From the NCBI GenBank assembly GCA_027452165.1, contig DAIDGX010000022.1, positions 62,001 through 126,000 on the forward strand: DNA of 64,000 bases. Reading direction: 5' to 3'. Positions 1 through 64,000 of this stretch are shown here, piece after piece; positions within the stretch are counted from its first letter, which is position 1; the number at the start of each line of letters is the position of its first letter. The translations under genes were made by a program, and so were the position numbers. This DNA comes from Vulcanimicrobiota bacterium (GTDB lineage Bacteria > Vulcanimicrobiota > Vulcanimicrobiia > Vulcanimicrobiales > Vulcanimicrobiaceae). The notes below the pieces were generated by a model, which ran no database searches, was not told where the DNA came from, and saw only the letters and a program-made list of their open reading frames with translations.

Positions 1-1329
1 GAGCTTCGGTCCGATGTTGCCTTGAAACGCGGCGCCGTGACACCCTTGGCAGCCATTCTTGGCAACGAGCGCGGCACCGATGTTGGCGTCGCCGCCCGGC
101 ATTGCCGGCGCCGGCGCGGGTGCCGCTCCGGCGGTCGCAGCCGACGCGTCGACCGGAACGACGTATGCACCGACCGTTGGTTGGCGTTTGAGCAGGTAGC
201 GTTTCCCGGATTGGAACGGTCCCGCAAAGGCGAGTTGGAGGCTGAACTGTGGACGCTGCTGCGGTCCGGCGAGCGCTTCGCCGATGATCGCAAGATTCGG
301 CAGCAGATTGTGCGCGTAGTCGAAGATGTATTGCCGCTGGAGCGTGTCGGACGTGGCCACGTCGTAGCGAACGAGGAGGTGATTCTTCCAGCCGATGTCG
401 CGTCCGATTTCGAGCATCGCGCCGTTTAGCGGCACGTTGTATTCGGCGAGATCGGGGTGCGCGTCGTAACCGTGGTAGTACATCGTCTGCAGATGCCAGC
501 GACTCGTCTGGTAGCCAAAATAGATACCTTCGCGCGTGAATGCATCGCTACCGGCGTAGCGGTTTGCCGCATCGTGAAGCGGTGCGAAACCGCGCATGCC
601 GACCAGTCCGACGCTCCACGGCTCGCTCATGCCGCCGTACGAGATGTTCGCATCGAGCGTTCGCGGATGATCCGACGTGTTGTAGTCGAGCGCGTCGCCG
701 AGCGGTCCGCTGCCGGTCAGGTACGAGAAGTTGTACATGAACTCGTTCGACATGCCGTTGAACGCATAGCCCCAACGTGCGTCGTTGGGGTTGAAGTCGT
801 TTTGGCCGGTCGTCTGCGTCGCGAGCAGGTAGCTGCCGATCGTCCACGCATGCGCGGGCATGAACGGAAACGGCGTATGGAATTTCCCGACCTGAATCGA
901 GTTTGTTCCGTGGAGCAAGCCGTTCCACGAGAGCCACATCTGCTCGGTTTCGCCGATGGTGCTGCTGTCGATGACGTGTTGCTCCGCATACCACGTGAAG
1001 TTCTTTCCGGCAAATCCACCGCCGAGGAACGAAAGGTCGCTCACCGTGGTCTGGCCGTGGTTTTGCGCATTCGCGAGCTGTGAGGTGATGTAGAGCCGCA
1101 ACGCGATCGGGAGCGCCTTGTTCTGCAAGTGCTCGTTCAAAATCTGAAAGTTGCTCATCATCACCATCATTCCGTAGCGGGTCATGCCCGGAAAGGTGGT
1201 GTGACAGGTTTCGCACGTAACGCCTTGCCCGTTTGCGAAGACGGGAACCGCGCGCGCGATCGCGGGGCTAACAACGAGCAGGGTAACGAGCGCGACGAAC
1301 GCGCGGGCAAGACCGACCAACGATCGCAC
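1..1329 (-). CDS. c-type cytochrome with porin-like middle, 3' end cut by window edge
   Basis: This reverse-strand gene runs off the left edge; 443 codons are present. A GTG start at 1329 follows a GGAGG-like site. Residues 1-27 form a hydrophobic signal peptide. A first heme motif, CETCH, sits at residues 39-43, directly after the mature N-terminus. The middle 350 residues are rich in aromatic, alternating polar/apolar stretches typical of an outer-membrane beta-barrel. An Ala/Pro-rich linker then leads to a second heme motif, CQGCH, at residues 427-431, which would begin a C-terminal cytochrome c domain. I infer an outer-membrane electron-transfer or redox porin; the family resemblance (CxxCH just after the signal, then a barrel) is from memory. 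The preceding gene at 1385-1936 is co-oriented with a 55-base gap. Function and substrate are unknown. Confidence 0.7.
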   Translation of the reverse strand, partial: MRSLVGLARAFVALVTLLVVSPAIARAVPVFANGQGVTCETCHTTFPGMTRYGMMVMMSNFQILNEHLQNKALPIALRLYITSQLANAQNHGQTTVSDLSFLGGGFAGKNFTWYAEQHVIDSSTIGETEQMWLSWNGLLHGTNSIQVGKFHTPFPFMPAHAWTIGSYLLATQTTGQNDFNPNDARWGYAFNGMSNEFMYNFSYLTGSGPLGDALDYNTSDHPRTLDANISYGGMSEPWSVGLVGMRGFAPLHDAANRYAGSDAFTREGIYFGYQTSRWHLQTMYYHGYDAHPDLAEYNVPLNGAMLEIGRDIGWKNHLLVRYDVATSDTLQRQYIFDYAHNLLPNLAIIGEALAGPQQRPQFSLQLAFAGPFQSGKRYLLKRQPTVGAYVVPVDASAATAGAAPAPAPAMPGGDANIGAALVAKNGCQGCHGAAFQGNIGPKL

Positions 1330-1384
1330 GAGGACCTCCAGGACGTGATGAGATGAGCGAAGACGTGAATGTAGGGGAGGACGT

Positions 1385-1936
1385 CTATCGCAGGGGCGGC
1401 GGCCGCTGGAGGCGCGAGGATCCGGCTCGCACGGCAAGCGCGAAGGCCGGGGTCGTTGAGGAACGGGTGACAAAGCACGACGCGCGCGCCGTGCGATCTC
1501 TTGTAATAAACGTCGCCGCCTCGTCGGCGGCACGTTCGCAACGCGCGAGCAAGCGCACGACGGCGATCAAGACCGCGGCGGCGAGGCAGGCCGCGAAAAG
1601 TTGTGCCAGCAGACCGATGAGCGTGGGGAGATTGCCCTCGGCGCGTTCGAGCGCAACATAGAGCAACGACTGTAGCGGAAGGAGCCGCGCTACCAGATGG
1701 CCGGTCGTTCCGGTCGTCGTAAGCGTCAATCCGCGCGTTCGCATAAGGGCCGACGCAAGCGAGGCTCCCACGACGGCGGTGAGGACGACGAGCGAGATCT
1801 CGAGGAGTGGCGCCAAGTACGCGTGCTGCGCATCGATCACCGGCCGGCCGCCGAGGGCATAGGCGAGCACATGCCCGAACAGAGTAGCCGGGACCACAGC
1901 AAACCACCAGAGCGCGACACGCGATCTCACGATCAT
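1385..1936 (-). CDS. uncharacterised multi-pass membrane protein
   Basis: The product is 183 residues with about four hydrophobic segments (roughly residues 7-28, 42-62, 80-95 and 105-128) followed by a basic, poorly structured tail of about 50 residues. I do not recognise a family. It lies between an ABC-2 permease (37 bases upstream) and the truncated cytochrome gene (55 bases downstream), all on the reverse strand, so the three may form a transcription unit. The basic tail should be cytoplasmic by the positive-inside rule. It could be a quinone-linked or cytochrome-associated membrane subunit, but no heme-ligand pattern is obvious, so I leave the function open. Confidence 0.6.
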   Translation of the reverse strand: MIVRSRVALWWFAVVPATLFGHVLAYALGGRPVIDAQHAYLAPLLEISLVVLTAVVGASLASALMRTRGLTLTTTGTTGHLVARLLPLQSLLYVALERAEGNLPTLIGLLAQLFAACLAAAVLIAVVRLLARCERAADEAATFITRDRTARASCFVTRSSTTPAFALAVRAGSSRLQRPPPLR

Positions 1937-1973
1937 TGGAAGTTAGTTTCGTCCGTGCGGGAGCCCTTCGCGC

Positions 1974-2768
1974 CTACGATCCCGTGCCTTGATAGTGGCG
2001 CAGTCCCACGCGCCAAAATCCATAGGAGACGGTGAGCCATGCCAGGCCGACGAGCGGTGTCAGCAGGCCGATCTCCGGGTTCAGGTGCAAGCCGACGTCG
2101 GTCTTGTGCAAGAAGAATGTTGCCGGAAAATAATTCATAAAGGCAAACGGGAAGATGAAGGTCAAGACGACGCGCACGCCGCGGGTATAGATGCTGATCG
2201 GATAGCGGGTAAAGTCCTGTTCGAGCGACATTACGACCCAGCGAAGCGTATCGACGCGAACGAACCAGAACGAGATCGTAGCGACCGCAAGCGAGATGCC
2301 GAGGTCGATCAGCGCGCCGCCGATGGCGACGAGCACGATGCCCGCGATCAGTGCGGAATCCACATGCAGGCCCGCGACCGACGTTGCGAATGCAAGCGTA
2401 ATCGCTGCCAAGATCAAACTGTCCGGCATCGTCTGCGAGGGGACGGTCAGCACTTGAAAGAGCGTGTCGAGCGGGCGCACGAGAAACCGGTCGAAACGCC
2501 CTTCGCGCACGTAGTCGGGTACGCTCACCACGTTGAAGAAGAGGGTGTTGTGCAACTCGTGTCCCGTCATCCAGAGCGCGTAGAGAAAGAACATATCGCG
2601 AAAGCTCCAGCCGTTCATCGACGGGAACTCACGCATCGTTACATAGAGCGCGCCGAGCGCTACCCCGTGATAGACGATCGAGAAGGCGAACCACATGAGG
2701 AAATTCGCACGATACTCGAGCATCGTTAATACGTTGATGCGCCAGTACTGGAGATAGGCAGCGAGCAT
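1974..2768 (-). CDS. ABC-2 type exporter permease (ABC2_membrane_6 family)
   Basis: A 264-residue integral membrane protein with six predicted hydrophobic spans. The stretch around residues 80-110 (VPDYVREGRFDRFLVRPLDT) is the signature seen in the ABC-2 permeases that work in pairs with a single ATPase. The second permease of the presumed pair is at 4413-5204 and the ATPase is at 8491-9495, all on the reverse strand but interrupted by genes on the forward strand. The substrate is not predictable. Its ATG at 2766-2768 abuts the start of the divergent glycosylase gene, leaving no intergenic space, so its promoter must lie inside that gene. Confidence 0.82.
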   Translation of the reverse strand: MLAAYLQYWRINVLTMLEYRANFLMWFAFSIVYHGVALGALYVTMREFPSMNGWSFRDMFFLYALWMTGHELHNTLFFNVVSVPDYVREGRFDRFLVRPLDTLFQVLTVPSQTMPDSLILAAITLAFATSVAGLHVDSALIAGIVLVAIGGALIDLGISLAVATISFWFVRVDTLRWVVMSLEQDFTRYPISIYTRGVRVVLTFIFPFAFMNYFPATFFLHKTDVGLHLNPEIGLLTPLVGLAWLTVSYGFWRVGLRHYQGTGS

Positions 2769-2770
2769 TG

Positions 2771-3673
2771 ATGCAGCGATTCCCCGTCCAGGAGCGACTC
2801 CCCGTTACCGCGCCCTATCGCCTCGACCTCACCGCCGAAGCCTTACGGCGTTTGGCGGACAACGTGGTCGATGTCGTTGCGGACGACGGCGCCTACTACC
2901 GTGCCGTGCATTGCGCGGGAAGGCTCGTCGCGCTTCGCGTCACGCAGGCGGGAACCGGGCATCTGGAGGTCTGCGCGACGGGCGGCGACGCGCAACGCGT
3001 GCGCGCGATCGTAGCGCGTATGCTCGGGGTCGATGCGCATATCGAGGCCTGGCCGGTTCGCGCCGCACGCATCGCGTGGTTGCATCGGCTCGCGTGCGAA
3101 TTGCGCGGCCTGCATCCGCCGCGCTATCCGACGATGTGGGAGGCGTGCGCGCATGCGATCGTCTTTCAGCAGATTAGCATCCACGCTGCGGGATCGATCA
3201 TGCGGCGTCTGGTCGAAGCGCTCGGTGCCCGCAGCGCGTTCGGCAAGGTTGAACTCGTCGCGTTCCCCGAGCCTGGCGCGCTGCTCGGTGCCGATGACGC
3301 GGTGCTCACCGCGGTGGGCCTCTCCGCGAGCAAACGCGCGCACCTGCGCGCCGTTGCCCACGTCGTGGCAAGCGGGGCGATCCTAGAGCGGGAGATCGAC
3401 GCGCTTCCCACGGCGGCTGCCGCCGATCGCCTTACCGATCTGCGCGGTATCGGTCCGTGGAGTGCCGCGGTCGTCCTGTTACGTGGCTTCGGCCGGCTCG
3501 ACGTCTTCCCGCTTCGCGATTCTGGCGTGGCACGCACCGTGCGCGCGCTCTCCGGCGATATCGCGGTCGATCTACCCGCCGTGCTCGAAACGTTAGGCCC
3601 GGTGCGCGGCATGCTCTACTACCATCTCTTGCTCGGGCGGCTGCGCAACCTTGGAGCACCCCACAACGATTGA
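2771..3673 (+). CDS. DNA-3-methyladenine glycosylase family (HhH-GPD)
   Basis: A 300-residue base-excision repair glycosylase of the AlkA/HhH-GPD type that should remove alkylated bases. The helix-hairpin-helix (LRGIGPWSA) lies near residues 223-232, and the catalytic aspartate is D250 in the DVFPLRDSG motif, matching the AlkA DVF-x-D arrangement. The N-terminal 100 residues form the AlkA-like beta domain. A TTG at 2768 immediately precedes the ATG at 2771 and could extend the protein by one residue. The start touches the divergent permease start. The pirin gene follows after 10 bases, suggesting co-transcription. Confidence 0.85.
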   Translation: MQRFPVQERLPVTAPYRLDLTAEALRRLADNVVDVVADDGAYYRAVHCAGRLVALRVTQAGTGHLEVCATGGDAQRVRAIVARMLGVDAHIEAWPVRAARIAWLHRLACELRGLHPPRYPTMWEACAHAIVFQQISIHAAGSIMRRLVEALGARSAFGKVELVAFPEPGALLGADDAVLTAVGLSASKRAHLRAVAHVVASGAILEREIDALPTAAAADRLTDLRGIGPWSAAVVLLRGFGRLDVFPLRDSGVARTVRALSGDIAVDLPAVLETLGPVRGMLYYHLLLGRLRNLGAPHND

Positions 3674-3683
3674 TAGGGGGGCC

Positions 3684-4397
3684 ATGACGAGCCTTACCGC
3701 CCCAACCTTTGCCGTCCAACGCTCGCAGGAGCGCGCCTTTTTCGATCACGGATGGCTCCGGACGTACCATTCGTTCAGCTTCGCCGAGTATGTTGATCCG
3801 CAGAACATGCAGTGGGGAGCGCTACGGGTTTTCAACGACGACGTGATCGCAGGCGGGATGGGATTTCCGCTTCATCCGCACCGCGATATGGAGATCGTCA
3901 CCTACGTGCTCGACGGTGAACTCACGCACCAAGATAGTATGGGTAACCACGGTGTCGTGGGGCCGGGCGGCGTGCAATTCATGAGCGCCGGTACCGGCGT
4001 GCGGCACAGCGAGTACAACAATGCGCCCGATCGTGCGCTGCACCTCGTGCAGATGTGGGTGTTGCCGGGTGCGCTCGGCCAAACCCCTTCGTACGGTCAG
4101 ATGGACTTCACGGTTGAGGATCGTCGAAATCGCTGGCTTGCGATCGTGAGCGGACAGGCGGCGGTTGATGCACCGATCCGCATCACGCAGGACGCAACCT
4201 TCGCGGTCGCCCGTATCGAAGGGACCACGATCGTGCGTGAGTTTGCTCCGCAACGCCATGGCTTTCTCTTCGTCGCCGACGGCAGCGTCGAGGTAAACGG
4301 CGAGAGCCTGAGAGCCGGCGACGCGGTGCGCAGCTTCGATGTCAAAACGCTCGCGGTCAAGGGGCATGGCGAACTCGTCGTGTGGGATGTCCCGTAA
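3684..4397 (+). CDS. pirin-like bicupin (YhhW/quercetinase type)
   Basis: A 237-residue protein of the pirin family, a double cupin in which the N-terminal cupin binds one metal ion. The predicted ligands are all present: H64 and H66 in HPHRD, and H108 and E110 in GVRHSE. Bacterial members include quercetin dioxygenases and regulators of central metabolism, so the substrate is uncertain. The ATG at 3684 was chosen over an in-frame ATG at 3651 because a strong AGGGGG site lies just upstream at 3674-3680 and because the pirin fold starts there. It follows the glycosylase gene by 10 bases. Confidence 0.88.
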   Translation: MTSLTAPTFAVQRSQERAFFDHGWLRTYHSFSFAEYVDPQNMQWGALRVFNDDVIAGGMGFPLHPHRDMEIVTYVLDGELTHQDSMGNHGVVGPGGVQFMSAGTGVRHSEYNNAPDRALHLVQMWVLPGALGQTPSYGQMDFTVEDRRNRWLAIVSGQAAVDAPIRITQDATFAVARIEGTTIVREFAPQRHGFLFVADGSVEVNGESLRAGDAVRSFDVKTLAVKGHGELVVWDVP

Positions 4398-4412
4398 GGC
4401 GAGCAGTTACCG

Positions 4413-5204
4413 TCAGCCGCCCTGGATCACGACGCGCCGCGACCCTGCGCGCCATACGAACGATGAGAGCGCGGCGAAGAGGATCAGCCATCCGATCTGC
4501 GTCGCAAAGGCGCTCGCCCAAGCCGACGGTGCGATGACGCCTACGTAGATCAAGAGTGGGGTCGAGTAGATTGCCGCGAATGGCAGCGCGAAGACCAGTC
4601 GCCCGAGCACGCCGGGAAAGAAGGTGAGCGGGATAATCTGCCCCGAGAGCAGATCGGAGACCCAGCGCACCACGAGTTGAATCGCAAACGTCTCGAGCGT
4701 CCAGAACGCGATCGAGTTCATGAGGAAGTTCAGGAAGAAATTCACGCAGTAGCCGAGCGCGAACGAAAGAACGAACGCGCCAAGCACGGCCGGCCGCGGA
4801 ACGTCGATGCGCACGAGCAGTAGCGAGAAGAGGAGCGATGGGACGATTAGCACGGCGTGCAGTGCGGTCTGTCCGAGGCCGTCGGCGAAGAAGTAAAGCG
4901 GCACCGAGATCGGCTTCATCAAATCGGTCGCAATCGTTCCTTCGCGCAGCTTTTCGCGAATGAGCCGCGTACCATCGATCTCGAGGACGAGCGACATCAG
5001 AAGCGCGATCGTGGCATACGTGATCATCGCATGGAGTGGAAGGTTGAGCGGCGCAAGGTTCTGCGCGTAGAGTGCCGTCCAGAGCGAACGCAGCAGATAC
5101 ACCCGCAGCACGAGCGAACCGACTTCGGTTGCAACCTCCATGCGATAGGTGGACTCCCGCGCGAACGCCTTTTTTGCAAACTCGAAGTACGGTTCAGCTC
5201 TCAC
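4413..5204 (-). CDS. ABC-2 type exporter permease (second of the pair)
   Basis: A 263-residue membrane protein of the same ABC2_membrane_6 group as the protein at 1974-2768. It has about six hydrophobic spans and the REGTIATDLMKP motif near residues 85-95, which corresponds to the REGRFDRFLVRP motif of its partner. A GTG at 5204 is preferred to the ATG at 5252, because the longer version would start inside the terminator hairpin of the upstream lipoprotein gene. Only 5-6 bases separate a TATACT -10 element from this GTG, so the mRNA may be leaderless. It very likely forms a heterodimeric exporter with the permease at 1974 and the ATPase at 8491. Confidence 0.82.
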   Translation of the reverse strand: MRAEPYFEFAKKAFARESTYRMEVATEVGSLVLRVYLLRSLWTALYAQNLAPLNLPLHAMITYATIALLMSLVLEIDGTRLIREKLREGTIATDLMKPISVPLYFFADGLGQTALHAVLIVPSLLFSLLLVRIDVPRPAVLGAFVLSFALGYCVNFFLNFLMNSIAFWTLETFAIQLVVRWVSDLLSGQIIPLTFFPGVLGRLVFALPFAAIYSTPLLIYVGVIAPSAWASAFATQIGWLILFAALSSFVWRAGSRRVVIQGG

Positions 5205-5210
5205 TGTGGA

Positions 5211-5218
5211 AGTATAAC
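5211..5218 (-). promoter_or_regulatory. candidate -10 element for the permease gene at 4413-5204
   Basis: On the reverse strand the terminator T-tract continues into TTATACT, a near-consensus extended -10 about 6 bases before the GTG start. I see no good -35 because the corresponding position falls inside the terminator stem. If real, transcription would begin at or next to the GTG, producing a leaderless message. Confidence 0.4.
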
Positions 5219-5255
5219 AAAAAACGCGATGGCCCGTCGGGCGACGGGCCATCGC
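5215..5255 (-). terminator. rho-independent terminator of the two-lipoprotein operon
   Basis: A perfect 13-base-pair GC-rich stem (5226-5238 with 5243-5255, loop GGGC) is followed on the reverse strand by a GTTTTTTG tract. It lies 33 bases after the stop of the lipoprotein gene at 5289-6338 and shields the downstream permease gene. The T-tract runs directly into the TATACT element of that gene's presumed promoter. Confidence 0.88.
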
Positions 5256-5288
5256 ATGGTAGAAACGTGCCGTTGTACGCGGCGTGGG

Positions 5289-6338
5289 CTACTGAACGGA
5301 GACGGTGAGTGTCGAGGAGTTGACCGGTGAACTCGCATCTTGGAAGACGATCGCGCACGGCGTAGGTACGGTCGGCGCTGCGCCTTGAATGTTGAATGTG
5401 GTGCCGTTGATCTGCGTGACGGTGACGTATCCGGCTCCGGTGCACGCATCGGGCTGTTGGATTGAGAACGACCCCGTGTAGCCGGACTCGGAGAGCGTTA
5501 CCGTTTGGGTGCTGCCAACGGCAAGCGTGATCGAGGAGGACGGTGAGATGGTGATACCGGCGCTGCACCCGCTCGCATTGATCATGAGGCCACCCGCCGG
5601 GCCGGTGATGCCGAATCCGTTGGTTGCGCCGATGGAGAGGCCAGTGAAGCTGCAGGTGACCGGCGCGCCGTTATACGTCGCCGTCACCGTCTGCGTTGAT
5701 GACGCGACACTCGTGGGGCTCAACGTCACGTATCCGGTGGGCGTGACGGTGAGCGGAATCGGCGATGCATAGGTGCCGGAGATGAGGTACCCATCGGCAT
5801 CGACCGCGGAGACCGTTAACGTCGAGCTTCCGGCGGTACCGCTGGTGAAGTTCGCGGGACTCGCGGTGAGCGTCACGCTTGCGGGCACGCCGCCGAAGCT
5901 CAAGTTGATCGCGTTCATGCCCGCAGCGATCGTCGCCGTGTGCGTGGCGGTCGAGAGCAGTGTTGCAGGTGAGTTGCCATCGTACAGATTGACCGTGAAG
6001 GTGTTCTGCCCCGGATAGGCGCCGACGGTCGCGGTGCAGGTGGAGCCGCTGCACGGCACCGTCGTGCTCGATGGGCTCGGAGCGACGACGCCGGGCCCCG
6101 GTGAAACGGCAACCTGCATCGTTGCGGTGCCTGGGCTGATGTACTGCGGAGCGCGCTTCGCAGCGCTCGAGCGCGATGGGATGCTGATGCTCACAACCAC
6201 GCTCTGTGGTTGGGTGGGTGCGGTGAGGCGCGTCGGCACCGTCGCCGGTGTCGTGCCGCCACCGCCACCGCATGCAGCGAGTGCGAGCGAGAGGAGTCCA
6301 GCGCCCGTGAAGAGGGTGTGCCGTTGTGCGTTCTTCAT
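5289..6338 (-). CDS. surface lipoprotein, Ig-like/beta-rich
   Basis: A 349-residue predicted lipoprotein with a signal peptide and lipobox LALAAC (Cys about residue 23) followed by a poly-Gly spacer. The rest is Thr/Ser/Val-rich with repeated beta-strand patterns resembling bacterial Ig-like domains, including paired cysteines (for example PCSGSTC) that could form disulfides. It begins 3 bases after the stop of the upstream lipoprotein gene and is followed by a strong terminator, so the two are almost certainly co-transcribed. The C-terminal domain resembles that of its upstream partner (a repeated LSxSGYTGSF / VSQPGYAGAF theme). The function is unknown; a cell-surface structural or adhesive role is an inference. 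Confidence 0.75.
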   Translation of the reverse strand: MKNAQRHTLFTGAGLLSLALAACGGGGGTTPATVPTRLTAPTQPQSVVVSISIPSRSSAAKRAPQYISPGTATMQVAVSPGPGVVAPSPSSTTVPCSGSTCTATVGAYPGQNTFTVNLYDGNSPATLLSTATHTATIAAGMNAINLSFGGVPASVTLTASPANFTSGTAGSSTLTVSAVDADGYLISGTYASPIPLTVTPTGYVTLSPTSVASSTQTVTATYNGAPVTCSFTGLSIGATNGFGITGPAGGLMINASGCSAGITISPSSSITLAVGSTQTVTLSESGYTGSFSIQQPDACTGAGYVTVTQINGTTFNIQGAAPTVPTPCAIVFQDASSPVNSSTLTVSVQ

Positions 6339-6341
6339 CGC

Positions 6342-7715
6342 TTAATTCCCCGTGATCGTGGTGACGGAGACGGTGACGGGAATCGTGACCGATTGCCCTC
6401 CCCCGCCGGTGACGACAAGGTTGCACGAGCCACCCGAGCCGGCGCCCGTGACGGTCACCGTTGCGCTGCCGTTCGATGTGGCTCCGACGCTTGCGGTTGC
6501 AATGGTGCTGCTGCACCCGCTCGCCGTAAACGCACCGGCATATCCCGGCTGCGAAACGGTGAGCATCTGCGCGTAGCTACTACCTGTGCCCGCGAGTGCG
6601 AGCGAGGTCGGGTTCACCGTGACCGGAGCGGGTGACGGCGTGGGCGTGGGTGTGGGCGTGGGTGTGGGCGTGGGCGTGGGTGTGGGTGTGGGCGTGGGCG
6701 ACGGCGTGGGCGACGGCGTGGGCGCAGTTACCGCGACGTTGACGCTCGCGGTGTTTCCGAATAGATCGGTAAATGTGATGACTGCGGTGCCGCTCGTGTT
6801 TCCGGAACCTATCTCATATTGGGAGGGGGTCGCTTGCCCCGTAAGGATCGCAGAGTTCATTTGCACCGATGCAACCGCTGCATTACTCGATGTGACGCCG
6901 ATTGGAGTGGATATTTCGACGGTACCGAAAAGGATCTGCTGACCGAGAATACCGCAGAACACGCAGCTGTCCGTGAGATTAACCGTCGCTGTACTGTTTG
7001 GCGTCATCGACAACGATGCCGGGCTCACGCTAACAAGGGGATTCGGCCATGCATTGGTCGGTACGAGGAGTTGTGTGCTAAAATTCCCTACGCCTTCGAC
7101 CACACCGAGCGTCAAGATGTCCCCCGGAGCAATCGTGACCAGTGGTTGCTCTGAGTATGTGTAGACGTTGTTGTCCGGTGCTGCAGGGTCAACATATCCC
7201 TCTGCCAGGAAATACCAGTTCTTGTCCAGCGGCTCTGAACCATCATAATAGAAGACGACTGCCTCAACGCTTGAGGCAGAGCCGCTGCCGAGGTTAAACG
7301 TCCCCGTCGGAATGTTAAGGGTCACCGGTACCTTCGTGGTGTTCCAAAGGAAAATGTTGCCGGTTATAACGGCTGACTGGGGCCAGCTCCACTGGTTCAT
7401 CGCGTGCAGGTGCCTGCCGGCCGGCCCGCGCGAAGCCTGCGACGGGGGACTTGTTGGTGGCGCTTCCGTGGTGCCGACTTGCAGTGTACCCGAGCCCTTT
7501 AGGGTGATGCTCTGCGCGTGGCCATCTGGAAACGGGGAGAAATTTATCGTTGTTCCCGCCGGACTCAGGCTGACGCTGTGCGTCGATCCGGCCGGATACG
7601 TAACGCTGGTCGGACCTGACGGTGGGACGGAGGGTGAACTCGGTACGCCGGAGCAGCCAGTCGCACTGAGAGCGAGAACAAGCGCGGCGACTAGGGTGAA
7701 CGATCGTGGATGCAT
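6342..7715 (-). CDS. surface lipoprotein with Pro-Thr linker
   Basis: A 457-residue predicted lipoprotein. The ATG at 7715 is supported by GAGGA 5-6 bases upstream and places a lipobox (LSATGC) at about residues 16-21. A beta-rich N-terminal domain of about 300 residues is joined by a (PT)n/PS linker of about 35 residues to a C-terminal Ig-like domain of about 85 residues. The C-terminal domain shares the VSQPGYAGAF-type motif with the next gene. The linker is encoded by a low-complexity GTGGGC/GTGGGT tract. It is the first gene of a two-gene operon ending at the terminator at 5215-5255. I find no enzyme motif; a surface-exposed binding or structural role is an inference. Confidence 0.75.
   Translation of the reverse strand: MHPRSFTLVAALVLALSATGCSGVPSSPSVPPSGPTSVTYPAGSTHSVSLSPAGTTINFSPFPDGHAQSITLKGSGTLQVGTTEAPPTSPPSQASRGPAGRHLHAMNQWSWPQSAVITGNIFLWNTTKVPVTLNIPTGTFNLGSGSASSVEAVVFYYDGSEPLDKNWYFLAEGYVDPAAPDNNVYTYSEQPLVTIAPGDILTLGVVEGVGNFSTQLLVPTNAWPNPLVSVSPASLSMTPNSTATVNLTDSCVFCGILGQQILFGTVEISTPIGVTSSNAAVASVQMNSAILTGQATPSQYEIGSGNTSGTAVITFTDLFGNTASVNVAVTAPTPSPTPSPTPTPTPTPTPTPTPTPTPTPSPAPVTVNPTSLALAGTGSSYAQMLTVSQPGYAGAFTASGCSSTIATASVGATSNGSATVTVTGAGSGGSCNLVVTGGGGQSVTIPVTVSVTTITGN
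6631..6724. repeat. low-complexity GT/GC hexamer tract encoding the Pro-Thr linker
   Basis: The forward strand is made of GGCGTG and GGTGTG units with a few GGCGAC units, which read as (PT/PS)n on the reverse strand. Such tracts are prone to slippage; unit number remains in frame when whole hexamers change. Confidence 0.85.
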
Positions 7716-7834
7716 TGGATTCCTCAAACGAACGGCCACCCTGGGTATAAAGTCCCATGAGGCGTACGCACGTTAGGCGTGCTTTAGAGATGCTTTGCGA
7801 GGCCAACGTGCCTGACCTGCGCGCGCTCGCTCGA

Positions 7835-8494
7835 CTACTGAGGAGTTCTCTTACCCCGTTCTTTCCGGCGCAACTCCATTTCTTGAATTTCGAGCATCAT
7901 CGCATCGACCATGGAGTCTGCTTCGACCGGAGCCGTCAAGGCGTCGTCGCGCGACGAGGAAGCGCGGCGCGCGCTCGGCGCGGTGCCGACGTGCGCGTCG
8001 AGCACGGTGTCCTGAGCGTGCGTCTTGCGCAGGAACTGCGCGTAGGCTTGCGCGGCTTTGGCGCCGGCGTCGGGGGATTGCTCGATGTTAAAGATGGCTT
8101 CGAAGAAGTCGCCGTTCGGCTTGCGCACTTCGCCCGGCTCGACGCGCCCGTTTCCCGGGATCGTGACGCCGTTATAGACGCTCGCGCCGCTGCCGACGAA
8201 CGCGCCCTTTCCAAGCGTTGCTCCGACGACGAAGGCGTGCGGCCCGACGATGCAGCGGTCGGCGATCGTCATGGGAAACTGCAGTGCCGAACCGCCGCTC
8301 GACTTGACGACCGCGTGCTCCATGATCACGCAGTCGGCGCCAATCGAAAGCGGTGCACCCTCGGCGACGACGATCGCGCCGTGAAGAATCGCGCTTCCGG
8401 CGCCGACGGTAACGTCGCCGGAGATGGTTGCGGTCGGGGCGACGTAGGCGCTCGCGTGGATCTTCGGCTTCTTCGTTCCGCTTGAGAGAATCAT
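7835..8494 (-). CDS. left-handed beta-helix protein, gamma-carbonic anhydrase-like
   Basis: A 219-residue protein whose first 120 residues carry the hexapeptide repeats of a left-handed beta-helix (IGADCV, VGAGSA, IADRCI, VGATLG). The layout resembles gamma-class carbonic anhydrases and PaaY-like proteins. Of the three zinc histidines of that class, H60 (EHAVV) and H86 (GPHAF) could be equivalents, but the third is not evident, so catalysis is doubtful. The C-terminal 90 residues are helical and charged, with no counterpart that I recognise. Its ATG overlaps the stop of the ABC ATPase gene by 4 bases (ATGA), implying translational coupling with the exporter. Confidence 0.72.
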   Translation of the reverse strand: MILSSGTKKPKIHASAYVAPTATISGDVTVGAGSAILHGAIVVAEGAPLSIGADCVIMEHAVVKSSGGSALQFPMTIADRCIVGPHAFVVGATLGKGAFVGSGASVYNGVTIPGNGRVEPGEVRKPNGDFFEAIFNIEQSPDAGAKAAQAYAQFLRKTHAQDTVLDAHVGTAPSARRASSSRDDALTAPVEADSMVDAMMLEIQEMELRRKERGKRTPQ

Positions 8495-9495
8495 CGTTGG
8501 GCTTCCTCCGGTTGTGCGTAGCCTTCGGTATAGATGCGCCGGATGATCGATTCGAGATCAGGCTCCTCCAGCGTGACGTCCACGAGCGCATAGCGTTCGC
8601 TCGCCTGGCGGATCAAGATGTCCGCACGTTCGCGGGTGCGATTGAAGCGAAAGTGGGCGGTCATTCCGTCGCTCCTCTCCAGGTCGGCCCCATCGAGGTG
8701 CGGGCGTTCGACCGGCGACTCGAACGTGACCACGAGCGTGCGCTGCGCTCCGTATTCGTTTTTGAGCTGATCGATATCACCGTCGAAAACGATGCGGCCG
8801 TGGTCGATCAGCACGATGCGACGGCACAGGCGCTCGACATCGGCAAGATCGTGCGTCGTCAGAATGACGGTGGTGCCCCGCTCGGCGTTGATGCGTGCGA
8901 TGAACTCGCGGATTGCTTGCTTTGCGACGACGTCGAGACCGATCGTCGGCTCGTCCAGATAGATGATCTTGGGATCGTGCAGCATTGCGGCCGCGAAATC
9001 ACCGCGCATGCGTTGGCCGAGCGAAAGCTGACGAACCGGTGTGCGCAAAAACTCGTCCATCTGCAAGAGTTCGATGAAGGCATTGAGATTGCGGCGGTAC
9101 TCGGCTGGTGGGATGCCGTAGATCGCGCGTAGCAACTCGAACGATTCTGCGAGCGGCAGATCCCAGTAGAGCTGGCTGCGCTGGCCGAACACCACCCCAA
9201 TGTTGCGCGCGTTTTGCGAGCGGTGCTCGTAGGGAACGATTCCGGCCACCTCGATCTCACCCGAGGATGGTACCAGGATGCCCGTGAGCATCTTGATCGT
9301 GGTGGACTTGCCGGCGCCATTGGGACCAATGTAGCCCACCAACTCGCCCGCTTCGAGCGACATCGTCACGCCGTCCACCGCGACTTTTTCCTCGTACGCG
9401 CGCGAGAAGAGCGTTCGGAATGCGCCCAGCGGGCCGGGTACACGTTTGACCGAGCGGAAGACCTTGCGGAGGTCGCGGGTGCGGATGATCGGCAT
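8491..9495 (-). CDS. ABC-2 exporter ATP-binding protein
   Basis: A 334-residue ABC ATPase. Walker A is GPNGAGKS (about residues 54-61), the signature is LSLGQRMRG, Walker B is IIYLDEPT and the switch histidine lies in TTHD. A roughly 80-residue C-terminal extension follows the nucleotide-binding domain, as usual in the ABC-2 type with N-terminal FRSVKR...LF-S sequences. The ATG at 9495 is preferred to the one at 9507 because a GAGG site lies 7 bases upstream. It is the only ATPase in the neighbourhood that fits the permeases at 1974 and 4413. The divergent MFS gene starts 18 bases away. Confidence 0.87.
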   Translation of the reverse strand: MPIIRTRDLRKVFRSVKRVPGPLGAFRTLFSRAYEEKVAVDGVTMSLEAGELVGYIGPNGAGKSTTIKMLTGILVPSSGEIEVAGIVPYEHRSQNARNIGVVFGQRSQLYWDLPLAESFELLRAIYGIPPAEYRRNLNAFIELLQMDEFLRTPVRQLSLGQRMRGDFAAAMLHDPKIIYLDEPTIGLDVVAKQAIREFIARINAERGTTVILTTHDLADVERLCRRIVLIDHGRIVFDGDIDQLKNEYGAQRTLVVTFESPVERPHLDGADLERSDGMTAHFRFNRTRERADILIRQASERYALVDVTLEEPDLESIIRRIYTEGYAQPEEAQR

Positions 9496-9512
9496 CGCGT
9501 ACCTCATTCGGC

Positions 9513-10718
9513 GTGTTCGCCGCGTTGCGCTTCCGCGATTTCCGCCTTTTGTGGGGCGGGCTCGTCGTCTCCAACCTGGGCACGTGGATGCAGTTCACCG
9601 CGATGGGCTACTTCGTTGCTCAACTGGCCGGCTCGCCGCATCGCGCGGCATTCGATTTGGGCATCATCGGAGGGGCGCGCGCGGTGCCGGTGCTGCTGCT
9701 CTCCCCGCTTGCGGGCGTTGTTGCCGATCGATTTCCACGCCGGCGTGTTTTGCTTGCGACGAACCTTACGATGTCGCTCGTTGCGTTCGGCCTTGCCGTC
9801 CTTGCGATGACGCATCGACTGGATCTGACGAGCGTCATGGTGATGTCGGCGATCAACGCGGCCGCCAACGCGTTCGATGCGCCGGTGCGCCAGAGCTGGA
9901 CTCCGCTTTTGGTCGAGCGGCCGTATGTCGGAAACGCAATCGGCCTCACCTCCGTCGCGTTCAATGCGCCCGCCGTGATCGGCCCGGCGCTCGCCGGCCT
10001 TTCGATCGTCTGGGTAGGTGTGGCCGGATCGTTCTTCGCCAACGGCGTCGCCACGCTCGCCGTCATCCTCGCGATCTCGCAGATGGCCTCGTCGCCGCCG
10101 AGCGCGGCGCACGACGAGCCGATGCTGGTCTCGATTCGCGCGGGCATCCGCTTTCTGCTCGAGCATCCGGTCTTGTGCTGGATCATGGGCGTCTTCGTCG
10201 TAACGGCGGTGGTCGTGCGACCCTACAATCACTTGATGCCGGCATTCATCGTGAGCACGTTGCATGGTGGTGCGCAGGAGCTTGGATGGGCGGTCGCCGC
10301 TGCCGGCGTTGGCGGCTTTGCCGGTGCTTTGATTACCGCGGCATTTCCGCCGCACGCGAGACGCTCGTTGCAATGGGTGATCGCCGGCGGCGTGATGTCG
10401 GCCGGCGTCTTTGCACTTTCGTTGGTGACGGCGATACCGGCGAGTATTCCCGCATTTTTCTTCATCGGGCTCGGAACGCTCGCGTTTTTGGGTGCCTCCA
10501 ACACGTTGATCCAAATGCTTTCGCCCGACGAGATGCGCGGGCGTGTCGTTTCGGTGTACACCATGATCGCGGTGGGCATGGTGCCGCTCGGCTCGTTGCT
10601 GCTCGGAACGGCCGCCTCGCGTATCGGTCTCCACCTGACCTTCGCGATCGGAGGAGGCATCGGCATCGCCTGTGTGCTCGCTGCCTACGTGCTCAAACCG
10701 TTGGTGCGCCGGGCGTAA
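9513..10718 (+). CDS. MFS exporter (MFS_3/EntS-like)
   Basis: A 401-residue major facilitator with about twelve membrane spans. The N-terminal signature (FRLLWGGLVVSNLGTWMQ) and the DRFPRRRVL loop between helices 2 and 3 are typical of the MFS_3 drug/siderophore efflux group. The start is a GTG at 9513. Substrate cannot be predicted. Its promoter must lie within the 17-base gap or inside the divergent ATPase gene. A terminator hairpin just after the stop belongs to the opposite-strand histone-like gene. Confidence 0.85.
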   Translation: MFAALRFRDFRLLWGGLVVSNLGTWMQFTAMGYFVAQLAGSPHRAAFDLGIIGGARAVPVLLLSPLAGVVADRFPRRRVLLATNLTMSLVAFGLAVLAMTHRLDLTSVMVMSAINAAANAFDAPVRQSWTPLLVERPYVGNAIGLTSVAFNAPAVIGPALAGLSIVWVGVAGSFFANGVATLAVILAISQMASSPPSAAHDEPMLVSIRAGIRFLLEHPVLCWIMGVFVVTAVVVRPYNHLMPAFIVSTLHGGAQELGWAVAAAGVGGFAGALITAAFPPHARRSLQWVIAGGVMSAGVFALSLVTAIPASIPAFFFIGLGTLAFLGASNTLIQMLSPDEMRGRVVSVYTMIAVGMVPLGSLLLGTAASRIGLHLTFAIGGGIGIACVLAAYVLKPLVRRA

Positions 10719-10748
10719 AAAAAAAAGCGAGTCGCGGACGCGACTCGC
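10717..10748 (-). terminator. rho-independent terminator of the histone H1-like gene
   Basis: On the reverse strand a perfect 9-base-pair stem (10727-10735 with 10740-10748, loop of four) is followed by ten consecutive T residues (10726-10717). It lies 27 bases after the stop of the Lys/Ala-rich gene. Its T-tract overlaps the last two bases of the converging MFS gene's stop codon. Confidence 0.93.
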
Positions 10749-10775
10749 AAAGCGGCACGAATGCCGGTCGTTGTG

Positions 10776-11108
10776 TTAGGCTGCGGCCTTCTTGCGGCGC
10801 GTGGCCTTGCGACGGGTCGTCTTGCGAGCCGACGCCTTGCGCGTCGTTTTGCGAGCGCCGGCCTTGCGGGTCGCCTTCTTGCGCGTTGCCTTCTTGCGGC
10901 CAGCGGCCTTCTTGCGCGTTGCTTTCTTGCGGCCTGCGGCCTTTTTACGCGTCGCCTTCTTGCGGGTTGCCTTCTTGCGCGTTGCCTTCTTGCGGCCCGC
11001 GGTCTTACGCGTCGTGGTCTTCTTGCGCGCCGCAGCTTTACGCTTCGGAGCGGCTTTCTTTGCGGCGGCGCGCTTCGGCGCTGCCTTCTTTGCACGTTTG
11101 ACTGCCAT
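10776..11108 (-). CDS. histone H1-like Lys/Ala/Arg-rich nucleoid protein
   Basis: A 110-residue, extremely basic protein made almost entirely of K, R, A and T. The core repeats RKKATRKKA and RKKAAG about ten times, like the C-terminal tails of eukaryotic H1 and bacterial HctB/AlgP-type proteins. It should bind and compact DNA (or RNA) without sequence specificity. There is no globular domain, so it is a stand-alone tail rather than an HU fusion. The ATG at 11108 has AAGGA about 12 bases upstream. A good sigma-70-type promoter lies at 11163-11191 and a strong terminator follows the gene, so it is monocistronic and probably highly expressed. Confidence 0.83.
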   Translation of the reverse strand: MAVKRAKKAAPKRAAAKKAAPKRKAAARKKTTTRKTAGRKKATRKKATRKKATRKKAAGRKKATRKKAAGRKKATRKKATRKAGARKTTRKASARKTTRRKATRRKKAAA

Positions 11109-11162
11109 GTGCGTGGAGTCATCCTTTCTCTGGGTGCCAATGCAACCAGGGTTGTTGCCTAC

Positions 11163-11191
11163 CTTATACAGTATTACCGGCTCGATTGCAA
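11163..11191 (-). promoter_or_regulatory. sigma-70-type promoter of the histone H1-like gene
   Basis: On the reverse strand TTGCAA (-35, 11191-11186) and TATAAG (-10, 11168-11163) are separated by exactly 17 bases. This places transcription start about 45-50 bases ahead of the ATG at 11108. Confidence 0.65.
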
Positions 11192-11224
11192 GTTTTGGTG
11201 ATGTGACGGAGTGGCGCGAACGCG

Positions 11225-12043
11225 GTGAAGATTCGAAACGACGACGCGACGATCGACGTGAGCGTGGATGGAAACGGCGATGAAACGCTCGTGTTGATCC
11301 ATGGTTTTCCGCTTTCGCGCGAGATATGGAACGCGCAGACGCGCGCGCTCGCCGGACGCTATCGCGTCGTTCGTCCGGATCTGCGCGGCATGGGTGCATC
11401 GAGCGTTCCCGATGGCCCGTACTTGATGGAAACGCTTGCTGGCGATATCGCCGCGGTGCTCGATGCGCTCGCGCTTGAGCGCGCGACGATCGTTGGGCAC
11501 TCGCTCGGCGGTTACGTGGCGCTGGCGTTTGCGCGCATGTATGCGGAACGCTGCGAGCGTCTTGCGCTCGTCTGCAGTCGTATCGACGCCGACTCGCGAG
11601 ATCGTGCAGCATGGCGTCTGGCAGCGGCCGAGAGGCTCGATCGTTCCGGCGACTGCGAGCCCCTGCTGCGCGAGATGCTCGAGGGTGGCATAGCGTCGCG
11701 GTCGCGCGAACACGATCCGGATATCTACGACCGAGCGCTGGCGATCGCGCGGAACAACGGGGCGCCTGGACTCGCCGCGATGCTGCGCGGTATGGCGTTG
11801 CGTGACGGTGCACAGGACATCGCACCCGAGTTGACGATGCCAGTGCTCGTGCTTGCAGGCGCGCTCGACGCGGGAATTCCGCCGGAACTCGCACGTGCGA
11901 CCGCGGCGGCCTTTCCGGCGGCGCGCTTGGTCGTGGCACCGGGAAGCGGGCACCTGCCGATGCTCGAGGAGCCGGAGGTGGTGAGCGCTGCCTTGGCCGG
12001 GTTTATGACCGAGCGGCCGGGAGGTTCAGTCGCCGCCGGATGA
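11225..12043 (+). CDS. alpha/beta-fold hydrolase
   Basis: A 272-residue hydrolase of the alpha/beta superfamily. The oxyanion-hole motif HGFPLS lies at residues 26-31, the nucleophile is S93 in GHSLGG, the acid is probably the Asp in AGALDAG (about 219) and the base is the His in GSGHLPM (about 246). The cap region is short. It resembles 3-oxoadipate enol-lactonase and esterase-like members, but substrate is not predictable; it is not linked to the aromatic genes further on. The start is GTG at 11225. Its last 41 bases overlap a converging small membrane-protein gene. Confidence 0.83.
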   Translation: MKIRNDDATIDVSVDGNGDETLVLIHGFPLSREIWNAQTRALAGRYRVVRPDLRGMGASSVPDGPYLMETLAGDIAAVLDALALERATIVGHSLGGYVALAFARMYAERCERLALVCSRIDADSRDRAAWRLAAAERLDRSGDCEPLLREMLEGGIASRSREHDPDIYDRALAIARNNGAPGLAAMLRGMALRDGAQDIAPELTMPVLVLAGALDAGIPPELARATAAAFPAARLVVAPGSGHLPMLEEPEVVSAALAGFMTERPGGSVAAG

Positions 12044-12194
12044 GGTTATAGAGGAAGATGCCGCCAATGACGGCCGCGGCGATCACCGCCGCGACGAGGA
12101 CGATCTTGAGGACAAAAGCCAGGGCGATCAGGGCGATCACGCCGATGGCGATGATCGCGGTGAGTCGGAGGAAGGTCTGGGTCAACGGGCTCAT
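12003..12194 (-). CDS. small membrane protein, 63 residues
   Basis: The product has a long, very hydrophobic stretch (residues 9-50) that could make one or two spans, followed by a basic tail (IRRRLN). The ATG at 12194 is preceded by GAGG at a good distance. It overlaps the 3' end of the converging hydrolase gene by 41 bases. I do not recognise a family. Confidence 0.55.
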   Translation of the reverse strand: MSPLTQTFLRLTAIIAIGVIALIALAFVLKIVLVAAVIAAAVIGGIFLYNLIRRRLNLPAARS

Positions 12195-12268
12195 GGGGGA
12201 CCTCGCGGCTGCCGGTAGAGTTCTCGTCTGAATCTACCGATACAAGAGGTGGAGGTTTCAATTCACCC

Positions 12269-12427
12269 ATGGATCTGCAAAGCATCGCGACCGGTCTCGC
12301 CGCGTCGAGCGTCACGCAGAGCATCGACTACGGTGCGCTGAAGGCGACCCAGCAGCTCGCCGCCATTCAGGCCAATGTCCTCGCCGCGTCGATCGGGCTC
12401 GGTACGCACATCAACGCGTACGCGTAG
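12269..12427 (+). CDS. YjfB-like microprotein, 52 residues
   Basis: A short open frame with an excellent ribosome-binding site (GAGGTGGAGG at 12247-12256) and an ATG at 12269. The sequence begins MDLQSIATGLAA and has the pattern of the YjfB family (PF14070, putative motility protein): MD-x-x-x-IA near the start, then an amphipathic helix with LKATQQ and an Ala-rich C-terminal helix. The biochemical role of that family is unknown. No flagellar genes are in the window. It is divergent from the small membrane-protein gene at 12003-12194. Assignment is from memory of the family pattern. Confidence 0.55.
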   Translation: MDLQSIATGLAASSVTQSIDYGALKATQQLAAIQANVLAASIGLGTHINAYA

Positions 12428-12478
12428 TCCCGCCGCTTCGTCACCTCCACAAGCAGAAAAGCAAGGATTCGATCGCAC

Positions 12479-13252
12479 GTGCGCGTAGTGTCGCGCATGC
12501 AGCATCCTTTTGCGAAAATCGTATCACTGGCATTACTCGGCGCTTGCGTGAGCGCTCCAGCGCTAGCCGATCAAGCTGCGCCGGTGCGCACCTTGACGTT
12601 CTCCTTCACGTACGCGCTGAGCAAGAGTACCGAGGTGCACAACTCGGGCTTTTCGGGCAATGGCCTCGGTGGCGCCGGCGGCGGTAGCGGCGTCGATTCA
12701 TACACGCATAACACGGGCGACAGCGGCACGATCTCGGTGGTCGTGCAGCGTGAGGAAGCCGATAAGGGCCTCGTGCTCGCGATCACCGAGCACGCGAACA
12801 ACGGGCACTCGACGAAGGCGACGACCTGTGTCACCTACGGAACCGGGACGGTGATCTGCGATCCGAACGCGACCGTGCATCCCGAAGAGTACACGATCAT
12901 GCGCTTTCTCGGCGCGAACTTCGTCGATCCCGCGCTGATCGACGCGAATCGTCATTGGAAGGTCGCTTCGAACGGCGCCGGTTTTAGCGCGTCGAGCGAC
13001 TACACGCTTGGCAAACCGAACGGCGACGCGATGCCGATCTCGGAGACGCGCACGGTGACCTACCAGGGCGGCGTAACCGGACACGCCGACGTCACGTCCT
13101 CGATCGTGTACGACATCGCGAAGCAAGTGCCGCTTTCGATCGAAGAAACCACGATGAACCATTCGTCAAGCGGTTCGCAGGATAGCGATCAGACCGTCGA
13201 GGTGACCGCCAAGTTGATCGCCGACTCGATGGGTGCGGTCCCCGCGAAGTAG
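12479..13252 (+). CDS. secreted protein of unknown function
   Basis: A 257-residue predicted exported protein. After a GTG start (AAGGA lies 11 bases upstream; an in-frame ATG at 12497 is an alternative) there is a signal peptide ending near APALAD. The mature part is Thr/Ser/Gly-rich and beta-like, with a Gly-rich loop (GLGGAGGGSG) near residue 65 and a single cysteine pair (TTCVTYGTGTVICD). I recognise no family. It is followed by a strong hairpin terminator that overlaps the next gene's start, so it is likely expressed separately from lhr. Confidence 0.65.
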   Translation: MRVVSRMQHPFAKIVSLALLGACVSAPALADQAAPVRTLTFSFTYALSKSTEVHNSGFSGNGLGGAGGGSGVDSYTHNTGDSGTISVVVQREEADKGLVLAITEHANNGHSTKATTCVTYGTGTVICDPNATVHPEEYTIMRFLGANFVDPALIDANRHWKVASNGAGFSASSDYTLGKPNGDAMPISETRTVTYQGGVTGHADVTSSIVYDIAKQVPLSIEETTMNHSSSGSQDSDQTVEVTAKLIADSMGAVPAK

Positions 13253-13273
13253 TCCGACGACAAAGAACCCGGG

Positions 13274-13314
13274 GTCATGGGCTCGAACATTCGTTCGAGC
13301 CCATGACAGTTTTT
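13274..13314 (+). terminator. rho-independent terminator containing the lhr start codon
   Basis: A perfect 15-base-pair stem (13274-13288 with 13293-13307, loop ATTC) is followed by AGTTTTTG. It lies 22 bases after the stop of the secreted-protein gene. The ATG of the helicase gene (13303-13305) falls inside the 3' arm, so any transcript that reads through would carry the start codon sequestered in the stem. Confidence 0.85.
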
Positions 13315-15948
13315 GACGCGCTGCACCCCGACGTCGCGCGTTGGTGTGTCGAGCATCTCGTCGATCCTACGCCGCCGCAGCGCGACGCGTTGCCGCTCGG
13401 ACTCGAGGGAAAAACGCACCTGCTCTGTTCGCCTACGGGGACGGGCAAGACGCTCGCGGCGTTTCTTCCCGTGATGTCGCGTCTTGCGGCGCGACGCGAT
13501 GACGACGAGTTGCTGGCGCGCACCTTTGCGCTCTACGTCTCGCCGTTGCGCGCGCTCGGCTACGATATCGAGCACAACCTGCGCCGGCCGTTGCGCGAGA
13601 TGGGCCTGCTCGAGCGGCCGAACAGCGAGCGCGGAGCGCGCCGTCGCGGGCGCATTCGCGAGCGTTTTGTGCGCACCGGCGTGCGCACGAGCGACACCCC
13701 GCACAACGAGCGTCGCTTGATGCTCGCGCGGCCCCCACATATCCTCGTCACGACCCCCGAATCGCTGGCGGTCATGATCGCGATGCCAAGCTACCGGTCC
13801 ACGTTGCGCGCGCTCGAAACCGTCGTTATCGACGAAGTGCATGCACTTGCCGGCAACAAACGCGGCGCACATCTTGCCTTGCTCTTGGAGTCGCTAGAGG
13901 AACTGCTCGAACGCCCGCTGCAGCGCGTGGGACTCTCGGCGACCGTCGCCCCGCTCGAACGCGTGGCGCGCTTCGTCGCAGGTGCCGGCCGCCCGTGTGA
14001 GATCGTCGATCATCGCGCTCTGCGTGCAATCCGCGTCGAGATCGACATCCCGTTTGCGGGTGCGGTCGCGCCGCTCGCCACCGTCGCGCAGCGTGCGGTG
14101 GAACTGTCGAACCGCGTGCGCAGTTCGCTCGTCTTCACGAACGTGCGCAGCCAGGCCGAACGCGTTGCCCACGAGATGACGAAGGCGCTCGGCGAGGCTC
14201 ACGCTATTACTGAGATAAGCGGTGACGCGCCGCAACCCACGCGCGACCTCTCACGCATCGGCGTGCACCATTCGGCGCTGGAACGCAGCGTGCGGCATCG
14301 CGTCGAGGCGGCACTGCGCGCCGGACACGTGCGGACGGTGGTGTGCAGCGCGAGCCTCGAACTTGGCGTCGATATCGGCTTCATCGACCGCGTCGTGATC
14401 GTCGGCGGAGCGCGCGGGATAACGCCGACGCTTCAACGGATCGGCCGCGCCGGCCATCGTCCCGGTGCGGTCGCGCAGGGTGTGGTGATCGCGCAGGATC
14501 GCGACGATATCATCGAAGCCGCGGCCACGCGCCGTTGCATCGCCTCCGGCACGATCGACGAGGTCGTGGTGCCGGAGGCTCCGCTCGATGTGCTCGCGCA
14601 GTGGATGGTCGCGAGCGTCTGCTACGACACGCGCATCGCGATCGACGAACTTCACACGCGAGCGCGACGCGCGTACCCCTATCGCAACCTCGAACGTGAC
14701 GACCTCGTGCGCTGCGCACGATACCTCTCGGGGGGCGGCGCCGGCGCCGATCCCGCGCACGTTCAACGTGTGGGTTTCGACGGCGAGGCGATCTATGGAC
14801 TTGGGCGTGAGGTGTGCGCGGCCTATTTCGAAAACGTCGGCACCATACCGGATGAGGATCACGTGTACGTGCGCGTGCACGGTGCCGATGTCGGGCGCGT
14901 CGAGGAAGGCTTTGCTAGCGAGCTTCGCGTTGGTGACGTGTTCGTGCTGAGCGGGCGCTCGCTGCGCGTCAAGGAAGTTGGCAGCGGCGGTGTCGTTGCC
15001 GAGCCCTACGCAGGGCGGCCGACGGTGCCGACGTGGAGCTCGCACATCAAGGGGATTTCCGGCGCGCTCGCCGCCGAGATCACGCATCTGCGCGTGGGGG
15101 TTGCGCGCGCGCTGCGCGCGCGCGACGGAGCCGGTGCGCATGCGCTCCTACGCGAGCGTTACGGGCTCGAGGGTGCGGCTGCCGCCCACGTGGTCCGCTA
15201 TATCGCGCAGCAACAAGCGCTCTCGGCCGTGCCCGAAGAGGGTCGCCCGGTGATCGAACTCTATCGTATGGATCGCCGGCAGACCGCTGCCTTTCATACC
15301 TGCGCGGGACGTCGCGTGAACGAGGTCCTCGCGCGTGTCGTCGGCGCACGGATCTTTGCATACGCGAAGGCAAACACGCAACTTACGACCGACGACAACG
15401 GCTTCTTGGTGGCGTTGCCGCCGAACGTGCATCTGCCCGATGAGGTATGGGCCACGATGCTCGACGAGCGACATTTCGACCGCGACCTCCTGGAGGGGTT
15501 ACGCAACTCGCACGTGCTGCGCAACACCTTCCGGCACGTCGCGAATACGGGCCTGCTCGTGTTGCGCCGAGCCGGCGGTCGCACGCTGCGCCGCGCATCG
15601 CAGCGTTGGAACAGCGCAAAGATCTACGAGCGCATCCGGCGGGCGGATCCGGACTTTCCGTTGCTGCGCGAGACGTTGCGGACGGTCATGCACGATCTGC
15701 TCGATGCGCCCGGCGCGCGCGCCTACCTTGCAACGATTGTGGAACCGCCACGCGTGCTCCACCCGGCCGCGGCGACCCCGTTCACCTTTGGGATCATCAC
15801 CTCGTCGTTCGGTGATAGCGTCGTGCTGGACGATCGCGCGACCATGCTCGAAGCTCTGCACGAGCGCGTGCTCGCGCTGCTTGGTGAGTCTCCCGATCCG
15901 CTCGTCGCGCAGGCGGATCCGACGCTGCCGCTGACGTACGGCACGTGA
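13303..15948 (+). CDS. lhr: Lhr-family DEXH helicase (ligase-associated type)
   Basis: An 881-residue superfamily 2 DNA helicase of the Lhr-Core size. Motif I is SPTGTGKT (residues 43-50), motif II DEVH (about 176-179), motif III SAT, and motif VI QRIGRAGH (about 378-385); the winged-helix and Lhr-specific C-terminal parts follow. Lhr enzymes are ATP-driven 3'-to-5' translocases. Members directly followed by a PdeM phosphoesterase belong to the ligase-associated DNA damage response set, and here a PdeM gene follows with a GTGA overlap. The ATG at 13303 is needed to include the conserved FDALHPDVARW N-terminus, yet it has no ribosome-binding site and sits in a terminator stem. Confidence 0.9.
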   Translation: MTVFDALHPDVARWCVEHLVDPTPPQRDALPLGLEGKTHLLCSPTGTGKTLAAFLPVMSRLAARRDDDELLARTFALYVSPLRALGYDIEHNLRRPLREMGLLERPNSERGARRRGRIRERFVRTGVRTSDTPHNERRLMLARPPHILVTTPESLAVMIAMPSYRSTLRALETVVIDEVHALAGNKRGAHLALLLESLEELLERPLQRVGLSATVAPLERVARFVAGAGRPCEIVDHRALRAIRVEIDIPFAGAVAPLATVAQRAVELSNRVRSSLVFTNVRSQAERVAHEMTKALGEAHAITEISGDAPQPTRDLSRIGVHHSALERSVRHRVEAALRAGHVRTVVCSASLELGVDIGFIDRVVIVGGARGITPTLQRIGRAGHRPGAVAQGVVIAQDRDDIIEAAATRRCIASGTIDEVVVPEAPLDVLAQWMVASVCYDTRIAIDELHTRARRAYPYRNLERDDLVRCARYLSGGGAGADPAHVQRVGFDGEAIYGLGREVCAAYFENVGTIPDEDHVYVRVHGADVGRVEEGFASELRVGDVFVLSGRSLRVKEVGSGGVVAEPYAGRPTVPTWSSHIKGISGALAAEITHLRVGVARALRARDGAGAHALLRERYGLEGAAAAHVVRYIAQQQALSAVPEEGRPVIELYRMDRRQTAAFHTCAGRRVNEVLARVVGARIFAYAKANTQLTTDDNGFLVALPPNVHLPDEVWATMLDERHFDRDLLEGLRNSHVLRNTFRHVANTGLLVLRRAGGRTLRRASQRWNSAKIYERIRRADPDFPLLRETLRTVMHDLLDAPGARAYLATIVEPPRVLHPAAATPFTFGIITSSFGDSVVLDDRATMLEALHERVLALLGESPDPLVAQADPTLPLTYGT

Positions 15949-16703
15949 GCGCACCGCTGCCCTCCGCGCCGCAGGCTGCGCTTGCCGACGGCGTCGTCGC
16001 GCTCCCGCAAGGGCTGCTCTGGCTCGAGCGCGCCCGCACGCTCGTCGCAGCCGACGCGCATTTAGCCTACGAAGAGGTGGTCGGCGGCGCGCTGCCGCTC
16101 TGGAGCACGGCGGAGTGCGTGCAAACGCTGCGGATTGCCGCGCGGCGGATAGGGGCGCATGAGATCGTTGTGCTCGGTGACGTCATCCACGCGAGCCACA
16201 TGAGCGCCGGTGCTGCACGTACCGTCGCCGAGGCGTTGGCGTCGCTGCGAAGCGAGGCGGAGGTGACGCTCGTCGCGGGCAATCACGAAGGCCGTTCGCG
16301 CGGCGCGGACGTGCTCGGCGTTACGCATGAGGCGATCGAGCGCGATGGCTGGACGCTCGCGCACGGCGACGAGGTGCTTGCGACAGCGCGTGCGATCGTC
16401 GGACATCTGCATCCGAGCATTCCGCTCGGGGCGGGGACGTACGTCCCTGCGTTCCTTGCCGGCGCGCGTCTGATCGTCGTTCCGGCGTTGACGCCGTATT
16501 CGACCGGGCTCAACGTGCTCACGCAGGCAGGAACCGCGGCGCTACGCGCGTTCGTGCCGTCGCCGGACGATCTCGTCGTCGTTGCTAGCGACCGCGATCG
16601 CGTCTATCCCTTCGGCGCGCTCGGTGCGTTACGCGCCGCGTTGCGTGGTGGAGCGCCGGTCGCGCGCCGCTCGCGGCGCCGGCTACGGCCCGATGCGATC
16701 TAG
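15945..16703 (+). CDS. pdeM: PdeM-type metallophosphoesterase (ligase-associated endonuclease)
   Basis: A 252-residue binuclear metallophosphoesterase. All metal motifs are visible: DAH (residues 37-39), GDVIH (D79), GNHE (N113, H114), AHGDE and GHLHP. Studied relatives (MPE/PdeM) are manganese-dependent DNA endonucleases encoded beside Lhr, a beta-CASP exonuclease and an ATP-dependent DNA ligase. The GTG start overlaps the lhr stop (GTGA), so the two are translationally coupled. The C-terminus is basic. The 3' end overlaps the converging Nudix gene by 21 bases. Confidence 0.87.
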   Translation: MSAPLPSAPQAALADGVVALPQGLLWLERARTLVAADAHLAYEEVVGGALPLWSTAECVQTLRIAARRIGAHEIVVLGDVIHASHMSAGAARTVAEALASLRSEAEVTLVAGNHEGRSRGADVLGVTHEAIERDGWTLAHGDEVLATARAIVGHLHPSIPLGAGTYVPAFLAGARLIVVPALTPYSTGLNVLTQAGTAALRAFVPSPDDLVVVASDRDRVYPFGALGALRAALRGGAPVARRSRRRLRPDAI

Positions 16704-17225
16704 CGCCGCATAGACGGTTGCAATGCAGGCGACGGAACCGAGTTCGCCGGTGCGCAGCATGCGCTTGAGTTCGTCAAGCGTCACCGTACAAGGTTCGATC
16801 ACTTCGGTGGGATCGAGGTGTTGCTCCGCGGTGCGAACCGCGTCGCGGGCGATGAACGCATGCATGACCGCGTTCGAGCGCACGGGCTCGGCGGCGGCGC
16901 GAACGAGCGGCTCCCACCGCGGTGCCTCGTAGCCCGTCTCCTCGCGTAGTTCGCGCCTTGCGCATGCGAGCGGCTCTTCGCCGGCTTCGAGGCTTCCGGC
17001 GGGAAGCTCGAGCGCGATCGTGTCGTTGCCGTAGCGGTATTGACGTACCAGGACGACCTCGCGCTCGGGCGTCAGCGCAAAAAGGATAACGAACCCGTGC
17101 GACTCGCGCACATAGTATGGCACCACGCTCCCGGAGGGAAGTTCGATCTCATCGCGCCGGACGCGCATATAGGGCGAGTCGAGAACGTACGACGAGGCGC
17201 GCAGCGGCCAGTGCGGTTTTTCCAT
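16683..17225 (-). CDS. Nudix hydrolase, ADP-ribose pyrophosphatase-like
   Basis: A 180-residue Nudix hydrolase. The complete Nudix box G-x5-E-x7-REUxEExGU runs from GSLEAGEE to REETGY at about residues 78-100. Its general layout (N-terminal beta-strands, LELPAGSLEAGE) is that of ADP-sugar pyrophosphatases, which split ADP-ribose into AMP and ribose 5-phosphate. The ATG at 17225 gives the usual family length; an in-frame ATG at 17276 would add 17 residues without homology-like character. It is divergent from the 3-hydroxyacyl-CoA dehydrogenase gene. Confidence 0.87.
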   Translation of the reverse strand: MEKPHWPLRASSYVLDSPYMRVRRDEIELPSGSVVPYYVRESHGFVILFALTPEREVVLVRQYRYGNDTIALELPAGSLEAGEEPLACARRELREETGYEAPRWEPLVRAAAEPVRSNAVMHAFIARDAVRTAEQHLDPTEVIEPCTVTLDELKRMLRTGELGSVACIATVYAALDRIGP

Positions 17226-17278
17226 GGCGCTGCTATTCAACGAAGCGTTTACGGACCCGTTCGCGAATACCGGCATCC

Positions 17279-18877
17279 GTGCAAGAGATCGTACTCGTCG
17301 TGGGCGCCGGAACGATGGGCGCAGGAATCGCCTGCGTGGCCGCGCGTGCCGGCTACATCGTAGAAATCGTTGAGCCCGATGCGGGGGCTCGGGAGCGCGG
17401 CAAAGCGCGTATCGAGCGCGACGCGGCGCGCGGTGGCGATGTCGCGTCGCTCCTCGCGCGCATCCGGTGGAGCGATGCCATACCCGCGGCGAGCGAGGCG
17501 GCGATCGCGATCGAGGCGGTTCCGGAGCAACTTTCGCTCAAGCGCAGCGTCTTCGCGCAGTTGGCGGGCGCGATTGCTCCGCAGGCACTGCTTGCCACCA
17601 ACACCTCCTCGCTCTCGGTCGCCGAGATCGCCCAAGGTTTCGCCGGGCGCGATCGCGTGATCGGACTCCATTTTTTTAATCCGCCGGTGGCGATGAAATT
17701 GGTCGAAATCGTCGAGATCGACGAGACGAGCGACGAGACGATCGCGGCGGCGCACGCGTTCGTCGAACGCATCGGAAAGACCGCGGTGATGACCGCGGAT
17801 ACGCCGGGGTTTATCGTCAATCGCGTTGCGCGGCCGTATTACTTGCAGTCGATGCGCGCGCTCGAGCGTGGCGTCGCAACGATTGAAGAGCTCGATGCGC
17901 TTGCGCGTGCCGCGGGCTTTCGCATGGGGCCCTTCGAGTTAATGGACCTGATCGGTCTCGACGTCAACTTGGCAACCAGTGAGTCGGTGTACGAGCGATT
18001 ACGGGCGCCGCGACTGGAGCCGCAGCCGATGCAGCGTGCGCTCGTTGCGCAAGGGCGTCTGGGCCGAAAATCCGGATGTGGCTTCTACGATTACGCAAAC
18101 GGCGGTCCCGAGCGGCTCGACCTGGTGCCGCCGCCGCCGTCGGGCGACGTCATGGACGAGTGCGTGACGGTGCTTGGCTGCGGCCCTGCGGTCGATGCGT
18201 TCGCGGCATCGCTCGCGCGTTGCTATAGCGACGTGCGGCGCGTCGAGAACGATGAGATGCTCGAGGAGATCGCACCGGAGACCACCGTGCTCTTCGACGT
18301 GGGTGACGGGGCCACGGATCGCACGGAGCTCCTCGTTGAACTCGATCGCGAACTTGGACCCGACACCGTCATCTTCGCCGATGCCTATGCAACCGATATC
18401 GGCGTCGCGATCAAGCGCATGCGTCATCCGGAGCGCCTGGTGGGCTATGGTATCTTGAGTTCGCTCGAAACGCAGGCTGTCGTGGAGATCGTCGATCTCG
18501 AATCGTCGTCGGACGACGCCCTCGCGGTCGCGCAAGAATTATTCGAGGCTCTGGGAAAGAGCGTCGTACTCGTGGAGAACGTACCTGGCCTCTATCTCGG
18601 ACGCGTCGTCGGTTCGATCGTCAACGAAGCGGTGATCGCGGTGCAGGAGAACGTCGCGACGCCCGATGACATCGACCTTGCGATGCGCCTTGGCGTCAAC
18701 TATCCGATCGGTCCGCTTGCGTGGGGGCGCGAGATCGGAGGAGCCCGTATCGCGCACATTTTGCGACGCACGGCGAAAGATGATGGCGAGGCGTTTGCGC
18801 CGCATCGTGCGCTCTGGGTGCTCGACGCCGACGAGGAGAGCGAGCAATTCGAGGCCGAGATGGAGATCGAGCGATGA
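17279..18877 (+). CDS. double-module 3-hydroxyacyl-CoA dehydrogenase (PaaH-like)
   Basis: A 532-residue NAD-dependent 3-hydroxyacyl-CoA dehydrogenase. The first Rossmann motif is GAGTMGAG (residues 9-16) and the catalytic signature is GLHFFNPP (about 130-137). A first C-terminal helical domain ends near residue 285. A second N- plus C-terminal module follows; its Rossmann loop reads GCGPAVDA and has probably lost NAD binding, while its helical domain ([10 protein letters not shown]) is well preserved. This resembles 3-hydroxyadipyl-CoA dehydrogenases of aromatic degradation. It uses a GTG start and overlaps the thiolase gene by 4 bases (ATGA). Confidence 0.88.
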
Positions 18878-20058
18878 TTGCCGGTCGTGAGGTGTGGGTG
18901 CTCTCCGCCGTGCGAACGCCGATCGGGCGCTTCAACGGTGCGCTCGCGCACGTTCGTCCCGACGATCTTGCCGCGTTTGCCATGCGCGCTGCGGTGGAGC
19001 GCGCGGGTATCGAACCCGCATGCATCGACGACGTCTATGTTGGGGCGGCGAATCAGAGCGGCGAAGATAATCGCAACGTCGCGCGGATGGCCGCGCTGCT
19101 CGCCGGATTTCCGATCGATGTGCCCGGCGTCACGCTCAATCGTTTGTGCGGTTCGAGCCTGCAGGCGATCAACTCGGCAGCGGCTGCGATCGCGTGCGGC
19201 GAGGGCGAGGTGATGATCGCGGGCGGCGTCGAGTCGATGACGCGCGCGCCCTACGTGCTGCCGAAAGCGGAGCATGCATTTGCTCGCGGCGCGCAGCTCT
19301 TCGATACGGTTCTCGGTTGGCGCATGGTCAACCCGAAGATGCCCGCGGCGTGGACGATCTCGCTCGGTGAGACCGCGGAGAAGGTGGCGGAGCAGTACGC
19401 GCTCACCCGCGCCGAACAGGATCGTTTTGCGTGTGATTCGCAACGCAAGTGTGCGGAGGCGATCGCGTCGGGTCGCTTCGACGCGGAATTGGTGACGCTC
19501 GATGCGCTTTCGCGCGACGAACATCCGCGACCCGAGACCACGCTCGAGACCCTTGCGAAACTCAAGCCGGCCTTCGTTCCCGGCGGAACGGTGACGGCCG
19601 GCAACTCGTCGGGGATCAACGACGGTGCGGCCGCGCTCGTCCTCGCGGAGGCGGCGTATGCACGCGAACGCGGATGGCGTCCGCTCGCACGTATCGCCGG
19701 ATTTGCAAGCGCGGGCCTTGCGCCTGACGTCATGGGGCTCGGACCGATTCCCGCGACGCGCAAGGCGCTCGCCCGTGCGGGTCTTCGCGTGGCCGACCTG
19801 GACCTCGTCGAGATCAACGAAGCCTTTGCCTCGCAGTCGCTCGCCTGCATGCGCGACCTGGAACTCGACCCGGCCAAGACGAACGTCAACGGAGGTGCGA
19901 TTGCGCTCGGCCACCCGCTAGGGGCGAGCGGCGCGCGGATCGCGACGACGTTACTGCACGAACTTCGCCGCCGCGGCGGACGCTACGGCCTCGCAACGAT
20001 GTGCATCGGCGTCGGCCAAGGCATCGCCACCATTTTTGAACGCCCGAACGAGGAATGA
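18874..20058 (+). CDS. acetyl-CoA acyltransferase, 3-oxoadipyl-CoA thiolase-like
   Basis: A 394-residue thiolase with all three catalytic residues: C92 (NRLCGSS), H347 (GHPLGASG) and C377 (MCIGVGQG). The stretch [13 protein letters not shown] near residue 55 and the GWRMVNPKM segment are characteristic of the PcaF/PaaJ group, which cleaves 3-oxoadipyl-CoA to acetyl-CoA and succinyl-CoA. It is translationally coupled to the dehydrogenase in front, so the pair would carry out the last two steps of beta-oxidation-like processing of a dicarboxylyl-CoA. General beta-ketothiolase activity is the alternative. Confidence 0.88.
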
Positions 20059-20068
20059 CGAACAGGAT

Positions 20069-21511
20069 ATGACTGCTACCCAAACCGGCGCAACCTTCGA
20101 GGATCGCAACCCCGCTACCGGCGAGGTGATCGCGCAGGTTCACGAATCGACGCAGGACGATCTCGATCGTGCGGTGCGCGCGGCGCGCACCGCGTTCGAC
20201 GGCGGCAAGTGGTCGCAGATGGCCGCGTCGCGGCGCGCAAAGGTGATCAACAAGATGGCGAGCCTGATCGCGGAGCGCGCCAACGACTTGATGCTCATGG
20301 AGGTGCGTGACAACGGCAAAGCGATCTCGACCGCCAAGGGCGAGATGGGCGCGATTGTCGATTGTTTCGAATTCTACGCTGGCGCTGCTACGAAAAACTA
20401 CGGCGAGACGATGCCGCCGCCGTTGCCGACCTATCTTGCGAACACCGTGCGCGAGCCCGTCGGCGTGGTCGGCGCGATCATTCCGTGGAACTTTCCGCTA
20501 CTGCTCGCCTCGTGGAAGGTTGCGCCGGCGCTCGCGGCCGGATGCGCGGTCGTGCTGAAACCGGCTCCCTCAACCCCGCTCACCGCGATCGAACTCGGCA
20601 AGATCGCGCTCGAAGCCGGCGTTCCCGAGGGTGTGCTCAACATCGTCACCGGATCGGGACGCGAACTCGGGCAATGGCTCGTCGAGCATCCGCTGGTGGA
20701 CAAGATCGCGTTCACCGGCTCCACGGCGACGGGCAAAATCGTCGCGAAGACCGCGGCCGATACACTCAAACGCGTGACGCTCGAACTCGGCGGAAAATCG
20801 CCGTCGATCGTCTTCGATGACGCCAATCTGGAGGCCGCGGTCGCCGCCGCGATCTACGGTATCTACTACAACGCGGGCCAAGCCTGCGAAGCGCGTTCAC
20901 GCGTGCTCGTCCAGCGGGCCATCTACGATCGCTTCGTCGCCGCCTTCGTCGAACGGGCGCGCAACGTGCGCGTCGGCAATCCGGAGGATCCCCAGACGCA
21001 CGTCGGCGCGATCACGATGCCCGAGCAGTTCGAGAAGATCGCCAACTACTGCGAGATCGGGCGTAGCGAAGGCGCGCGCGTGCTGCTCGGCGGCGAACGC
21101 GCGTCGCTCGACGGGCCCAACGCGCAAGGCATGTTTTGGAGCCTGACCGCCTATGAGGCAACGCCGCAGGCGCGCATCGCGCGCGAAGAGATCTTTGGTC
21201 CGGTCGTCACGTTCGTGCCGTTTGCCGACGAAGCCGAAGCAATCGCGATTGCCAACGCGAGCGAATACGGGCTCTCGGCGAGCGTGTGGTCGGAAAATAT
21301 CGGTCGCGCCAATCGTGTCGCGCGCGCGATCCGCACCGGCACCGTCGCGATCAACACGCCGTACGCGGTCTTTCCGGGGGTCCCATTCGGCGGGTATAAA
21401 CAATCGGGATACGGACGCGAACTCGGGATGGAGACGATGCGCCTCTACAGCGAGACCAAGAGCGTCCTTACGTTCATCGGCGAGAAACCGATGAACCCGT
21501 TCGGCGTGTAA
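20069..21511 (+). CDS. NAD(P)-dependent aldehyde dehydrogenase
   Basis: A 480-residue aldehyde dehydrogenase of the betaine/phenylacetaldehyde-type class. The catalytic cysteine is C273 (NAGQACEA) and the general-base glutamate is E239 (LELGGKS), spaced 34 residues as in the family; the cofactor loop FTGSTATG is present. The ATG at 20069 was preferred to the upstream in-frame TTG at 20036, which would overlap the thiolase gene by 23 bases. The gene follows the thiolase by 10 bases and is probably co-transcribed. The exact aldehyde is unknown; a ring-cleavage semialdehyde or phenylacetaldehyde would fit the context. Confidence 0.87.
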   Translation: MTATQTGATFEDRNPATGEVIAQVHESTQDDLDRAVRAARTAFDGGKWSQMAASRRAKVINKMASLIAERANDLMLMEVRDNGKAISTAKGEMGAIVDCFEFYAGAATKNYGETMPPPLPTYLANTVREPVGVVGAIIPWNFPLLLASWKVAPALAAGCAVVLKPAPSTPLTAIELGKIALEAGVPEGVLNIVTGSGRELGQWLVEHPLVDKIAFTGSTATGKIVAKTAADTLKRVTLELGGKSPSIVFDDANLEAAVAAAIYGIYYNAGQACEARSRVLVQRAIYDRFVAAFVERARNVRVGNPEDPQTHVGAITMPEQFEKIANYCEIGRSEGARVLLGGERASLDGPNAQGMFWSLTAYEATPQARIAREEIFGPVVTFVPFADEAEAIAIANASEYGLSASVWSENIGRANRVARAIRTGTVAINTPYAVFPGVPFGGYKQSGYGRELGMETMRLYSETKSVLTFIGEKPMNPFGV

Positions 21512-21519
21512 ATGCGAGG

Positions 21520-21852
21520 ATGGATACGATCGAACCGCTGAAAATCGGCAGCTACTACGATACCACCTACGGCACGCTGTGGAAGGACGGCACCTATTTT
21601 CCGCGCGGAACCCGCGTGCTCGTGGTCGGCGTGCATCTCGATCAGGGATTCTGCGTGCGCTTTCCGGCCGAGGTGGACGGCGAGCCGCTCGAGACGTGGG
21701 AAGAGTGGAGCGAGTCCGCGTTTCTCGCGGCCGATGGTTCCGTCTCTCCGCCCGTTCGTCCGCTCTCGCGAGCGGTGCTGAACGAGGCGCGCGACGTCCT
21801 CTCAGATGCAGACGACGGTTGCCATCTGCATCTGCACGAAGACGAAGAGTAG
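21520..21852 (+). CDS. hypothetical protein, 110 residues
   Basis: I do not recognise this protein. It is acidic, rich in aromatic residues near the N-terminus (YYDTTYGTLW) and ends in a His/Asp/Glu-rich tail (CHLHLHEDEE) that could bind metal. It has no signal or membrane span. It begins 8 bases after the aldehyde dehydrogenase stop; a GCGAGG sequence directly abuts the ATG, which is an unusually short spacing, so translational coupling is likely. It ends 4 bases before the stop of a converging lipoprotein gene. Confidence 0.55.
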   Translation: MDTIEPLKIGSYYDTTYGTLWKDGTYFPRGTRVLVVGVHLDQGFCVRFPAEVDGEPLETWEEWSESAFLAADGSVSPPVRPLSRAVLNEARDVLSDADDGCHLHLHEDEE

Positions 21853-21856
21853 CGGC

Positions 21857-22261
21857 TTAGAACGAAAGCGGAACCTGGTTCTGCCAATAGACGCCGCAGT
21901 ACGAGCGCGTCTGTGTCAGGCCTGGCGTCGTCGGTGTGTAGGTCGTCGAGAAGCAGTAGGGCGCGGCGCCGGTCAGTCCGGCAAAGATCGTCTCCCCTGT
22001 CGCGTTCGTGTTCTGCGTGGCGATCAGCGTTCCGGGAACGCCGTTCACGTCGTTTAACAGCGTGACGGGCTGATTCGGAAGCGGTGAGCCGGCCACGGTG
22101 ACGATGACCGTCGCGGAGGTGATGGTGGGATCGGGCGTGGGGCTCGCGGTGGCCGTCGGCTGTGGCGTGCCGTACAACGTATTAAAGTTCGGGTTGGCGC
22201 CGCACGCGGCGAGCGCGAGCGCCAGTACCGCGAGTGCGAAAGGGAGAATCCGTTTGGGCAT
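21857..22261 (-). CDS. small lipoprotein
   Basis: A 134-residue predicted lipoprotein. The ATG at 22261 gives a signal peptide with lipobox LALAAC (Cys about residue 20), then a Thr/Pro-rich spacer (PTATASPTPDPT) and a beta-sandwich-like domain with three cysteines. The domain pattern (VTVAGSPLPNQPVTLL) suggests a transthyretin-like or carboxypeptidase-regulatory fold. It begins 19 bases after the stop of the PaaX-type regulator and may be co-transcribed with it. Function is unknown. Confidence 0.7.
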   Translation of the reverse strand: MPKRILPFALAVLALALAACGANPNFNTLYGTPQPTATASPTPDPTITSATVIVTVAGSPLPNQPVTLLNDVNGVPGTLIATQNTNATGETIFAGLTGAAPYCFSTTYTPTTPGLTQTRSYCGVYWQNQVPLSF

Positions 22262-22280
22262 GGCGCGGGGGCTTCGACGC

Positions 22281-23132
22281 CTATGCCGGGGCTGCCTGGC
22301 CCGCGACATGACGGAAAAAACGCATCGATTTTGCCTCGACCGTGGCGTAGTATTCCCGAAAGAGCGCGGCGGCGGTCGTGCCTGGCCAGTGAGCCGGCAA
22401 GAGGGTGCTCGGTAGCCCTGGATCGATGTACGTGAACTTGCGATAGTCGTGAACGAGCCAGAGCCGCTCGACGAACGCCTGCTCGGGCGTGAGCGCTTGC
22501 CGCTCGCGCTCGTCCGCCAAGCGTGACTCGTAGAGATGGATGAAGTCGCGATAAGCGTTTGCGATCTCGTCGAGATCCCAGCAAGCGTGCAGCAGCTCGC
22601 GGTCGCTTCCCGGTCCGCTGTGCGTCGCGACGAAGAGGTCGATATTTTCGTGCACCCCCGCCGCGCGCGCCGCGGCCTCGACCTCAGCGAGCGCGTCGCG
22701 CGGCGAGAGCCATGTGGATGCCGAGAGTGGGGCCCAGCCGAGCACCGCGAGCTCTTTGCGCAGCCGGTCGCGTCCCTCGCGTTGCTTCTCGGCCACGGCA
22801 TAGGTGAGCATGCGCCAGCGGCCGTCCCATTCGACGACCGGGCCGTAGATGCGTGGGCTCAGCTCGTCGATGCGACGCTTGCCGCGCTCGGTCACCCGGT
22901 AGAAGGCACGGTTGCCCACCTTATGCGCCTGCAGCCATCCCTGGCGCGACATGCGAGAAACGGCCTGGCGAACCGCCGCTTCGGAGAGTCCGAACGAGGC
23001 CATCAGCCGCACCAAGCTCGCGATGCCCAGGGCGCCGTCGGCCACGTGGCGGGCGACGACGTCGCCGTAGAGGGTGAAGATGAAGGAGTTGGGCCGGGTG
23101 ATCGGCCGCTGATTCACGCTCTTTATTGACAC
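22281..23132 (-). CDS. paaX: PaaX-family transcriptional repressor
   Basis: A 283-residue regulator with the three-part PaaX architecture. Residues 15-85 form a winged helix (LMASFGLSEAAVRQAVSRM, then a wing with RAFYRVTERG), residues 90-175 the middle domain and the rest the C-terminal domain (FIHLYE, RLWLVHDYRKF). PaaX represses phenylacetate catabolism genes and is released by phenylacetyl-CoA. The start is GTG at 23132 with AGGGG 6 bases upstream. It is divergent from the BoxB-like oxygenase gene across a 95-base AT-rich gap, which is the classic position for a local repressor; the effector could equally be benzoyl-CoA. Confidence 0.87.
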   Translation of the reverse strand: MSIKSVNQRPITRPNSFIFTLYGDVVARHVADGALGIASLVRLMASFGLSEAAVRQAVSRMSRQGWLQAHKVGNRAFYRVTERGKRRIDELSPRIYGPVVEWDGRWRMLTYAVAEKQREGRDRLRKELAVLGWAPLSASTWLSPRDALAEVEAAARAAGVHENIDLFVATHSGPGSDRELLHACWDLDEIANAYRDFIHLYESRLADERERQALTPEQAFVERLWLVHDYRKFTYIDPGLPSTLLPAHWPGTTAAALFREYYATVEAKSMRFFRHVAGQAAPA

Positions 23133-23227
23133 GTTCCCCTACCGATGGCGTAATATATCATTATTCTTACGGATACCATTAAATCTGTCATACGGGAGCG
23201 CCTCCCGGGGAAGGCCGACGCACGACC
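23133..23227. promoter_or_regulatory. divergent control region between paaX and the BoxB-like gene
   Basis: The 95-base gap has an AT-rich core (about 23150-23195) in otherwise GC-rich DNA. On the reverse strand GATATATTA could be the -10 of paaX. A GGGGAAGG ribosome-binding-like sequence precedes the forward gene by about 14 bases. I cannot define a PaaX operator by eye, but this is where it would be expected. Confidence 0.5.
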
Positions 23228-24355
23228 ATGGCACGGATCTCCACCTTCGACGATTGGATCGATCTGCTCAAGGACTGGCAGAGCGACATCGGGCTCGACC
23301 AGGAGCTCATCGAGCGCTTCATGCCCGGCTACACCTTCGAGGCCAAGTATGGCGAGTTGCCCACGAGCGAGATCTTCTTCGGCGACTTCAAAGGCGAACG
23401 CCGCTGGGAGAAGGTCCGCGAGATTCCCGACCAGCGCATGCGCGACGCCGTCTTGAACATGATCGTCTTTCAAGGCGATACCGAGTTCGCCTCAAACGAG
23501 CAGCAACGCTTTCTCGTCAACAATGCGCCCTCCGAGTACGACCTGGCCGCGCTCGTGCGCATCATGGTCGAGGAGACGCGCCATGGCTATCAGATGTGTC
23601 ATCTGCTCGTGAACCATTTCGGCAGCGAGGGCAAGATCGAGGCGCAGAAGATGCTCGAACGCCGTGCGTTCGGCAAGAAGAATCGCCTGCTCAACGCCTT
23701 CAACGACGACGTGACGCATTGGCTCGATTTCTTTGCCTATACGAACTTCATGGATCGCGACGGCAAGTTTCAATTGACGATGCTCTCGCACTCGAGCTTC
23801 GCGCCGCTCGCGTCATCAATGGGCCCAATGCTGCGCGAAGAGGCCTTTCACATGGGAACCGGCATCACGGGCCTACGCCGGATCGCCAAAGCGGGCGTTA
23901 TTCCGGTTGCGATGCAGCAGAAATACTATAACAAGTGGATCTCGGGCTCGCTCGATCTCTTCGGGACCGATCATTCGGGCTCGGCGCAGTGGGCCTATAC
24001 CTGGGGTATCAAAGGACGCGTGGACGAGGATAAGACGACGGACGGCGTCGATAAGGAATCGTTGAACGAACGCGCCCGTCAGCAGTTTCACGCCGAAGTC
24101 GAAGCCACGGTCGCGCGCGTCAACGAGGTGAATGCAAGCGAGACCAAGCTTTACACCCCCGATATGCGTTTCAATCGCAAGATCGGTGATTACGCCGGAA
24201 AATACTACACGGTCGATGGCCGCGAGCTCACCCGCGCCGAGTGGGATGCCTATGCGCCAAGCGTGCTGCCCACCCCGGCCGACGACGCGGTCCTCGCCGC
24301 GTACTTCAAAAACCCCGACTGGATTGCACCCAAAGGCAATCTGAGCGCCAATTAG
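23228..24355 (+). CDS. BoxB/PaaA-like diiron oxygenase component
   Basis: A 375-residue ferritin-like diiron protein that most resembles BoxB, the oxygenase subunit of benzoyl-CoA 2,3-epoxidase. Shared elements recalled from BoxB are QGDTE-AS-EQQR (residues 82-94), VEETRH (114-119), DRDGKFQL (176-183), REEAFHMG (203-210), the LKGR-like IKGR segment and RFNRKIG. Likely iron ligands are E86, E116, H119, D178 or a neighbour, E205 and H208. It is about 100 residues shorter than BoxB. No reductase (BoxA) and no other Paa subunit is nearby. A crotonase follows after 15 bases and a PaaX regulator is divergent, supporting CoA-thioester ring epoxidation; another substrate is possible. Confidence 0.8.
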   Translation: MARISTFDDWIDLLKDWQSDIGLDQELIERFMPGYTFEAKYGELPTSEIFFGDFKGERRWEKVREIPDQRMRDAVLNMIVFQGDTEFASNEQQRFLVNNAPSEYDLAALVRIMVEETRHGYQMCHLLVNHFGSEGKIEAQKMLERRAFGKKNRLLNAFNDDVTHWLDFFAYTNFMDRDGKFQLTMLSHSSFAPLASSMGPMLREEAFHMGTGITGLRRIAKAGVIPVAMQQKYYNKWISGSLDLFGTDHSGSAQWAYTWGIKGRVDEDKTTDGVDKESLNERARQQFHAEVEATVARVNEVNASETKLYTPDMRFNRKIGDYAGKYYTVDGRELTRAEWDAYAPSVLPTPADDAVLAAYFKNPDWIAPKGNLSAN

Positions 24356-24370
24356 AGAAAGTAGAACAGC

Positions 24371-25225
24371 ATGAGCGGAAACGGTAGCCTGACGGCGCAG
24401 ACGCCCTTTGGGCGCGAGGCGCGCCCCTTTGACGGCAAGCGCGTCATCAATTATTGGAAGGACGGACACATCGCGTTCATCGAGATGGACGATCCGCCGG
24501 CCAACACCTACACGCACGAAATGATGCGGCAGCTCGACGAAGCGATCCTCGATGCGCGCTTCGACGACGAGGTCGAAGTGGTCGTACTCACCGGTAAGGG
24601 TGAGAAATTCTTCTCGGCCGGCGCGAACATCGCGATGCTAAACGCGGTGACGCCCGAGTTCAAGTACATGTTCTGCCTGCACGCAAACGAGACGCTGATT
24701 CGCCTGGAGCAGACGCCGAAGCTCGTGATCGCGGCGCTCAACGGTCACTGCGTTGGGGGCGGCATGGAGATCGCGATGGCGGCCGACATTCGTATCGCGC
24801 GCAAGGATGCGGGCAAGATCGGCCTGCCTGAAGTGGCGCTCGGCGTGCTTCCCGGAACGGGTGGAACCCAGCGCCTCGCGCGCCTCGTCGGGAAGTCGCG
24901 CGCCATCGAACTGATGGTGACGGGCAAGACCTTCAGTTACGAGCAGGCGCTCGACTGGGGCGTCATCACCGACATCTTCGAAGGTACGGCCGACGAGTTC
25001 CGCGCGCAGATCACCGATTTTGCGCGTCAATTCTGCACGCCGAACAAAGCGCCGATGGCCGTCGGCCACATCAAGCGTTGCGTCCAAACCGGCGCGGAGT
25101 TGCCTCTGCAAGACGCGCTTGCGCTCGAACGCGAGCTGCAATCGCTGCTCTTCAAGAGCCAAGACGCAAAAGAAGGCATTGCCGCGTACAACGAAAAGCG
25201 CGTCGCGAAGTTCAAGAACAAATAA
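24371..25225 (+). CDS. enoyl-CoA hydratase/isomerase (crotonase family)
   Basis: A 284-residue crotonase. The oxyanion-hole motifs FSAGANI (81-87) and GHCVGGG (125-131) are present, and both catalytic glutamates of true hydratases are retained: E133 (GGMEIAM) and E154 (GLPEVALG). An N-terminal extension of about 25 residues precedes the fold. It begins 15 bases after the BoxB-like gene and is probably in its operon; it could hydrate or open the epoxidised ring product or act in the following beta-oxidation. It is too short to be BoxC. Confidence 0.88.
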
Positions 25226-25251
25226 CCGCGCGTCTTCATCGGCCGTTGTAG

Positions 25252-25282
25252 CGAGGGGCTGGAGTCGAACTCCAGCCCCTCG
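25252..25282. terminator. strong hairpin between converging genes
   Basis: A perfect 14-base-pair stem (25252-25265 with 25269-25282, loop CGA) lies between the crotonase stop and the stop of the converging aminotransferase gene. Neither side has a good T-tract, so it may be a bidirectional weak terminator or an mRNA 3'-end stabiliser. Confidence 0.6.
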
Positions 25283-25284
25283 TG

Positions 25285-26529
25285 TTATGCGACGGCGCGT
25301 CGTGTCGCGTCGATCGCGGCGTCGATGTCGTCGTGCGTGGTGTAGTGGGCAGCGCCGATGCGAACCACGCCGGTCGCCTCGTCGATGCCGAGTTGGCGCA
25401 CGACCTCGAGCGCGTAGTTGTGACCGCTCCATACGAAGATATTCTCGCGGCCGAGGGCATCGGCGATCGTATCGGGATCGACGCGATCGTGGACGAAGGA
25501 GACGGTCGGCACGCGACGGTTCACGTGCGATGGGTCGCTGATGCCGATGATGCGAATACCCTTGATCGCGCGAAGGCCGTCGATCAAATGCTGTGCGAGT
25601 TCGGCCTCGTACCCGCTCGCGACCTCGAAGCCGCGGCGGATGCGCGAGCGGCGCGCGCCGGTTTCGCCGGCCAACTCCCCGATCCACGCGAGGTGATCGA
25701 CGCTCGCTTCGAGTCCGGCGAAGAGTTCGATCTGCGGCGTGCCAAGTTCGAATCGTACCGGAATCTCGTCCGACGACGGCCGCACTTTGTAGGCCGCAAG
25801 CTCCTGCAGCAGTTCCGCACGGCCGAAGACGATGCCGAGATGCGGTCCGAAAAATTTGTAGGACGAGCAGGCGAGAAAGTCGCAGCCCAGCGCTGCCACG
25901 TCGATGAAGCCGTGCGGCGCAAACTGGACGGCATCGACGTAGGTGAGCGCTCCCGCATGTTTGGCTCGCGCCACGAGCGCGGCGACGTCGTTGATCGAGC
26001 CGGTAAGGTTGCTTGCATAGGTGAAGGCGACCAGACGCGTGCGGTCACTCAAAACGGCGTCCAAGGCGGCTGGCTCGACGCGCCAGCTCTCCGCATCGAA
26101 GGGAACCGAACGAATCGTGAGGCCGCGCTCCTGCGCCATCGTGAGCCACGGTGCCACGTTCGCGTCGTGATCCATCTGCGTAACGACGATTTCGTCGCCC
26201 GGTTCCATCTCGCGCGTCAGCGCGCGCGCTAGGCGAAAGGTGAGCGAGGTCATGCTCGGGCCCACGATGATCTCGCGCGGGCTGCGCGCGCCGAGCAGAT
26301 CGGCCATTGCTGCGCGGCCCGCGTCGGTGACGGCCTCGGCCGCGATGCTCGTCACGAAAAAGCCGCCGAGGTTTGCATTGGTCTCGATCAGGCAGCGCGC
26401 GGTCGCGTCGGCGACGCGGCGTGGAACCTGCGTGCCGGCGGGATTGTCCAGATAGCGCCGGGGCACGCCGCCGTCGGTGCGTGCAAGCGCGGGAAAGGCA
26501 GCACGAATCGCATCGATCGGGAAGGTCAT
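25285..26529 (-). CDS. class V aminotransferase, cysteine desulfurase-like
   Basis: A 414-residue pyridoxal-phosphate enzyme of the aminotransferase class V group. The PLP lysine is K225 in CSSYKFFGPH, the cofactor-binding His/Asp pair is DHDAN (120-124) and D199 lies in YVDAVQFAPHG. The overall pattern matches the SufS-like subgroup often annotated as cysteine desulfurase-like protein (TIGR01976). I see no typical SufS cysteine loop (RxGHHCAQP); the equivalent region reads VWSGHNYALE, so desulfurase activity is uncertain. The ATG has GAGG 7 bases upstream. No Suf or Isc genes are near. Confidence 0.82.
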   Translation of the reverse strand: MTFPIDAIRAAFPALARTDGGVPRRYLDNPAGTQVPRRVADATARCLIETNANLGGFFVTSIAAEAVTDAGRAAMADLLGARSPREIIVGPSMTSLTFRLARALTREMEPGDEIVVTQMDHDANVAPWLTMAQERGLTIRSVPFDAESWRVEPAALDAVLSDRTRLVAFTYASNLTGSINDVAALVARAKHAGALTYVDAVQFAPHGFIDVAALGCDFLACSSYKFFGPHLGIVFGRAELLQELAAYKVRPSSDEIPVRFELGTPQIELFAGLEASVDHLAWIGELAGETGARRSRIRRGFEVASGYEAELAQHLIDGLRAIKGIRIIGISDPSHVNRRVPTVSFVHDRVDPDTIADALGRENIFVWSGHNYALEVVRQLGIDEATGVVRIGAAHYTTHDDIDAAIDATRRAVA

Positions 26530-26582
26530 GCGCGCCTCTTCGCGCGCAGGCGCAGGCCTGCCTCGCGCGGTAGTGGGTGCGC

Positions 26583-26816
26583 ATGCGCCGCTGGGAAACG
26601 CTCACCGCCCTCGTCGCGGTCATGTGCGCGATTTTGGGCGCTTCGCGCGTACCGGGACATGCGATCCTCACCGCAGCCGGTATGACGCTGATCGCGATCG
26701 TCGCGGCCTCGCGCCTGCGTGAGATCGTGCGCGGATTGAACGCCCGCGTCCCCTCCGATGCTGCGGAACGCGCAAAACGCATCCGAGCGGAGCGCGAGCG
26801 ACGGCTCGACCGCTGA
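26583..26816 (+). CDS. small two-span membrane protein
   Basis: A 77-residue protein with two hydrophobic stretches (about residues 6-22 and 27-43), then an amphipathic charged C-terminal helix (AAERAKRIRAERERRLDR). A GTG at 26577 is an alternative start adding two residues. I do not recognise a family. It lies 47 bases ahead of the AsnC-domain gene and is divergent from the aminotransferase gene. Confidence 0.5.
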   Translation: MRRWETLTALVAVMCAILGASRVPGHAILTAAGMTLIAIVAASRLREIVRGLNARVPSDAAERAKRIRAERERRLDR

Positions 26817-26863
26817 AGGAGTGGCGCGAAGGGCCATGCCCTCGCGGCACGGAAGGCGCGGGC

Positions 26864-27142
26864 ATGGTAACGGCATTTATCCTGATGAACGTCGCACGTC
26901 CGCGTTTGAAATCGATCGCCGACGATCTGCTCGCGATCCCAGGCATCGCCGAGGCCTATTCGGTGGCGGGACCGTTTGACATGGTAGCCATTGCGCGGGT
27001 GAAAGAGCACGACGACTTGAACGATCTCGTAACCGAGCACATCGCCGCGCTCGATGGCATCGAATCCACCGAGACGCTGATCGCATTTAAGACGTTTGCG
27101 AAAAAAGACCTCGGCCTGCTCTGGGATATCGGCGTCGATTAG
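26864..27142 (+). CDS. stand-alone Lrp/AsnC ligand-binding domain protein
   Basis: A 92-residue protein that consists only of the RAM/AsnC_trans_reg effector domain, without the DNA-binding helix-turn-helix. Residues AFILMNVA, IPGIAEAYSVAGPFDMVAIARV and the ESTETLIAFKTFAK ending match that ferredoxin-like fold. Such stand-alone domains form dimers or octamers that bind amino acids. The ATG has GGAAGG about 8 bases upstream. Ligand is unknown. Confidence 0.85.
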   Translation: MVTAFILMNVARPRLKSIADDLLAIPGIAEAYSVAGPFDMVAIARVKEHDDLNDLVTEHIAALDGIESTETLIAFKTFAKKDLGLLWDIGVD

Positions 27143-27172
27143 CGCGCCTGCACGCACGTAATCAGCGAGCGC

Positions 27173-28198
27173 TCAGAAGAGCGAGAGCTGGGCGTGGGGT
27201 TCGAGGTATTCGGCGTCGATGCCGAGGGCGCGCAAGCGATGCGTGAAGTCGCGCCAACCGTGATTGAGCAGCACCTTGCGCGGTTGAGCGCGTTCGACGT
27301 AGGCGAGCAACGCCGGATAGTCGGCATGATCGGAGAGCGCAAAACCGCGCTCGGTGCCGTAGCGAAAAAACGCGCCGCGATCGATCGCCCAGCCGGTGAG
27401 GATGGCCGTGCGCACGTTGCGACCGCGCAGTGCGGGCGGCAACGCCTTGCCGCCGGGCGGCCAGATGAGCACCCGCGTCGGATCGAACGTCTGCGCGTCG
27501 TAGCGTTCGTACGGCGGCAACACGACGCCGGCTTCGAGGTACACGCGTGCCATCGCGTCGATCGCACCGTGTACGGCAAGCGGGAGGGCGGCGGCGCCAA
27601 GAATGGCCATCGCCTCCTGTGCTTTTCCAAGCGAGTAGGCGAAGAAGACCGGTGTCGCGTCGCATTCGAGCGACTCGCGTGCAAACGCGATCATCTCGCC
27701 CGCGATCTCGTCGCGCGGCGGGAAGACATACTGCGGCCGCCCGAACGTGCACTCCATCAGCAGCACGTCGCAACGCTTGATCTCGGGCGGCTCGACCGTG
27801 AGCGATGGCGCGAGTTTGAAATCGCCCGTGTACACGAACGCGCCCGCCTCGCCCTCGATCAGCAGTTGAGAACTGCCAAGGACGTGTCCCGCGGAGAAGA
27901 GCGTCAGACGGTGCTCGCTTTCGTACCACGGTACGTTGAAGGGGTGTTCTTCGAAGGTGACCGAGCGATCGGGGCGTTCGCTGTGCGGCAGAAGCGAGAG
28001 CTGCGGCGCACGCGTGGTACGGCGCGAAAAGCGCACGCGGCAGATGCGCGCCGTGTTCGGCGTTGCGACGACCGTTCGATGCGCGCGCGCGTGATCGGCG
28101 TGGCCGTGCGAGACGTAGCAGCGCTCGCGTGAACGCATGCTATCGATCCACAGATCGAGCGCGCCGGCGTACAGCGCCCCGCTCTCCAAGGAGATCAT
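27173..28198 (-). CDS. ligase-associated beta-CASP exonuclease (LDE-type)
   Basis: A 341-residue metallo-beta-lactamase/beta-CASP nuclease. Motif 2 is HGHADH (residues 31-36), motif 3 lies in SAGHVLGS, motif 4 in YTGDF, and the beta-CASP histidine motif is LSDHADYP near residue 300. The size and the DHADYPALL ending match the exonuclease of the ligase-associated DNA damage response set, whose Lhr and PdeM members are 10 kb away at 13-17 kb. The ATG at 28198 gives the standard N-terminus; a GGAGG 12 bases upstream could serve it. It is divergent from cysK. Confidence 0.83.
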
Positions 28199-28263
28199 TA
28201 CGAACGAACGTTCGCCTCCAGAAGGAAAACTCTCTGCTCCCACGCGATGTTCTGGGGAGCATC

Positions 28264-29226
28264 ATGGCACGAATTTACGAGAATCTGGCCGATACGTTCG
28301 GCAACACGCCCCTGGTGAAGATCCCGCGCTTGAACGCGGGGTTACCCGGAACCGTGCTCGTCAAGATGGAGTCGTTCAATCCGGCTGGCTCCGTCAAAGA
28401 TCGCATCGGCGTCGCGATGATCGAGGCCGCCGAGGCGGACGGTCGCTTGCGCCCGGGCATGACGATCATCGAACCAACGAGCGGGAACACCGGGATCGCG
28501 CTTGCGTTCGTCGCCGCAGCCAAGGGCTATCGCTGCATTCTCGTGATGCCCGATACGATGACGATCGAGCGCCGGAACCTGCTCAAAGCCTATGGTGCGC
28601 AGGTCGTGCTCACACCCGGTGCCGAGGGGATGAAGGGTGCGATCGGTAAGGCGACCGCGGTCGCGGCGAACGCTCCGGATGCATATTTCATGCCGCAGCA
28701 GTTCGAAAACGCGGCGAACCCGCAGATTCACTATCGCACTACGGGCGAGGAGATCTTGCGCGATACCGATGGCGCCGTCGATGTTTTCGTCGCGATGGTC
28801 GGCACCGGCGGAACGGTGACGGGTGTTGGACGTTTGCTTAAAGAGCGTAAACCCGGCGTGCGCATCATCGCGGGCGAACCCGATGCCTCGCCGGTGCTTT
28901 CGGGCGGCGCGCCCGGGCCGCATAAGATTCAAGGCACGGGGACGGGCTTCGTCCCGAAGGTGCTCGATACGACGGCGTACGACGAGGTGCTGCGCGTCAC
29001 CGATGCCGATGCGATTGCAACCGCGCGCCGCGCGGCGCGCGACGAGGGCATGTTGATCGGCATTTCGGCCGGCGCCAACCTATGGGCGGCGTTGCAAGTG
29101 GCCGCGCGTCCCGAGTCGAAGGGCAAGACGATCGTGACGATCGCGTGCGATACCGGCGAGCGCTACTTGAGCAATCCGGTCTTTGCCGAACAAGATGCGG
29201 TCGTGATCGAGCCCGCTCTCGTCTAA
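28264..29226 (+). CDS. cysK: cysteine synthase A (O-acetylserine sulfhydrylase)
   Basis: A 320-residue PLP enzyme that makes cysteine from O-acetylserine and sulfide. The PLP lysine is K45 in PAGSVKDR, the substrate loop is TSGNTG, the phosphate-binding loop is GTGGT and the PLP N1 serine lies in GISAGAN. The length is typical. The ATG at 28264 follows a GGGGAG site. The asparaginase gene starts 14 bases after the stop and metH follows directly, forming a cysK-asparaginase-metH transcription unit with a sulfur amino acid theme. Confidence 0.93.
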
Positions 29227-29240
29227 TCGAACGGAACATC

Positions 29241-30275
29241 GTGCAGCAACCCTCCGGCCTTCCCATCGTCGATGTCACGCGTGGCGATATCGTCGAATCG
29301 GTTCATCACGTCGCCGCCTGCGCCGCAACGCCGGCGGGCAACGTACTCTTCGCCGTCGGCGACGTCGAAACGCCCGTGTTCCTGCGTTCGACCGCGAAGC
29401 CGTTTATCGCCGCCGCCGCGGTGGCCGCAGGCGTGCGCGAGGCCTTCGATCTCACGATGCAGGAACTTGCGGTGATGAGCGCCTCGCACGCGGGCGAGCC
29501 GTTCCACGTCGAAGCGGTGCAATCAATTTTAAAGAAGATCGGCCTGGATGCAAGCGCGCTGCGCTGCGGCCCGCATCTGCCATACAACGAACGCGCAGCG
29601 CAAGCGATGCAACGCGCGGGCGAAGAGCCGACCGCGTTGCACAACAACTGCTCGGGAAAACATGCGGGAATCCTCGCGCTCTGCAAGGTGATGGGCGCGG
29701 ATATCGATACGTATCTCGAAGCCGAGAACCCGGCGCAGCAGGCAATTCTGGCATTTTGCGCCCGCATGTCGGACGACGATCCGTCGGCCTGGCCGCTCGG
29801 TGTCGATGGCTGCGGCATTCCGGTCTATGCCACCGGACTGCGTAAAGCCGCGATGGCGTTCGCGCGCTTTGCCGCGCTTGCCGGGATCGCGCCGCGCGAT
29901 GCGATGGCGCTGCTCGTGATCCGCGATGCGATGGTTTCCTATCCCGAGTACGTGGCGGGAACGGGCGAGTTCGATAGCGTGCTGATGCAGGCGGCGGGCG
30001 GTGCGATTGCCTGTAAGGCCGGTGCCGAAGGCGTGCACGGCGTGGCGCTGATCGCGCAGGGGCTCGGCTTTGCAAGCAAGGTGATCGACGGAACGGGCGG
30101 GCGCGCGCGGCCGCCCGTAACCCTGGCCGCGCTGCGCGCCCTCGGCGCCCCGGTCTCGAATGCCACCGAACTCCGTGGCTTTGCGGAGCCGATCGTGTAT
30201 AATCGGGCTGGGCGAGCGGTCGGAGCGATCCGGCTGAACGCCGACTTCGCCGTCGAACAAGCGAGTACAACGTAG
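29241..30275 (+). CDS. L-asparaginase II family (Rhizobium ReAV-type)
   Basis: A 344-residue member of the asparaginase_II family (PF06089), unrelated to the classical bacterial type I/II enzymes. Hallmarks are FLRSTAKPF (about residues 47-55), HNNCSGKHAGIL (about 133-144) and DGCGIPVYA. Studied members hydrolyse L-asparagine to aspartate and ammonia using Ser-Lys tandems and a nearby cysteine/zinc site, consistent with the S/K/C residues in these motifs. The start is GTG at 29241. It is sandwiched between cysK and metH with 14 and 0 bases of spacing. Confidence 0.87.
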   Translation: MQQPSGLPIVDVTRGDIVESVHHVAACAATPAGNVLFAVGDVETPVFLRSTAKPFIAAAAVAAGVREAFDLTMQELAVMSASHAGEPFHVEAVQSILKKIGLDASALRCGPHLPYNERAAQAMQRAGEEPTALHNNCSGKHAGILALCKVMGADIDTYLEAENPAQQAILAFCARMSDDDPSAWPLGVDGCGIPVYATGLRKAAMAFARFAALAGIAPRDAMALLVIRDAMVSYPEYVAGTGEFDSVLMQAAGGAIACKAGAEGVHGVALIAQGLGFASKVIDGTGGRARPPVTLAALRALGAPVSNATELRGFAEPIVYNRAGRAVGAIRLNADFAVEQASTT

Positions 30276-33200
30276 TTGAATGAATATGTGCGCCTGCTCT
30301 CCGAGCGGGTTCTCCTTTTTGACGGCGCCATGGGCACGCAGCTCATGGCGCTTGATCTTTCCGCCGCCGATTTCGGCGGCGAACGATATGCGGGCTGTAA
30401 CGAAGCCCTCGTGCTCACGCGGCCCGATGCGATCCGCGCGATCCACTCGGCGTATCTCGAGGCGGGTGCCGACGTCGTCGAGACCGACTCGTTTACCGCC
30501 TCGCGTTTGAAGCTCGACGAGTACGGTCTTGGCGCGAAGACCTACGAGATCAACGTCACCGCGGCGCGCCTGGCGCGCGAAGCCTGCGATGCGATTGCGA
30601 CGCCCGATCGTCCGCGCTTTGTCGCGGGTTCGATGGGGCCGACCGGCATGCTGATCTCGTCCTCCGATCCGTTACTCTCGAAGATCACGTTCGCACAACT
30701 CGCCGAGATCTACGGCGAGCAGGCTCGTGCGCTCGTCGATGGCGGAGCCGACCTGCTCTTGCTCGAGACGATGCAAGACCTGCTCGAACTCAAGGCCGCG
30801 ATCGCGGGCATCACGCGCGCCTTCGCCGAGGGCTGCCGGCGCGTGCCGATCCAAGCGCAGCCGACGCTGATCACCGAAGGCCGCATGCTGCTCGGGACCG
30901 ATATTCGCGCGATTACGGCCACGCTCGATGCGTTGCCGATCGACGTGATCGGCCTCAACTGCTCGACGGGCCCGGCACAGATGCGCGATAGCGTGCGCTA
31001 TCTCGCCGAGAACTCGCGCTGCTTCGTGAGCGTCATACCGAACGCAGGCCTGCCGCTGATGGGACCCAAGGGCGAGACTATCTACCCGGAATCGCCTGCG
31101 GAGCTTGCGCGCGAGTTACTCTCGTTCGTGCGCGAGTTCGGTATCGAGGCGATCGGCGGTTGCTGTGGCTCTACGCCCGCACATATCGCAGCGCTGCGCG
31201 CGGGCCTGGACGAACTCGGCTCCGCCTATCCGGTACGCGCGCGTGCTGCCGGCGGTGCGCAGGAGGTGGCAAGCGCGATGACCGCGGCCGCGCTCGAACA
31301 AGAGCCGCGCCCGCTGCTCGTGGGCGAGCGCATCAACAGCCAGGGCTCGCGCAAGATCAAACGGCTGTTGCTCGAGGACAACTACGACGAGATCATGCTC
31401 GTCGCGCGCGAGCAGGTCGAAGGAGGCGCACACGTCCTCGACGTGTGCTGTGCGTTGACCGAGCGCACCGACGAGGAGGTGCAGATGCGCGAACTGGTGC
31501 GCCGTCTCGCGCAGTCGATCGAAGCGCCGCTGATGATCGATTCGACCGAAGCGCGCGTGGTGCAGGTCGCGCTCGAAAACTATCCCGGTCGCGCAATCGT
31601 GAACTCCGTTCACCTTGAGGCTGGGCGTGCCAAGATCGATGTTGTGCTGCCGCTTGCAGTCGAGCACGGCGCGGCGGTGGTTGCGCTCACGATCGACGAA
31701 TCGGGTATGGCTAAGACCGCGCAGCGCAAGCTTGAGGTGGCCAAGCGCATCTACGAGATCGTGGTCGGCGAATATGGGCTTCCGCCCGGCGCGCTGATCT
31801 TCGACGATCTCACCTTTACGCTTGCGACGGGCGAGCCGGAGTTCGCAACCTCGGCGATCGAGACGATCGAGGGCATTCGCTTGATCAAGCGCGCCCTGCC
31901 CGGCGTGCTCACCTCGCTTGGGGTATCGAACGTCTCCTTCGGACTCAAACCACCGACGCGTGCCGCTCTCAACTCGGTATTCTTGCATCATTGCGTCGAT
32001 GCGGGGCTCGACGCGGCGCTCGTGCACGCAAAAGAGATCACGCCGTACGCCGAACTCGATGCAACCGTTCGCGAGCTCTGCGACGACCTGGTTTTCAATC
32101 GCCGGCCCGACGCGCTCGCGCGGTTGATCGAGCATTTCGAGACGGCGCAGACGCATGCCGGCGAGTCGAAAGGCGACACGAACGATGCCGACGTGAACCT
32201 GCCGATCGAAACGCAGATTCATCAGGCGATTTTGCGACGCCGCAAGGACGGCATCGAGGCCAAGATTGACATCGCCCTGCAGACGCGCACGCCGGTTGGG
32301 GTACTCAACGAGATTCTGCTGCCTGCAATGAAGGATGTCGGGGACAAGTTCGGCGCGGGCGAGCTCATTCTGCCGTTTGTACTGCAATCGGCCGAGGTGA
32401 TGAAGAAGGCGGTTGCGCACCTGGAGCAGTTTCTCGAACGCAAAGAGGGCACGACCAAAGGCACGGTCGTGCTGGCCACGGTGTTCGGCGACGTGCACGA
32501 TATCGGCAAGAACCTCGTCAACACGATCCTGGCGAACAACGGCTATACCGTGCACGATCTCGGAAAACAGGTGCCGATGAACACGATCCTCGAGAAGGCG
32601 GTCGAGGTGAATGCCGATGCGATAGGCCTCTCCGCGCTCTTGGTCTCGACGAGTAAACAGATGCCGATCTGTGTTGAAGAGCAAGATAAGCGCGGTTTGC
32701 GTTATCCGGTGATTGTCGGAGGCGCCGCGATCAATCGCGATTTTGGCCGGCGTATCGCGCTGCTCGACGACGGCGAGCGCTATTTTGAGCCCGGGCTCTT
32801 TTATGCGAAGGATGCCTTCGAAGGACTCGAGGTGATGGATCGCCTCACGAGCGATCCGGCCGAACGCGAACGCTTCATCGAACGGCAGCGTGCCGAAGCC
32901 TTTGCGCAACGCGAGCGTCTTCGCAGTGCAACACCGCATCACGCAAGCGAACCGACGATCTCGGCCGTGAAGGCGGAGCACGTCGATATTCCGGTGCCGC
33001 CATTTTGGGGTGCGGTGACGCTCGATGACCTTAACGTCGCGGAGCTGTGGCCCTGCTTCGACCTCAAGAGCCTCTACCGGCTTTCGTGGGGCGCGAGCAA
33101 CACGAAGGGCGAGGCCTTCGAGGCGTTGATGCGCGAGGAGTTCGAACCGCGGCTGCATCGCTACCAAACGCAAGCTGCGCGCGGCGACCTGTTGTTGCCG

Positions 33201-33755
33201 AAGGTGGCGTACGGCTACTATCCGGCCGCCGGCATCGGCAACGACGTCGTACTCTACGATCCGCAGGAGCGCACGCGCGAGATCGGGCGCTTCCCGTTCA
33301 CGCGTCAGATCGGCGGCGAGCACCTCTGCCTTGCGGATTACCTGCGCGAACCGCAGGAGGGCCTGCCGATCGACGTGGTGGCTTTACAGGTGGTAACGAT
33401 CGGAACCGAGGCGGCGAAACGCACCGAGGCGCTGCAAGCTGCGGCCGATTATAGCGAGTCGTACTTTCTGCACGGCTTCACCGTGCAATCGGCGGAGGCA
33501 CTTGCGGAGTGGACGCATCGGCGTATCCGCACCGAACTGCGCCTGGGGGCCGAGCGTGGCAAGCGCTACTCGTGGGGCTACGGCGCGTGCCCCGACCTTT
33601 CGCAGCACGAGATCGCCTTCCGCGTCCTCGACGCGCAAGCGCGCATCGGTGTTGAGCTTACCGAGGCGTTTCAGATCGTGCCGGAGCAATCCACCGCAGC
33701 GATCGTGATGCACCACCCGCGCGCATCGTACTTCAACGCCTCGGCAGTGCGCTGA
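30276..33755 (+). CDS. metH: cobalamin-dependent methionine synthase
   Basis: A 1159-residue, full-length MetH. The order is: homocysteine domain (1-310) with zinc cysteines about C229 (GLNCS) and C295/C296 (GGCCGS); methyltetrahydrofolate domain (about 345-610); helical cap (about 640-735); B12 domain with axial histidine H740 in DVHDIG and the SALL-STS loop; and an AdoMet reactivation domain (about 920-1155) ending RYSWGYGACPD...VPEQST. The start is a TTG placed directly after the asparaginase TAG; a GTG at 30288 is an alternative. Its cofactor need connects it with the B12 locus at 43-57 kb. No riboswitch precedes it. Confidence 0.95.
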   Translation: MNEYVRLLSERVLLFDGAMGTQLMALDLSAADFGGERYAGCNEALVLTRPDAIRAIHSAYLEAGADVVETDSFTASRLKLDEYGLGAKTYEINVTAARLAREACDAIATPDRPRFVAGSMGPTGMLISSSDPLLSKITFAQLAEIYGEQARALVDGGADLLLLETMQDLLELKAAIAGITRAFAEGCRRVPIQAQPTLITEGRMLLGTDIRAITATLDALPIDVIGLNCSTGPAQMRDSVRYLAENSRCFVSVIPNAGLPLMGPKGETIYPESPAELARELLSFVREFGIEAIGGCCGSTPAHIAALRAGLDELGSAYPVRARAAGGAQEVASAMTAAALEQEPRPLLVGERINSQGSRKIKRLLLEDNYDEIMLVAREQVEGGAHVLDVCCALTERTDEEVQMRELVRRLAQSIEAPLMIDSTEARVVQVALENYPGRAIVNSVHLEAGRAKIDVVLPLAVEHGAAVVALTIDESGMAKTAQRKLEVAKRIYEIVVGEYGLPPGALIFDDLTFTLATGEPEFATSAIETIEGIRLIKRALPGVLTSLGVSNVSFGLKPPTRAALNSVFLHHCVDAGLDAALVHAKEITPYAELDATVRELCDDLVFNRRPDALARLIEHFETAQTHAGESKGDTNDADVNLPIETQIHQAILRRRKDGIEAKIDIALQTRTPVGVLNEILLPAMKDVGDKFGAGELILPFVLQSAEVMKKAVAHLEQFLERKEGTTKGTVVLATVFGDVHDIGKNLVNTILANNGYTVHDLGKQVPMNTILEKAVEVNADAIGLSALLVSTSKQMPICVEEQDKRGLRYPVIVGGAAINRDFGRRIALLDDGERYFEPGLFYAKDAFEGLEVMDRLTSDPAERERFIERQRAEAFAQRERLRSATPHHASEPTISAVKAEHVDIPVPPFWGAVTLDDLNVAELWPCFDLKSLYRLSWGASNTKGEAFEALMREEFEPRLHRYQTQAARGDLLLPKVAYGYYPAAGIGNDVVLYDPQERTREIGRFPFTRQIGGEHLCLADYLREPQEGLPIDVVALQVVTIGTEAAKRTEALQAAADYSESYFLHGFTVQSAEALAEWTHRRIRTELRLGAERGKRYSWGYGACPDLSQHEIAFRVLDAQARIGVELTEAFQIVPEQSTAAIVMHHPRASYFNASAVR

Positions 33756-33843
33756 CGGATGACGGACCCCGCACTCCTTGACCTCGTGCGGGCTCGGACC
33801 TCCACCGACCATCGAGGAGTGGATTCGCCGGCAGAGGTGAGGC

Positions 33844-34758
33844 TTGCCGGCACCGAAGCAGCGGGCTATGAGCGTGTTGACGATCGTTATCATTGCCCTT
33901 TCCGTCGTCGCGATCGGCTTTGCCGTCGTATGGCTGCGCGAGATGCCCAAACTTGGCGGCTTCGTAATGCCGTCGATCGGTCACGTCGGCATTGGACTGC
34001 TTACCGATTTCCTCGATACGCTCGGCATCGGGTCGTTCGCACCGACGACCTCGCTTTTCAAGTTCTTCAAGCTGGTGCCGGACGAAAGGATTCCGGGAAC
34101 GCTGAACGTCGGTCATACGTTGCCGACGGTTGCGGAAGCGCTGATCTATACTACCGTGATCGGCGTCGATCCGCTCACGATGGTCGCCCTCATCGTGGCG
34201 TCGGTCGCTGGGGCGTGGCTCGGCGCAGGGCTCGTCGCGCGTTGGCCGCGACGATACGTTCAAATCGGCATGGGCGGTGCGCTTGCGGTCGCTGCCGTGC
34301 TCTTCGTGATGACGAACCTGAAACTGTTTCCGGGCGGGGGTACCGCACTTGGCTTGAGCGGAACCCTGCTCGTTATCGGCATCGTCATCAACTTTTGCCT
34401 CGGTGCGTTGATGACGGTCGGCATCGGCCTCTACGCACCGTGCCTGATTCTCATTAGCATGCTTGGCATGAACCCGCGCGCCGCATTCCCCATCATGATG
34501 GGTTCGTGCGCGTTTCTCATGCCGATCGCAAGCACGCGATTTGTGAAATTCAATGCATACGACCTGAAAGCCGCGCTCGGATTGACGCTTGGGGGCATCC
34601 CCGGCGTCTTGATCGCTGCGTTCATCGTGAAATCGCTACCGCTTACCTACGTGCGGTGGCTGGTTGTGATCGTGGTGGTCTATGCCGCCTTCTCCATGCT
34701 GCGTTCTGCTATGCTCGAACGCGCCAAGGGCGCCGCGGAAGCACCGGCCGCGTCCTAA
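33844..34758 (+). CDS. TauE/SafE family sulfite exporter-like permease
   Basis: A 304-residue membrane protein with about eight spans in two similar halves, typical of TauE/SafE (PF01925). The conserved motifs are GIGSFAPTTSLFKF in the first half and NFCLGALMTVGIGLYAP in the second. Family members export sulfite, sulfoacetate or other organosulfur anions, which suits the neighbouring cysteine and methionine genes. The TTG at 33844 follows an AGAGG site 6 bases upstream; ATG at 33868 is the alternative. The short hairpin GCCGGCA/TGCCGGC surrounds this site. Confidence 0.83.
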   Translation: MPAPKQRAMSVLTIVIIALSVVAIGFAVVWLREMPKLGGFVMPSIGHVGIGLLTDFLDTLGIGSFAPTTSLFKFFKLVPDERIPGTLNVGHTLPTVAEALIYTTVIGVDPLTMVALIVASVAGAWLGAGLVARWPRRYVQIGMGGALAVAAVLFVMTNLKLFPGGGTALGLSGTLLVIGIVINFCLGALMTVGIGLYAPCLILISMLGMNPRAAFPIMMGSCAFLMPIASTRFVKFNAYDLKAALGLTLGGIPGVLIAAFIVKSLPLTYVRWLVVIVVVYAAFSMLRSAMLERAKGAAEAPAAS

Positions 34759-34761
34759 CGC

Positions 34762-35223
34762 ATGCTCTTCGGTCTCGCGCTGCACCAGACGGCCTCGGCG
34801 GTTGCGATCATCGCGCAGATGATTACGCCCGCGATCTTCATCCTTGCCTGCGGCAATCTGCTCGCGAGCACGGTCAGTCGCGTCGCGCGCGTCTTCGACC
34901 GGTCGCGCGTGCTCATCGACGAGGCGCGCACGCATACCGCGCACTCGACGGAGCACGTCTTCCTTCGTGCCGAGCTCGAAATTTACAAGCGCCGCGCGTA
35001 TGCACTCGAATATGCGATGACGCTCTACTATACCGCGATCGGGTTCTTCGTCGCGGCGAGCCTTTTCGTAGCGATCAGCGTCATCGCCCCCGTCGTGGCG
35101 TGGCTGCCGACGGCGCTGACGGTGGTGGGCGCGCTGCTCGTACTCGGCGGCAGCATCGCCTCGCTCATCGAGGTGCGGCTGGCGACCGGCGCGGTGCGCT
35201 CGCTGATCGACCGCAGCCTGTAG
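34762..35223 (+). CDS. DUF2721 membrane protein
   Basis: A 153-residue membrane protein with three hydrophobic spans (about residues 10-33, 87-108 and 115-137). The pattern ITPAIFILACGNLL..R..R..DR and ELEIYKRRA is typical of DUF2721. Function is unknown. It starts 3 bases after the TauE/SafE stop and is probably co-transcribed. Confidence 0.83.
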   Translation: MLFGLALHQTASAVAIIAQMITPAIFILACGNLLASTVSRVARVFDRSRVLIDEARTHTAHSTEHVFLRAELEIYKRRAYALEYAMTLYYTAIGFFVAASLFVAISVIAPVVAWLPTALTVVGALLVLGGSIASLIEVRLATGAVRSLIDRSL

Positions 35224-35225
35224 CG

Positions 35226-36488
35226 CTACGCGTAGAGATCGCGCCGGGTCGCGGGGATCGTCACGCGCCCGTCGGCGTCGGGGCGTGCGAGCAACGACTG
35301 GTGCAGGCCGATCGATCCGCCTTCGAACGAGACCGCACTCGCTGCCATGTAGAGCCGCCACGTACGATATGCGCTGGCGCCTGCCTCCGCGATCGCGCAC
35401 TGAGCGTTTTTTTCAAGATTTGCGACCCAGGCGCGCAGCGTGCGCGCGTAGTGCTCTCGTAGGTTCTCAACGTCGCGTACCTCGAAGCCGGCGCGCTCGG
35501 CGATTGCGAGCATGTCGCCGATCGCGGTGAGATCACCGTCGGGAAAGACGTAGCGGCGGATGAAGGGGTTGCTCGGTGCGGTGCGCCCCGGACTCTGCTC
35601 GGTGATCCCGTGATTGAGAAAGAGGCCGCCCGGTCGCAGCGCGGTGAACGCCGCGCGAAAATACTCGGGCAACTTTTTGCGCCCGACGTGCTCCACCATG
35701 CCGATGCTCGCGATCCGATCGAAGCGCCGTTCGCCCAGATCGCGGTAGTCGAGCAGCTCCACGCTCGCGCGTTCGCGCAGCCCGAGTTCATCGATCCGCC
35801 GATTGGCTTCGTCGTGCTGCGCCCGGCTGAGCGTGATGCCGAGCGCGCGCGCTCCGCGCTGTGCCGCCGCGATGACGAGCGCACCCCAGCCGCAGCCGAT
35901 GTCGAGGAGCGTCATTCCAGGCTCCAGGCGCAGTTTGCGCAGCACGTACGCGAGCTTCGCACGTTGTGCATCGTCGAGCGCCGTGACGCCGTCGTCGTAG
36001 TATGCGCAGCTATAAACGAGCTCGCGATCGAGGAAGCCGCGATAGAACGCCACGGGCTGATCGTAGTGGAAGGCGATCGCGGCGCGGTCGCGTTCGCGTG
36101 AGTGCAGCGCGCCTTGCAATTCTGCTCCATTCACGTTTGCGCGGCTATTGCGCGGCAGCCGTGCGAGCAGCAGCGCAATGCGCGCGCGTTCGAGCATCGA
36201 ACGCGTCTCGCTCGCGTGGTTCAAGGTGGAGATTGCGGCGCAAAGATCGCCTTCTACGTCGATTGCACCGGTGACGAACGCTTCGCCTGCGTGTAGATCG
36301 ACGGGTGGTACGATCGCTCGGCGCAGGGCGCCTGGATCGTTCACGACAAAGGTAAAATCGCGTTCGGCCGTGATGCTCGGGAGTTCGCTTCCGTCCCAGA
36401 AGCGGATGTCGAAGTTGCGCCGGAAGCGGTCGCCGAAGACGGTTTCGAGAACGGCGGCGTTCCGCGCAACGGTCGCGGATTCGCTCAT
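35226..36488 (-). CDS. cfa: cyclopropane-fatty-acyl-phospholipid synthase
   Basis: A 420-residue S-adenosylmethionine-dependent enzyme that adds a methylene bridge to unsaturated membrane lipids. It has an N-terminal lipid-binding region, the SAM motif LLDIGCGWGAL and downstream signatures SIGMVEHVG and FLNHGITE. A bicarbonate-site cysteine lies in the CAYYDDG segment. The ATG at 36488 is used; a GTG at 36494 is equally possible. It is the last gene of a tight reverse-strand run (phosphomutase, dynamin-like, nagA, cfa). Confidence 0.9.
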   Translation of the reverse strand: MSESATVARNAAVLETVFGDRFRRNFDIRFWDGSELPSITAERDFTFVVNDPGALRRAIVPPVDLHAGEAFVTGAIDVEGDLCAAISTLNHASETRSMLERARIALLLARLPRNSRANVNGAELQGALHSRERDRAAIAFHYDQPVAFYRGFLDRELVYSCAYYDDGVTALDDAQRAKLAYVLRKLRLEPGMTLLDIGCGWGALVIAAAQRGARALGITLSRAQHDEANRRIDELGLRERASVELLDYRDLGERRFDRIASIGMVEHVGRKKLPEYFRAAFTALRPGGLFLNHGITEQSPGRTAPSNPFIRRYVFPDGDLTAIGDMLAIAERAGFEVRDVENLREHYARTLRAWVANLEKNAQCAIAEAGASAYRTWRLYMAASAVSFEGGSIGLHQSLLARPDADGRVTIPATRRDLYA

Positions 36489-36497
36489 GCGCACTCG

Positions 36498-37649
36498 CTA
36501 CGACGCGAGCGAGGCTTTCTCCGCGCCCAGACCGTACACGATCTCGCCGCCGACCATCGTGCCCAAGATCGTGTAGTCTTCGTCCCAGAACGAGAGGTCG
36601 GCGCGGTGGCCGGGAGCGATGCGTCCCATCTCGCTCTCGAGACCGAGTAACTTCGCCGGAGCGTGCGTTGCCGCCATCACCGCCTGGGCGAACGAGATCT
36701 CGGCGTACGACATGTAGTTACGTACCGCTTGGTCGATGCGCAGCGCACTTCCGGCGATCGTGCCGTCGGCTGCTCGCATGACGCCGCCGTCGATATGATA
36801 GCTCGGATCGGGGGCCGGCATGACGTCGGTTGCGAGCACGATGCGATCCCCGAGCGTGCGATACAGAATATCGACCATCACGGGCGAGACGTGGTAGCCG
36901 TCGCTGATGACGTGCACGAGCGTACGGCGGTCCTGAATGAACGCGGCGAGGATCGACGGATCGCGGTGGATCAGCGGCGGCATGCCGTTGAACGCATGCG
37001 TGAGCGAGCGGAAGCCGATGCCGATCGCAAGCAGACCTTCGCGATAGTGGGCGCCGGTGTGGCCGGCCGAACAGACCACGCCGTGCTCGAGAAAAACGCG
37101 CGTCGCATCGGCCGCGCCGTCGATCTCGGGCGCCATCGTGACGAGCAGGCACGCGCCTTTGCACGCATCGATCATCTCGCGCGCGCGATCTGCAGTCGGT
37201 GCGACCAGCCACTCGAGCCGGTGCACGCCGCGAAACTTTGGATTGAGGAACGGTCCCTCGAAATGGATGCCGAGACAGCGCGCGCCACGAGGCGCGTCTT
37301 CTTCGAGATCGTGTGCCGCATCCACGATATCCGAGGCGGCGTGTAGCATCGATTCGTACGGTGCGGTCATGATGCTCGCGACGAAACCCGTCGCGCCCAT
37401 GCGTGCGTACTCGACGGCCGCAACGGGCACGGCGTTGCCGTGATCGCGATTGAAGAGCAGTTCGCCCGCGCCGTTGGTGTGGACGTCGATCAACCCGGGT
37501 GCGATACTGCTGCCCGCGGGAAGGGTGAGATCCGATGCGCCGTCCGCGGGAAGTACCGCGGCGATGCGTCCGTTCTCGACGGCGAGCCGCCCGAACGTCG
37601 ATGTGCCGTCCCCGATCGCAAGAAATGCGGGGCCTATCGTCATCCTCAT
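36498..37649 (-). CDS. nagA: N-acetylglucosamine-6-phosphate deacetylase
   Basis: A 383-residue amidohydrolase that removes acetate from GlcNAc-6-phosphate during amino-sugar and cell-wall recycling. Metal and substrate residues are in DVHTNG, IHFEGPFL (metal Glu), SAGHTGA, LTHAFNGMPPL and the catalytic aspartate in ATDVMPA. ATG codons at 37649 and 37643 are both possible; the first is used. No nagB, nagE or other nag gene is adjacent. It begins 31 bases after the dynamin-like stop and ends 3-9 bases before cfa. Confidence 0.9.
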   Translation of the reverse strand: MRMTIGPAFLAIGDGTSTFGRLAVENGRIAAVLPADGASDLTLPAGSSIAPGLIDVHTNGAGELLFNRDHGNAVPVAAVEYARMGATGFVASIMTAPYESMLHAASDIVDAAHDLEEDAPRGARCLGIHFEGPFLNPKFRGVHRLEWLVAPTADRAREMIDACKGACLLVTMAPEIDGAADATRVFLEHGVVCSAGHTGAHYREGLLAIGIGFRSLTHAFNGMPPLIHRDPSILAAFIQDRRTLVHVISDGYHVSPVMVDILYRTLGDRIVLATDVMPAPDPSYHIDGGVMRAADGTIAGSALRIDQAVRNYMSYAEISFAQAVMAATHAPAKLLGLESEMGRIAPGHRADLSFWDEDYTILGTMVGGEIVYGLGAEKASLAS

Positions 37650-37680
37650 AGCCGACCCGGTACGTTCGACGGCCGGGGTG

Positions 37681-40401
37681 TCAGCGCCCCTTACCAAAGA
37701 TGCGTGCCAAGAACCCCGATCGCTGCTCGGTTGACGGCTTGGCCGGCTGCGCGACCGCTGCGTGCTCTTGCGCAGCGCGCGCCATACGCTCCAAGCGCAC
37801 CATGTGCGCCTCGGCGTGCGATTCGAGCGTCGTGCGTAGCGCCTCGGTTTCGTTCCAACCTGCGGGCGCGCGTCCGGCGCGGCGGGCCTCGTCATGCTCG
37901 TGCGCGGAGACGACGAAGATGCGCTCCGCGGGAATGTTACGCTCTTTCAAATAGGCCTGTGCGAGCTCGACGACGTGGCGCCGTTCGTTCGGCGCCTCGT
38001 TATCGGCGATCGTATGCACGAAATGCATCGGCTTGTTGAACTCGGCAACGCGTTCGTAGAGGCTCAACTCGCGATCGGAGAGTTGGCGCGAGAAGAGACA
38101 CAGAATCTCGCTTGCGTGCGATGCGGCGACCACGTTGACGTCCTCCGCACTTGCTTCGCCGGTGTCGAAAGCGGGCGCATGGACCAGGACGAGCTCGCGG
38201 GGCAGGGTCCACGGCACGAGCACGAGCACCGGCGCCTCGGACGCGTGCGCCGTCGCTTGCGCGAAGGGAATCTCGCGCCATTCGCCGCCGGCGCCGAGCG
38301 TATAGGCAGCCTCGCGCTCGCCGAATCTCACGTGAACGGGAAAACGCACGCTGCCGGCCACGTCGTCGTTGAGCACGGCGCGGCCGGCAAACGCATTGAT
38401 CAGACTCGTCTTGCCGCGTCGAAGTCCGCCAAGGACGGCGACACGCCAGCGCGACGGACGCAAGCCGAGATCGTAGAGATGCGGGTCGAAGCTCGAGGCA
38501 TCGTGTGCCATGCGCACCGCATGCGCTCCCGGATCGGCCGGCTCGATCTCTTCGTCGTGCTCCATGAACGTGCCGACAAGCGCACGCATCGCCTCCATTT
38601 CGGTCGCCAGTGCTTCGCGACGCTGTTCGAGCGCAGCCTGAACGCTCGCCGCGTCGTTGCGTTCGCGCGCGGCGAGCGCGCGGTCGATGCTGCCCACCTC
38701 GGCGTCGCGTTTATCGACCACGGCAGCAGAGATCGCTTGTGCGAGCTCATCGTACAGGTGTTGCAATCGTGCGGCGACACGCTCGGCAAACGCCAAGACC
38801 TCGGTGCGGAAGCGCGGAAAGATCTCGGCGCGCAGATCCGCGATCAACTCACGCTTCATGTATGCGCCGTCGCGGCGTGTCGCAAAGCGGGTGGCGATGT
38901 CGTGGACGAGCCCGATCGCGGGTCCCCCGATCGCCTCGAGTACGATCGTTGCGCGAATTGCATCGCGGACGTCGCCGTTCCAGAGGCTCGTGCCCGGTTC
39001 GGCGTTAAACGCGCGCGCCGCCGCGTCGTTGGGCGAGAAGCGCATCGGTACGATCGCTTCGGCGCGTTCGAGCGCGTGCTCGATCTCGCCAGCGACACCG
39101 GACGCGGTCGCTCGTGCGAACTCTTCGACGACGTGGGCGACGACGCGATCGACGATTATGTGGAGCCGGGCGCGGTCGCGAAGCCGTGCGACGTCGGCCG
39201 TGTCGAACGCTTGCGCGAGGGCGCGCTCCAGATCGTCGGCAAGATTGCCGCCGTGGTCTTGCATGGATTGACGCACGCGAGCACCAAGCGCAAGGAGCGA
39301 AGCGCCCTCAGCATGCGCGCGTTCATCGAGTTCGTGGAGGTGGGGCAAGAGCGCGGCTCGTTTGGCGGCGAGCGTGGCCTCGTCGAAGACGAGCATTGCG
39401 AGGTCGCCGTCGATCTGCGCGCGTTCGTCGGCGATCGCCGACGAAACGCGGTCGCGCACGCGGCGAAGGCGAGCACGTCCGGTATTGCGGATCAACGATG
39501 CGTCGAGCGCATCGAGAAAGCGAGGGAAACGGCTAGCTTGCGTGCGGCTCGCGTCGCCGGCGAGCTGCCCTTCGACGTACTCGCGTGCCGAGAGCGCGTA
39601 CACGTAGGTTCCCGGCGCATGGACGGCTGCGAGCGTCGCGATGCGATCGTAGGCATGCTCCCACGCCGGGCGTCCGTCGCCCTGCGGCTGCTCCCAGAGA
39701 TCGATCTTCGTCTGCACGATAAAGATCGAGTCGATATGTTGTCGTACGATGCCCAGAAACGATGCGTCGCCTTCGGTGAACGGCTGCTGCGTATCGATCA
39801 GGTAGAGCACCGCGTCGGCAGTCGGGAGAAATTGCAGCGTCGCGCGTCGATGTGCCGGGTTGATCGATGCGAGCCCGGGTGTGTCGGCGACGACGAAGCC
39901 ACGCTCGAGAAACGGCGAGTTCGTGGTGACGGCGACGCGCGTTGGCGCATCGCGCTCGTCCTTGGTTGCGTCGTGGATCGTTCCTACCCCGCCCGATCCG
40001 ACCGCAATAAATCGGTTCAGGCGATCGAGCGGAATGCGTTCCGTGCGCCCGTCGTCATAGATGGCGTGGGCCTCGTCGGCGGGGCCATATTCGAGTTCGG
40101 TAATCGTTGCGGTCGAAGGGTTGATGTCCGTAGCGAGGAGTCCCACAAGCGTCCGCTGACCGCCCGCCGATTCTTCATAGCGAAATTTGTTTAGGAGCGC
40201 GTTGAGCAAAAACGATTTGCCGCTCGAGAACTCGCCGACGACGGCGAGCACGAACCTTCCGCGCTCCAGTCGTGTGCGCGCGCGGCGCACGCTCTTGGCG
40301 CGCTCGTCTCCGAGCAACGGCTCGACCGCGAGCAGACGCGCGACGAGATCGTCGCGCGTCTGCTCGTAGCGACGCATGGCATCGGTATCGACGCGGCTCA
40401 C
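37681..40401 (-). CDS. tandem bacterial dynamin-like GTPase
   Basis: A 906-residue protein with two G-protein modules. The first has a complete set: P-loop GEFSSGKS (56-63), a conserved switch-I threonine region (NPSTATITE), DTPGL and TKID. A long helical stalk of about 400 residues follows. The second module starts near residue 655 with GGLRRGKTS, but its G3 reads HAPAFD and its G4 reads HTIADN, so GTP hydrolysis is probably weak or lost. This layout recalls Bacillus DynA, in which two dynamin units are fused, and other membrane-remodelling BDLPs. Start is GTG at 40401, 13 bases after the phosphomutase stop. A role in membrane stress or fusion is inferred. Confidence 0.83.
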   Translation of the reverse strand: MSRVDTDAMRRYEQTRDDLVARLLAVEPLLGDERAKSVRRARTRLERGRFVLAVVGEFSSGKSFLLNALLNKFRYEESAGGQRTLVGLLATDINPSTATITELEYGPADEAHAIYDDGRTERIPLDRLNRFIAVGSGGVGTIHDATKDERDAPTRVAVTTNSPFLERGFVVADTPGLASINPAHRRATLQFLPTADAVLYLIDTQQPFTEGDASFLGIVRQHIDSIFIVQTKIDLWEQPQGDGRPAWEHAYDRIATLAAVHAPGTYVYALSAREYVEGQLAGDASRTQASRFPRFLDALDASLIRNTGRARLRRVRDRVSSAIADERAQIDGDLAMLVFDEATLAAKRAALLPHLHELDERAHAEGASLLALGARVRQSMQDHGGNLADDLERALAQAFDTADVARLRDRARLHIIVDRVVAHVVEEFARATASGVAGEIEHALERAEAIVPMRFSPNDAAARAFNAEPGTSLWNGDVRDAIRATIVLEAIGGPAIGLVHDIATRFATRRDGAYMKRELIADLRAEIFPRFRTEVLAFAERVAARLQHLYDELAQAISAAVVDKRDAEVGSIDRALAARERNDAASVQAALEQRREALATEMEAMRALVGTFMEHDEEIEPADPGAHAVRMAHDASSFDPHLYDLGLRPSRWRVAVLGGLRRGKTSLINAFAGRAVLNDDVAGSVRFPVHVRFGEREAAYTLGAGGEWREIPFAQATAHASEAPVLVLVPWTLPRELVLVHAPAFDTGEASAEDVNVVAASHASEILCLFSRQLSDRELSLYERVAEFNKPMHFVHTIADNEAPNERRHVVELAQAYLKERNIPAERIFVVSAHEHDEARRAGRAPAGWNETEALRTTLESHAEAHMVRLERMARAAQEHAAVAQPAKPSTEQRSGFLARIFGKGR

Positions 40402-40414
40402 GGGGGAGTGACGC

Positions 40415-41764
40415 TTAGCGCCTGATCAACGCGAGGGCTTCGTCGCGCCGGCGTTCCATCAGGGCTTTCGTATCGCCTTCGACGTTGAGTCGCAGCAACG
40501 GCTCGGTGTTGGAGGGGCGAATGTTCATCCACCAGTCGGGGTACGAGATCGTGATGCCGTCGAGCCGGTCGATCGTGGCGTCCGCGTGGGCGGCCTCGAG
40601 TTCTTTGAGCTTCGCCGGGACGTCCTTGACCTCGCTGTTGATCTCGCCGGAGCGAAACCGCGTGTCGATCGGCGCGATGACCTTGCTTACCGGCATGCTC
40701 GCTTCGCTGAAGACTTCGAGGCACTGCATCAGCGCGATCATCCCCGAATCTGCGTACCAGTTGTTTTTGAAGTAGAAATGCCCCGAGTGTTCGCCGCCAA
40801 ATACGATGTCTTGCTCGCGCATCATCTTCTTGATGATCGAGTGTCCGACTTTCGAGCGGATCGCGATGCCGCCCGCCTTCTCGACGAGTTCGGGAACGCT
40901 GCGGCTGCAGATGAGATTGTAGAGGATCTTCGCTCCCGGTTGCTTCTTGAGCGTGTTGAGTGCGACGAGCGCCGTGACCGTGCTACCGTCGATCAACGCC
41001 CCCGTCTCATCCACGATGAACATCCGATCGGCATCCCCGTCGAACGCAACGCCGAGATCGCAACCGTGCTTGCGCACCGCTGCTTGCAGATCGACCATGT
41101 TCTCGGGTTCGATCGGGCTCGCGGGATGATTCGGGAAGGTGCCGTCGAGTTCGAAGTACAGCGGTAGTACCTCACAAGGAAGATGCTTGAACACATGGGG
41201 CACCGTTTCGCCCGCCATGCCGTTGCCTGCGTCGATGGCGACCTTGAACGGCTTGATGCGCGTGCGATCGATGAATCCAAGACAATGCTCGGCGAAATCG
41301 TCGAGCACGGAACGCTCGAGGATCGCGCCCGGTGTGGCCGCTGCGGGCGGGAGGTCGTTCGCCATGATGCGGTCGCGGATCGTTGCGAGGCCGGTCTCGA
41401 GCGAGATCGCTTCGGCTGCCTTCCGGGTGAACTTCATCCCGTTGTATTGCGCGGGGTTGTGCGATGCCGTGATCATCACGCCGCCATCGAAGCCGTACTT
41501 GCCGACCGCGAAGTAGAGCGCGTCGGTCGAGACCTGGCCGATGTACGTGACCTCGGCGCCCGTCTCGGTGGCGCCCCGCGCGAACGCCGCGTAGAGCCGC
41601 TCGCCCGACGGTCGCATGTCGCGCCCGACGACGATGCGCCGGCCCCCGACGAGATCGGGAAAGCAGCGTCCGATCGCATAGGCGATATCGTCGGATATCT
41701 CTGACGGATAAATGCCGCGAACGTCGTAGGATTTGAAAAGACCTGGGCTCAGATGCGTATGCAT
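40415..41764 (-). CDS. phosphomannomutase/phosphoglucomutase
   Basis: A 449-residue alpha-D-phosphohexomutase that interconverts hexose 1- and 6-phosphates. The phosphoserine is S101 in TASHNP, the magnesium loop is DGDADR, the sugar loop is GGEHSGH and the phosphate loop is RPSNTEP; all are intact. The GEHSG loop fits dual glucose/mannose enzymes of the AlgC/ManB type. The ATG at 41764 has GAGG 8 bases upstream. It is the first gene of the reverse-strand run and is divergent from the RsbU-like gene over 81 bases. Confidence 0.92.
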   Translation of the reverse strand: MHTHLSPGLFKSYDVRGIYPSEISDDIAYAIGRCFPDLVGGRRIVVGRDMRPSGERLYAAFARGATETGAEVTYIGQVSTDALYFAVGKYGFDGGVMITASHNPAQYNGMKFTRKAAEAISLETGLATIRDRIMANDLPPAAATPGAILERSVLDDFAEHCLGFIDRTRIKPFKVAIDAGNGMAGETVPHVFKHLPCEVLPLYFELDGTFPNHPASPIEPENMVDLQAAVRKHGCDLGVAFDGDADRMFIVDETGALIDGSTVTALVALNTLKKQPGAKILYNLICSRSVPELVEKAGGIAIRSKVGHSIIKKMMREQDIVFGGEHSGHFYFKNNWYADSGMIALMQCLEVFSEASMPVSKVIAPIDTRFRSGEINSEVKDVPAKLKELEAAHADATIDRLDGITISYPDWWMNIRPSNTEPLLRLNVEGDTKALMERRRDEALALIRR

Positions 41765-41814
41765 GGCCCAACCTCGTTCGGAAAGGCCGATGGCGACCCC
41801 TAGGGAATGCGCCC

Positions 41815-41826
41815 GCATACGTATGC
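41815..41826. promoter_or_regulatory. 12-base palindrome in divergent gap
   Basis: A perfect palindrome GCATACGTATGC sits between the phosphomutase and phosphatase genes, 20 bases ahead of the latter's start. It has the symmetry of an operator half-site pair, but no regulator is identified. Confidence 0.3.
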
Positions 41827-41845
41827 TACCTAAGTCGCTGCCATT

Positions 41846-43222
41846 GTGAAGAGCAGTCGTTCGTTTACGTCGATTCCCGGAACGGTCGTGTGGACGGCTT
41901 TCCTTGTGATCGCGGTCGTGATCGCGGTGCAAGGGGCATTCCAAACTCGAGCCTCGATTGCCGCGACCTTCGCGGCGCAGTCGCGCATCGTGCGCGCGCA
42001 GCTTGCGCTCGAGGAGATGCGCCGCCTGCAGATCGACGAGGAGAACGCCGTGCGCGGCTTCTCCCTTACGCACGACCCATTCTATTATACGCAGTACCTG
42101 GGCTTCGTGGCACGGTTCGACGGCAAGCTTGTGGAGGTTCGTCGCGCGCTCCATGCCGAGGGCCTCGTGGCCGGAGCCGGATTGCTAAGCGATTACGCTG
42201 CGTTGCAGGGCAGCTGGCGCGGTAAAATCGCCGAGCCCTTGCTCGCACATCCCGGACGCGACGTCACGTCGATCGACAAAGAGAACAAAGTCTTCACCGA
42301 CGTCGAAGATCGTGCGGTGCAATCGTTGCGCGATATGCTTGCCGCGCGTAGCGCCTCGCTCACGCGTAGCACCCAAGAACAGGTGAATCGCACCGCGTAC
42401 GCCCGAGCGTTCTTCGTGCTCCTCTTCGGGCTGCTGGCGATCCTTTTTAACGGCTTTCGTGGACGGCTGAATCGGGAACTCGAAGAAGAGCGCACGACGA
42501 CCGAGATTCTGCAGCGGGCGTTCCGCAGCGAAACCGTTCCCTTGCCCAATTGCGAGGTCGGGAGCGCGTACCTCGCGGCAAGCAGCCACTTGGCCGTCGG
42601 CGGTGACGTGTTCGATCTCTACCGGCTCTCCGATACGCTCGCCTTGCTACTGATTGCCGACGTGAGCGGTAAGGGCATCGACGCAGCCGTCCTTACCGCG
42701 TTCATCAAATTTACGATTCGCGGTATCGCGCTACGCCGCCGCGATCCGGGCGCGATTTTACAAGAGTTCAACACGGCATTTTCGCAGACGGTCGAAAACC
42801 CGTACCTGTTCGTCTCGATGTTCGTCGGTGTGCTCGACACGGAAACCTTACAGTTGCGCTACGCGAGCGCGGGGCATGATTCGGCCTTTATTCGTCGTTC
42901 CACGAACGTGCAGCAACTCATGGTTACGGGGCCGGTGCTCGGCGTGATGGAGGAACCGTTCGGCTCCAAGGTCGTCTTTCTGGAAGACGGCGAGACCGTG
43001 GTGCTCGCAACGGACGGGTTGACGGAGGCGCGCAACCGCCAGGGCCGTTTGCTTGGCGAAGAAGGCGCGAAAGCCCTGATTGCCGCGAGCAGCGCGCAGC
43101 CGCAATTGCTCGCCGACGAGTTGCTTGCGCAGGTACGCGCGCTCGGCGGCAACGAGATGCGCGACGATCTCGCCGTGCTGGCGGTGCGCGTTCACGAAGC
43201 GGGGTCGAGCGATGCTTCGTAA
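41846..43222 (+). CDS. membrane-bound SpoIIE/RsbU-type serine phosphatase with CHASE3-like sensor
   Basis: A 458-residue PP2C-type phosphatase. A first span (about residues 12-32) and a second (about 187-207) enclose an extracytoplasmic helical sensor resembling CHASE3 (EENAVRGFSLTHDPFYY). The catalytic domain (235-455) has the PP2C metal motifs GGDVFDLY, ADVSGKG, TDGLTEA and DDLAVLAVR. Such proteins dephosphorylate anti-sigma-factor antagonists in partner-switching stress pathways; no such partner is in the window. The start is GTG at 41846. The following small exported-protein gene overlaps by 11 bases. Confidence 0.86.
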   Translation: MKSSRSFTSIPGTVVWTAFLVIAVVIAVQGAFQTRASIAATFAAQSRIVRAQLALEEMRRLQIDEENAVRGFSLTHDPFYYTQYLGFVARFDGKLVEVRRALHAEGLVAGAGLLSDYAALQGSWRGKIAEPLLAHPGRDVTSIDKENKVFTDVEDRAVQSLRDMLAARSASLTRSTQEQVNRTAYARAFFVLLFGLLAILFNGFRGRLNRELEEERTTTEILQRAFRSETVPLPNCEVGSAYLAASSHLAVGGDVFDLYRLSDTLALLLIADVSGKGIDAAVLTAFIKFTIRGIALRRRDPGAILQEFNTAFSQTVENPYLFVSMFVGVLDTETLQLRYASAGHDSAFIRRSTNVQQLMVTGPVLGVMEEPFGSKVVFLEDGETVVLATDGLTEARNRQGRLLGEEGAKALIAASSAQPQLLADELLAQVRALGGNEMRDDLAVLAVRVHEAGSSDAS

Positions 43223-43640
43223 GGCCGTCGCATCGATCCTCATGCTGGCGGCGTTCGCGTACATGCAGCCCGCACTCGCCCATGCGCCGGGCGCAAAAGG
43301 CGCGCCCCCGCATGGCGGATGCAAGGTGCAGGTCGGGGACCGCGTCGCGCTCTACGGCACGAGCGACGATCCCGACGTATTCATTTGGGATTCTCGCTTT
43401 CGTATGCGTGATTATGAGGGGGGCTCGTTCGATCAGATGCGCGCGCTCTTGCCCCATGCCACGCTTGCACCTGCCGGCACCCGCGCAACGGTGGAGGCAT
43501 GCGTCGATAACTTCGTGCAGTCGAAGTACCTGTCCACGCCCGATGATGCGGTCGGCGTGGTCGTCACAAGCGGCCCGCTACGCGGAAAGCGCGGTTGGGT
43601 CGTCGGCGATGCGATTCGCGTGATCTGGTCGCATCACTAG
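43212..43640 (+). CDS. small exported protein of unknown function
   Basis: A 142-residue protein with a clear signal peptide (residues 1-24, ending ALAHA). The mature part is about 118 residues with two cysteines (GGCKV and EACVD) likely to form a disulfide, and beta-strand patterns (VGDRVALYG, VGVVVTSGPLRGKRGWVV) resembling an SH3-like domain. I do not recognise a specific family. Its ATG lies inside the end of the phosphatase gene (11-base overlap), so it is coupled to it and may act in the same signalling pathway. Confidence 0.7.
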   Translation: MLRKAVASILMLAAFAYMQPALAHAPGAKGAPPHGGCKVQVGDRVALYGTSDDPDVFIWDSRFRMRDYEGGSFDQMRALLPHATLAPAGTRATVEACVDNFVQSKYLSTPDDAVGVVVTSGPLRGKRGWVVGDAIRVIWSHH

Positions 43641-43646
43641 CGCGCT

Positions 43647-44411
43647 TTACAGGACGGGAAAGACGCGCGGGCCGCGCGAGGTATCGAGGCGTTCGATCGC
43701 GATGCCGTACGCGCTCTCGACAATCGTTGGGTCGAGCACGCGCGCGGGTTCGTCGAAGGCAAGCATGCGTTCGCATCCGAGGAGCATCAGGCGATCGGCG
43801 TAGCTGGCGGCCTCGTTGAGATCGTGGAGAACGCAAACGATCGTACGCCCGGCGCGCGCGAGGTCGCGCAAGAGCGCGAGGATGCGATGGGCCACGCGCA
43901 CGTCGAGATGGCTCGTGGGTTCGTCCAAGAGGATGATAGGGGTGCCTTGTGCGAGTCCCATGGCGATCCACGCACGTTGGCGCTCGCCGCTCGAGAGCGT
44001 CGCAAACGGCCGCTCCGCAAAGGGTTGAAGCTTCACGAGATCGAGTGCATCGTTGACCGCGCGCTCGTCGCCTGCCGTGGGATTCCACTCCCACCACGCA
44101 TGGTGCGGGAAACGACCGATAGCGACGAGTTCGCGCACGGTGAGCGCATCGGTCATCGCATCGTCGCTCGTCACGAAGGCGATGTGACGTGCGCGTTCGA
44201 GCGGCGTCAGGTGAGCGATATCACGCCCGTCGAGTACGATGCTGCCGCCCTGTGGGGAGCGCAGGCCGCAAAGCGAGCGTAAGAGCGTGGTCTTTCCGAC
44301 CCCGTTTGGGCCGAGGACCGCGACGAATTCGCCGGCACGCACCTCACCTGTGATCTCACGCACGAGCGTGCGCCCGCCGATGCCGATCGTCACTTGGCGC
44401 AACGCGATCAC
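43647..44411 (-). CDS. btuD: cobalamin/iron-complex ABC transporter ATPase (BtuD-like)
   Basis: A 254-residue ABC ATPase of the FecE/BtuD/HmuV group. Walker A is GPNGVGKTT, the signature LSSGERQRA, Walker B IILLDEPTSHLD and the switch histidine lies in VLHDLNEA. Its GTG start overlaps the stop of the permease gene by 4 bases. Location beside a cobalamin riboswitch, adenosyltransferase and BtuB/BtuF genes makes B12 the likely cargo; the protein family alone would also fit heme or siderophores. Confidence 0.87.
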   Translation of the reverse strand: MIALRQVTIGIGGRTLVREITGEVRAGEFVAVLGPNGVGKTTLLRSLCGLRSPQGGSIVLDGRDIAHLTPLERARHIAFVTSDDAMTDALTVRELVAIGRFPHHAWWEWNPTAGDERAVNDALDLVKLQPFAERPFATLSSGERQRAWIAMGLAQGTPIILLDEPTSHLDVRVAHRILALLRDLARAGRTIVCVLHDLNEAASYADRLMLLGCERMLAFDEPARVLDPTIVESAYGIAIERLDTSRGPRVFPVL

Positions 44412-45388
44412 ACGCGCTGCTCCTGGTGAAGATACAAGTAGAGGAACGCGGGTACGCCGATAAAAGCGAGCAGAACGCCGAGCGGCAGTTCCGACGGCGC
44501 GATGATCGAGCGCGCGATCGCATCGGCGACCGCGCAGAGGCCCGCTCCGAGTAAAGCACTTGCCGGCAAAAGGCTGCGCGCATCGGAGCCGATGACGCGG
44601 CGTGCAAGATGGGGCACGATGAGACCGATGAAGCCGACGATCCCTGCGAGCGTGACGCTCGCGGCGGTCAGCAGCGAGGCTGCGGCGAGGATCATCCACT
44701 GCGCGCGATCGACGTCGAGGCCGACGGTGCGCGCGCGTACGTCGCCTGCACGCAGCGCATTGAGCGCGGGAATGCAGGCGATCGCAAGCATCGATCCCAT
44801 GCCAAGATACGGCAGCGCAAATCGCAAATCGCTCCAGGTGCGCCCGGCGATCGAACCTGCAAGCCACGCGAGAATCTGTTGGGCCGCGTCGGGCGAGTCC
44901 GCGCGCGCGATTGCAAACGCAACGATCGCCGAGAAGAGCGCCGAGAGCGAGATGCCCGCGAGAATCAGGCGATTGGCGTCGATGCCGCTTCCCCTCCGCG
45001 CGAGGAGCGCAACGACGACGGCCGCGCCAAGCCCGGCGACAAAACCGAGCGCCGGCAGCCACGGCGTTGCGATGCCGGCGAGGATCGAGAGCGCGATCGC
45101 GGCAGCCGCACCCGCACTGACGCCGGTGAGATAGGGATCGACGAGCGGATTGCGCAGGAGGCCCTGCAGGAGCGCGCCGGCGATCGCAAGCGCCGCACCG
45201 ACCGCAGCCGCGATTGCAACGCGCGGCATGCGCAGTTGCCATACGATCGTCGCATTCGTGCCGTCGTGCGGGTGAAGGAGCGCGGCGAGAACGACGTGCG
45301 GCGCGATAAAGACGCCCCCGGCGAGAAGGCTCGTGGCGCACGCGCAGAGCGCAATGCACGCGAGGATCGAAAGGCGCAAGGGTGGCAT
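44408..45388 (-). CDS. btuC: cobalamin ABC transporter permease (BtuC-like, FecCD family)
   Basis: A 326-residue permease with about ten spans. Family signatures present are RMPRVAIAAAVGAALAIAGALLQ, NPLVDPYLTG, the GDVRARTVGLDVDRA coupling segment and GFIGLIVPHLARR. It is coupled to btuD by a GTGA overlap. The ATG at 45388 is used because upstream in-frame codons fall in the riboswitch region of the opposite strand. Immediately ahead of the ATG lies an 8-base inverted repeat. The partner binding protein is encoded at 53119-53952. Confidence 0.88.
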   Translation of the reverse strand: MPPLRLSILACIALCACATSLLAGGVFIAPHVVLAALLHPHDGTNATIVWQLRMPRVAIAAAVGAALAIAGALLQGLLRNPLVDPYLTGVSAGAAAAIALSILAGIATPWLPALGFVAGLGAAVVVALLARRGSGIDANRLILAGISLSALFSAIVAFAIARADSPDAAQQILAWLAGSIAGRTWSDLRFALPYLGMGSMLAIACIPALNALRAGDVRARTVGLDVDRAQWMILAAASLLTAASVTLAGIVGFIGLIVPHLARRVIGSDARSLLPASALLGAGLCAVADAIARSIIAPSELPLGVLLAFIGVPAFLYLYLHQEQRV

Positions 45389-45422
45389 GAACTTCGCGCC
45401 TTGGCCGGGGAGCCCGAAGTTC
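45389..45422 (-). promoter_or_regulatory. inverted repeat in the btuC leader
   Basis: GAACTTCG (45389-45396) and CGAAGTTC (45415-45422) form a perfect 8-base-pair stem with an 18-base loop. In the btuC transcript the 3' arm ends exactly at the ATG and the loop carries the only Shine-Dalgarno-like sequence (AAGGCG), so the hairpin could hide the start. It could alternatively be a protein operator. Confidence 0.4.
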
Positions 45423-45442
45423 CTACCGCGAATCTTTGCGGA

Positions 45443-45588
45443 GTTCGTTACGTACGGAAGTCCGGTGCAAATCCGGCACGGTCGCGCCACTGTAAGCGGG
45501 GAGCGCGCGTACGCCACTGTCGGTAACAACGGCGGGAAGGTGACGCGAAGACGCGAGGATCCGCGAAGTCAGGATACGTCGGGCGAAC
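45443..45588 (+). promoter_or_regulatory. cobalamin riboswitch upstream of the adenosyltransferase operon
   Basis: The conserved core elements are in order: TCCGGTGCAAATCCGGCACGG, then GCGCCACTGTAAGC (about 45484-45497), a second GCCACTG-like arm, GGGAAGGTGACGC, and the B12-box-like AAGTCAGGATAC (45566-45577). Short GTTCG/CGAAC arms close the element as P1. It ends about 40 bases before the ATG at 45629, and there is no terminator, so control is probably translational. It should lower expression of the operon when adenosylcobalamin is abundant. Confidence 0.92.
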
Positions 45589-45628
45589 ATGCTGTTGCAT
45601 CGTTCTACCTCGCGAAAAAGGGGGAATT

Positions 45629-46207
45629 ATGGCTTCTATTTCAACGCGCCGCGGTGACGACGGAACCACCGGTGTTCCGGGTGGCGAGCGTCGTTCCAAA
45701 GGCGAACTGCGCGTCGAGGCCTCCGGCTGTATCGACGAACTCAACAGTACGCTCGGTGTAGCGCGCGCGTTTTGCGACGACGAGGCGATCGCGCGTGACG
45801 TGCTTGGGGTTCAGCGCCTGCTCTTTTCGGTCGGGTCGGCGATATCGACGAAACCGCACGGCAGGAAGCCCGTCCCTGAAATCTCCGATGCGATGGTCGA
45901 GCATCTCGATGCGTTGGTCGAACGCCTCGAGAGCACGAGCGGGCTTCCCGGCGACTGGACGATTCCCGGTGGCCATCGCACGAGCGCGCACTTCGAAGTC
46001 GCTCGGACGGTCTGCCGGCGCGCGGAGCGAACGATCGTGCGAGCCGTCACCGCGGGCGAGGAACTGCAACGAAACCTCTTGCGCTTCATCAACCGGCTCT
46101 CCGACGTTATCTGGTTGTGGGCGCGTGTGCTCGACGCCCGGCATGGCATCGATGCGCGTCTGCGCGACGAACACCATCCGGGACCGCCGTGGTCGCGCGC
46201 GTGGTGA
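45629..46207 (+). CDS. pduO: PduO-type cob(I)alamin adenosyltransferase
   Basis: A 192-residue ATP:cob(I)alamin adenosyltransferase that makes the adenosyl form of B12. The ATP-binding N-terminus TRRGDDGTTG is followed by the family motif RVEASGCIDELNSTLG and, near the C-terminus, LLRFINRLSDVIWLWAR, equivalent to YLNRLSDLLF. The ATG has a strong AAGGGGG site. It is the first gene after the riboswitch and is coupled to cobQ by a GTGA overlap. The C-terminus is proline/tryptophan-ended and unremarkable. Confidence 0.92.
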   Translation: MASISTRRGDDGTTGVPGGERRSKGELRVEASGCIDELNSTLGVARAFCDDEAIARDVLGVQRLLFSVGSAISTKPHGRKPVPEISDAMVEHLDALVERLESTSGLPGDWTIPGGHRTSAHFEVARTVCRRAERTIVRAVTAGEELQRNLLRFINRLSDVIWLWARVLDARHGIDARLRDEHHPGPPWSRAW

Positions 46208-47718
46208 GGCGTGCCCATGCGCTGATGGTCCTTGGAACGGGCTCCGGCGTCGGTAAGTCATTGATGACGGCGGGCATCTGCCGCTCGCTGGTCCGTCGTG
46301 GCGTCGCGGTTGCACCATTCAAGGCACAGAACATGTCCTTAAACTCCGCGGCAACGCCGGATGGGCGCGAGATCGGGCGGGCGCAAGCGCTCCAAGCCGA
46401 GGCCGCGCGCATTCCCGCGCGCAGCGATTTTAATCCCGTGCTCCTCAAACCGACGAGCGTCACGGGTTCGCAAATCGTGCTCGACGGCGTGATGGCCGGG
46501 ACGCTTGGCGCGCGCGACTTTCTCGGCGCGGCGAAGCGATCGCTGTGGCCACACGTCGTTGCGGCCTACGAGCGCCTGGCGCGCGAGTTTGAGGTGATCG
46601 TCATCGAGGGAGCCGGATCGCCGGCCGAGATCAACTTACGCGCGGGAGATATCGTCAACATGGCGGTCGCGCACGAAGCCGATGCGCGTTGCTTGCTTGT
46701 CGCCGACATCGACCGCGGCGGCGCGTTCGCTGCGGTCGCAGGGACGATGCTGCTGCTGGATGCCGATGACCGGCGGCGCATCGCCGGGTACGCCTTCAAT
46801 CGCTTTCGTGGCGACGTATCGCTGCTCGACGACGGCATTCGTGCGCTCGACGCGAGGCTCGGTATTCCGAACCTGGGTGTGGTGCCGTGGTTCGATACGA
46901 CGGGTCTCGACGAAGAGGATTCCGCACCCCGCGAGCGCGCGCGCGAGCGTGCGTGGCGTAGCGATGGCGACCGGTTGCGGGTTGCCGTCGTCGCGCTTCC
47001 GCACCTTGCGAATTTTACCGATTTTGACGCGCTTGAAGAGGAGCCGTCCGTCGATCTGATCTATACGGGCGCGCCCGATCGCATTCGCGACGCCGATGTG
47101 GTGATGCTCCCGGGCAGCAAGGATACGCTTGCGGATCTGGCATGGCTGCGCGAACGTGGCATCGCCGCATCGATCGCGGAGACCGCTACGCGTGCGGGCA
47201 CGCTCGTCATCGGAATCTGCGCGGGAATGCAGATGCTCGGTTCGCGGATCGAGGATCCGTATGGGGTGGAGAGCGGGGGCGCGGCCGACGGGCTCGGGTT
47301 GCTGCCGATCCATTCGCGATTCGAGCGGACGAAGACGACGGTGAAGGTGCGGGGAACGTGCGAGATCTTCGGTCCCGCGCGCGCGATCGATGGCTACGAG
47401 ATCCATGTCGGGGTCACCGCCTACGACCCAGCGAGTCGCCCATTTGCGATGCTACGGACCAATGACGGTGCGTGGGAGCGGGACGGCGTGGTCGCAGGGA
47501 ACGCGATGGGCACCTATCTGCACGGCGTCTTCGACGATGATGACTTTCGCCACGACGTACTCGTCTATGCGCGCGCGCATGCGCGGCGCTCTGCGGCGGG
47601 ATGCTTCGCCTCCGTTCGCACGCGTCGTGAAGATCGTCTCGATGCGCTGGGAGACCTCATCGATCGGCATCTTGCACTTGCGGAACTGGTGCCGCTGCGC
47701 AGCGTGGGCGCGGGTTGA
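46204..47718 (+). CDS. cobQ: cobyric acid synthase (adenosylcobyrinate amidase)
   Basis: A 504-residue glutamine-dependent amidotransferase that amidates four side chains of adenosylcobyrinic acid a,c-diamide. The ATP motif GTGSGVGKS (about 10-18) and KAQNMSLNSA begin the synthetase domain; the glutaminase domain has its nucleophile in GICAGMQMLG and its histidine in GTYLHGVFDD. The GTG at 46204 overlaps the adenosyltransferase stop (GTGA). It is followed by cbiB with a TTGA overlap. Confidence 0.94.
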   Translation: MRRAHALMVLGTGSGVGKSLMTAGICRSLVRRGVAVAPFKAQNMSLNSAATPDGREIGRAQALQAEAARIPARSDFNPVLLKPTSVTGSQIVLDGVMAGTLGARDFLGAAKRSLWPHVVAAYERLAREFEVIVIEGAGSPAEINLRAGDIVNMAVAHEADARCLLVADIDRGGAFAAVAGTMLLLDADDRRRIAGYAFNRFRGDVSLLDDGIRALDARLGIPNLGVVPWFDTTGLDEEDSAPRERARERAWRSDGDRLRVAVVALPHLANFTDFDALEEEPSVDLIYTGAPDRIRDADVVMLPGSKDTLADLAWLRERGIAASIAETATRAGTLVIGICAGMQMLGSRIEDPYGVESGGAADGLGLLPIHSRFERTKTTVKVRGTCEIFGPARAIDGYEIHVGVTAYDPASRPFAMLRTNDGAWERDGVVAGNAMGTYLHGVFDDDDFRHDVLVYARAHARRSAAGCFASVRTRREDRLDALGDLIDRHLALAELVPLRSVGAG

Positions 47719-48635
47719 AGCGCACGTATCTCGTGGCTGCCGCGGTCGTGCTCGACCTCTGCGCCGGCGATCCGCCCGCACTCCCGCATCCGGTCTCGGC
47801 GATTGCCGCGATCGCTCGCGATGCCGAGCGTCACATGCGCAGGCATGTCGCCAATGAACTCGTAGGTGGCGGGCTTGCCGCTCTGGGCGTGGTCGCGCTC
47901 TGCGCGGGGGTGGGCGCATGTCTCGATCACGCGCCAAGCGCCCTTCGCGTGGCGGCCGCCGCGAGCACGCTCGCGCTCGGGAGTCTGCTCGATCACGCGG
48001 GCGCAGTCGCCGATGCCCTTGACGCGCACGATCTTGCAGCAGCCCGTTTGGCGGTTGGGCGGATGGTCGGTCGCGATACGGCGCACCTCGATGAGAGCGC
48101 CATCGCCTGTGCCGCGATCGAGTCGATTGCCGAAAGTACGTGCGATGGCGTTGTCGCACCGCTGCTCTTCCTTGCGATCGGCGGCGTCGCGGGTGCATAC
48201 GCGTACAAGGCGATCAACACGCTCGACTCGCTGATCGGCCATATCGAACCTCCCTACACGCGATTCGGGCGTGTTGCGGCACGGCTCGACGACGTCGCGA
48301 ATGCTATTCCCGCGCGCCTGGGCGCGGGTGCGCTGGCGCTTGGCGCCTTGCTGTGCGGCGAGGATGCTCGTGCGGCATGTCACGTGGCGTTGCGCGATGC
48401 GCGCTTGCATCGCAGCCCCAATGCCGGGTGGAGCGAGGCGGCGATGGCCGGTGCGTTACGTGTGGAGTTGAGCGCGCCACGTTCGTACGACGGCATTCCG
48501 GCGCCGAGCCCGCGGATCGGCGCCGGTTGGCGTCCGCCGCGAGCGGGTGACCTCCGCCGCGCGATGCGCGTGACTTTTTGCGCCGGTTCGATCGCGGCGG
48601 CGCTCTGCGTTGGCATCGCGGCGATGCGGCGATGA
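47715..48635 (+). CDS. cbiB: adenosylcobinamide-phosphate synthase
   Basis: A 306-residue membrane enzyme (CbiB/CobD) that attaches aminopropanol or its phosphate to adenosylcobyric acid. It begins with the family motif LDLCAGDPPALPHPV, carries GRDTAHLDESAIACAAIESIAES and NTLDSLIGHI, and ends with RSPNAGWSEAAMAGALRV. Several hydrophobic spans are present. The TTG start overlaps the cobQ stop and the stop overlaps the next start (ATGA). Confidence 0.93.
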   Translation: MKRTYLVAAAVVLDLCAGDPPALPHPVSAIAAIARDAERHMRRHVANELVGGGLAALGVVALCAGVGACLDHAPSALRVAAAASTLALGSLLDHAGAVADALDAHDLAAARLAVGRMVGRDTAHLDESAIACAAIESIAESTCDGVVAPLLFLAIGGVAGAYAYKAINTLDSLIGHIEPPYTRFGRVAARLDDVANAIPARLGAGALALGALLCGEDARAACHVALRDARLHRSPNAGWSEAAMAGALRVELSAPRSYDGIPAPSPRIGAGWRPPRAGDLRRAMRVTFCAGSIAAALCVGIAAMRR

Positions 48636-49711
48636 TCGTTCACGGGGGCGATCTCGACGACGTTGCGGCACGCTACGGCGTCCCGCGCGACGGCCTCATC
48701 GATTTCAGCGCGAACATCGACCCGTACGGTCCACCCGCGGGGGTCGCGAGTGTGCTTGCCGCCGCCGCCGCAAACCCGCGAATGCTCGCTCCGTATCCAT
48801 CGCCTGCATACGATGCATTGCGCCTCGCGATCGCGCGCGAGCATGCGGTCCCCGTCGATACGGTCGTCGTCGGCCATGGTGGCGCGGCGCTGCTCGATGC
48901 GGCGCTCCAGACGTTCGCGCGCTCGGGATGGGTCGTTCCGGTTCCGGCATTTAGCGAGTACGCTCGAGCGATTGCGGCAGCGCACGCGCGCATGATCGCC
49001 GTCCCCCTTGGGGATGCGTTTCTTCCCGATCCGGGCGAATTACTCAGCATTGCTGCGCGCGAGCGTCACGGGATCATGGTCAACACGCCGCATAATCCAA
49101 GCGCGAGCGCGATGCCGGCCTCGGATCTCGACGAGCTGATCGACGGTGCTCGGGCTCGTGGTATCGCGTTGATCGTCGATGAGGCGTTTGCCGATTATGT
49201 GCCCGAGCGGTCGTGCATCGCTCGTGCGGTGGGTACGCCGGCCACGATCGTCGTCCGGTCGCTCACAAAGTTCTACGCGCTCGCCGGCGTTCGCGTGGGC
49301 TATGCGATCGCGCACCCGGCGCTTGCCACGCGCATGCGCGAGCATCTGCCGTCGTGGCCCGTGGGAAGTCTCGATGCTGCAATCGCTGTGGCTGCGTTAG
49401 CGGATCGCGCCTATGCGAACGTGACGCGCACGCGCACGGCGAGAGCGCGCGAGCGACTCTGCGCAGCCTTGGCGCGCATTGGCCTGCGCCCATATCCTTC
49501 GGTTGCAAATTATCTCTTCATCGAGCTTCCAATCGCGGCGGACGCTCTCGATTGCGTCCTTGCGAAGCTCGTTGATTGCGGTGTGGTCGTGCGCGACTGC
49601 CGTAGCTATCGCGGGCTCGAAGAGCGCGCGGCGATTCGTGTGGCGGTGCTCGACGATCCTTCCAACGAGCGCCTGGTTACGGCACTGCAAGCGGCTCTTG
49701 CCGTGCCGTAA
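48632..49711 (+). CDS. cobC: L-threonine-O-3-phosphate decarboxylase
   Basis: A 359-residue class I/II PLP enzyme that supplies aminopropanol phosphate for the nucleotide loop of B12 (CobC in Pseudomonas, CobD in Salmonella). The N-terminus VHGGDLDDVAARYG and IDFSANIDPYGPP are typical. The PLP lysine is K213 in SLTKFYAL, and NTPHNPSAS and DEAFADYVPE are the other cofactor contacts. The ATG overlaps the cbiB stop. It is the last gene of the riboswitch-controlled operon and converges on btuB. Confidence 0.92.
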   Translation: MIVHGGDLDDVAARYGVPRDGLIDFSANIDPYGPPAGVASVLAAAAANPRMLAPYPSPAYDALRLAIAREHAVPVDTVVVGHGGAALLDAALQTFARSGWVVPVPAFSEYARAIAAAHARMIAVPLGDAFLPDPGELLSIAARERHGIMVNTPHNPSASAMPASDLDELIDGARARGIALIVDEAFADYVPERSCIARAVGTPATIVVRSLTKFYALAGVRVGYAIAHPALATRMREHLPSWPVGSLDAAIAVAALADRAYANVTRTRTARARERLCAALARIGLRPYPSVANYLFIELPIAADALDCVLAKLVDCGVVVRDCRSYRGLEERAAIRVAVLDDPSNERLVTALQAALAVP

Positions 49712-49728
49712 CCGAAAGCGCATGGCGA

Positions 49729-51612
49729 TTACTTGGTGCGCAGTTCCAGTCCGAACGAACGCCCCGGCATCGGGTAGAGATCGTAGGCTTCCGACGTGGG
49801 CGAGAACGACCCGAACTCGGCGTACCGGTCGTTGCCGAGATTGTAGCCGCGGACCGCGAGGATGATGTGTGGCGTGATGCGGTAGCCGAGATAGGCGTCG
49901 ATGCGCGTGTACGCGGCTGGTTGATCGTACAGGGGCGCCGTCGGATCGACGTATCCGCGCGCGCCCTGCGTCGTAGCGGAGATGCCGAATCCGTCGATGT
50001 GCGAGGAGCGCGGGGCGGTGTACGTGAGGGCAAGACGCGCCGAAAATACCGGTCCACGGCCATCCAGACGCGTGTTGTTTTGAAGATCCTGCGCCCGGTA
50101 TAGGTTCGTTACGTCGAGGCTCGTGACGACGCCGTTGAACGGCGTGGTTTTGGTCGAGAACGTGAGGCCGGCGATCGAGGCATGTCCGATATTTTGCGGC
50201 ATGAAGGTCGCAAGGTCGAAAACGATGAGATTCGAGCCGCTCGTCGTGAACCAGCCGAGGCTCGTACCGCCCAGGAGCGCGCTGTCAACGATGGTCGCAT
50301 CGGCGTTGCGCGTATGCTCCGGTACCAAATTCGGATTGCTCGCGTTCGGGAAATAAAGTTCTTCCAGGTTCGGCGCGCGAAACGCGGTCGATGCGTTGAG
50401 CTTGAGGCGCAGCGTGGGCGCGAGCGACGCGCTCAATCCGGCCGACGGCGAGAGCGATCCGTTGCCCGAGTCGCTCTCGCCGCGGGCTCCGATATACCAT
50501 GAATCGCCGTTGCGGGCAAACCATTGCGATTGCCCGTAGATCGCCGTCTGTGAGGCAGGCTTCGTCACGATCGGATCGACGCCGTCTTGAAGGATTCCAA
50601 AAGCGCGTGATGCGTCGAACCCATAGATGAGACGATAGCGTTCGTCGCCGTTGACGTTGCGTAACGCAAGTGCGAGTCGCGATTCACCGAAGAGCGACGA
50701 AAACGTTGATGGTAGCGGCGTCACATAGGAATTCGGGCAGTTGACGTCCACCGCGGTATCGCACGTATCCGTGGCGTTGAGACGCGATGCCCCGAGGTCG
50801 AGTGAGGTTTGAGCCCGGCGCAGCCGATGCGTGAAGGCGATGCGTGCGTCTTGGTTGACTTCGTTCAAGGTGGTCGTGGGCGAGAAGGCGGTCAGTTCGC
50901 CGGGCACGCCCTCCTCGGTGTTACTGAGGTCATAGCTTGCGGCGACATCGAGCGCGCCGATGCTGCGTGCGTCGTGCAGAAGTAGGGTGTTCTGTCGAGC
51001 TTGCGCGTTTTGGCGTGTCGTGCCGCCCGGGAGCGCATAATCGTTCAACGCATAGGTTTGGCCGATCGAAACGTACGGCGTATCGACGCGAAGCACGGAG
51101 GTTCCGAAGGATGCGAGGCTCGCGAGCGCGCCATACTGGCCCTTGTTCGTGGTGATGATGTTGACGACACCGCCGATCGCCGATGATCCGTACAGCGTAG
51201 AGCCGCCGCCTTCGACGACCTCGATGCGATCGAGGCCCGACGTGCTGAAATTTTGGAGATCGAGGCTGCCGGTCTGCGCGCCGGCTGCCGGCAAGCCATC
51301 GACGAGGACCAAGACTTGGCTCGACGAGCTTCCGCGAATGCTGATCGACGTTCCCGCGCCGAAGGCGCCGTAGCTTTGGAGTTGGATGCCCGGCACCTGC
51401 GCGAGCGCGTCGGCGACGGTGCGTAATCCCTCGCGCGCCATCTCGGCTTTGGTGACGACGAACGTGGTGCGAACGGCGCGCGAGAGTGCTTCCCCGGTGC
51501 GGTCCGAGGTGACGACGCGAATGATCTGCGGCGGCGGTGTTGCGGTTGGCGCTGGCGATGCGGCGGCAACGATCGACGCTGCCACGAGCGGCAGCGCGTG
51601 TAATGAAAACAT
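49729..51612 (-). CDS. btuB: TonB-dependent outer-membrane cobalamin receptor
   Basis: A 627-residue TonB-dependent receptor. A signal peptide (about 1-20) and a TonB-box-like segment precede the plug domain, with LAQVPGIQLQSYGAFG, SISIRGSSSSQVLVLVDG, IEVVEGGGSTLYGSSAIGGVVNI (about 60-155). A beta-barrel follows and ends in GRSFGLELRTK. Size and plug sequence resemble BtuB. The cobalamin riboswitch directly in front makes B12 or cobinamide the likely ligand. AAGGAAGGG lies 6-14 bases ahead of the ATG. No tonB/exbB/exbD is in the window. Confidence 0.9.
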   Translation of the reverse strand: MFSLHALPLVAASIVAAASPAPTATPPPQIIRVVTSDRTGEALSRAVRTTFVVTKAEMAREGLRTVADALAQVPGIQLQSYGAFGAGTSISIRGSSSSQVLVLVDGLPAAGAQTGSLDLQNFSTSGLDRIEVVEGGGSTLYGSSAIGGVVNIITTNKGQYGALASLASFGTSVLRVDTPYVSIGQTYALNDYALPGGTTRQNAQARQNTLLLHDARSIGALDVAASYDLSNTEEGVPGELTAFSPTTTLNEVNQDARIAFTHRLRRAQTSLDLGASRLNATDTCDTAVDVNCPNSYVTPLPSTFSSLFGESRLALALRNVNGDERYRLIYGFDASRAFGILQDGVDPIVTKPASQTAIYGQSQWFARNGDSWYIGARGESDSGNGSLSPSAGLSASLAPTLRLKLNASTAFRAPNLEELYFPNASNPNLVPEHTRNADATIVDSALLGGTSLGWFTTSGSNLIVFDLATFMPQNIGHASIAGLTFSTKTTPFNGVVTSLDVTNLYRAQDLQNNTRLDGRGPVFSARLALTYTAPRSSHIDGFGISATTQGARGYVDPTAPLYDQPAAYTRIDAYLGYRITPHIILAVRGYNLGNDRYAEFGSFSPTSEAYDLYPMPGRSFGLELRTK

Positions 51613-51649
51613 GGCGTTCCCTTCCTTGATGCGAGGAATGCGAGCACAA

Positions 51650-51803
51650 TGGTTATACGGCGGTATCCTGACTCGCAGATCGTCGCCCCGGATCGCTCCG
51701 AGTCTCGCGCCTTCCCGCCTTGCGGCAGTGGTGTCGAGACGGCTCCCTGCTTACAGTGGCGCAACCGCACCGGCGTTTCACCGGTTTCCCGCGCTGTAAA
51801 CCT
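51650..51803 (-). promoter_or_regulatory. cobalamin riboswitch upstream of btuB
   Basis: On the reverse strand the element reads, in order, AAACCGGTGAAACGCCGGTGCGG, TTGCGCCACTGTAAGCAGGGAGCC, CCACTGCCGCAAGGCGGGAAGGCGCGA and GAGTCAGGATACCGCC. GGTT and AACC ends can pair as P1. It ends 37 bases before the btuB ATG. No terminator follows, so ribosome-binding-site control is likely. Its 5' end lies only about 9 bases from the divergent cbiA start. Confidence 0.92.
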
Positions 51804-51811
51804 GGGGCGCG

Positions 51812-53149
51812 ATGGTTGCACAGGCGCGGGCGAGTACCTGCTTGAAGCGACCGGCGGTGGAACGTGCTATCGGTGTCGTCGCGGTCGGTACGGGCGAGGG
51901 AAAGACGCTCGTGGCGCTCGCGCTCGCGCGCGCGCTCACGCGCAGCGGCCATACCGTCGCTCCGTTTAAAGTCGGACCGGATTTTCTCGATGCGCGACTC
52001 TACGAAGGCGCGTGCGGCGCGCGCGCGCGTAATGTCGATCTTTTCCTCGACGGTCCCGAACGTGTCGTGGCCGATCTGCGGCGCGCCGAGGAGGCGGGGC
52101 GGACGGTGGTGATCGAGGGGATGATGGGACTCTTCGACGGCGACGATGCGGGCGAGACCTCGAGCGCACATGTGCTCGCCGCTGCAGATATTCCCGCGCT
52201 TCTGGTGATCGACGGGTGGCGGCTCTCGCAATCAGCGGCCGCGATCGCCCTTGGATGCGCCACGATGGAGCCGCGCGTGCGCATTGCCGGCGTCGTCTTG
52301 AATCGTGCCGGAGGGACGGCGCACGTGCGTGCGGTGCGGCGCGCATGCGAAAGCGTCGGGATTCCCCTCGTTGCGACGCTGCCGTACGATCCGGCGTGGC
52401 GTATCCCCGAGCGCCATCTTGGAATCGACGTCGAACGCGCGGACGTGCTGGCCGATGTGCTCGATGCGGTCGCTGACGCGCTTGTTGGGAGCGGCGATCT
52501 TGGCGCATTCCTTACACCCGCACCCTCGGTTGCAACCGTGGCGACCGAGTGCGCCGGACCGGTGATCGCCGTCGCTGCTGATGAAGCGCTGTGGTTTACC
52601 TACGAACAGACGATGGATGCGCTACGCTCGATCGCGCGTCCCGTGCTCTTCTCGCCGCTTCGCGATCGCGCGCTCCCGGCCGGCACGCAAGGGGTGTGGC
52701 TTGGCGGCGGCTATCCCGAGTTGCACGCGCAGACGCTCAGCGAGAACACCTCGATGCGTGCAAGCATACGCGATGCAATCGCGGCGGGCATTCCCGTGTA
52801 CGCCGAGTGCGGCGGGTATATGTATCTTGCCGACACGCTTGTCTGTCCGCAGGGAACCTTTGCGATGGTCGGCGCGTTGCGCGGTTCGACGTCGATTGCG
52901 GCACCCCGGCTCACGATCGGTTATCGCACCATGCGCGCGGCACGTGCCACGTTGTTCGACGATGCGGGAGCGGCGGTGCGCGGCTACGAATTCCACTACG
53001 CTACCTCGCACATGCATGAGACCTCCGCCTACACCGGTGATGGCGATTGCGGGGCCGCACGCGACCGCATCCTTGCGGGGTTCCTCCACCGGCGCTTCTT
53101 TCCAGGAGATCAGACGCTGTGTCGATTCGTCGAAGCCTGTTCGCGCTGA
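51812..53149 (+). CDS. cbiA: cobyrinic acid a,c-diamide synthase
   Basis: A 445-residue glutamine-dependent enzyme (CbiA/CobB) that amidates the a and c side chains of cobyrinate. The ATP motif is GTGEGKT and the substrate segment KVGPDFLDARLYEGA; the glutaminase nucleophile is in AECGGYMYLAD and the FHYATSHMHE segment carries the C-terminal histidine. ATG at 51812 has GGGG nearby; TTG at 51842 or GTG at 51857 would give N-termini closer to relatives. btuF overlaps its end by 31 bases. Confidence 0.92.
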   Translation: MVAQARASTCLKRPAVERAIGVVAVGTGEGKTLVALALARALTRSGHTVAPFKVGPDFLDARLYEGACGARARNVDLFLDGPERVVADLRRAEEAGRTVVIEGMMGLFDGDDAGETSSAHVLAAADIPALLVIDGWRLSQSAAAIALGCATMEPRVRIAGVVLNRAGGTAHVRAVRRACESVGIPLVATLPYDPAWRIPERHLGIDVERADVLADVLDAVADALVGSGDLGAFLTPAPSVATVATECAGPVIAVAADEALWFTYEQTMDALRSIARPVLFSPLRDRALPAGTQGVWLGGGYPELHAQTLSENTSMRASIRDAIAAGIPVYAECGGYMYLADTLVCPQGTFAMVGALRGSTSIAAPRLTIGYRTMRAARATLFDDAGAAVRGYEFHYATSHMHETSAYTGDGDCGAARDRILAGFLHRRFFPGDQTLCRFVEACSR

Positions 53150-53952
53150 CGATCTTTGCCGTATGTGCCGTGGTTTCGGCCGGCGCAGCGTCCGCTGCGA
53201 GCACGCGCGTCGTCACGCTCATTCCGTCGTTGACCGAAGACGCATTCGCGCTTGGCGTCGATGTCGTCGGCGTCTCGAAATTCTCCGCGGATATTCCCCA
53301 AGCACGCGGCGTCCCGCGGGTTGGGGATTTCGAAGGTATTGACGTCGAGCGTATTATCGCGCTTGCGCCGAACGTGGTCTTCGCAATTCCCTCGCAGGAG
53401 CGCTTTCTCAAACCGCTCGAGCGTGCGGGCGTCCGCGTTGTGCTGCTGCCCGACGACTCGTACGATGACATCTTCGCCGATATCCGCGAGATCGGCGCCG
53501 CAACGGGACGCTCGGCGCGCGCCCGCGCGGTGATCCGTGCGATGCAAGCGCAGACCGCACGCCTGGTTGCAAGCGAACGCCGGCGTCGCGAACGGCCGCG
53601 TGTCTTCATCGCGCTTGAAACCGGGCCGATTTGGACGGCCGGTCGCGGCTCGTATCTCGGCCGTCTGATCGAGCTTGCCGGAGGACGCAATGCGGCCGAT
53701 GACCTCTTGCAGCCATGGGGCGAGTACACGGCTGAAGCGCTCTTGCGCAAGCAGCCCGACGCGATCGTCACGGGCACCGATACGCACCTGCGCGACGTGC
53801 TCGGACGGGAGCCATGGCGTAGCTTGCGCGCGGTTCGCGAGGGGCATGTCTTTATCGTTCCCAACGCGCGCATCCAAGATGCGCTCTTCCGTCCCGGGCC
53901 GCGCTACAACGAAGGATTACGTTGGCTGATCGAACGCTTGTCGTCGCTGTAG
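53119..53952 (+). CDS. btuF: periplasmic cobalamin-binding protein (BtuF-like)
   Basis: A 277-residue class III substrate-binding protein with an uncleaved-type signal peptide of about 28 residues and no lipobox. Conserved features of BtuF are VVTLIPSLTEDAFALG, the GVPRVGDFEGIDVERIIALAPNVVFA segment and GVRVVLLPDDSYDDIFADI. It should hand B12 to BtuCD, encoded 8 kb away. The GTG start has AGGAG about 10 bases upstream and overlaps cbiA by 31 bases; hflX in turn overlaps its 3' end by 31 bases. Confidence 0.9.
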   Translation: MSIRRSLFALTIFAVCAVVSAGAASAASTRVVTLIPSLTEDAFALGVDVVGVSKFSADIPQARGVPRVGDFEGIDVERIIALAPNVVFAIPSQERFLKPLERAGVRVVLLPDDSYDDIFADIREIGAATGRSARARAVIRAMQAQTARLVASERRRRERPRVFIALETGPIWTAGRGSYLGRLIELAGGRNAADDLLQPWGEYTAEALLRKQPDAIVTGTDTHLRDVLGREPWRSLRAVREGHVFIVPNARIQDALFRPGPRYNEGLRWLIERLSSL

Positions 53953-54980
53953 ATACAAACGACCCGAAACGCCCGCTCGAACCCGAACTCCTTGAGTTCG
54001 AGGCGTTGGCGCAAGCCGCCGGCGCCGAGATCGTCGAGCGTATCGTGCAGCGGCGGTCGCATGTGGATCCTGCGACGCTCGTCGGGAGCGGGAAGGCGCT
54101 AGAGATTGCCGCAAGCGCGAAGGAACTCGACGTGAAAGTCGTACTCGTGCTCAACGATCTGCGCCCGCGCCAACGCAAGAACCTCGAACGCGTCATCAGC
54201 GTGCCGATCGTCGATCGAACGATGCTGATCCTCGACGTCTTTGCACAGCATGCCCGCAGCCGTGAAGGGAAACTGCAGGTAGAGCTTGCGCAACTACGAT
54301 TCCGGCAGTCGAATCTGATCGGCATCGGTGCTGACCTTTCGCGCTTGGGCGGCGGCATCGGTACGCGCGGCCCCGGCGAGACCAAGCTCGAGGTCGATCG
54401 GCGCCGCATCCAATCGCGGATCAGCGTCTTGCGTGGACAGCTTGAGGAGGTACGGCGGCAGCGAGGAACCCGGCGGGCCGCGCCGCACCGTGAGCCGCTC
54501 GTCGCGCTCGTCGGGTACACCAACGTCGGAAAGTCGTCGCTCTTGAACGCGCTCGCGCGTTCGGACGCCTTCGTGGCCGATCAGCCCTTTGCAACGCTCG
54601 ATCCGACGGTCCGGCGGGTGTACCTGGCGCCCGGTCGCTATGCTCGTGTCGCCGACACCGTCGGCTTTATCACCGAGCTTCCCAAAGATCTGGTCAACGC
54701 ATTTCTCGCAACGCTCGAGGAACTGCGGGAGGCCGACCTGTTGGTGCACGTTCTCGACGCCGCAAACCCTGACTGGCCGCGCCAGCGCGACGCGGTGGAA
54801 GCGATCCTCCACGATCTCGAGCTCGACGCGACCCCCCGTTTGATCGTCTTCAACAAGATCGACGCAGCCTCGGGCGAGGTGCCGCATCTGCCGGGGATGC
54901 TGGCGGTAAGCGCTCGTTCGGGCGCGGGCATCGATCTGCTCCGTAATGTGCTCGTCGAGCGGATCGAGGCGCCCGCGTAG
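53922..54980 (+). CDS. hflX: ribosome-associated GTPase HflX
   Basis: A 352-residue GTPase that binds the large ribosomal subunit and splits stalled ribosomes. The N-terminal domain (VGSGKALEI, FAQHARSREGKLQVELAQL, GIGTRGPGETKLE) is followed by the G domain with GYTNVGKSS, DTVGFI and NKID. A short C-terminal region completes it. The start is a TTG at 53922 inside the btuF gene; the overlap suggests accidental inclusion at the end of the cobalamin transcript rather than shared function. Confidence 0.93.
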   Translation: MADRTLVVAVDTNDPKRPLEPELLEFEALAQAAGAEIVERIVQRRSHVDPATLVGSGKALEIAASAKELDVKVVLVLNDLRPRQRKNLERVISVPIVDRTMLILDVFAQHARSREGKLQVELAQLRFRQSNLIGIGADLSRLGGGIGTRGPGETKLEVDRRRIQSRISVLRGQLEEVRRQRGTRRAAPHREPLVALVGYTNVGKSSLLNALARSDAFVADQPFATLDPTVRRVYLAPGRYARVADTVGFITELPKDLVNAFLATLEELREADLLVHVLDAANPDWPRQRDAVEAILHDLELDATPRLIVFNKIDAASGEVPHLPGMLAVSARSGAGIDLLRNVLVERIEAPA

Positions 54981-54999
54981 CGAACAACGGCGCCGTCCC

Positions 55000-55701
55000 A
55001 TGCGTATTCTGCCGCTCGCGCTCTGTATCGCGCTCTCGCTCGTCATGTCCGCATGCGCGCCCGACTATCCCGACGATCGCGTCGTCCAGTCGGTGCGTAC
55101 GCTGCGTCCTGCGGTCGTGCTGCTCACGATGCGCGTTCCACCGGAGAGAAAGAGCGACGGGTACGACAACGCGTATGCGAGTGGCATCGTCGTGGCAAGC
55201 GGTGCGTGGGGAAGCGACATCCTCACCGTGGCGCACGCGGTCAATGGCGCCTGGCGGATTCACGCGACGATCGACAACACCCGTAAGGTGCGTGCACGCG
55301 TGGTGGCGCTCGATAAAAATCTCGACGTTGCCCTCGTGCGCACGAAGGCTCCGAACCTGATCCCGGCCCGACTCGGCCACTCCGCGCATCTCGATGCGGA
55401 GGTCGGGCGGGACGTGGGCGTGCTCGGATATCCGATTCCCGACGAATTCGCCGACGAGCAATTGGGCCTCGAAACCTCGGTGAACGTCGGGCGCCTCTCG
55501 TCGGTGCGCAAGGGCGCGCTCGAGGTCTCGCTACCGATCGTCCCGGGCGAGAGCGGCGGCCCGATCTTCATGACCGATACGGGCGAGATCATCGGCATAG
55601 CCGAGTCGCGTTTCGACGACGAACGCTCGATCGGCTTCGCGCTCCCGATCGACGACGCGCGCGCGTTTCTGCACAAATACGACGCTTCCCACGGCTTCTA
55701 G
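55000..55701 (+). CDS. trypsin-like serine protease lipoprotein
   Basis: A 233-residue protein with a lipobox LVMSAC (Cys about residue 21) and a trypsin/HtrA-like fold. The catalytic triad is visible: His in TVAHAV, Asp in LDVALVR and Ser in GESGGPIF. There is no PDZ domain, so it is not a full DegP. It should be a membrane-anchored periplasmic or surface protease. The ATG at 55000 follows hflX by 19 bases. Confidence 0.83.
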   Translation: MRILPLALCIALSLVMSACAPDYPDDRVVQSVRTLRPAVVLLTMRVPPERKSDGYDNAYASGIVVASGAWGSDILTVAHAVNGAWRIHATIDNTRKVRARVVALDKNLDVALVRTKAPNLIPARLGHSAHLDAEVGRDVGVLGYPIPDEFADEQLGLETSVNVGRLSSVRKGALEVSLPIVPGESGGPIFMTDTGEIIGIAESRFDDERSIGFALPIDDARAFLHKYDASHGF

Positions 55702-55705
55702 CGCG

Positions 55706-56785
55706 TCAATGGTGGTGGTTGTGATCGATCGGCGAACGATCGCCAACCCATTGCAACGGCGGGATCGCGAAGTAGTGCGCGAGAGCGTTGAGCGCGCCCG
55801 CATATTCCGCGCGTAGTGCCGCGAAGCGCTCCCACGCGCGATCGCGTTCGTGGAGTTCGAACCCTGCGTTTTCCAAGCGCTCGCACGCGGTCGTGAACTC
55901 CTCGCGTGTGATCCCCGCGTTCGTTTGCGACACCTGCACGCGAAAATGATGCGCGAGGTCGATCGCTGCGTGCCGTCCGAGATTGTGAAAGATGCGCGCC
56001 TCGCCGGCGTTACATTTGACGGTCGTGAGCGCGAGCGTTGAGGCGTCCAGGAGGGTGCCGAGCGTACCGACCCATGATTCGTTGTCGTGGCTCGAGCGAA
56101 AATAGGCGAGCATCGGATAGGCGAGATGCGTCTCCATAAGCGTGGCGCACCACTGTTGTGCGTCCCGCATGACATCCGGGAGGCTATCCATGGTGCCGAC
56201 GTATCCGGAGATGGCGAGCAAGCCGACGCCGCTCGGCGGCGCGCCCGCGCGCGCGCCGGTGTTCACGACGAACGCTTCGCGCGCCTGAAACGAGCCGAAG
56301 AGTGCAAAAAGATACGCGGTCGTCGTCGAGACCACCGCGAGTCCCGAGGCTCCGGCGGCGAGCGAGATCAAGTGCGTGACGCCGCCGGCGCCGACATAGT
56401 CGCCGAAGCCGATCGTAAAGAACGAGGTTCCGGCGAAATAGAGCGCTTGCGCGAAGCTGGTGATCTCCGGACGTACGTCGTCGCGCAGCGCGAAGAACAT
56501 CAGCGCGTAACCGACCAACAAGATCAGCGACCACAATGCGAGCGTGATGACGAGGTTGAGCGGGGCGAATATGGCGAGCAGATCCTCGCGGTGGTCGTCG
56601 TTGCGAGGGTGGATGCGCCATGCGATCTTCGGCCACAGCGCCCACAGCCAGCGCGTCTGGTAAGAACTCGGACGGAAGCGGCGCGCGACCGCGCGCGGAA
56701 CGATCACGGATTGAAAGAGATCGTTCAGCGAGAGCGCGACGAGTACGAGGCCAACGGAGATGGCGAGCGTCTGTACGACGATCAT
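55706..56785 (-). CDS. two-transmembrane potassium-channel-like protein
   Basis: A 359-residue protein. An N-terminal span (about 1-24) precedes a channel core: span at about 75-98, selectivity filter TIGFGD (124-129) and span at about 134-158. TIGFGD is an accepted variant of the potassium filter TVGYGD. The C-terminal 200 residues are helical without an RCK motif and end in a His-rich tail (DHNHHH). Gating ligand is unknown. It is divergent from cobU over 41 bases. Confidence 0.82.
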   Translation of the reverse strand: MIVVQTLAISVGLVLVALSLNDLFQSVIVPRAVARRFRPSSYQTRWLWALWPKIAWRIHPRNDDHREDLLAIFAPLNLVITLALWSLILLVGYALMFFALRDDVRPEITSFAQALYFAGTSFFTIGFGDYVGAGGVTHLISLAAGASGLAVVSTTTAYLFALFGSFQAREAFVVNTGARAGAPPSGVGLLAISGYVGTMDSLPDVMRDAQQWCATLMETHLAYPMLAYFRSSHDNESWVGTLGTLLDASTLALTTVKCNAGEARIFHNLGRHAAIDLAHHFRVQVSQTNAGITREEFTTACERLENAGFELHERDRAWERFAALRAEYAGALNALAHYFAIPPLQWVGDRSPIDHNHHH

Positions 56786-56826
56786 ACGCGAGCAGCATTC
56801 AACACGCGAACGGCGAAGGCATGCGC

Positions 56827-57408
56827 ATGCCCGTCACGCTCGTCACCGGTCCGGTGCGTTCCGGAAAGAGTCGCTACGTCACGCAGATTGCGCGTGCGTC
56901 GGGTCGTCGCGTGCGCTACGTGGCGACGGCGATGTCCGATGCCGGGGATCCCGAGTGGGACGCGCGGATACGGCGGCACATGAGCGAACGCCCGCGTGAG
57001 TGGAGCCTGATCGAGAGCGCGACGCTCACGCACGCTGAGCTCCTGGCCCTCTTCGCGACCGCATCGTCCGGCGAGTGTCTCGTGGTCGATGCGCTCGGCA
57101 CATGGCTCGCCGCACGGATCGCGATGCACATCGATGAACTAAACGACGATTTCGCGGCGTTCGAGGCGCGCATCGATGCACAGGCCGCAGAACTCGCGCA
57201 GGCAATGCTCAACTCGTTCGCCGAGGTCGTGGTCGTGGCGGAAGAGGTCGGCTGGGATATCGTGCCGGTCGCGCAGTCGGCACGGCTCTTTCGTGACGTC
57301 CTCGGGCGCATGAAGCAGCGCCTGGCACTCGCGTGCGAGCGCGCCTACGTGGTGGTCTCAGGGTACGCGCTCGATCTCAAAGCACTCGGGACGGCGATCG
57401 AGCCCTAA
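56827..57408 (+). CDS. cobU: adenosylcobinamide kinase / guanylyltransferase
   Basis: A 193-residue bifunctional enzyme that phosphorylates adenosylcobinamide and attaches GMP for the nucleotide loop. The P-loop is GPVRSGKS (about 7-14), followed by YVATA, WSLIE, VVDALGTWL and EEVGWDIVP, all CobU hallmarks. The ATG at 56827 is favoured by GAAGG 7 bases upstream; the in-frame ATG at 56821 is only 1 base from it. It lies apart from the other cobalamin genes, with no riboswitch seen in front. Confidence 0.92.
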   Translation: MPVTLVTGPVRSGKSRYVTQIARASGRRVRYVATAMSDAGDPEWDARIRRHMSERPREWSLIESATLTHAELLALFATASSGECLVVDALGTWLAARIAMHIDELNDDFAAFEARIDAQAAELAQAMLNSFAEVVVVAEEVGWDIVPVAQSARLFRDVLGRMKQRLALACERAYVVVSGYALDLKALGTAIEP

Positions 57409-57896
57409 GGCGTGGCGCTCGCCGCCGGCGAGGGTGACGGTGCGCTTGCGGGCGACGGCGAAGCGCTCGGCGGCGCGGTGTAGCCCGGCGGCGTCCACTG
57501 AGGAGCGACGCTCGCCTCGGGTGTCGGCGTCGCCGGCGGTGGGAGTGTCGGCGTTCCGGGGGCGATGGTGAGCGGTACCAGGCGCAGATATCCCGCCGAT
57601 GTCGTCTGCGCGTTGCGTACGAGCAGCGTTGCGTGAGCGGTACTGTAGCCCGGCATGCGGGCGTCGATCACTTGACGGCCGATCGGGATGCGTGGCAGCG
57701 TGAATGCGCCTTGCGGATCGGCGGTGGTTGTATAGAGCGAACCGATCGACACGAGGGCGCTACCGATCGGACGGTTGGTGGTCGCATCGAGCACGCGTCC
57801 GGTCACCGTCCCATATGTCTGCACGCCGACGACGTTGTTGTTGCAGCTGTCGCCGAGCGCGAGCAGCATCACGAATCCCAGCACCACGTTGCGCAT
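57405..57896 (-). CDS. exported protein with carboxypeptidase-regulatory-like domain
   Basis: A 163-residue protein with a signal-like N-terminus containing a cysteine (LALGDSC), possibly a lipobox. Residues 25-110 look like a carboxypeptidase regulatory-like or transthyretin-like beta-sandwich (TGRVLDATTNRPIGSALVSI, then GAFTLPRIPIGRQVIDA). The last 50 residues are Pro/Ala/Ser-rich and unstructured. Such domains often modify or bind surface polysaccharides or act as structural modules. It overlaps the converging cobU by 4 bases. Confidence 0.68.
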   Translation of the reverse strand: MRNVVLGFVMLLALGDSCNNNVVGVQTYGTVTGRVLDATTNRPIGSALVSIGSLYTTTADPQGAFTLPRIPIGRQVIDARMPGYSTAHATLLVRNAQTTSAGYLRLVPLTIAPGTPTLPPPATPTPEASVAPQWTPPGYTAPPSASPSPASAPSPSPAASATP

Positions 57897-57945
57897 GAGT
57901 CGATGAGTACGCGCTCATCCTGAAGCTCGCCTGTGAGCGTGCGTG

Positions 57946-58488
57946 TTATCCGCCGAAATAATCGGTCAGGATGCGTTGCGCGCTGGTGGACGGGTTTGCC
58001 TGCAGAAGCGCCGCGTCGCTCGTGACGACGATCGTGCCGCCCATCGCGCCGGCAAAGCCGTGAACTCCGACCCGGTGCGCCGGCTGAACGTCCGTGTGAT
58101 AGGTGTGGGCCAACGTCGCATGGACGGAGCAATAGTACGGATAGACGCCCGCCTTGCGGAGTACGACGCGGTAGGTGGAGACCGTGTGTCCGGGACCGGG
58201 CGTGCCGGGGAGCGACCCGTTGATGCTTGCGTCGGTGGCGCCGGTTTGCGCGTTGTAACCGATGACCGTGTGCACGCCCGTGTCTTCGTTGACGAAGATC
58301 ACCGCCTGTCCCGGCCGCACGAAGACGAGCGGTTCCAAGAAGTCGTTCTTTCCGTTCATGTGCACGTAGACCGGCGGCGAGACCGTGCTCGCCGTGCTCG
58401 CCGTGCTCGCCGTGCTGGCCGCGCATCCGGAGATCGCCGGTACGAGCACGCTCGCCATCATCGCTAAGAGCATCGCCGGGCGCTTCAT
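57946..58488 (-). CDS. cupredoxin-like copper lipoprotein
   Basis: A 180-residue predicted lipoprotein with lipobox AISGC (Cys22), a short AST repeat linker and a cupredoxin fold. The likely type 1 copper ligands are H73 (GVHTV), C120 (YYCSVH) and H123; the axial ligand is unclear because no Met follows at the usual spacing, while additional histidines (HATLAHTYH) do. It may carry electrons near the respiratory chain encoded next door, or store copper. The ATG has AAGGA about 13 bases upstream. Confidence 0.78.
   Translation of the reverse strand: MKRPAMLLAMMASVLVPAISGCAASTASTASTASTVSPPVYVHMNGKNDFLEPLVFVRPGQAVIFVNEDTGVHTVIGYNAQTGATDASINGSLPGTPGPGHTVSTYRVVLRKAGVYPYYCSVHATLAHTYHTDVQPAHRVGVHGFAGAMGGTIVVTSDAALLQANPSTSAQRILTDYFGG
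58385..58420. repeat. four tandem 9-base units encoding the AST linker
   Basis: GTGCTCGCC is repeated three times, with a fourth near-copy, and encodes AST repeats in the cupredoxin lipoprotein linker. Unit loss or gain stays in frame and would only change linker length. Confidence 0.85.
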
Positions 58489-58699
58489 ATCGTATGAGTG
58501 TCCTTTGCAAAGAGCATTGCGTTTCGTTTCGCATTCTCTAGCGTGACGTGCCGCACCCTCGACGTGCGACGTTTGTCGTTCCGTTCATGCGGAGCGATCC
58601 ATTGTAGCCTCTCTTGTCCTCCAATGTCCCGGAATTGGCTGGCGCTCGCGCGGTGGTTTCCCAGGTAAACGACCATGTTTGCGAAAAAAATCCCAAGCC
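58489..58699. other. intergenic region ahead of nuoA
   Basis: This 211-base gap separates the divergent cupredoxin and nuoA genes and must hold the nuo operon promoter. I see no convincing -35/-10 pair, no strong hairpin and no additional open frame. Confidence 0.5.
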
Positions 58700-59053
58700 A
58701 TGAATCCGTACGGACCGGTCGCCATCTATTTAGTGGTCGCGCTTGCGGCCGCATTGCTCTTTACGTTCCTACCCGGCTTGCTCGGGCGTGCAAAGCCGAA
58801 CCCGCAGAAGCAAGAGGCCTACGAGTGCGGTGTCGAGCCGACCTCGGCGGTGCACGGCCGCTTTCCGGTGCGCTTCTACCTGATCGCGATGCTCTTCGTT
58901 ATTTTTGATGTCGAGGCAGCGTCGTTCTATCCGTGGGCCGTGCAAATGCATGCGCTGCGTGTCTTTGGGCTGACCGAGATGATCGTCTTCGTGATCGTGC
59001 TCGCGATCGGCTATGCCTACGTGTGGAAGAAAGGCGGATTCCAGTGGAGATAG
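58700..59053 (+). CDS. nuoA: NADH-quinone oxidoreductase subunit A
   Basis: A 117-residue membrane subunit of complex I with three spans. The conserved loop [32 protein letters not shown] lies at about residues 35-67. The ATG at 58700 gives the standard N-terminus. It is the first gene of the nuo operon, and nuoB overlaps its end by 10 bases. Confidence 0.95.
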
Positions 59054-59523
59054 GTCCCGGACAATTTCTGCTCGCGCGGCTCGATGACGTAGCGCGCTGG
59101 GCGCAGAGTTCGTCGGTATGGCCGCTCACGATGGGCCTCGCCTGCTGCGCGATCGAGATGATGACGGTGACGTCGGCGGAGTACGACATCGCGCGTCTGG
59201 GCTCGGAAGTCTTTCGCAGTTCGCCGCGTCAGGCAGATCTGATGATCGTGTCGGGACGCGTCTCACAAAAGATGGCGCCGGTCGTGAAGCGCCTGTACGA
59301 TCAGATGGCCGATCCCAAATGGGTGATCTCGATGGGCGCTTGCGCGAGTTCGGGCGGCGTCTTCGACAATTACGCCGTGGTGCAGGGCGTCGATACGGTG
59401 ATCCCGGTCGATGTGTACGTGCCCGGCTGTCCGCCCACGCCCGACGGCCTGCTCTATGCCGTGAACTTGATTCAGCAGCAGATTCGCGAAGGCGGTCGCG
59501 GCGGAATCCTTGCCCGCTCGTAA
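59044..59523 (+). CDS. nuoB: NADH-quinone oxidoreductase subunit B
   Basis: A 159-residue peripheral subunit carrying cluster N2, the last iron-sulfur centre before quinone. The tandem cysteines C34 and C35 (LACCAIEMM), the cysteine in GACASSGG and the one in PGCPPTPD are all present. The GTG start lies inside the end of nuoA. The C-terminus is slightly short but complete. Confidence 0.95.
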
Positions 59524-59554
59524 CGCGCACTTCACTTCTTCGTAAGAGACGACT

Positions 59555-60151
59555 ATGCCAAGCACGCAACAACCGCCGATCGCGGGTGCCGCGATCGATC
59601 CGCCGAGCCTGCGCCCGCCGATCGACGACGCGCTGATCGAGCGCGTGACCCCGCAGGCTCTGCTCGCGCGCCTCACCGCCCTGCGAGCCGAGGGCTTCAC
59701 GATGCTGCTCGACCTCGCTGCGGTCGATTATCTCGGTCGCACGCCGCGTTTCGACGTCGTGTACCATCTGCTCAAGATGCCGACCGCGGCTGCGACCGTG
59801 GCACAGATCGGTACGCCGGCGCGCTTGCGCGTGCTCTGCGGGATCGAGAATGGCGAACATTTGCCGACCGTGACGCACCTGTGGCGCTCGGCGGATTGGG
59901 CGGAGCGGGAGGTGTTCGACCTCTTTGGCATCATCTTCGACGGCCACGCCGATCTGCGCCGCATTCAGATGCCGCACGATTGGGAAGGCTATCCGCTACG
60001 CAAGGATTACCCGTTACGCGGGCCCGCGCGCGAGCGCGCGCCACGCCCGGCGTTCGCGCTCAAGAGCAACGTGCAGGCGGGAACGCCGCCCACGGGCCGC
60101 ACCCTCGAAGCGCTTCAAGAGCAAGTAAAGAAGGCGGGTGAATCGCAATGA
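59555..60151 (+). CDS. nuoC: NADH-quinone oxidoreductase subunit C
   Basis: A 198-residue peripheral complex I subunit (30 kDa subunit family). The signature [32 protein letters not shown] is intact at about residues 112-150. A 31-base gap follows nuoB. It overlaps nuoD by 4 bases (ATGA). Confidence 0.94.
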   Translation: [198 protein letters not shown]

Positions 60152-61368
60152 CGATGTCCACGACGCCGCTGACCCCCGAGATCGTCTCGCACGAAGGCAA
60201 TTCGATGGTGCTCTCGATGGGGCCGCAGCATCCTTCGACGCACGGCGTGCTGCAGATCATGCTCGAGATCGAGGGTGAAACGGTCGTGAAGGCCGAGCCG
60301 GAGATCGGCTACCTTCACACCGGCATCGAAAAAAACTGCGAAAACCTGTTTTGGACGCAAGTGCAGACGAACGTCGAGCGCATGGACTATCTTGCGCCTT
60401 CGTCGAACGCGCTCTGCTACGTGCTCGCGGTTGAGAAACTGCTCGGCATCTCGGCGAACATCCCCGAACGCGCGCAAGTGGTTCGCGTGTTGCAAGCCGA
60501 GCTTACGCGTATCGCCTCGCACTGCGTGCAACTCGGCACGCATGCGATCGATCTCGGCGCGATCTCCGTCTTTTTCTACTGTTTCGATCTGCGCGAAAAC
60601 ATCCTCGATCTGCAAGAGGCAACCGGCGGTGCGCGCATGCATCCGAACTACCTGCGCGTCGGCGGGCTCAACGGCGATCTGCCGGACGGGTATCTCGCGC
60701 GCCTCGATGCGTTGATCGAGAAGTTCCCGGGCCGCATGAAGGATTTACGCGGCCTCTTGCAAGCCAATCCGATCTTTCAAGATCGCACGATCGACGTGGG
60801 AAATCTTAGCCCCGAGGACGCGATTGCATGGAACGTCACCGGTCCCGCGCTGCGTGGCTCGGGCATCGCGTACGACGTGCGCAAAGCCTTTCCGTACACC
60901 GGTTACGAAAACTATCAGTTCGACATCCCGACTCGTACCGAAGGTGATGCTTACGCGCGCTTTCTCGTGCGGCTCGACGAGATGGAAGAGTCGATGCGTA
61001 TCGTCGAGCAGGCGCGCAAGAAACTCGACAAGCCCGGCCCCGTCGTCATCGATGATCCCAAGATCGTCGCGCCGCCGAAGGAGACGATCGCGCTTTCGAT
61101 GGAGGCGTTGATCCATCACTTCAAGATCGTGAGCGAGGGCTTTCGCGTTCCGCCCGGCGACGTGTACCAGAGCGTCGAAGGGCCGCGCGGAGAGCTCGGC
61201 TATTACATCGTGAGCAACGGTGAGAATAAACCCTACCGCCTGCGCACGCGGCCCGCGAGCCTGTACAACCTGCAGGCGCTCAAGGGCATGGCTCCCGGCA
61301 ATCTGATCGCCGATCTGGTCGTGCAGATCGGATCGCTCGATCCCGTTTTTGGTGAGGTGGACCGCTAA
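60148..61368 (+). CDS. nuoD: NADH-quinone oxidoreductase subunit D
   Basis: A 406-residue peripheral subunit (49 kDa family) that shapes the quinone pocket. Hallmarks are GPQHPSTHGVL near residue 25, EPEIGYLHTGIEKNCE and the conserved C-terminal DPVFGEVDR ending. It is coupled to nuoC upstream and shares one base with nuoE (TAATG). Confidence 0.96.
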   Translation: MTMSTTPLTPEIVSHEGNSMVLSMGPQHPSTHGVLQIMLEIEGETVVKAEPEIGYLHTGIEKNCENLFWTQVQTNVERMDYLAPSSNALCYVLAVEKLLGISANIPERAQVVRVLQAELTRIASHCVQLGTHAIDLGAISVFFYCFDLRENILDLQEATGGARMHPNYLRVGGLNGDLPDGYLARLDALIEKFPGRMKDLRGLLQANPIFQDRTIDVGNLSPEDAIAWNVTGPALRGSGIAYDVRKAFPYTGYENYQFDIPTRTEGDAYARFLVRLDEMEESMRIVEQARKKLDKPGPVVIDDPKIVAPPKETIALSMEALIHHFKIVSEGFRVPPGDVYQSVEGPRGELGYYIVSNGENKPYRLRTRPASLYNLQALKGMAPGNLIADLVVQIGSLDPVFGEVDR

Positions 61369-62195
61369 TGTCGGATGGTGCCCTTCAACTAGCTCAGGGG
61401 GATGCGGTGACGTTTGATTTCGAGGCGCTTGCGGCGACGTTGCGTCCGCAGTGCGAGGCGCTCATCGCGACATACGAGCATCCACGCTCGGCGCTCTTGC
61501 CGATGATGCACCTCTTCCAAGATCATCAAGGCTACGTCTCACGCGAGGCGATGCGCTTTGCGGCCGAGTTGTTGGATCTCTCACCGGCGATCGTTGAATC
61601 GACGGTCTCGTTCTATACGCTGTTCTTCCGTAAACCGGTCGGAAAGTACATGCTTCAGGTGTGTCGCGGATTGATGTGCGAACTCAACGGCGCGGAGGCG
61701 ACGATGGCGCGCTTCCGTGAGAAGCTCGGCATCGGGCACCTCGAAACGACCGGCGACGGGCTCTTTTCTTACGAAGAGGTCGAGTGTTTGGCGGCTTGTG
61801 ACAAAGCGCCGTGCATGCAGATCAATCTCGAGTTTCTCTACAACCTCACCCCCGCGATGATCGACGAAATGCTCGATCTCATGCGTAAGGGCACCCATCC
61901 GATCGCACCGCTCGCGCAAACGGCGACGCCGGAGCGCACGTGGAAGGTGCGCCAGGATACCCAGGTTTCACAGGGCGGGAAGTCGCCGGGCACGCTCAGT
62001 GCGACCGAGCCCAATAATGCGGGGGGCGTGGGCGACGCTAGCGGCGTCATCATGCTCGATCGATTCGTCACGAAAGAGATCGCGTTTACCGCGCGCTCGA
62101 ACGAGCGTTTCGTGCGCGATGCGCGCGGCGTTGCGGTCGTTCGACAAGCTCACGATGACACGACGAGTGGGGAGTACAACGATGCCGGTCACTAA
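61368..62195 (+). CDS. nuoE: NADH-quinone oxidoreductase subunit E with unusual C-terminal tail
   Basis: A 275-residue subunit carrying the 2Fe-2S cluster N1a. The cysteine pairs are in CRGLMC and CLAAC, as in the 24 kDa family. The conserved domain ends near residue 180; the remaining 95 residues are low in structure and not typical of NuoE. Part of this tail is encoded by a sequence nearly identical to a widespread intergenic repeat (62138-62159). The tail overlaps the nuoF start by 14 bases. I suspect the original stop was lost and the frame extended into former spacer DNA. Confidence 0.92.
   Translation: MSDGALQLAQGDAVTFDFEALAATLRPQCEALIATYEHPRSALLPMMHLFQDHQGYVSREAMRFAAELLDLSPAIVESTVSFYTLFFRKPVGKYMLQVCRGLMCELNGAEATMARFREKLGIGHLETTGDGLFSYEEVECLAACDKAPCMQINLEFLYNLTPAMIDEMLDLMRKGTHPIAPLAQTATPERTWKVRQDTQVSQGGKSPGTLSATEPNNAGGVGDASGVIMLDRFVTKEIAFTARSNERFVRDARGVAVVRQAHDDTTSGEYNDAGH
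62138..62159. repeat. dispersed-repeat-like sequence inside the nuoE tail
   Basis: CGTTCGACAAGCTCACGATG at this position, extended by AC, matches 20 of 22 bases of the common small intergenic repeat recalled as CCTTCGACAAGCTCAGGATG plus AC. That repeat occurs between genes in many bacterial genomes and normally gives peptides such as SFDKLRMT in one frame. I see no second copy in this window. Confidence 0.5.
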
Positions 62196-63441
62196 GGTGT
62201 TGACGGCGGGGATCGGTGAGGCCGACCTACGCGACATCGACGTCTATCGTTCGCGCGGCGGGTACGCCCAGTGGTCGCGCGCGGTGCGCGAGCTCAAACC
62301 CGCCGACGTGATGAAGGCGTGCGATGCCTCCGGGCTGCGCGGCCGCGGCGGCGCAGGCTTCCCGACGGGGCGCAAATGGAGCTTTTTGCCGGACAATGGC
62401 AAGCCTCGCTATCTCGTGTGCAACTGCGACGAGGCCGAGCCCGGCACGTTCAAAGATCACATGCTGCTCGAAGAGACGCCGCATTTGGTGCTCGAGGGTA
62501 TCCTGCTCGGCGCGTATGGCATCGGCTGCACGCACGCGTACATCTACATTCGCGGTGAGTTTAAGCGCGGGTACGCGATCTTCCAAAAGGCGATTGACGA
62601 CGCGCGCGCCGCGGGTCTGCTCGGCAAGAATATCCTCGGCACGGGGCTCGATCTCGAGGTGACGGCGCATCGCGGCGCAGGCGCCTATATCTGTGGCGAA
62701 GAGACCGGCCTCTTGAACTCGCTCGAGGGCAAACGTGGGGAGCCGCGCCTCAAGCCGCCGTTCCCCGCGATCGCGGGACTCTACGGTATGCCGACCGTTG
62801 TCAATAACGTCGAGACGCTCGCCTATCTCGTGCCCATTCTCGAGAAGGGCCCCGAGTGGTTTGCGGCCGTCGGAACCGAGCGTAGCAAAGGCTACAAGAT
62901 CGTCTCCGTCTCCGGACACGTGCAGAAGCCCGGCAATTACGAGGTCTCGATCGGCACGCCCGTGCGCGAGATCATCGAGATCGCGGGCGGCTTGCGTCCC
63001 GGCCGGACCTTTATGGCGGTGCAGCCCGGCGGACAGTCGTCGGCCTGTATCTTCGAAGAGCACCTCGATTTTCCGTACGATTACGAATCGATGGCGAAGG
63101 CCGGCTCGATGCTCGGTTCGGGGGCGTTTACCGTCTTCGACGATACGACCGATTTCGTCAAGGCAGCGCTCAACTCGGTGCGCTTTTACGCACACGAGTC
63201 GTGCGGCCAGTGCACGCCGTGCCGCGAAGGCGGGCACTGGCTCGAACGCGTCCTCCATCGCTTCGTCGAGGGGCGCGGATTGCGCAGCGACCTCGACATG
63301 ATGCGTCGCGTGAGCGGTACGATCACCGGGTTGAACCTCTGCGCGCTCGGTGATTCGATCGAACCGTTCTTGAAGTCGGTGGTGAACCGCTTTCCGGAAC
63401 AGTTTGAGGCGCGGCTTGTTGACGAGTTGACGCCGGCATGA
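62182..63441 (+). CDS. nuoF: NADH-quinone oxidoreductase subunit F
   Basis: A 419-residue subunit with the NADH- and FMN-binding sites and cluster N3. Signatures are GLRGRGGAGFPTGRKW (about residues 48-63), the FMN segment GAGAYICGEETGLLNSLEG and the cluster cysteines in ESCGQCTPCREG plus C near LCALGDS. The ATG at 62182 has GGGGAG 8 bases upstream and lies inside the end of nuoE. Confidence 0.96.
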   Translation: MPVTKVLTAGIGEADLRDIDVYRSRGGYAQWSRAVRELKPADVMKACDASGLRGRGGAGFPTGRKWSFLPDNGKPRYLVCNCDEAEPGTFKDHMLLEETPHLVLEGILLGAYGIGCTHAYIYIRGEFKRGYAIFQKAIDDARAAGLLGKNILGTGLDLEVTAHRGAGAYICGEETGLLNSLEGKRGEPRLKPPFPAIAGLYGMPTVVNNVETLAYLVPILEKGPEWFAAVGTERSKGYKIVSVSGHVQKPGNYEVSIGTPVREIIEIAGGLRPGRTFMAVQPGGQSSACIFEEHLDFPYDYESMAKAGSMLGSGAFTVFDDTTDFVKAALNSVRFYAHESCGQCTPCREGGHWLERVLHRFVEGRGLRSDLDMMRRVSGTITGLNLCALGDSIEPFLKSVVNRFPEQFEARLVDELTPA

Positions 63442-63492
63442 CCGCGACGCGATCGTGCCTACACTTTGCACTCGCTTATGGGTTGGATAGAG

Positions 63493-64000
63493 ATGGCCGA
63501 GCAGGCTACTGAAATGGTGAAATTGACGATCGACGGGGTGCCGGTAGAGGTTCCCAAAGGTACGTTGCTCGTCGAGGCGGCGAAGAAGATCAAGCAAGAG
63601 ATCCCGGTCTATTGCTATCACACGAAGCTCGGCCCCGCCGGGCTTTGCCGCGTGTGCCTTGTCGAGGTGGAGGGGATGCCGAAGTTGCAGATCGGGTGTA
63701 ATACCCCGGTTGCCGACGGCATGGTCGTCCATACGCAAAACGAGAAGGTCGATGCGGGACGCTCGATGATCCTCGAACTCTTGCTCGTCAATCATCCGCT
63801 CGACTGTCCGATCTGCGATAAGGGCGGCGAGTGCGACCTTCAGGACTACGCGATGGCGTACGGCCGCGGTGCATCCGATGTCGCGGATCCGAAGCAGAGC
63901 AAACCGAAGGGCGTGGATCTCGGGCCGACGATCGTGCTCGACGAGGAACGCTGCGTGGTCTGTCAGCGTTGCGTGCGCTTCGACGATATCATCGCGGGCG
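63493..64000 (+). CDS. nuoG: NADH-quinone oxidoreductase subunit G, cut by window edge
   Basis: The first 169 codons of NuoG are present. A 2Fe-2S ferredoxin-like domain (cysteines in PVYCYH, AGLCRVC and GCNTP) is followed by the His/Cys cluster motif HPLDCPICDKGGEC and the start of a 4Fe-4S ferredoxin repeat (CVVCQRC). The ATG at 63493 is used; an in-frame ATG at 63478 is an alternative. The gene follows nuoF by 51 bases and continues past the right edge. Confidence 0.94.
   Translation, partial: MAEQATEMVKLTIDGVPVEVPKGTLLVEAAKKIKQEIPVYCYHTKLGPAGLCRVCLVEVEGMPKLQIGCNTPVADGMVVHTQNEKVDAGRSMILELLLVNHPLDCPICDKGGECDLQDYAMAYGRGASDVADPKQSKPKGVDLGPTIVLDEERCVVCQRCVRFDDIIAG

Follow-up and report, generated by a model that had tools for sequence, protein, structure and literature searches.

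A dynamin of the BDLP/IniA type carrying an additional degenerate dynamin G domain in one family of Vulcanimicrobiota

Introduction

According to two papers, most bacterial dynamins occur as operon pairs (PMC6104087), paired heads activate each other, and DynA needs GTP in both of its heads (PMC6104087, PMC8844932). In Cj-DLP1/DLP2, LeoA/LeoBC and other operon pairs, two unlike dynamin heads work together (PMC6104087). The contribution of each bacterial dynamin head is unsettled, and a chain in which nature has altered one head and left the other intact would allow the two roles to be told apart without mutagenesis.

The p190RhoGAP pseudo-GTPase domains, Rnd3 and CENP-M are Ras/Rho-like. They have lost catalytic motifs, kept the fold and been put to regulatory or scaffold use, as summarized in PMC10211241. 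A literature search found no dynamin-type pseudo-GTPase fused to a dynamin.

Here, we analyse a gene within a 64,000-nucleotide stretch of DNA (hereafter the window) from a Vulcanimicrobiota (Eremiobacterota) bacterium, a phylum represented here almost exclusively by metagenome bins. The original prediction for this gene was a fused double dynamin with an active and a regulatory half.

Results

A complete dynamin is followed by a second G domain

Pfam Dynamin_N matched two stretches of the protein. The full-length AF2 model, built from 28 sequences in the alignment, had a pLDDT of 84.2 and a pTM of 0.67, a value at which the position of the second G domain (G2) relative to the first (G1) is only loosely fixed. 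Residues 4-617 were modelled as a complete BDLP/IniA-type dynamin, that is, helical neck, Dynamin_N G domain with intact G1-G4 motifs and helical trunk. Residues 17-609 aligned with IniA 6j73 (Z 22.6, rmsd 4.7 over 502) and residues 4-617 with BDLP 2j69 (Z 20.3, rmsd 5.7 over 561), BDLP being one of the comparisons that the original prediction had put forward. Residues 641-884 formed an additional dynamin G domain and one helix, with no trunk of their own, and were followed by a conserved basic tail; residues 641-893 could be aligned with G domains of the dynamin superfamily. Collectively, the protein is almost certainly a complete BDLP/IniA-type dynamin to which a trunk-less dynamin-type G domain, one helix and a basic tail are joined (Table 1).

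Table 1. Position of the dynamin gene, its parts and its neighbours in the window
Feature	Residues	Position	Strand	Basis or remark
Whole gene, 906 aa		37681..40401	-	GTG start 40401, stop 37681-37683; Dynamin_N E 4e-22
N-terminal neck helices	5-47	40261..40389	-	AF2 helices 8-29, 32-47; within IniA/BDLP alignments
G1, motifs intact	48-300	39502..40260	-	AF2 model, alignments, motif counts
G1 P-loop GEFSSGKS	56-63	40213..40236	-	42/42
G1 switch II DTPG	173-176	39874..39885	-	42/42
G1 G4 motif TKID	231-234	39700..39711	-	42/42
Single helical trunk and return to neck	301-614	38560..39501	-	AF2 helices 292-614; IniA/BDLP alignments
Possible membrane paddle	478-500	38902..38970	-	Trunk position; role inferred from BDLP
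Linker from dynamin to G2	615-640	38482..38559	-	pLDDT <50 at 627-636
G2, degenerate G domain	641-850	37852..38481	-	Profile comparisons, AF2 models
G2 P-loop GGLRRGKTS	658-666	38404..38430	-	GxxxRGK[ST] 41/42; L069 ends before it
G2 altered switch II HAPAFDTG	741-748	38158..38181	-	H.P.FD.G 41/42; miss is truncated L069
G2 altered G4 HTIAD	796-800	38002..38016	-	Lys absent, Asp kept; HT.AD 39/42
C-terminal helix after G2	851-884	37750..37851	-	Helix 852-884 in full-length model, 225-257 in domain model
Conserved basic/aromatic tail ...GFLARIFGKGR after a disordered linker	885-906	37684..37749	-	Tail pattern 37/42
pmm/pgm-type phosphohexomutase, upstream gene		40415..41764	-	
nagA-like N-acetylglucosamine-6-phosphate deacetylase, downstream gene		36498..37649	-	210.4 bits, cut-off 225.65
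Cyclopropane-fatty-acid-synthase-like gene (cfa), last of run		35226..36494	-	Not conserved in cluster

The 19-residue stretch of highest hydrophobicity in the whole protein (residues 481-499) lies inside the trunk, where, by analogy with BDLP, it marks residues 478-500 as a possible membrane paddle. At the other end of the protein, the tail stood out by its conservation (entropy 1.23 bits for residues 896-903 vs 2.95 for 885-893). It did not qualify as an amphipathic helix: when the protein's 12-residue windows were ranked by hydrophobic moment, it came no higher than about 190th. Since its amphipathicity is weak, it is conservation that suggests that the tail may have a role at the membrane.

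Catalytic motifs are intact in G1 and altered in G2 throughout the family

Motifs were counted in 42 distinct family sequences, collapsed from 64 (30 + 34). Among 41 loci, 36 were translated; L064, L067, L072, L073 and L075 continue beyond the ends of their contigs. Two more, L068 and L074, gave short frames only and were excluded from the counts. All but one of the 42 sequences extend through the G2 region, L069 being cut off before the G2 P-loop. The G1 motifs GEFSSGKS, NPSTA (94-98), DTPG, TKID and LSAR were all present in 42/42, and the first G module is indeed complete, as originally predicted.

G2 showed a different pattern. The second P-loop that had been read in the window is present, and every relative covering G2 (41/41) has kept a P-loop together with a His at the position of the switch-II Asp. 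Beyond residue 600, neither D.PG nor [TN]K.D was found in any of the 42 sequences, 41 of them covering the region. The original prediction had noted the missing DxxG and NKxD; aligning G1 with G2 made their equivalents visible, DTPG corresponding to HAPA and then FDTG, TKID to TIAD, and SA being kept. As both patterns are missing in all family sequences, their loss is a family trait and not a sequencing accident. The three sequences deviating from HT.AD were L058 (HTMGD), L063 (broken frame) and L069 (truncated). The G2 position aligned with the switch-I Thr97 of G1 was occupied by Ala, Val, Ile, Met or Leu in 30/30.

As controls, we used 19 ordinary dynamins from within the phylum, together with both heads of Bacillus velezensis DynA. 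The [TN]K.D pattern was missing in seven of the 19 and in both DynA heads, in spite of intact switch II. This indicated that G4 loss alone says little, and we discarded it as a diagnostic of dead catalysis. In contrast, D[TS]PG was present in 19/19 and in both DynA heads, which makes its loss from G2 the telling one. Given that both the switch-I Thr and the switch-II Asp are gone, G2 is probably catalytically dead or non-canonical. Its P-loop is kept, as are two G4 residues, Thr and Asp, and it may still bind nucleotide or at least preserve the nucleotide-face geometry.

G2 is related to dynamin G domains

Modelled alone from 23 sequences, G2 reached a pLDDT of 87.1 and a pTM of 0.83. Its top match was IniA, with whose G domain it aligned at Z 23.5 (rmsd 2.8, 245 aligned), and Mfn1 was also matched (Z 20.7). 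EHD proteins led when G2 was compared as part of the full-length model (Z 18.1), IniA once it was folded alone. The original prediction had been staked beforehand on the C-terminal part being a G domain, and a G domain is what the model gave. A profile search of PDB sequences retrieved BDLP (2e-5) and Mfn1 (4e-5) across most of the domain. Against Dynamin_N, G2 alone scored E <= 0.1 in each of the 23 aligned sequences, with 2.5e-8 as the best value, the copy in the window reaching 24.3 bits, under the 27-bit cut-off. Comparing the G1 profile with the G2 profile in hhalign also gave a match (probability 95.7, E 9.7e-9). Thus, G2 combines a modelled G-domain fold with the catalytic motif losses that characterize pseudo-GTPases.

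In a tree with 16 family members and other dynamins, the G1 sequences formed one clade and the G2 sequences another (100/99 and 100/100), and the G2 stem was long, at 3.69 changes per column. G2 grouped with no other dynamin, a placement to which a long-branch warning applies. The tree favours neither fusion with a neighbouring dynamin nor internal duplication as the origin of G2.

G2 is conserved

In two pairwise comparisons, the dN/dS of G2 was 0.10 and 0.13, compared with G1 (0.08 and 0.10) and the trunk (0.17 and 0.16), indicating that G2 is under strong purifying selection. The 26-codon linker was as low as G2 (0.13 and 0.10), and so a low value does not by itself single out a functional nucleotide site. 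The best-conserved stretches of G2 were the P-loop, switch II, SRQLS and G4 (0.65 bits at motif positions vs 1.16 for the rest); switch I was not conserved (1.11 bits). Homologues keeping G2 are 47-82% identical to the window protein. No family member with an intact gene was seen to have lost G2, the G2-less copies being contig ends or broken frames.

The protein was found in one family, and its envelope link is weak

We found the protein in 53 of the 99 genomes of one Vulcanimicrobiota family, 49 of them with G2 visible, but not in any of 50 genomes from elsewhere in the phylum. A 920-aa frame of genome G146, considered as a second protein with two G domains, was rejected: it has one P-loop, at position 371, and the frame upstream is not dynamin-like. 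The window's own genome showed no second dynamin; inspection by eye assigned its two other Pfam matches to MnmE and Der. Some protein-bearing genomes, e.g. G001 and G043, do hold further ordinary dynamins, so that an argument from a lone dynamin fails across the family.

An envelope role had been proposed from the operon. As a matter of fact, the gene lies between pmm and nagA, but in 34 of the 35 testable family genomes without the dynamin these two are no more than 200 bases apart, and their linkage is therefore independent of it. Moreover, cfa was near the dynamin gene at only 6/41 loci, among the closest relatives. Together, these two observations leave the envelope link weak. A scan for promoter-like sites (2 vs 0.9 expected) and terminator-like sites (4 vs 5.1 expected) was uninformative.

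A viral contig scan revealed no relative of the protein. A fold search of BFVD returned, among the matches listed, mostly giant-virus dynamins and other GTPases. Searching plasmids with G2 alone gave nothing at E 0.01; the whole protein retrieved 16 plasmid records, each with its best place inside the first 305 residues, and one phage record, over residues 29-271.

Discussion

We propose, with a probability of about 0.5, that the protein is one complete BDLP/IniA-type dynamin carrying an added pseudo-GTPase domain, in which G1 would be the motor and G2 would gate it in cis. G1 would hydrolyse GTP and remodel membrane together with the one trunk and the hydrophobic stretch in it. G2 would not hydrolyse GTP in the canonical way and might hold nucleotide. 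The BDLP trunk folds back and its C-terminus lies near the neck; hence, G2 would sit beside G1. There, it could serve as a resident pseudo-partner that docks on, or blocks, the dimer face of G1 and so sets when G1 pairs and fires, and the tail might help to keep the protein at the membrane. The chance that G2 acts on G1 in cis, through G1-G2 contact, seems to us slightly under even. More tentatively, the protein might be a natural asymmetric dynamin, with a motor head and a non-hydrolysing sensor head that acts as in-cis dimer partner or brake. If true, the G-G pairing step, which normally needs a second molecule, would be built into one chain. Some observations speak against our proposal: the long G2 stem, which would suit a domain moved to an unrelated binding role, the unconserved switch I of G2, the G4 deviation that intact-switch-II dynamins share, the linker with a dN/dS as low as that of G2, and the further ordinary dynamins of some genomes. 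The division into an active and a regulatory part, as first proposed, is plausible since an intact and a degenerate, selectively maintained G domain share one chain; what did not hold is that the second part is a dynamin half.

A rather unlikely alternative is that G2 docks a partner other than G1, e.g. an envelope or metabolic protein, with a structural P-loop and an irrelevant nucleotide state. Scaffold pseudo-GTPases do exist, and of the three pseudo-GTPase domains in p190RhoGAP, two do not bind nucleotide (PMC10211241). The lack of conservation in switch I would fit such a module, as would the gene lying 28-121 bases from nagA in all 37 genomes with the three full genes on one contig. Yet, the P-loop Lys and Ser/Thr were kept in 41/41 sequences reaching it, and, switch I apart, the motifs of the nucleotide face are the best-conserved part of G2.

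That G2 is an active non-canonical hydrolase, in which shifted His741, Asp746 and Gly748 replace the usual switch-II residues, we consider improbable. The H.P.FD.G motif is kept as a catalytic motif would be, the P-loop is intact, and intact-switch-II dynamins deviate in G4 as well. However, losing both the switch-I Thr and the switch-II Asp is the usual picture of lost catalysis, and we know of no dynamin with an H.P.FD.G-type switch-II arrangement.

Slightly less credible still is an anti-phage or membrane-stress guard of the LeoA/LeoBC or DynA kind. DynA does protect against phage, as reported in PMC8844932, and PADLOC matched LeoA (E 6.9e-17) and LeoBC (E 4.8e-14) over the first ~600 residues, the LeoBC profile covering residues 35-603. 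Any dynamin would nonetheless be expected to give such matches; the gene does not have another Leo-type gene beside it, and the neighbours pmm and nagA are fixed, housekeeping-type genes.

Lastly, a DynA-type double dynamin whose second half has decayed and is being lost, which would account for two G domains in one chain and for a G2 without trunk, was already disfavoured and is very improbable in view of the purifying selection on G2, its conservation among homologues and the lack of any otherwise intact gene without it.

Having weighed these alternatives, we return to a complete dynamin with an added pseudo-GTPase domain and to how it compares with known systems. Like it, DynA carries two dynamin G domains on the same chain, but the comparison with Bacillus DynA, and with it the notion of a fused double dynamin made of two halves, did not hold up. 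B. velezensis DynA has 1192 aa and DTPG in both heads; the protein described here has 906 aa, a single trunk and no intact switch II in its second head, has ~248 aa between the start of its second P-loop and the end of the chain vs ~575 aa in DynA, and scored 66.6 bits against the NCBIfam DynA model, whose cut-off is 1600. In Cj-DLP1/DLP2 and LeoA/LeoBC, two dynamins are encoded by two genes; here, a full dynamin and a lone head are encoded by one. Unlike p190RhoGAP, Rnd3 and CENP-M, the pseudo-domain here belongs to the dynamin type, and the dynamin to which it is fused has its motifs intact. The closest likeness is to IniA of Mycobacterium and BDLP1 of Nostoc punctiforme, with which neck, intact G domain and trunk are common over residues 4-617, and the G domain of IniA is also the nearest to G2 alone. 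IniA and BDLP1 stop after neck and trunk, whereas here the chain continues with a degenerate second G domain, then a helix and finally a basic tail.

A complete dynamin with a predicted second G domain

Two stretches of the protein matched Pfam Dynamin_N (whole protein E 4e-22), and no model spanning the entire chain was among the Pfam and NCBIfam matches reported. In the whole-genome scan a second Dynamin_N match covers the downstream P-loop without a change of frame (E 6.7e-5). Two further sequences in the window's genome (2.6 Mb, ~95% complete) matched Dynamin_N at E <= 1e-3; by eye they look like MnmE and Der, so no further dynamin was found there at this threshold. Besides the 766-aa antisense frame (see the table), the locus has other long antisense frames.

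A full-length AlphaFold2 model was built from 28 sequences of one Vulcanimicrobiota family (pLDDT 84.2, pTM 0.67). It predicted neck helices (residues 8-47), a first G domain (G1) ending at ~290 and an extended helical trunk (292-614). After a linker modelled with low confidence came another domain of alpha/beta type (641-845), then a helix (852-884) and a disordered end. With VIA-align, most of residues 4-617 superposed on complete single dynamins, such as IniA 6j73 (Z 22.6, rmsd 4.7, 502 aligned) and BDLP 2j69 (Z 20.3, rmsd 5.7, 561 aligned), and residues 641-893 on G domains of the dynamin superfamily and others. The second domain (G2) was also modelled alone (23 sequences, pLDDT 87.1, pTM 0.83). 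Its top match was the IniA G domain (Z 23.5, rmsd 2.8, 245 aligned), followed by mitofusin 1 (Z 20.7), and the Foldseek ranking likewise put these two first. Because of these matches, the C-terminal part is, by model, a dynamin-type G domain, and the models did not give the result that would have refuted the original proposal, a C-terminal half that is not a G domain.

G2 is degenerate but looks maintained

Motifs were counted in 42 distinct family sequences. The first G module was complete, as had been proposed, with all five motifs in 42/42. The second had been said to retain a P-loop without DxxG and NKxD, and this was borne out: GxxxRGK[ST] was present in 41/42 (locus L069 ends before it), and neither D.PG nor [TN]K.D occurred past residue 600 (0/42 each). 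Instead, switch II read H.P.FD.G in 41/42 and the G4 motif HT.AD in 39/42, the exceptions being L058 (HTMGD), L063 (frame-broken) and L069 (truncated). The residue aligned with the G1 switch-I Thr was Ala, Val, Ile, Met or Leu in 30/30. As controls, ordinary dynamins of the same phylum carried D[TS]PG in 19/19 cases and [TN]K.D in just 12/19, and the latter was found in neither head of Bacillus velezensis DynA. By these controls, the loss of the switch-II Asp from G2 is telling, whereas a missing G4 Lys says little.

Averaged over alignment columns, identity was 72% in G1 and 67% in G2, against 51% in the trunk region (23 sequences in each case). When the window dynamin was compared with two close relatives in turn, dN/dS, rough because dS was 0.65-1.1, came to 0.08 and 0.10 for G1, 0.17 and 0.16 for the trunk, and 0.10 and 0.13 for G2; the 26-codon linker was as low as G2 (0.13 and 0.10). 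The most conserved stretches of G2 were the motif equivalents (0.65 vs 1.16 bits elsewhere), except switch I (1.11 bits). G2 looks like a maintained pseudo-GTPase rather than debris.

Distribution and origin

With E values no higher than 6.5e-29, the G2 profile matched 49 of 149 phylum genomes, every one of them from a single family (99 genomes). Strong matches occurred in 0/50 of the other phylum genomes, and among all remaining proteins the top hit had E 9.4e-7. The whole-protein profile matched 54/99 family genomes (E <= 1e-20). One of them, G127, was rejected as an ordinary 600-aa dynamin, leaving 53, in some of which contig ends cut the copy before G2. The genome search was confined to this phylum and the contig scan relied on two G1-derived patterns, so relatives elsewhere could have escaped.

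The named loci were mostly metagenome bins titled Eremiobacterota or 'bacterium'. Two contigs titled Rhodospirillales, L069 and L071, carry the dynamin and the same neighbours, 66-75% identical to the window (pmm 73-75%; nagA 66%, in L071), and are probably mislabelled Vulcanimicrobiota bins.

In a tree of 48 rows, including 16 family members, G1 fell on one side of a branch and G2 likewise (supports 100/99, 100/100), so that a single origin of the two-domain form, predating the divergence of the 16 members, is probable. Incidentally, one copy (G043:C7:173190-176012) sits in a 1440-aa open frame, the usual length being ~900, and other phylum members carry two or three clustered dynamin-type genes (G001:C20:54026-64511, G043:C6:5777-9971, G088:C47:11799-16350).

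A presence/absence gene between pmm and nagA

Features of the dynamin locus and of relatives' loci (window positions unless a locus, L0xx, is named)
Feature	Position	Strand	Remark
Dynamin	40401 (GTG) to 37681	minus	single ORF, 906 aa
pmm (phosphohexomutase)	41764-40415	minus	upstream of dynamin, gap 13 bases
nagA (N-acetylglucosamine-6-phosphate deacetylase-like)	37649-36498	minus	downstream of dynamin, gap 31 bases
cfa (cyclopropane-fatty-acid-synthase-like)	36494-35226	minus	downstream of nagA, gap 3 bases
CHASE3-like + SpoIIE phosphatase protein	41846-43222	plus	divergent neighbour
766-aa open frame	37894-40194	plus	antisense to most of dynamin
Ferritin-like (Dps-like) ORF	L038:7482-7979		Pfam Ferritin E 1.2e-24
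Ferritin-like (Dps-like) ORF	L046:3810-4307		Pfam Ferritin E 6.8e-27

Upstream of the dynamin, pmm was found in 40/41 loci (at L043 the contig begins inside the gene), at a distance in two (L067, 7 kb; L071, 2.5 kb). Downstream, nagA was found in 35/41, the six misses being contig run-offs, and cfa was nearby in 6/41. Wherever all three genes were complete on a single contig (37 genomes), the dynamin-nagA match distance was 28-121 bases (37/37), and that to pmm ranged from overlap up to 2.5 kb. A subset of relatives has a ferritin-like ORF of ~166-172 aa between pmm and the dynamin (those in the table; similar ones in L048, L050, L052, L053, L064, L066 and L070). The CHASE3-like/SpoIIE gene adjoins pmm in many relatives.

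Among the 46 family genomes without the dynamin, 37 contain a nagA as well as a close pmm, 35 of them on the same contig. The two genes lie 8-200 bases apart in 34/35 (e.g., G045, G050, G052) and 863 in G029. The pair thus occurs independently of the dynamin, which was either gained or lost there and is a clean presence/absence insert between conserved genes. The operon had been taken to support a role in the envelope; since pmm and nagA pair without the dynamin, and cfa is so seldom near, it is weak evidence for a sugar-nucleotide or wall function. The fixed position of the dynamin suggests co-expression.

Proposed working and comparison with known dynamins

Dynamin heads work by pairing, and pairs of unlike dynamins are common among bacteria, according to studies on BDLP, IniA, DynA and Cj-DLP (PMC6104087, PMC6715688, PMC8844932). 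From these systems we infer the steps of contact, binding and activity: the pairing partner may be attached within the same chain, with G1 as the putative motor. G2, its P-loop intact and its nucleotide face mostly conserved, is probably incapable of the usual hydrolysis. In BDLP-type architecture the trunk comes back to the neck, so G2 would rest close to G1, where it would mask the G1 dimer face until released, or else complete the pair as its other half. Membrane contact may come in part from the conserved basic tail.

Rival possibilities are that G2 is a docking module for another protein or a non-canonical hydrolase, or that the dynamin is a phage or stress guard. A decaying DynA-like fusion is disfavoured by how well G2 is conserved.

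Dynamins, two-headed dynamins and pseudo-GTPases are already known separately. A single chain joining a complete dynamin to a degenerate dynamin head that lacks a trunk was not found in the literature searched, as far as the accessible portions go (including PMC6104087, PMC6715688, PMC8844932 and PMC10211241), and we file the window protein as a bacterial dynamin of this new form. The "fused double dynamin" originally proposed is the wrong picture, because the second unit has no trunk: the protein consists of a single dynamin with an additional head. DynA of B. velezensis has 1192 aa, with ~575 aa from the second P-loop to the end and DTPG in both heads, whereas the window dynamin has ~248 aa over that stretch and one DTPG.
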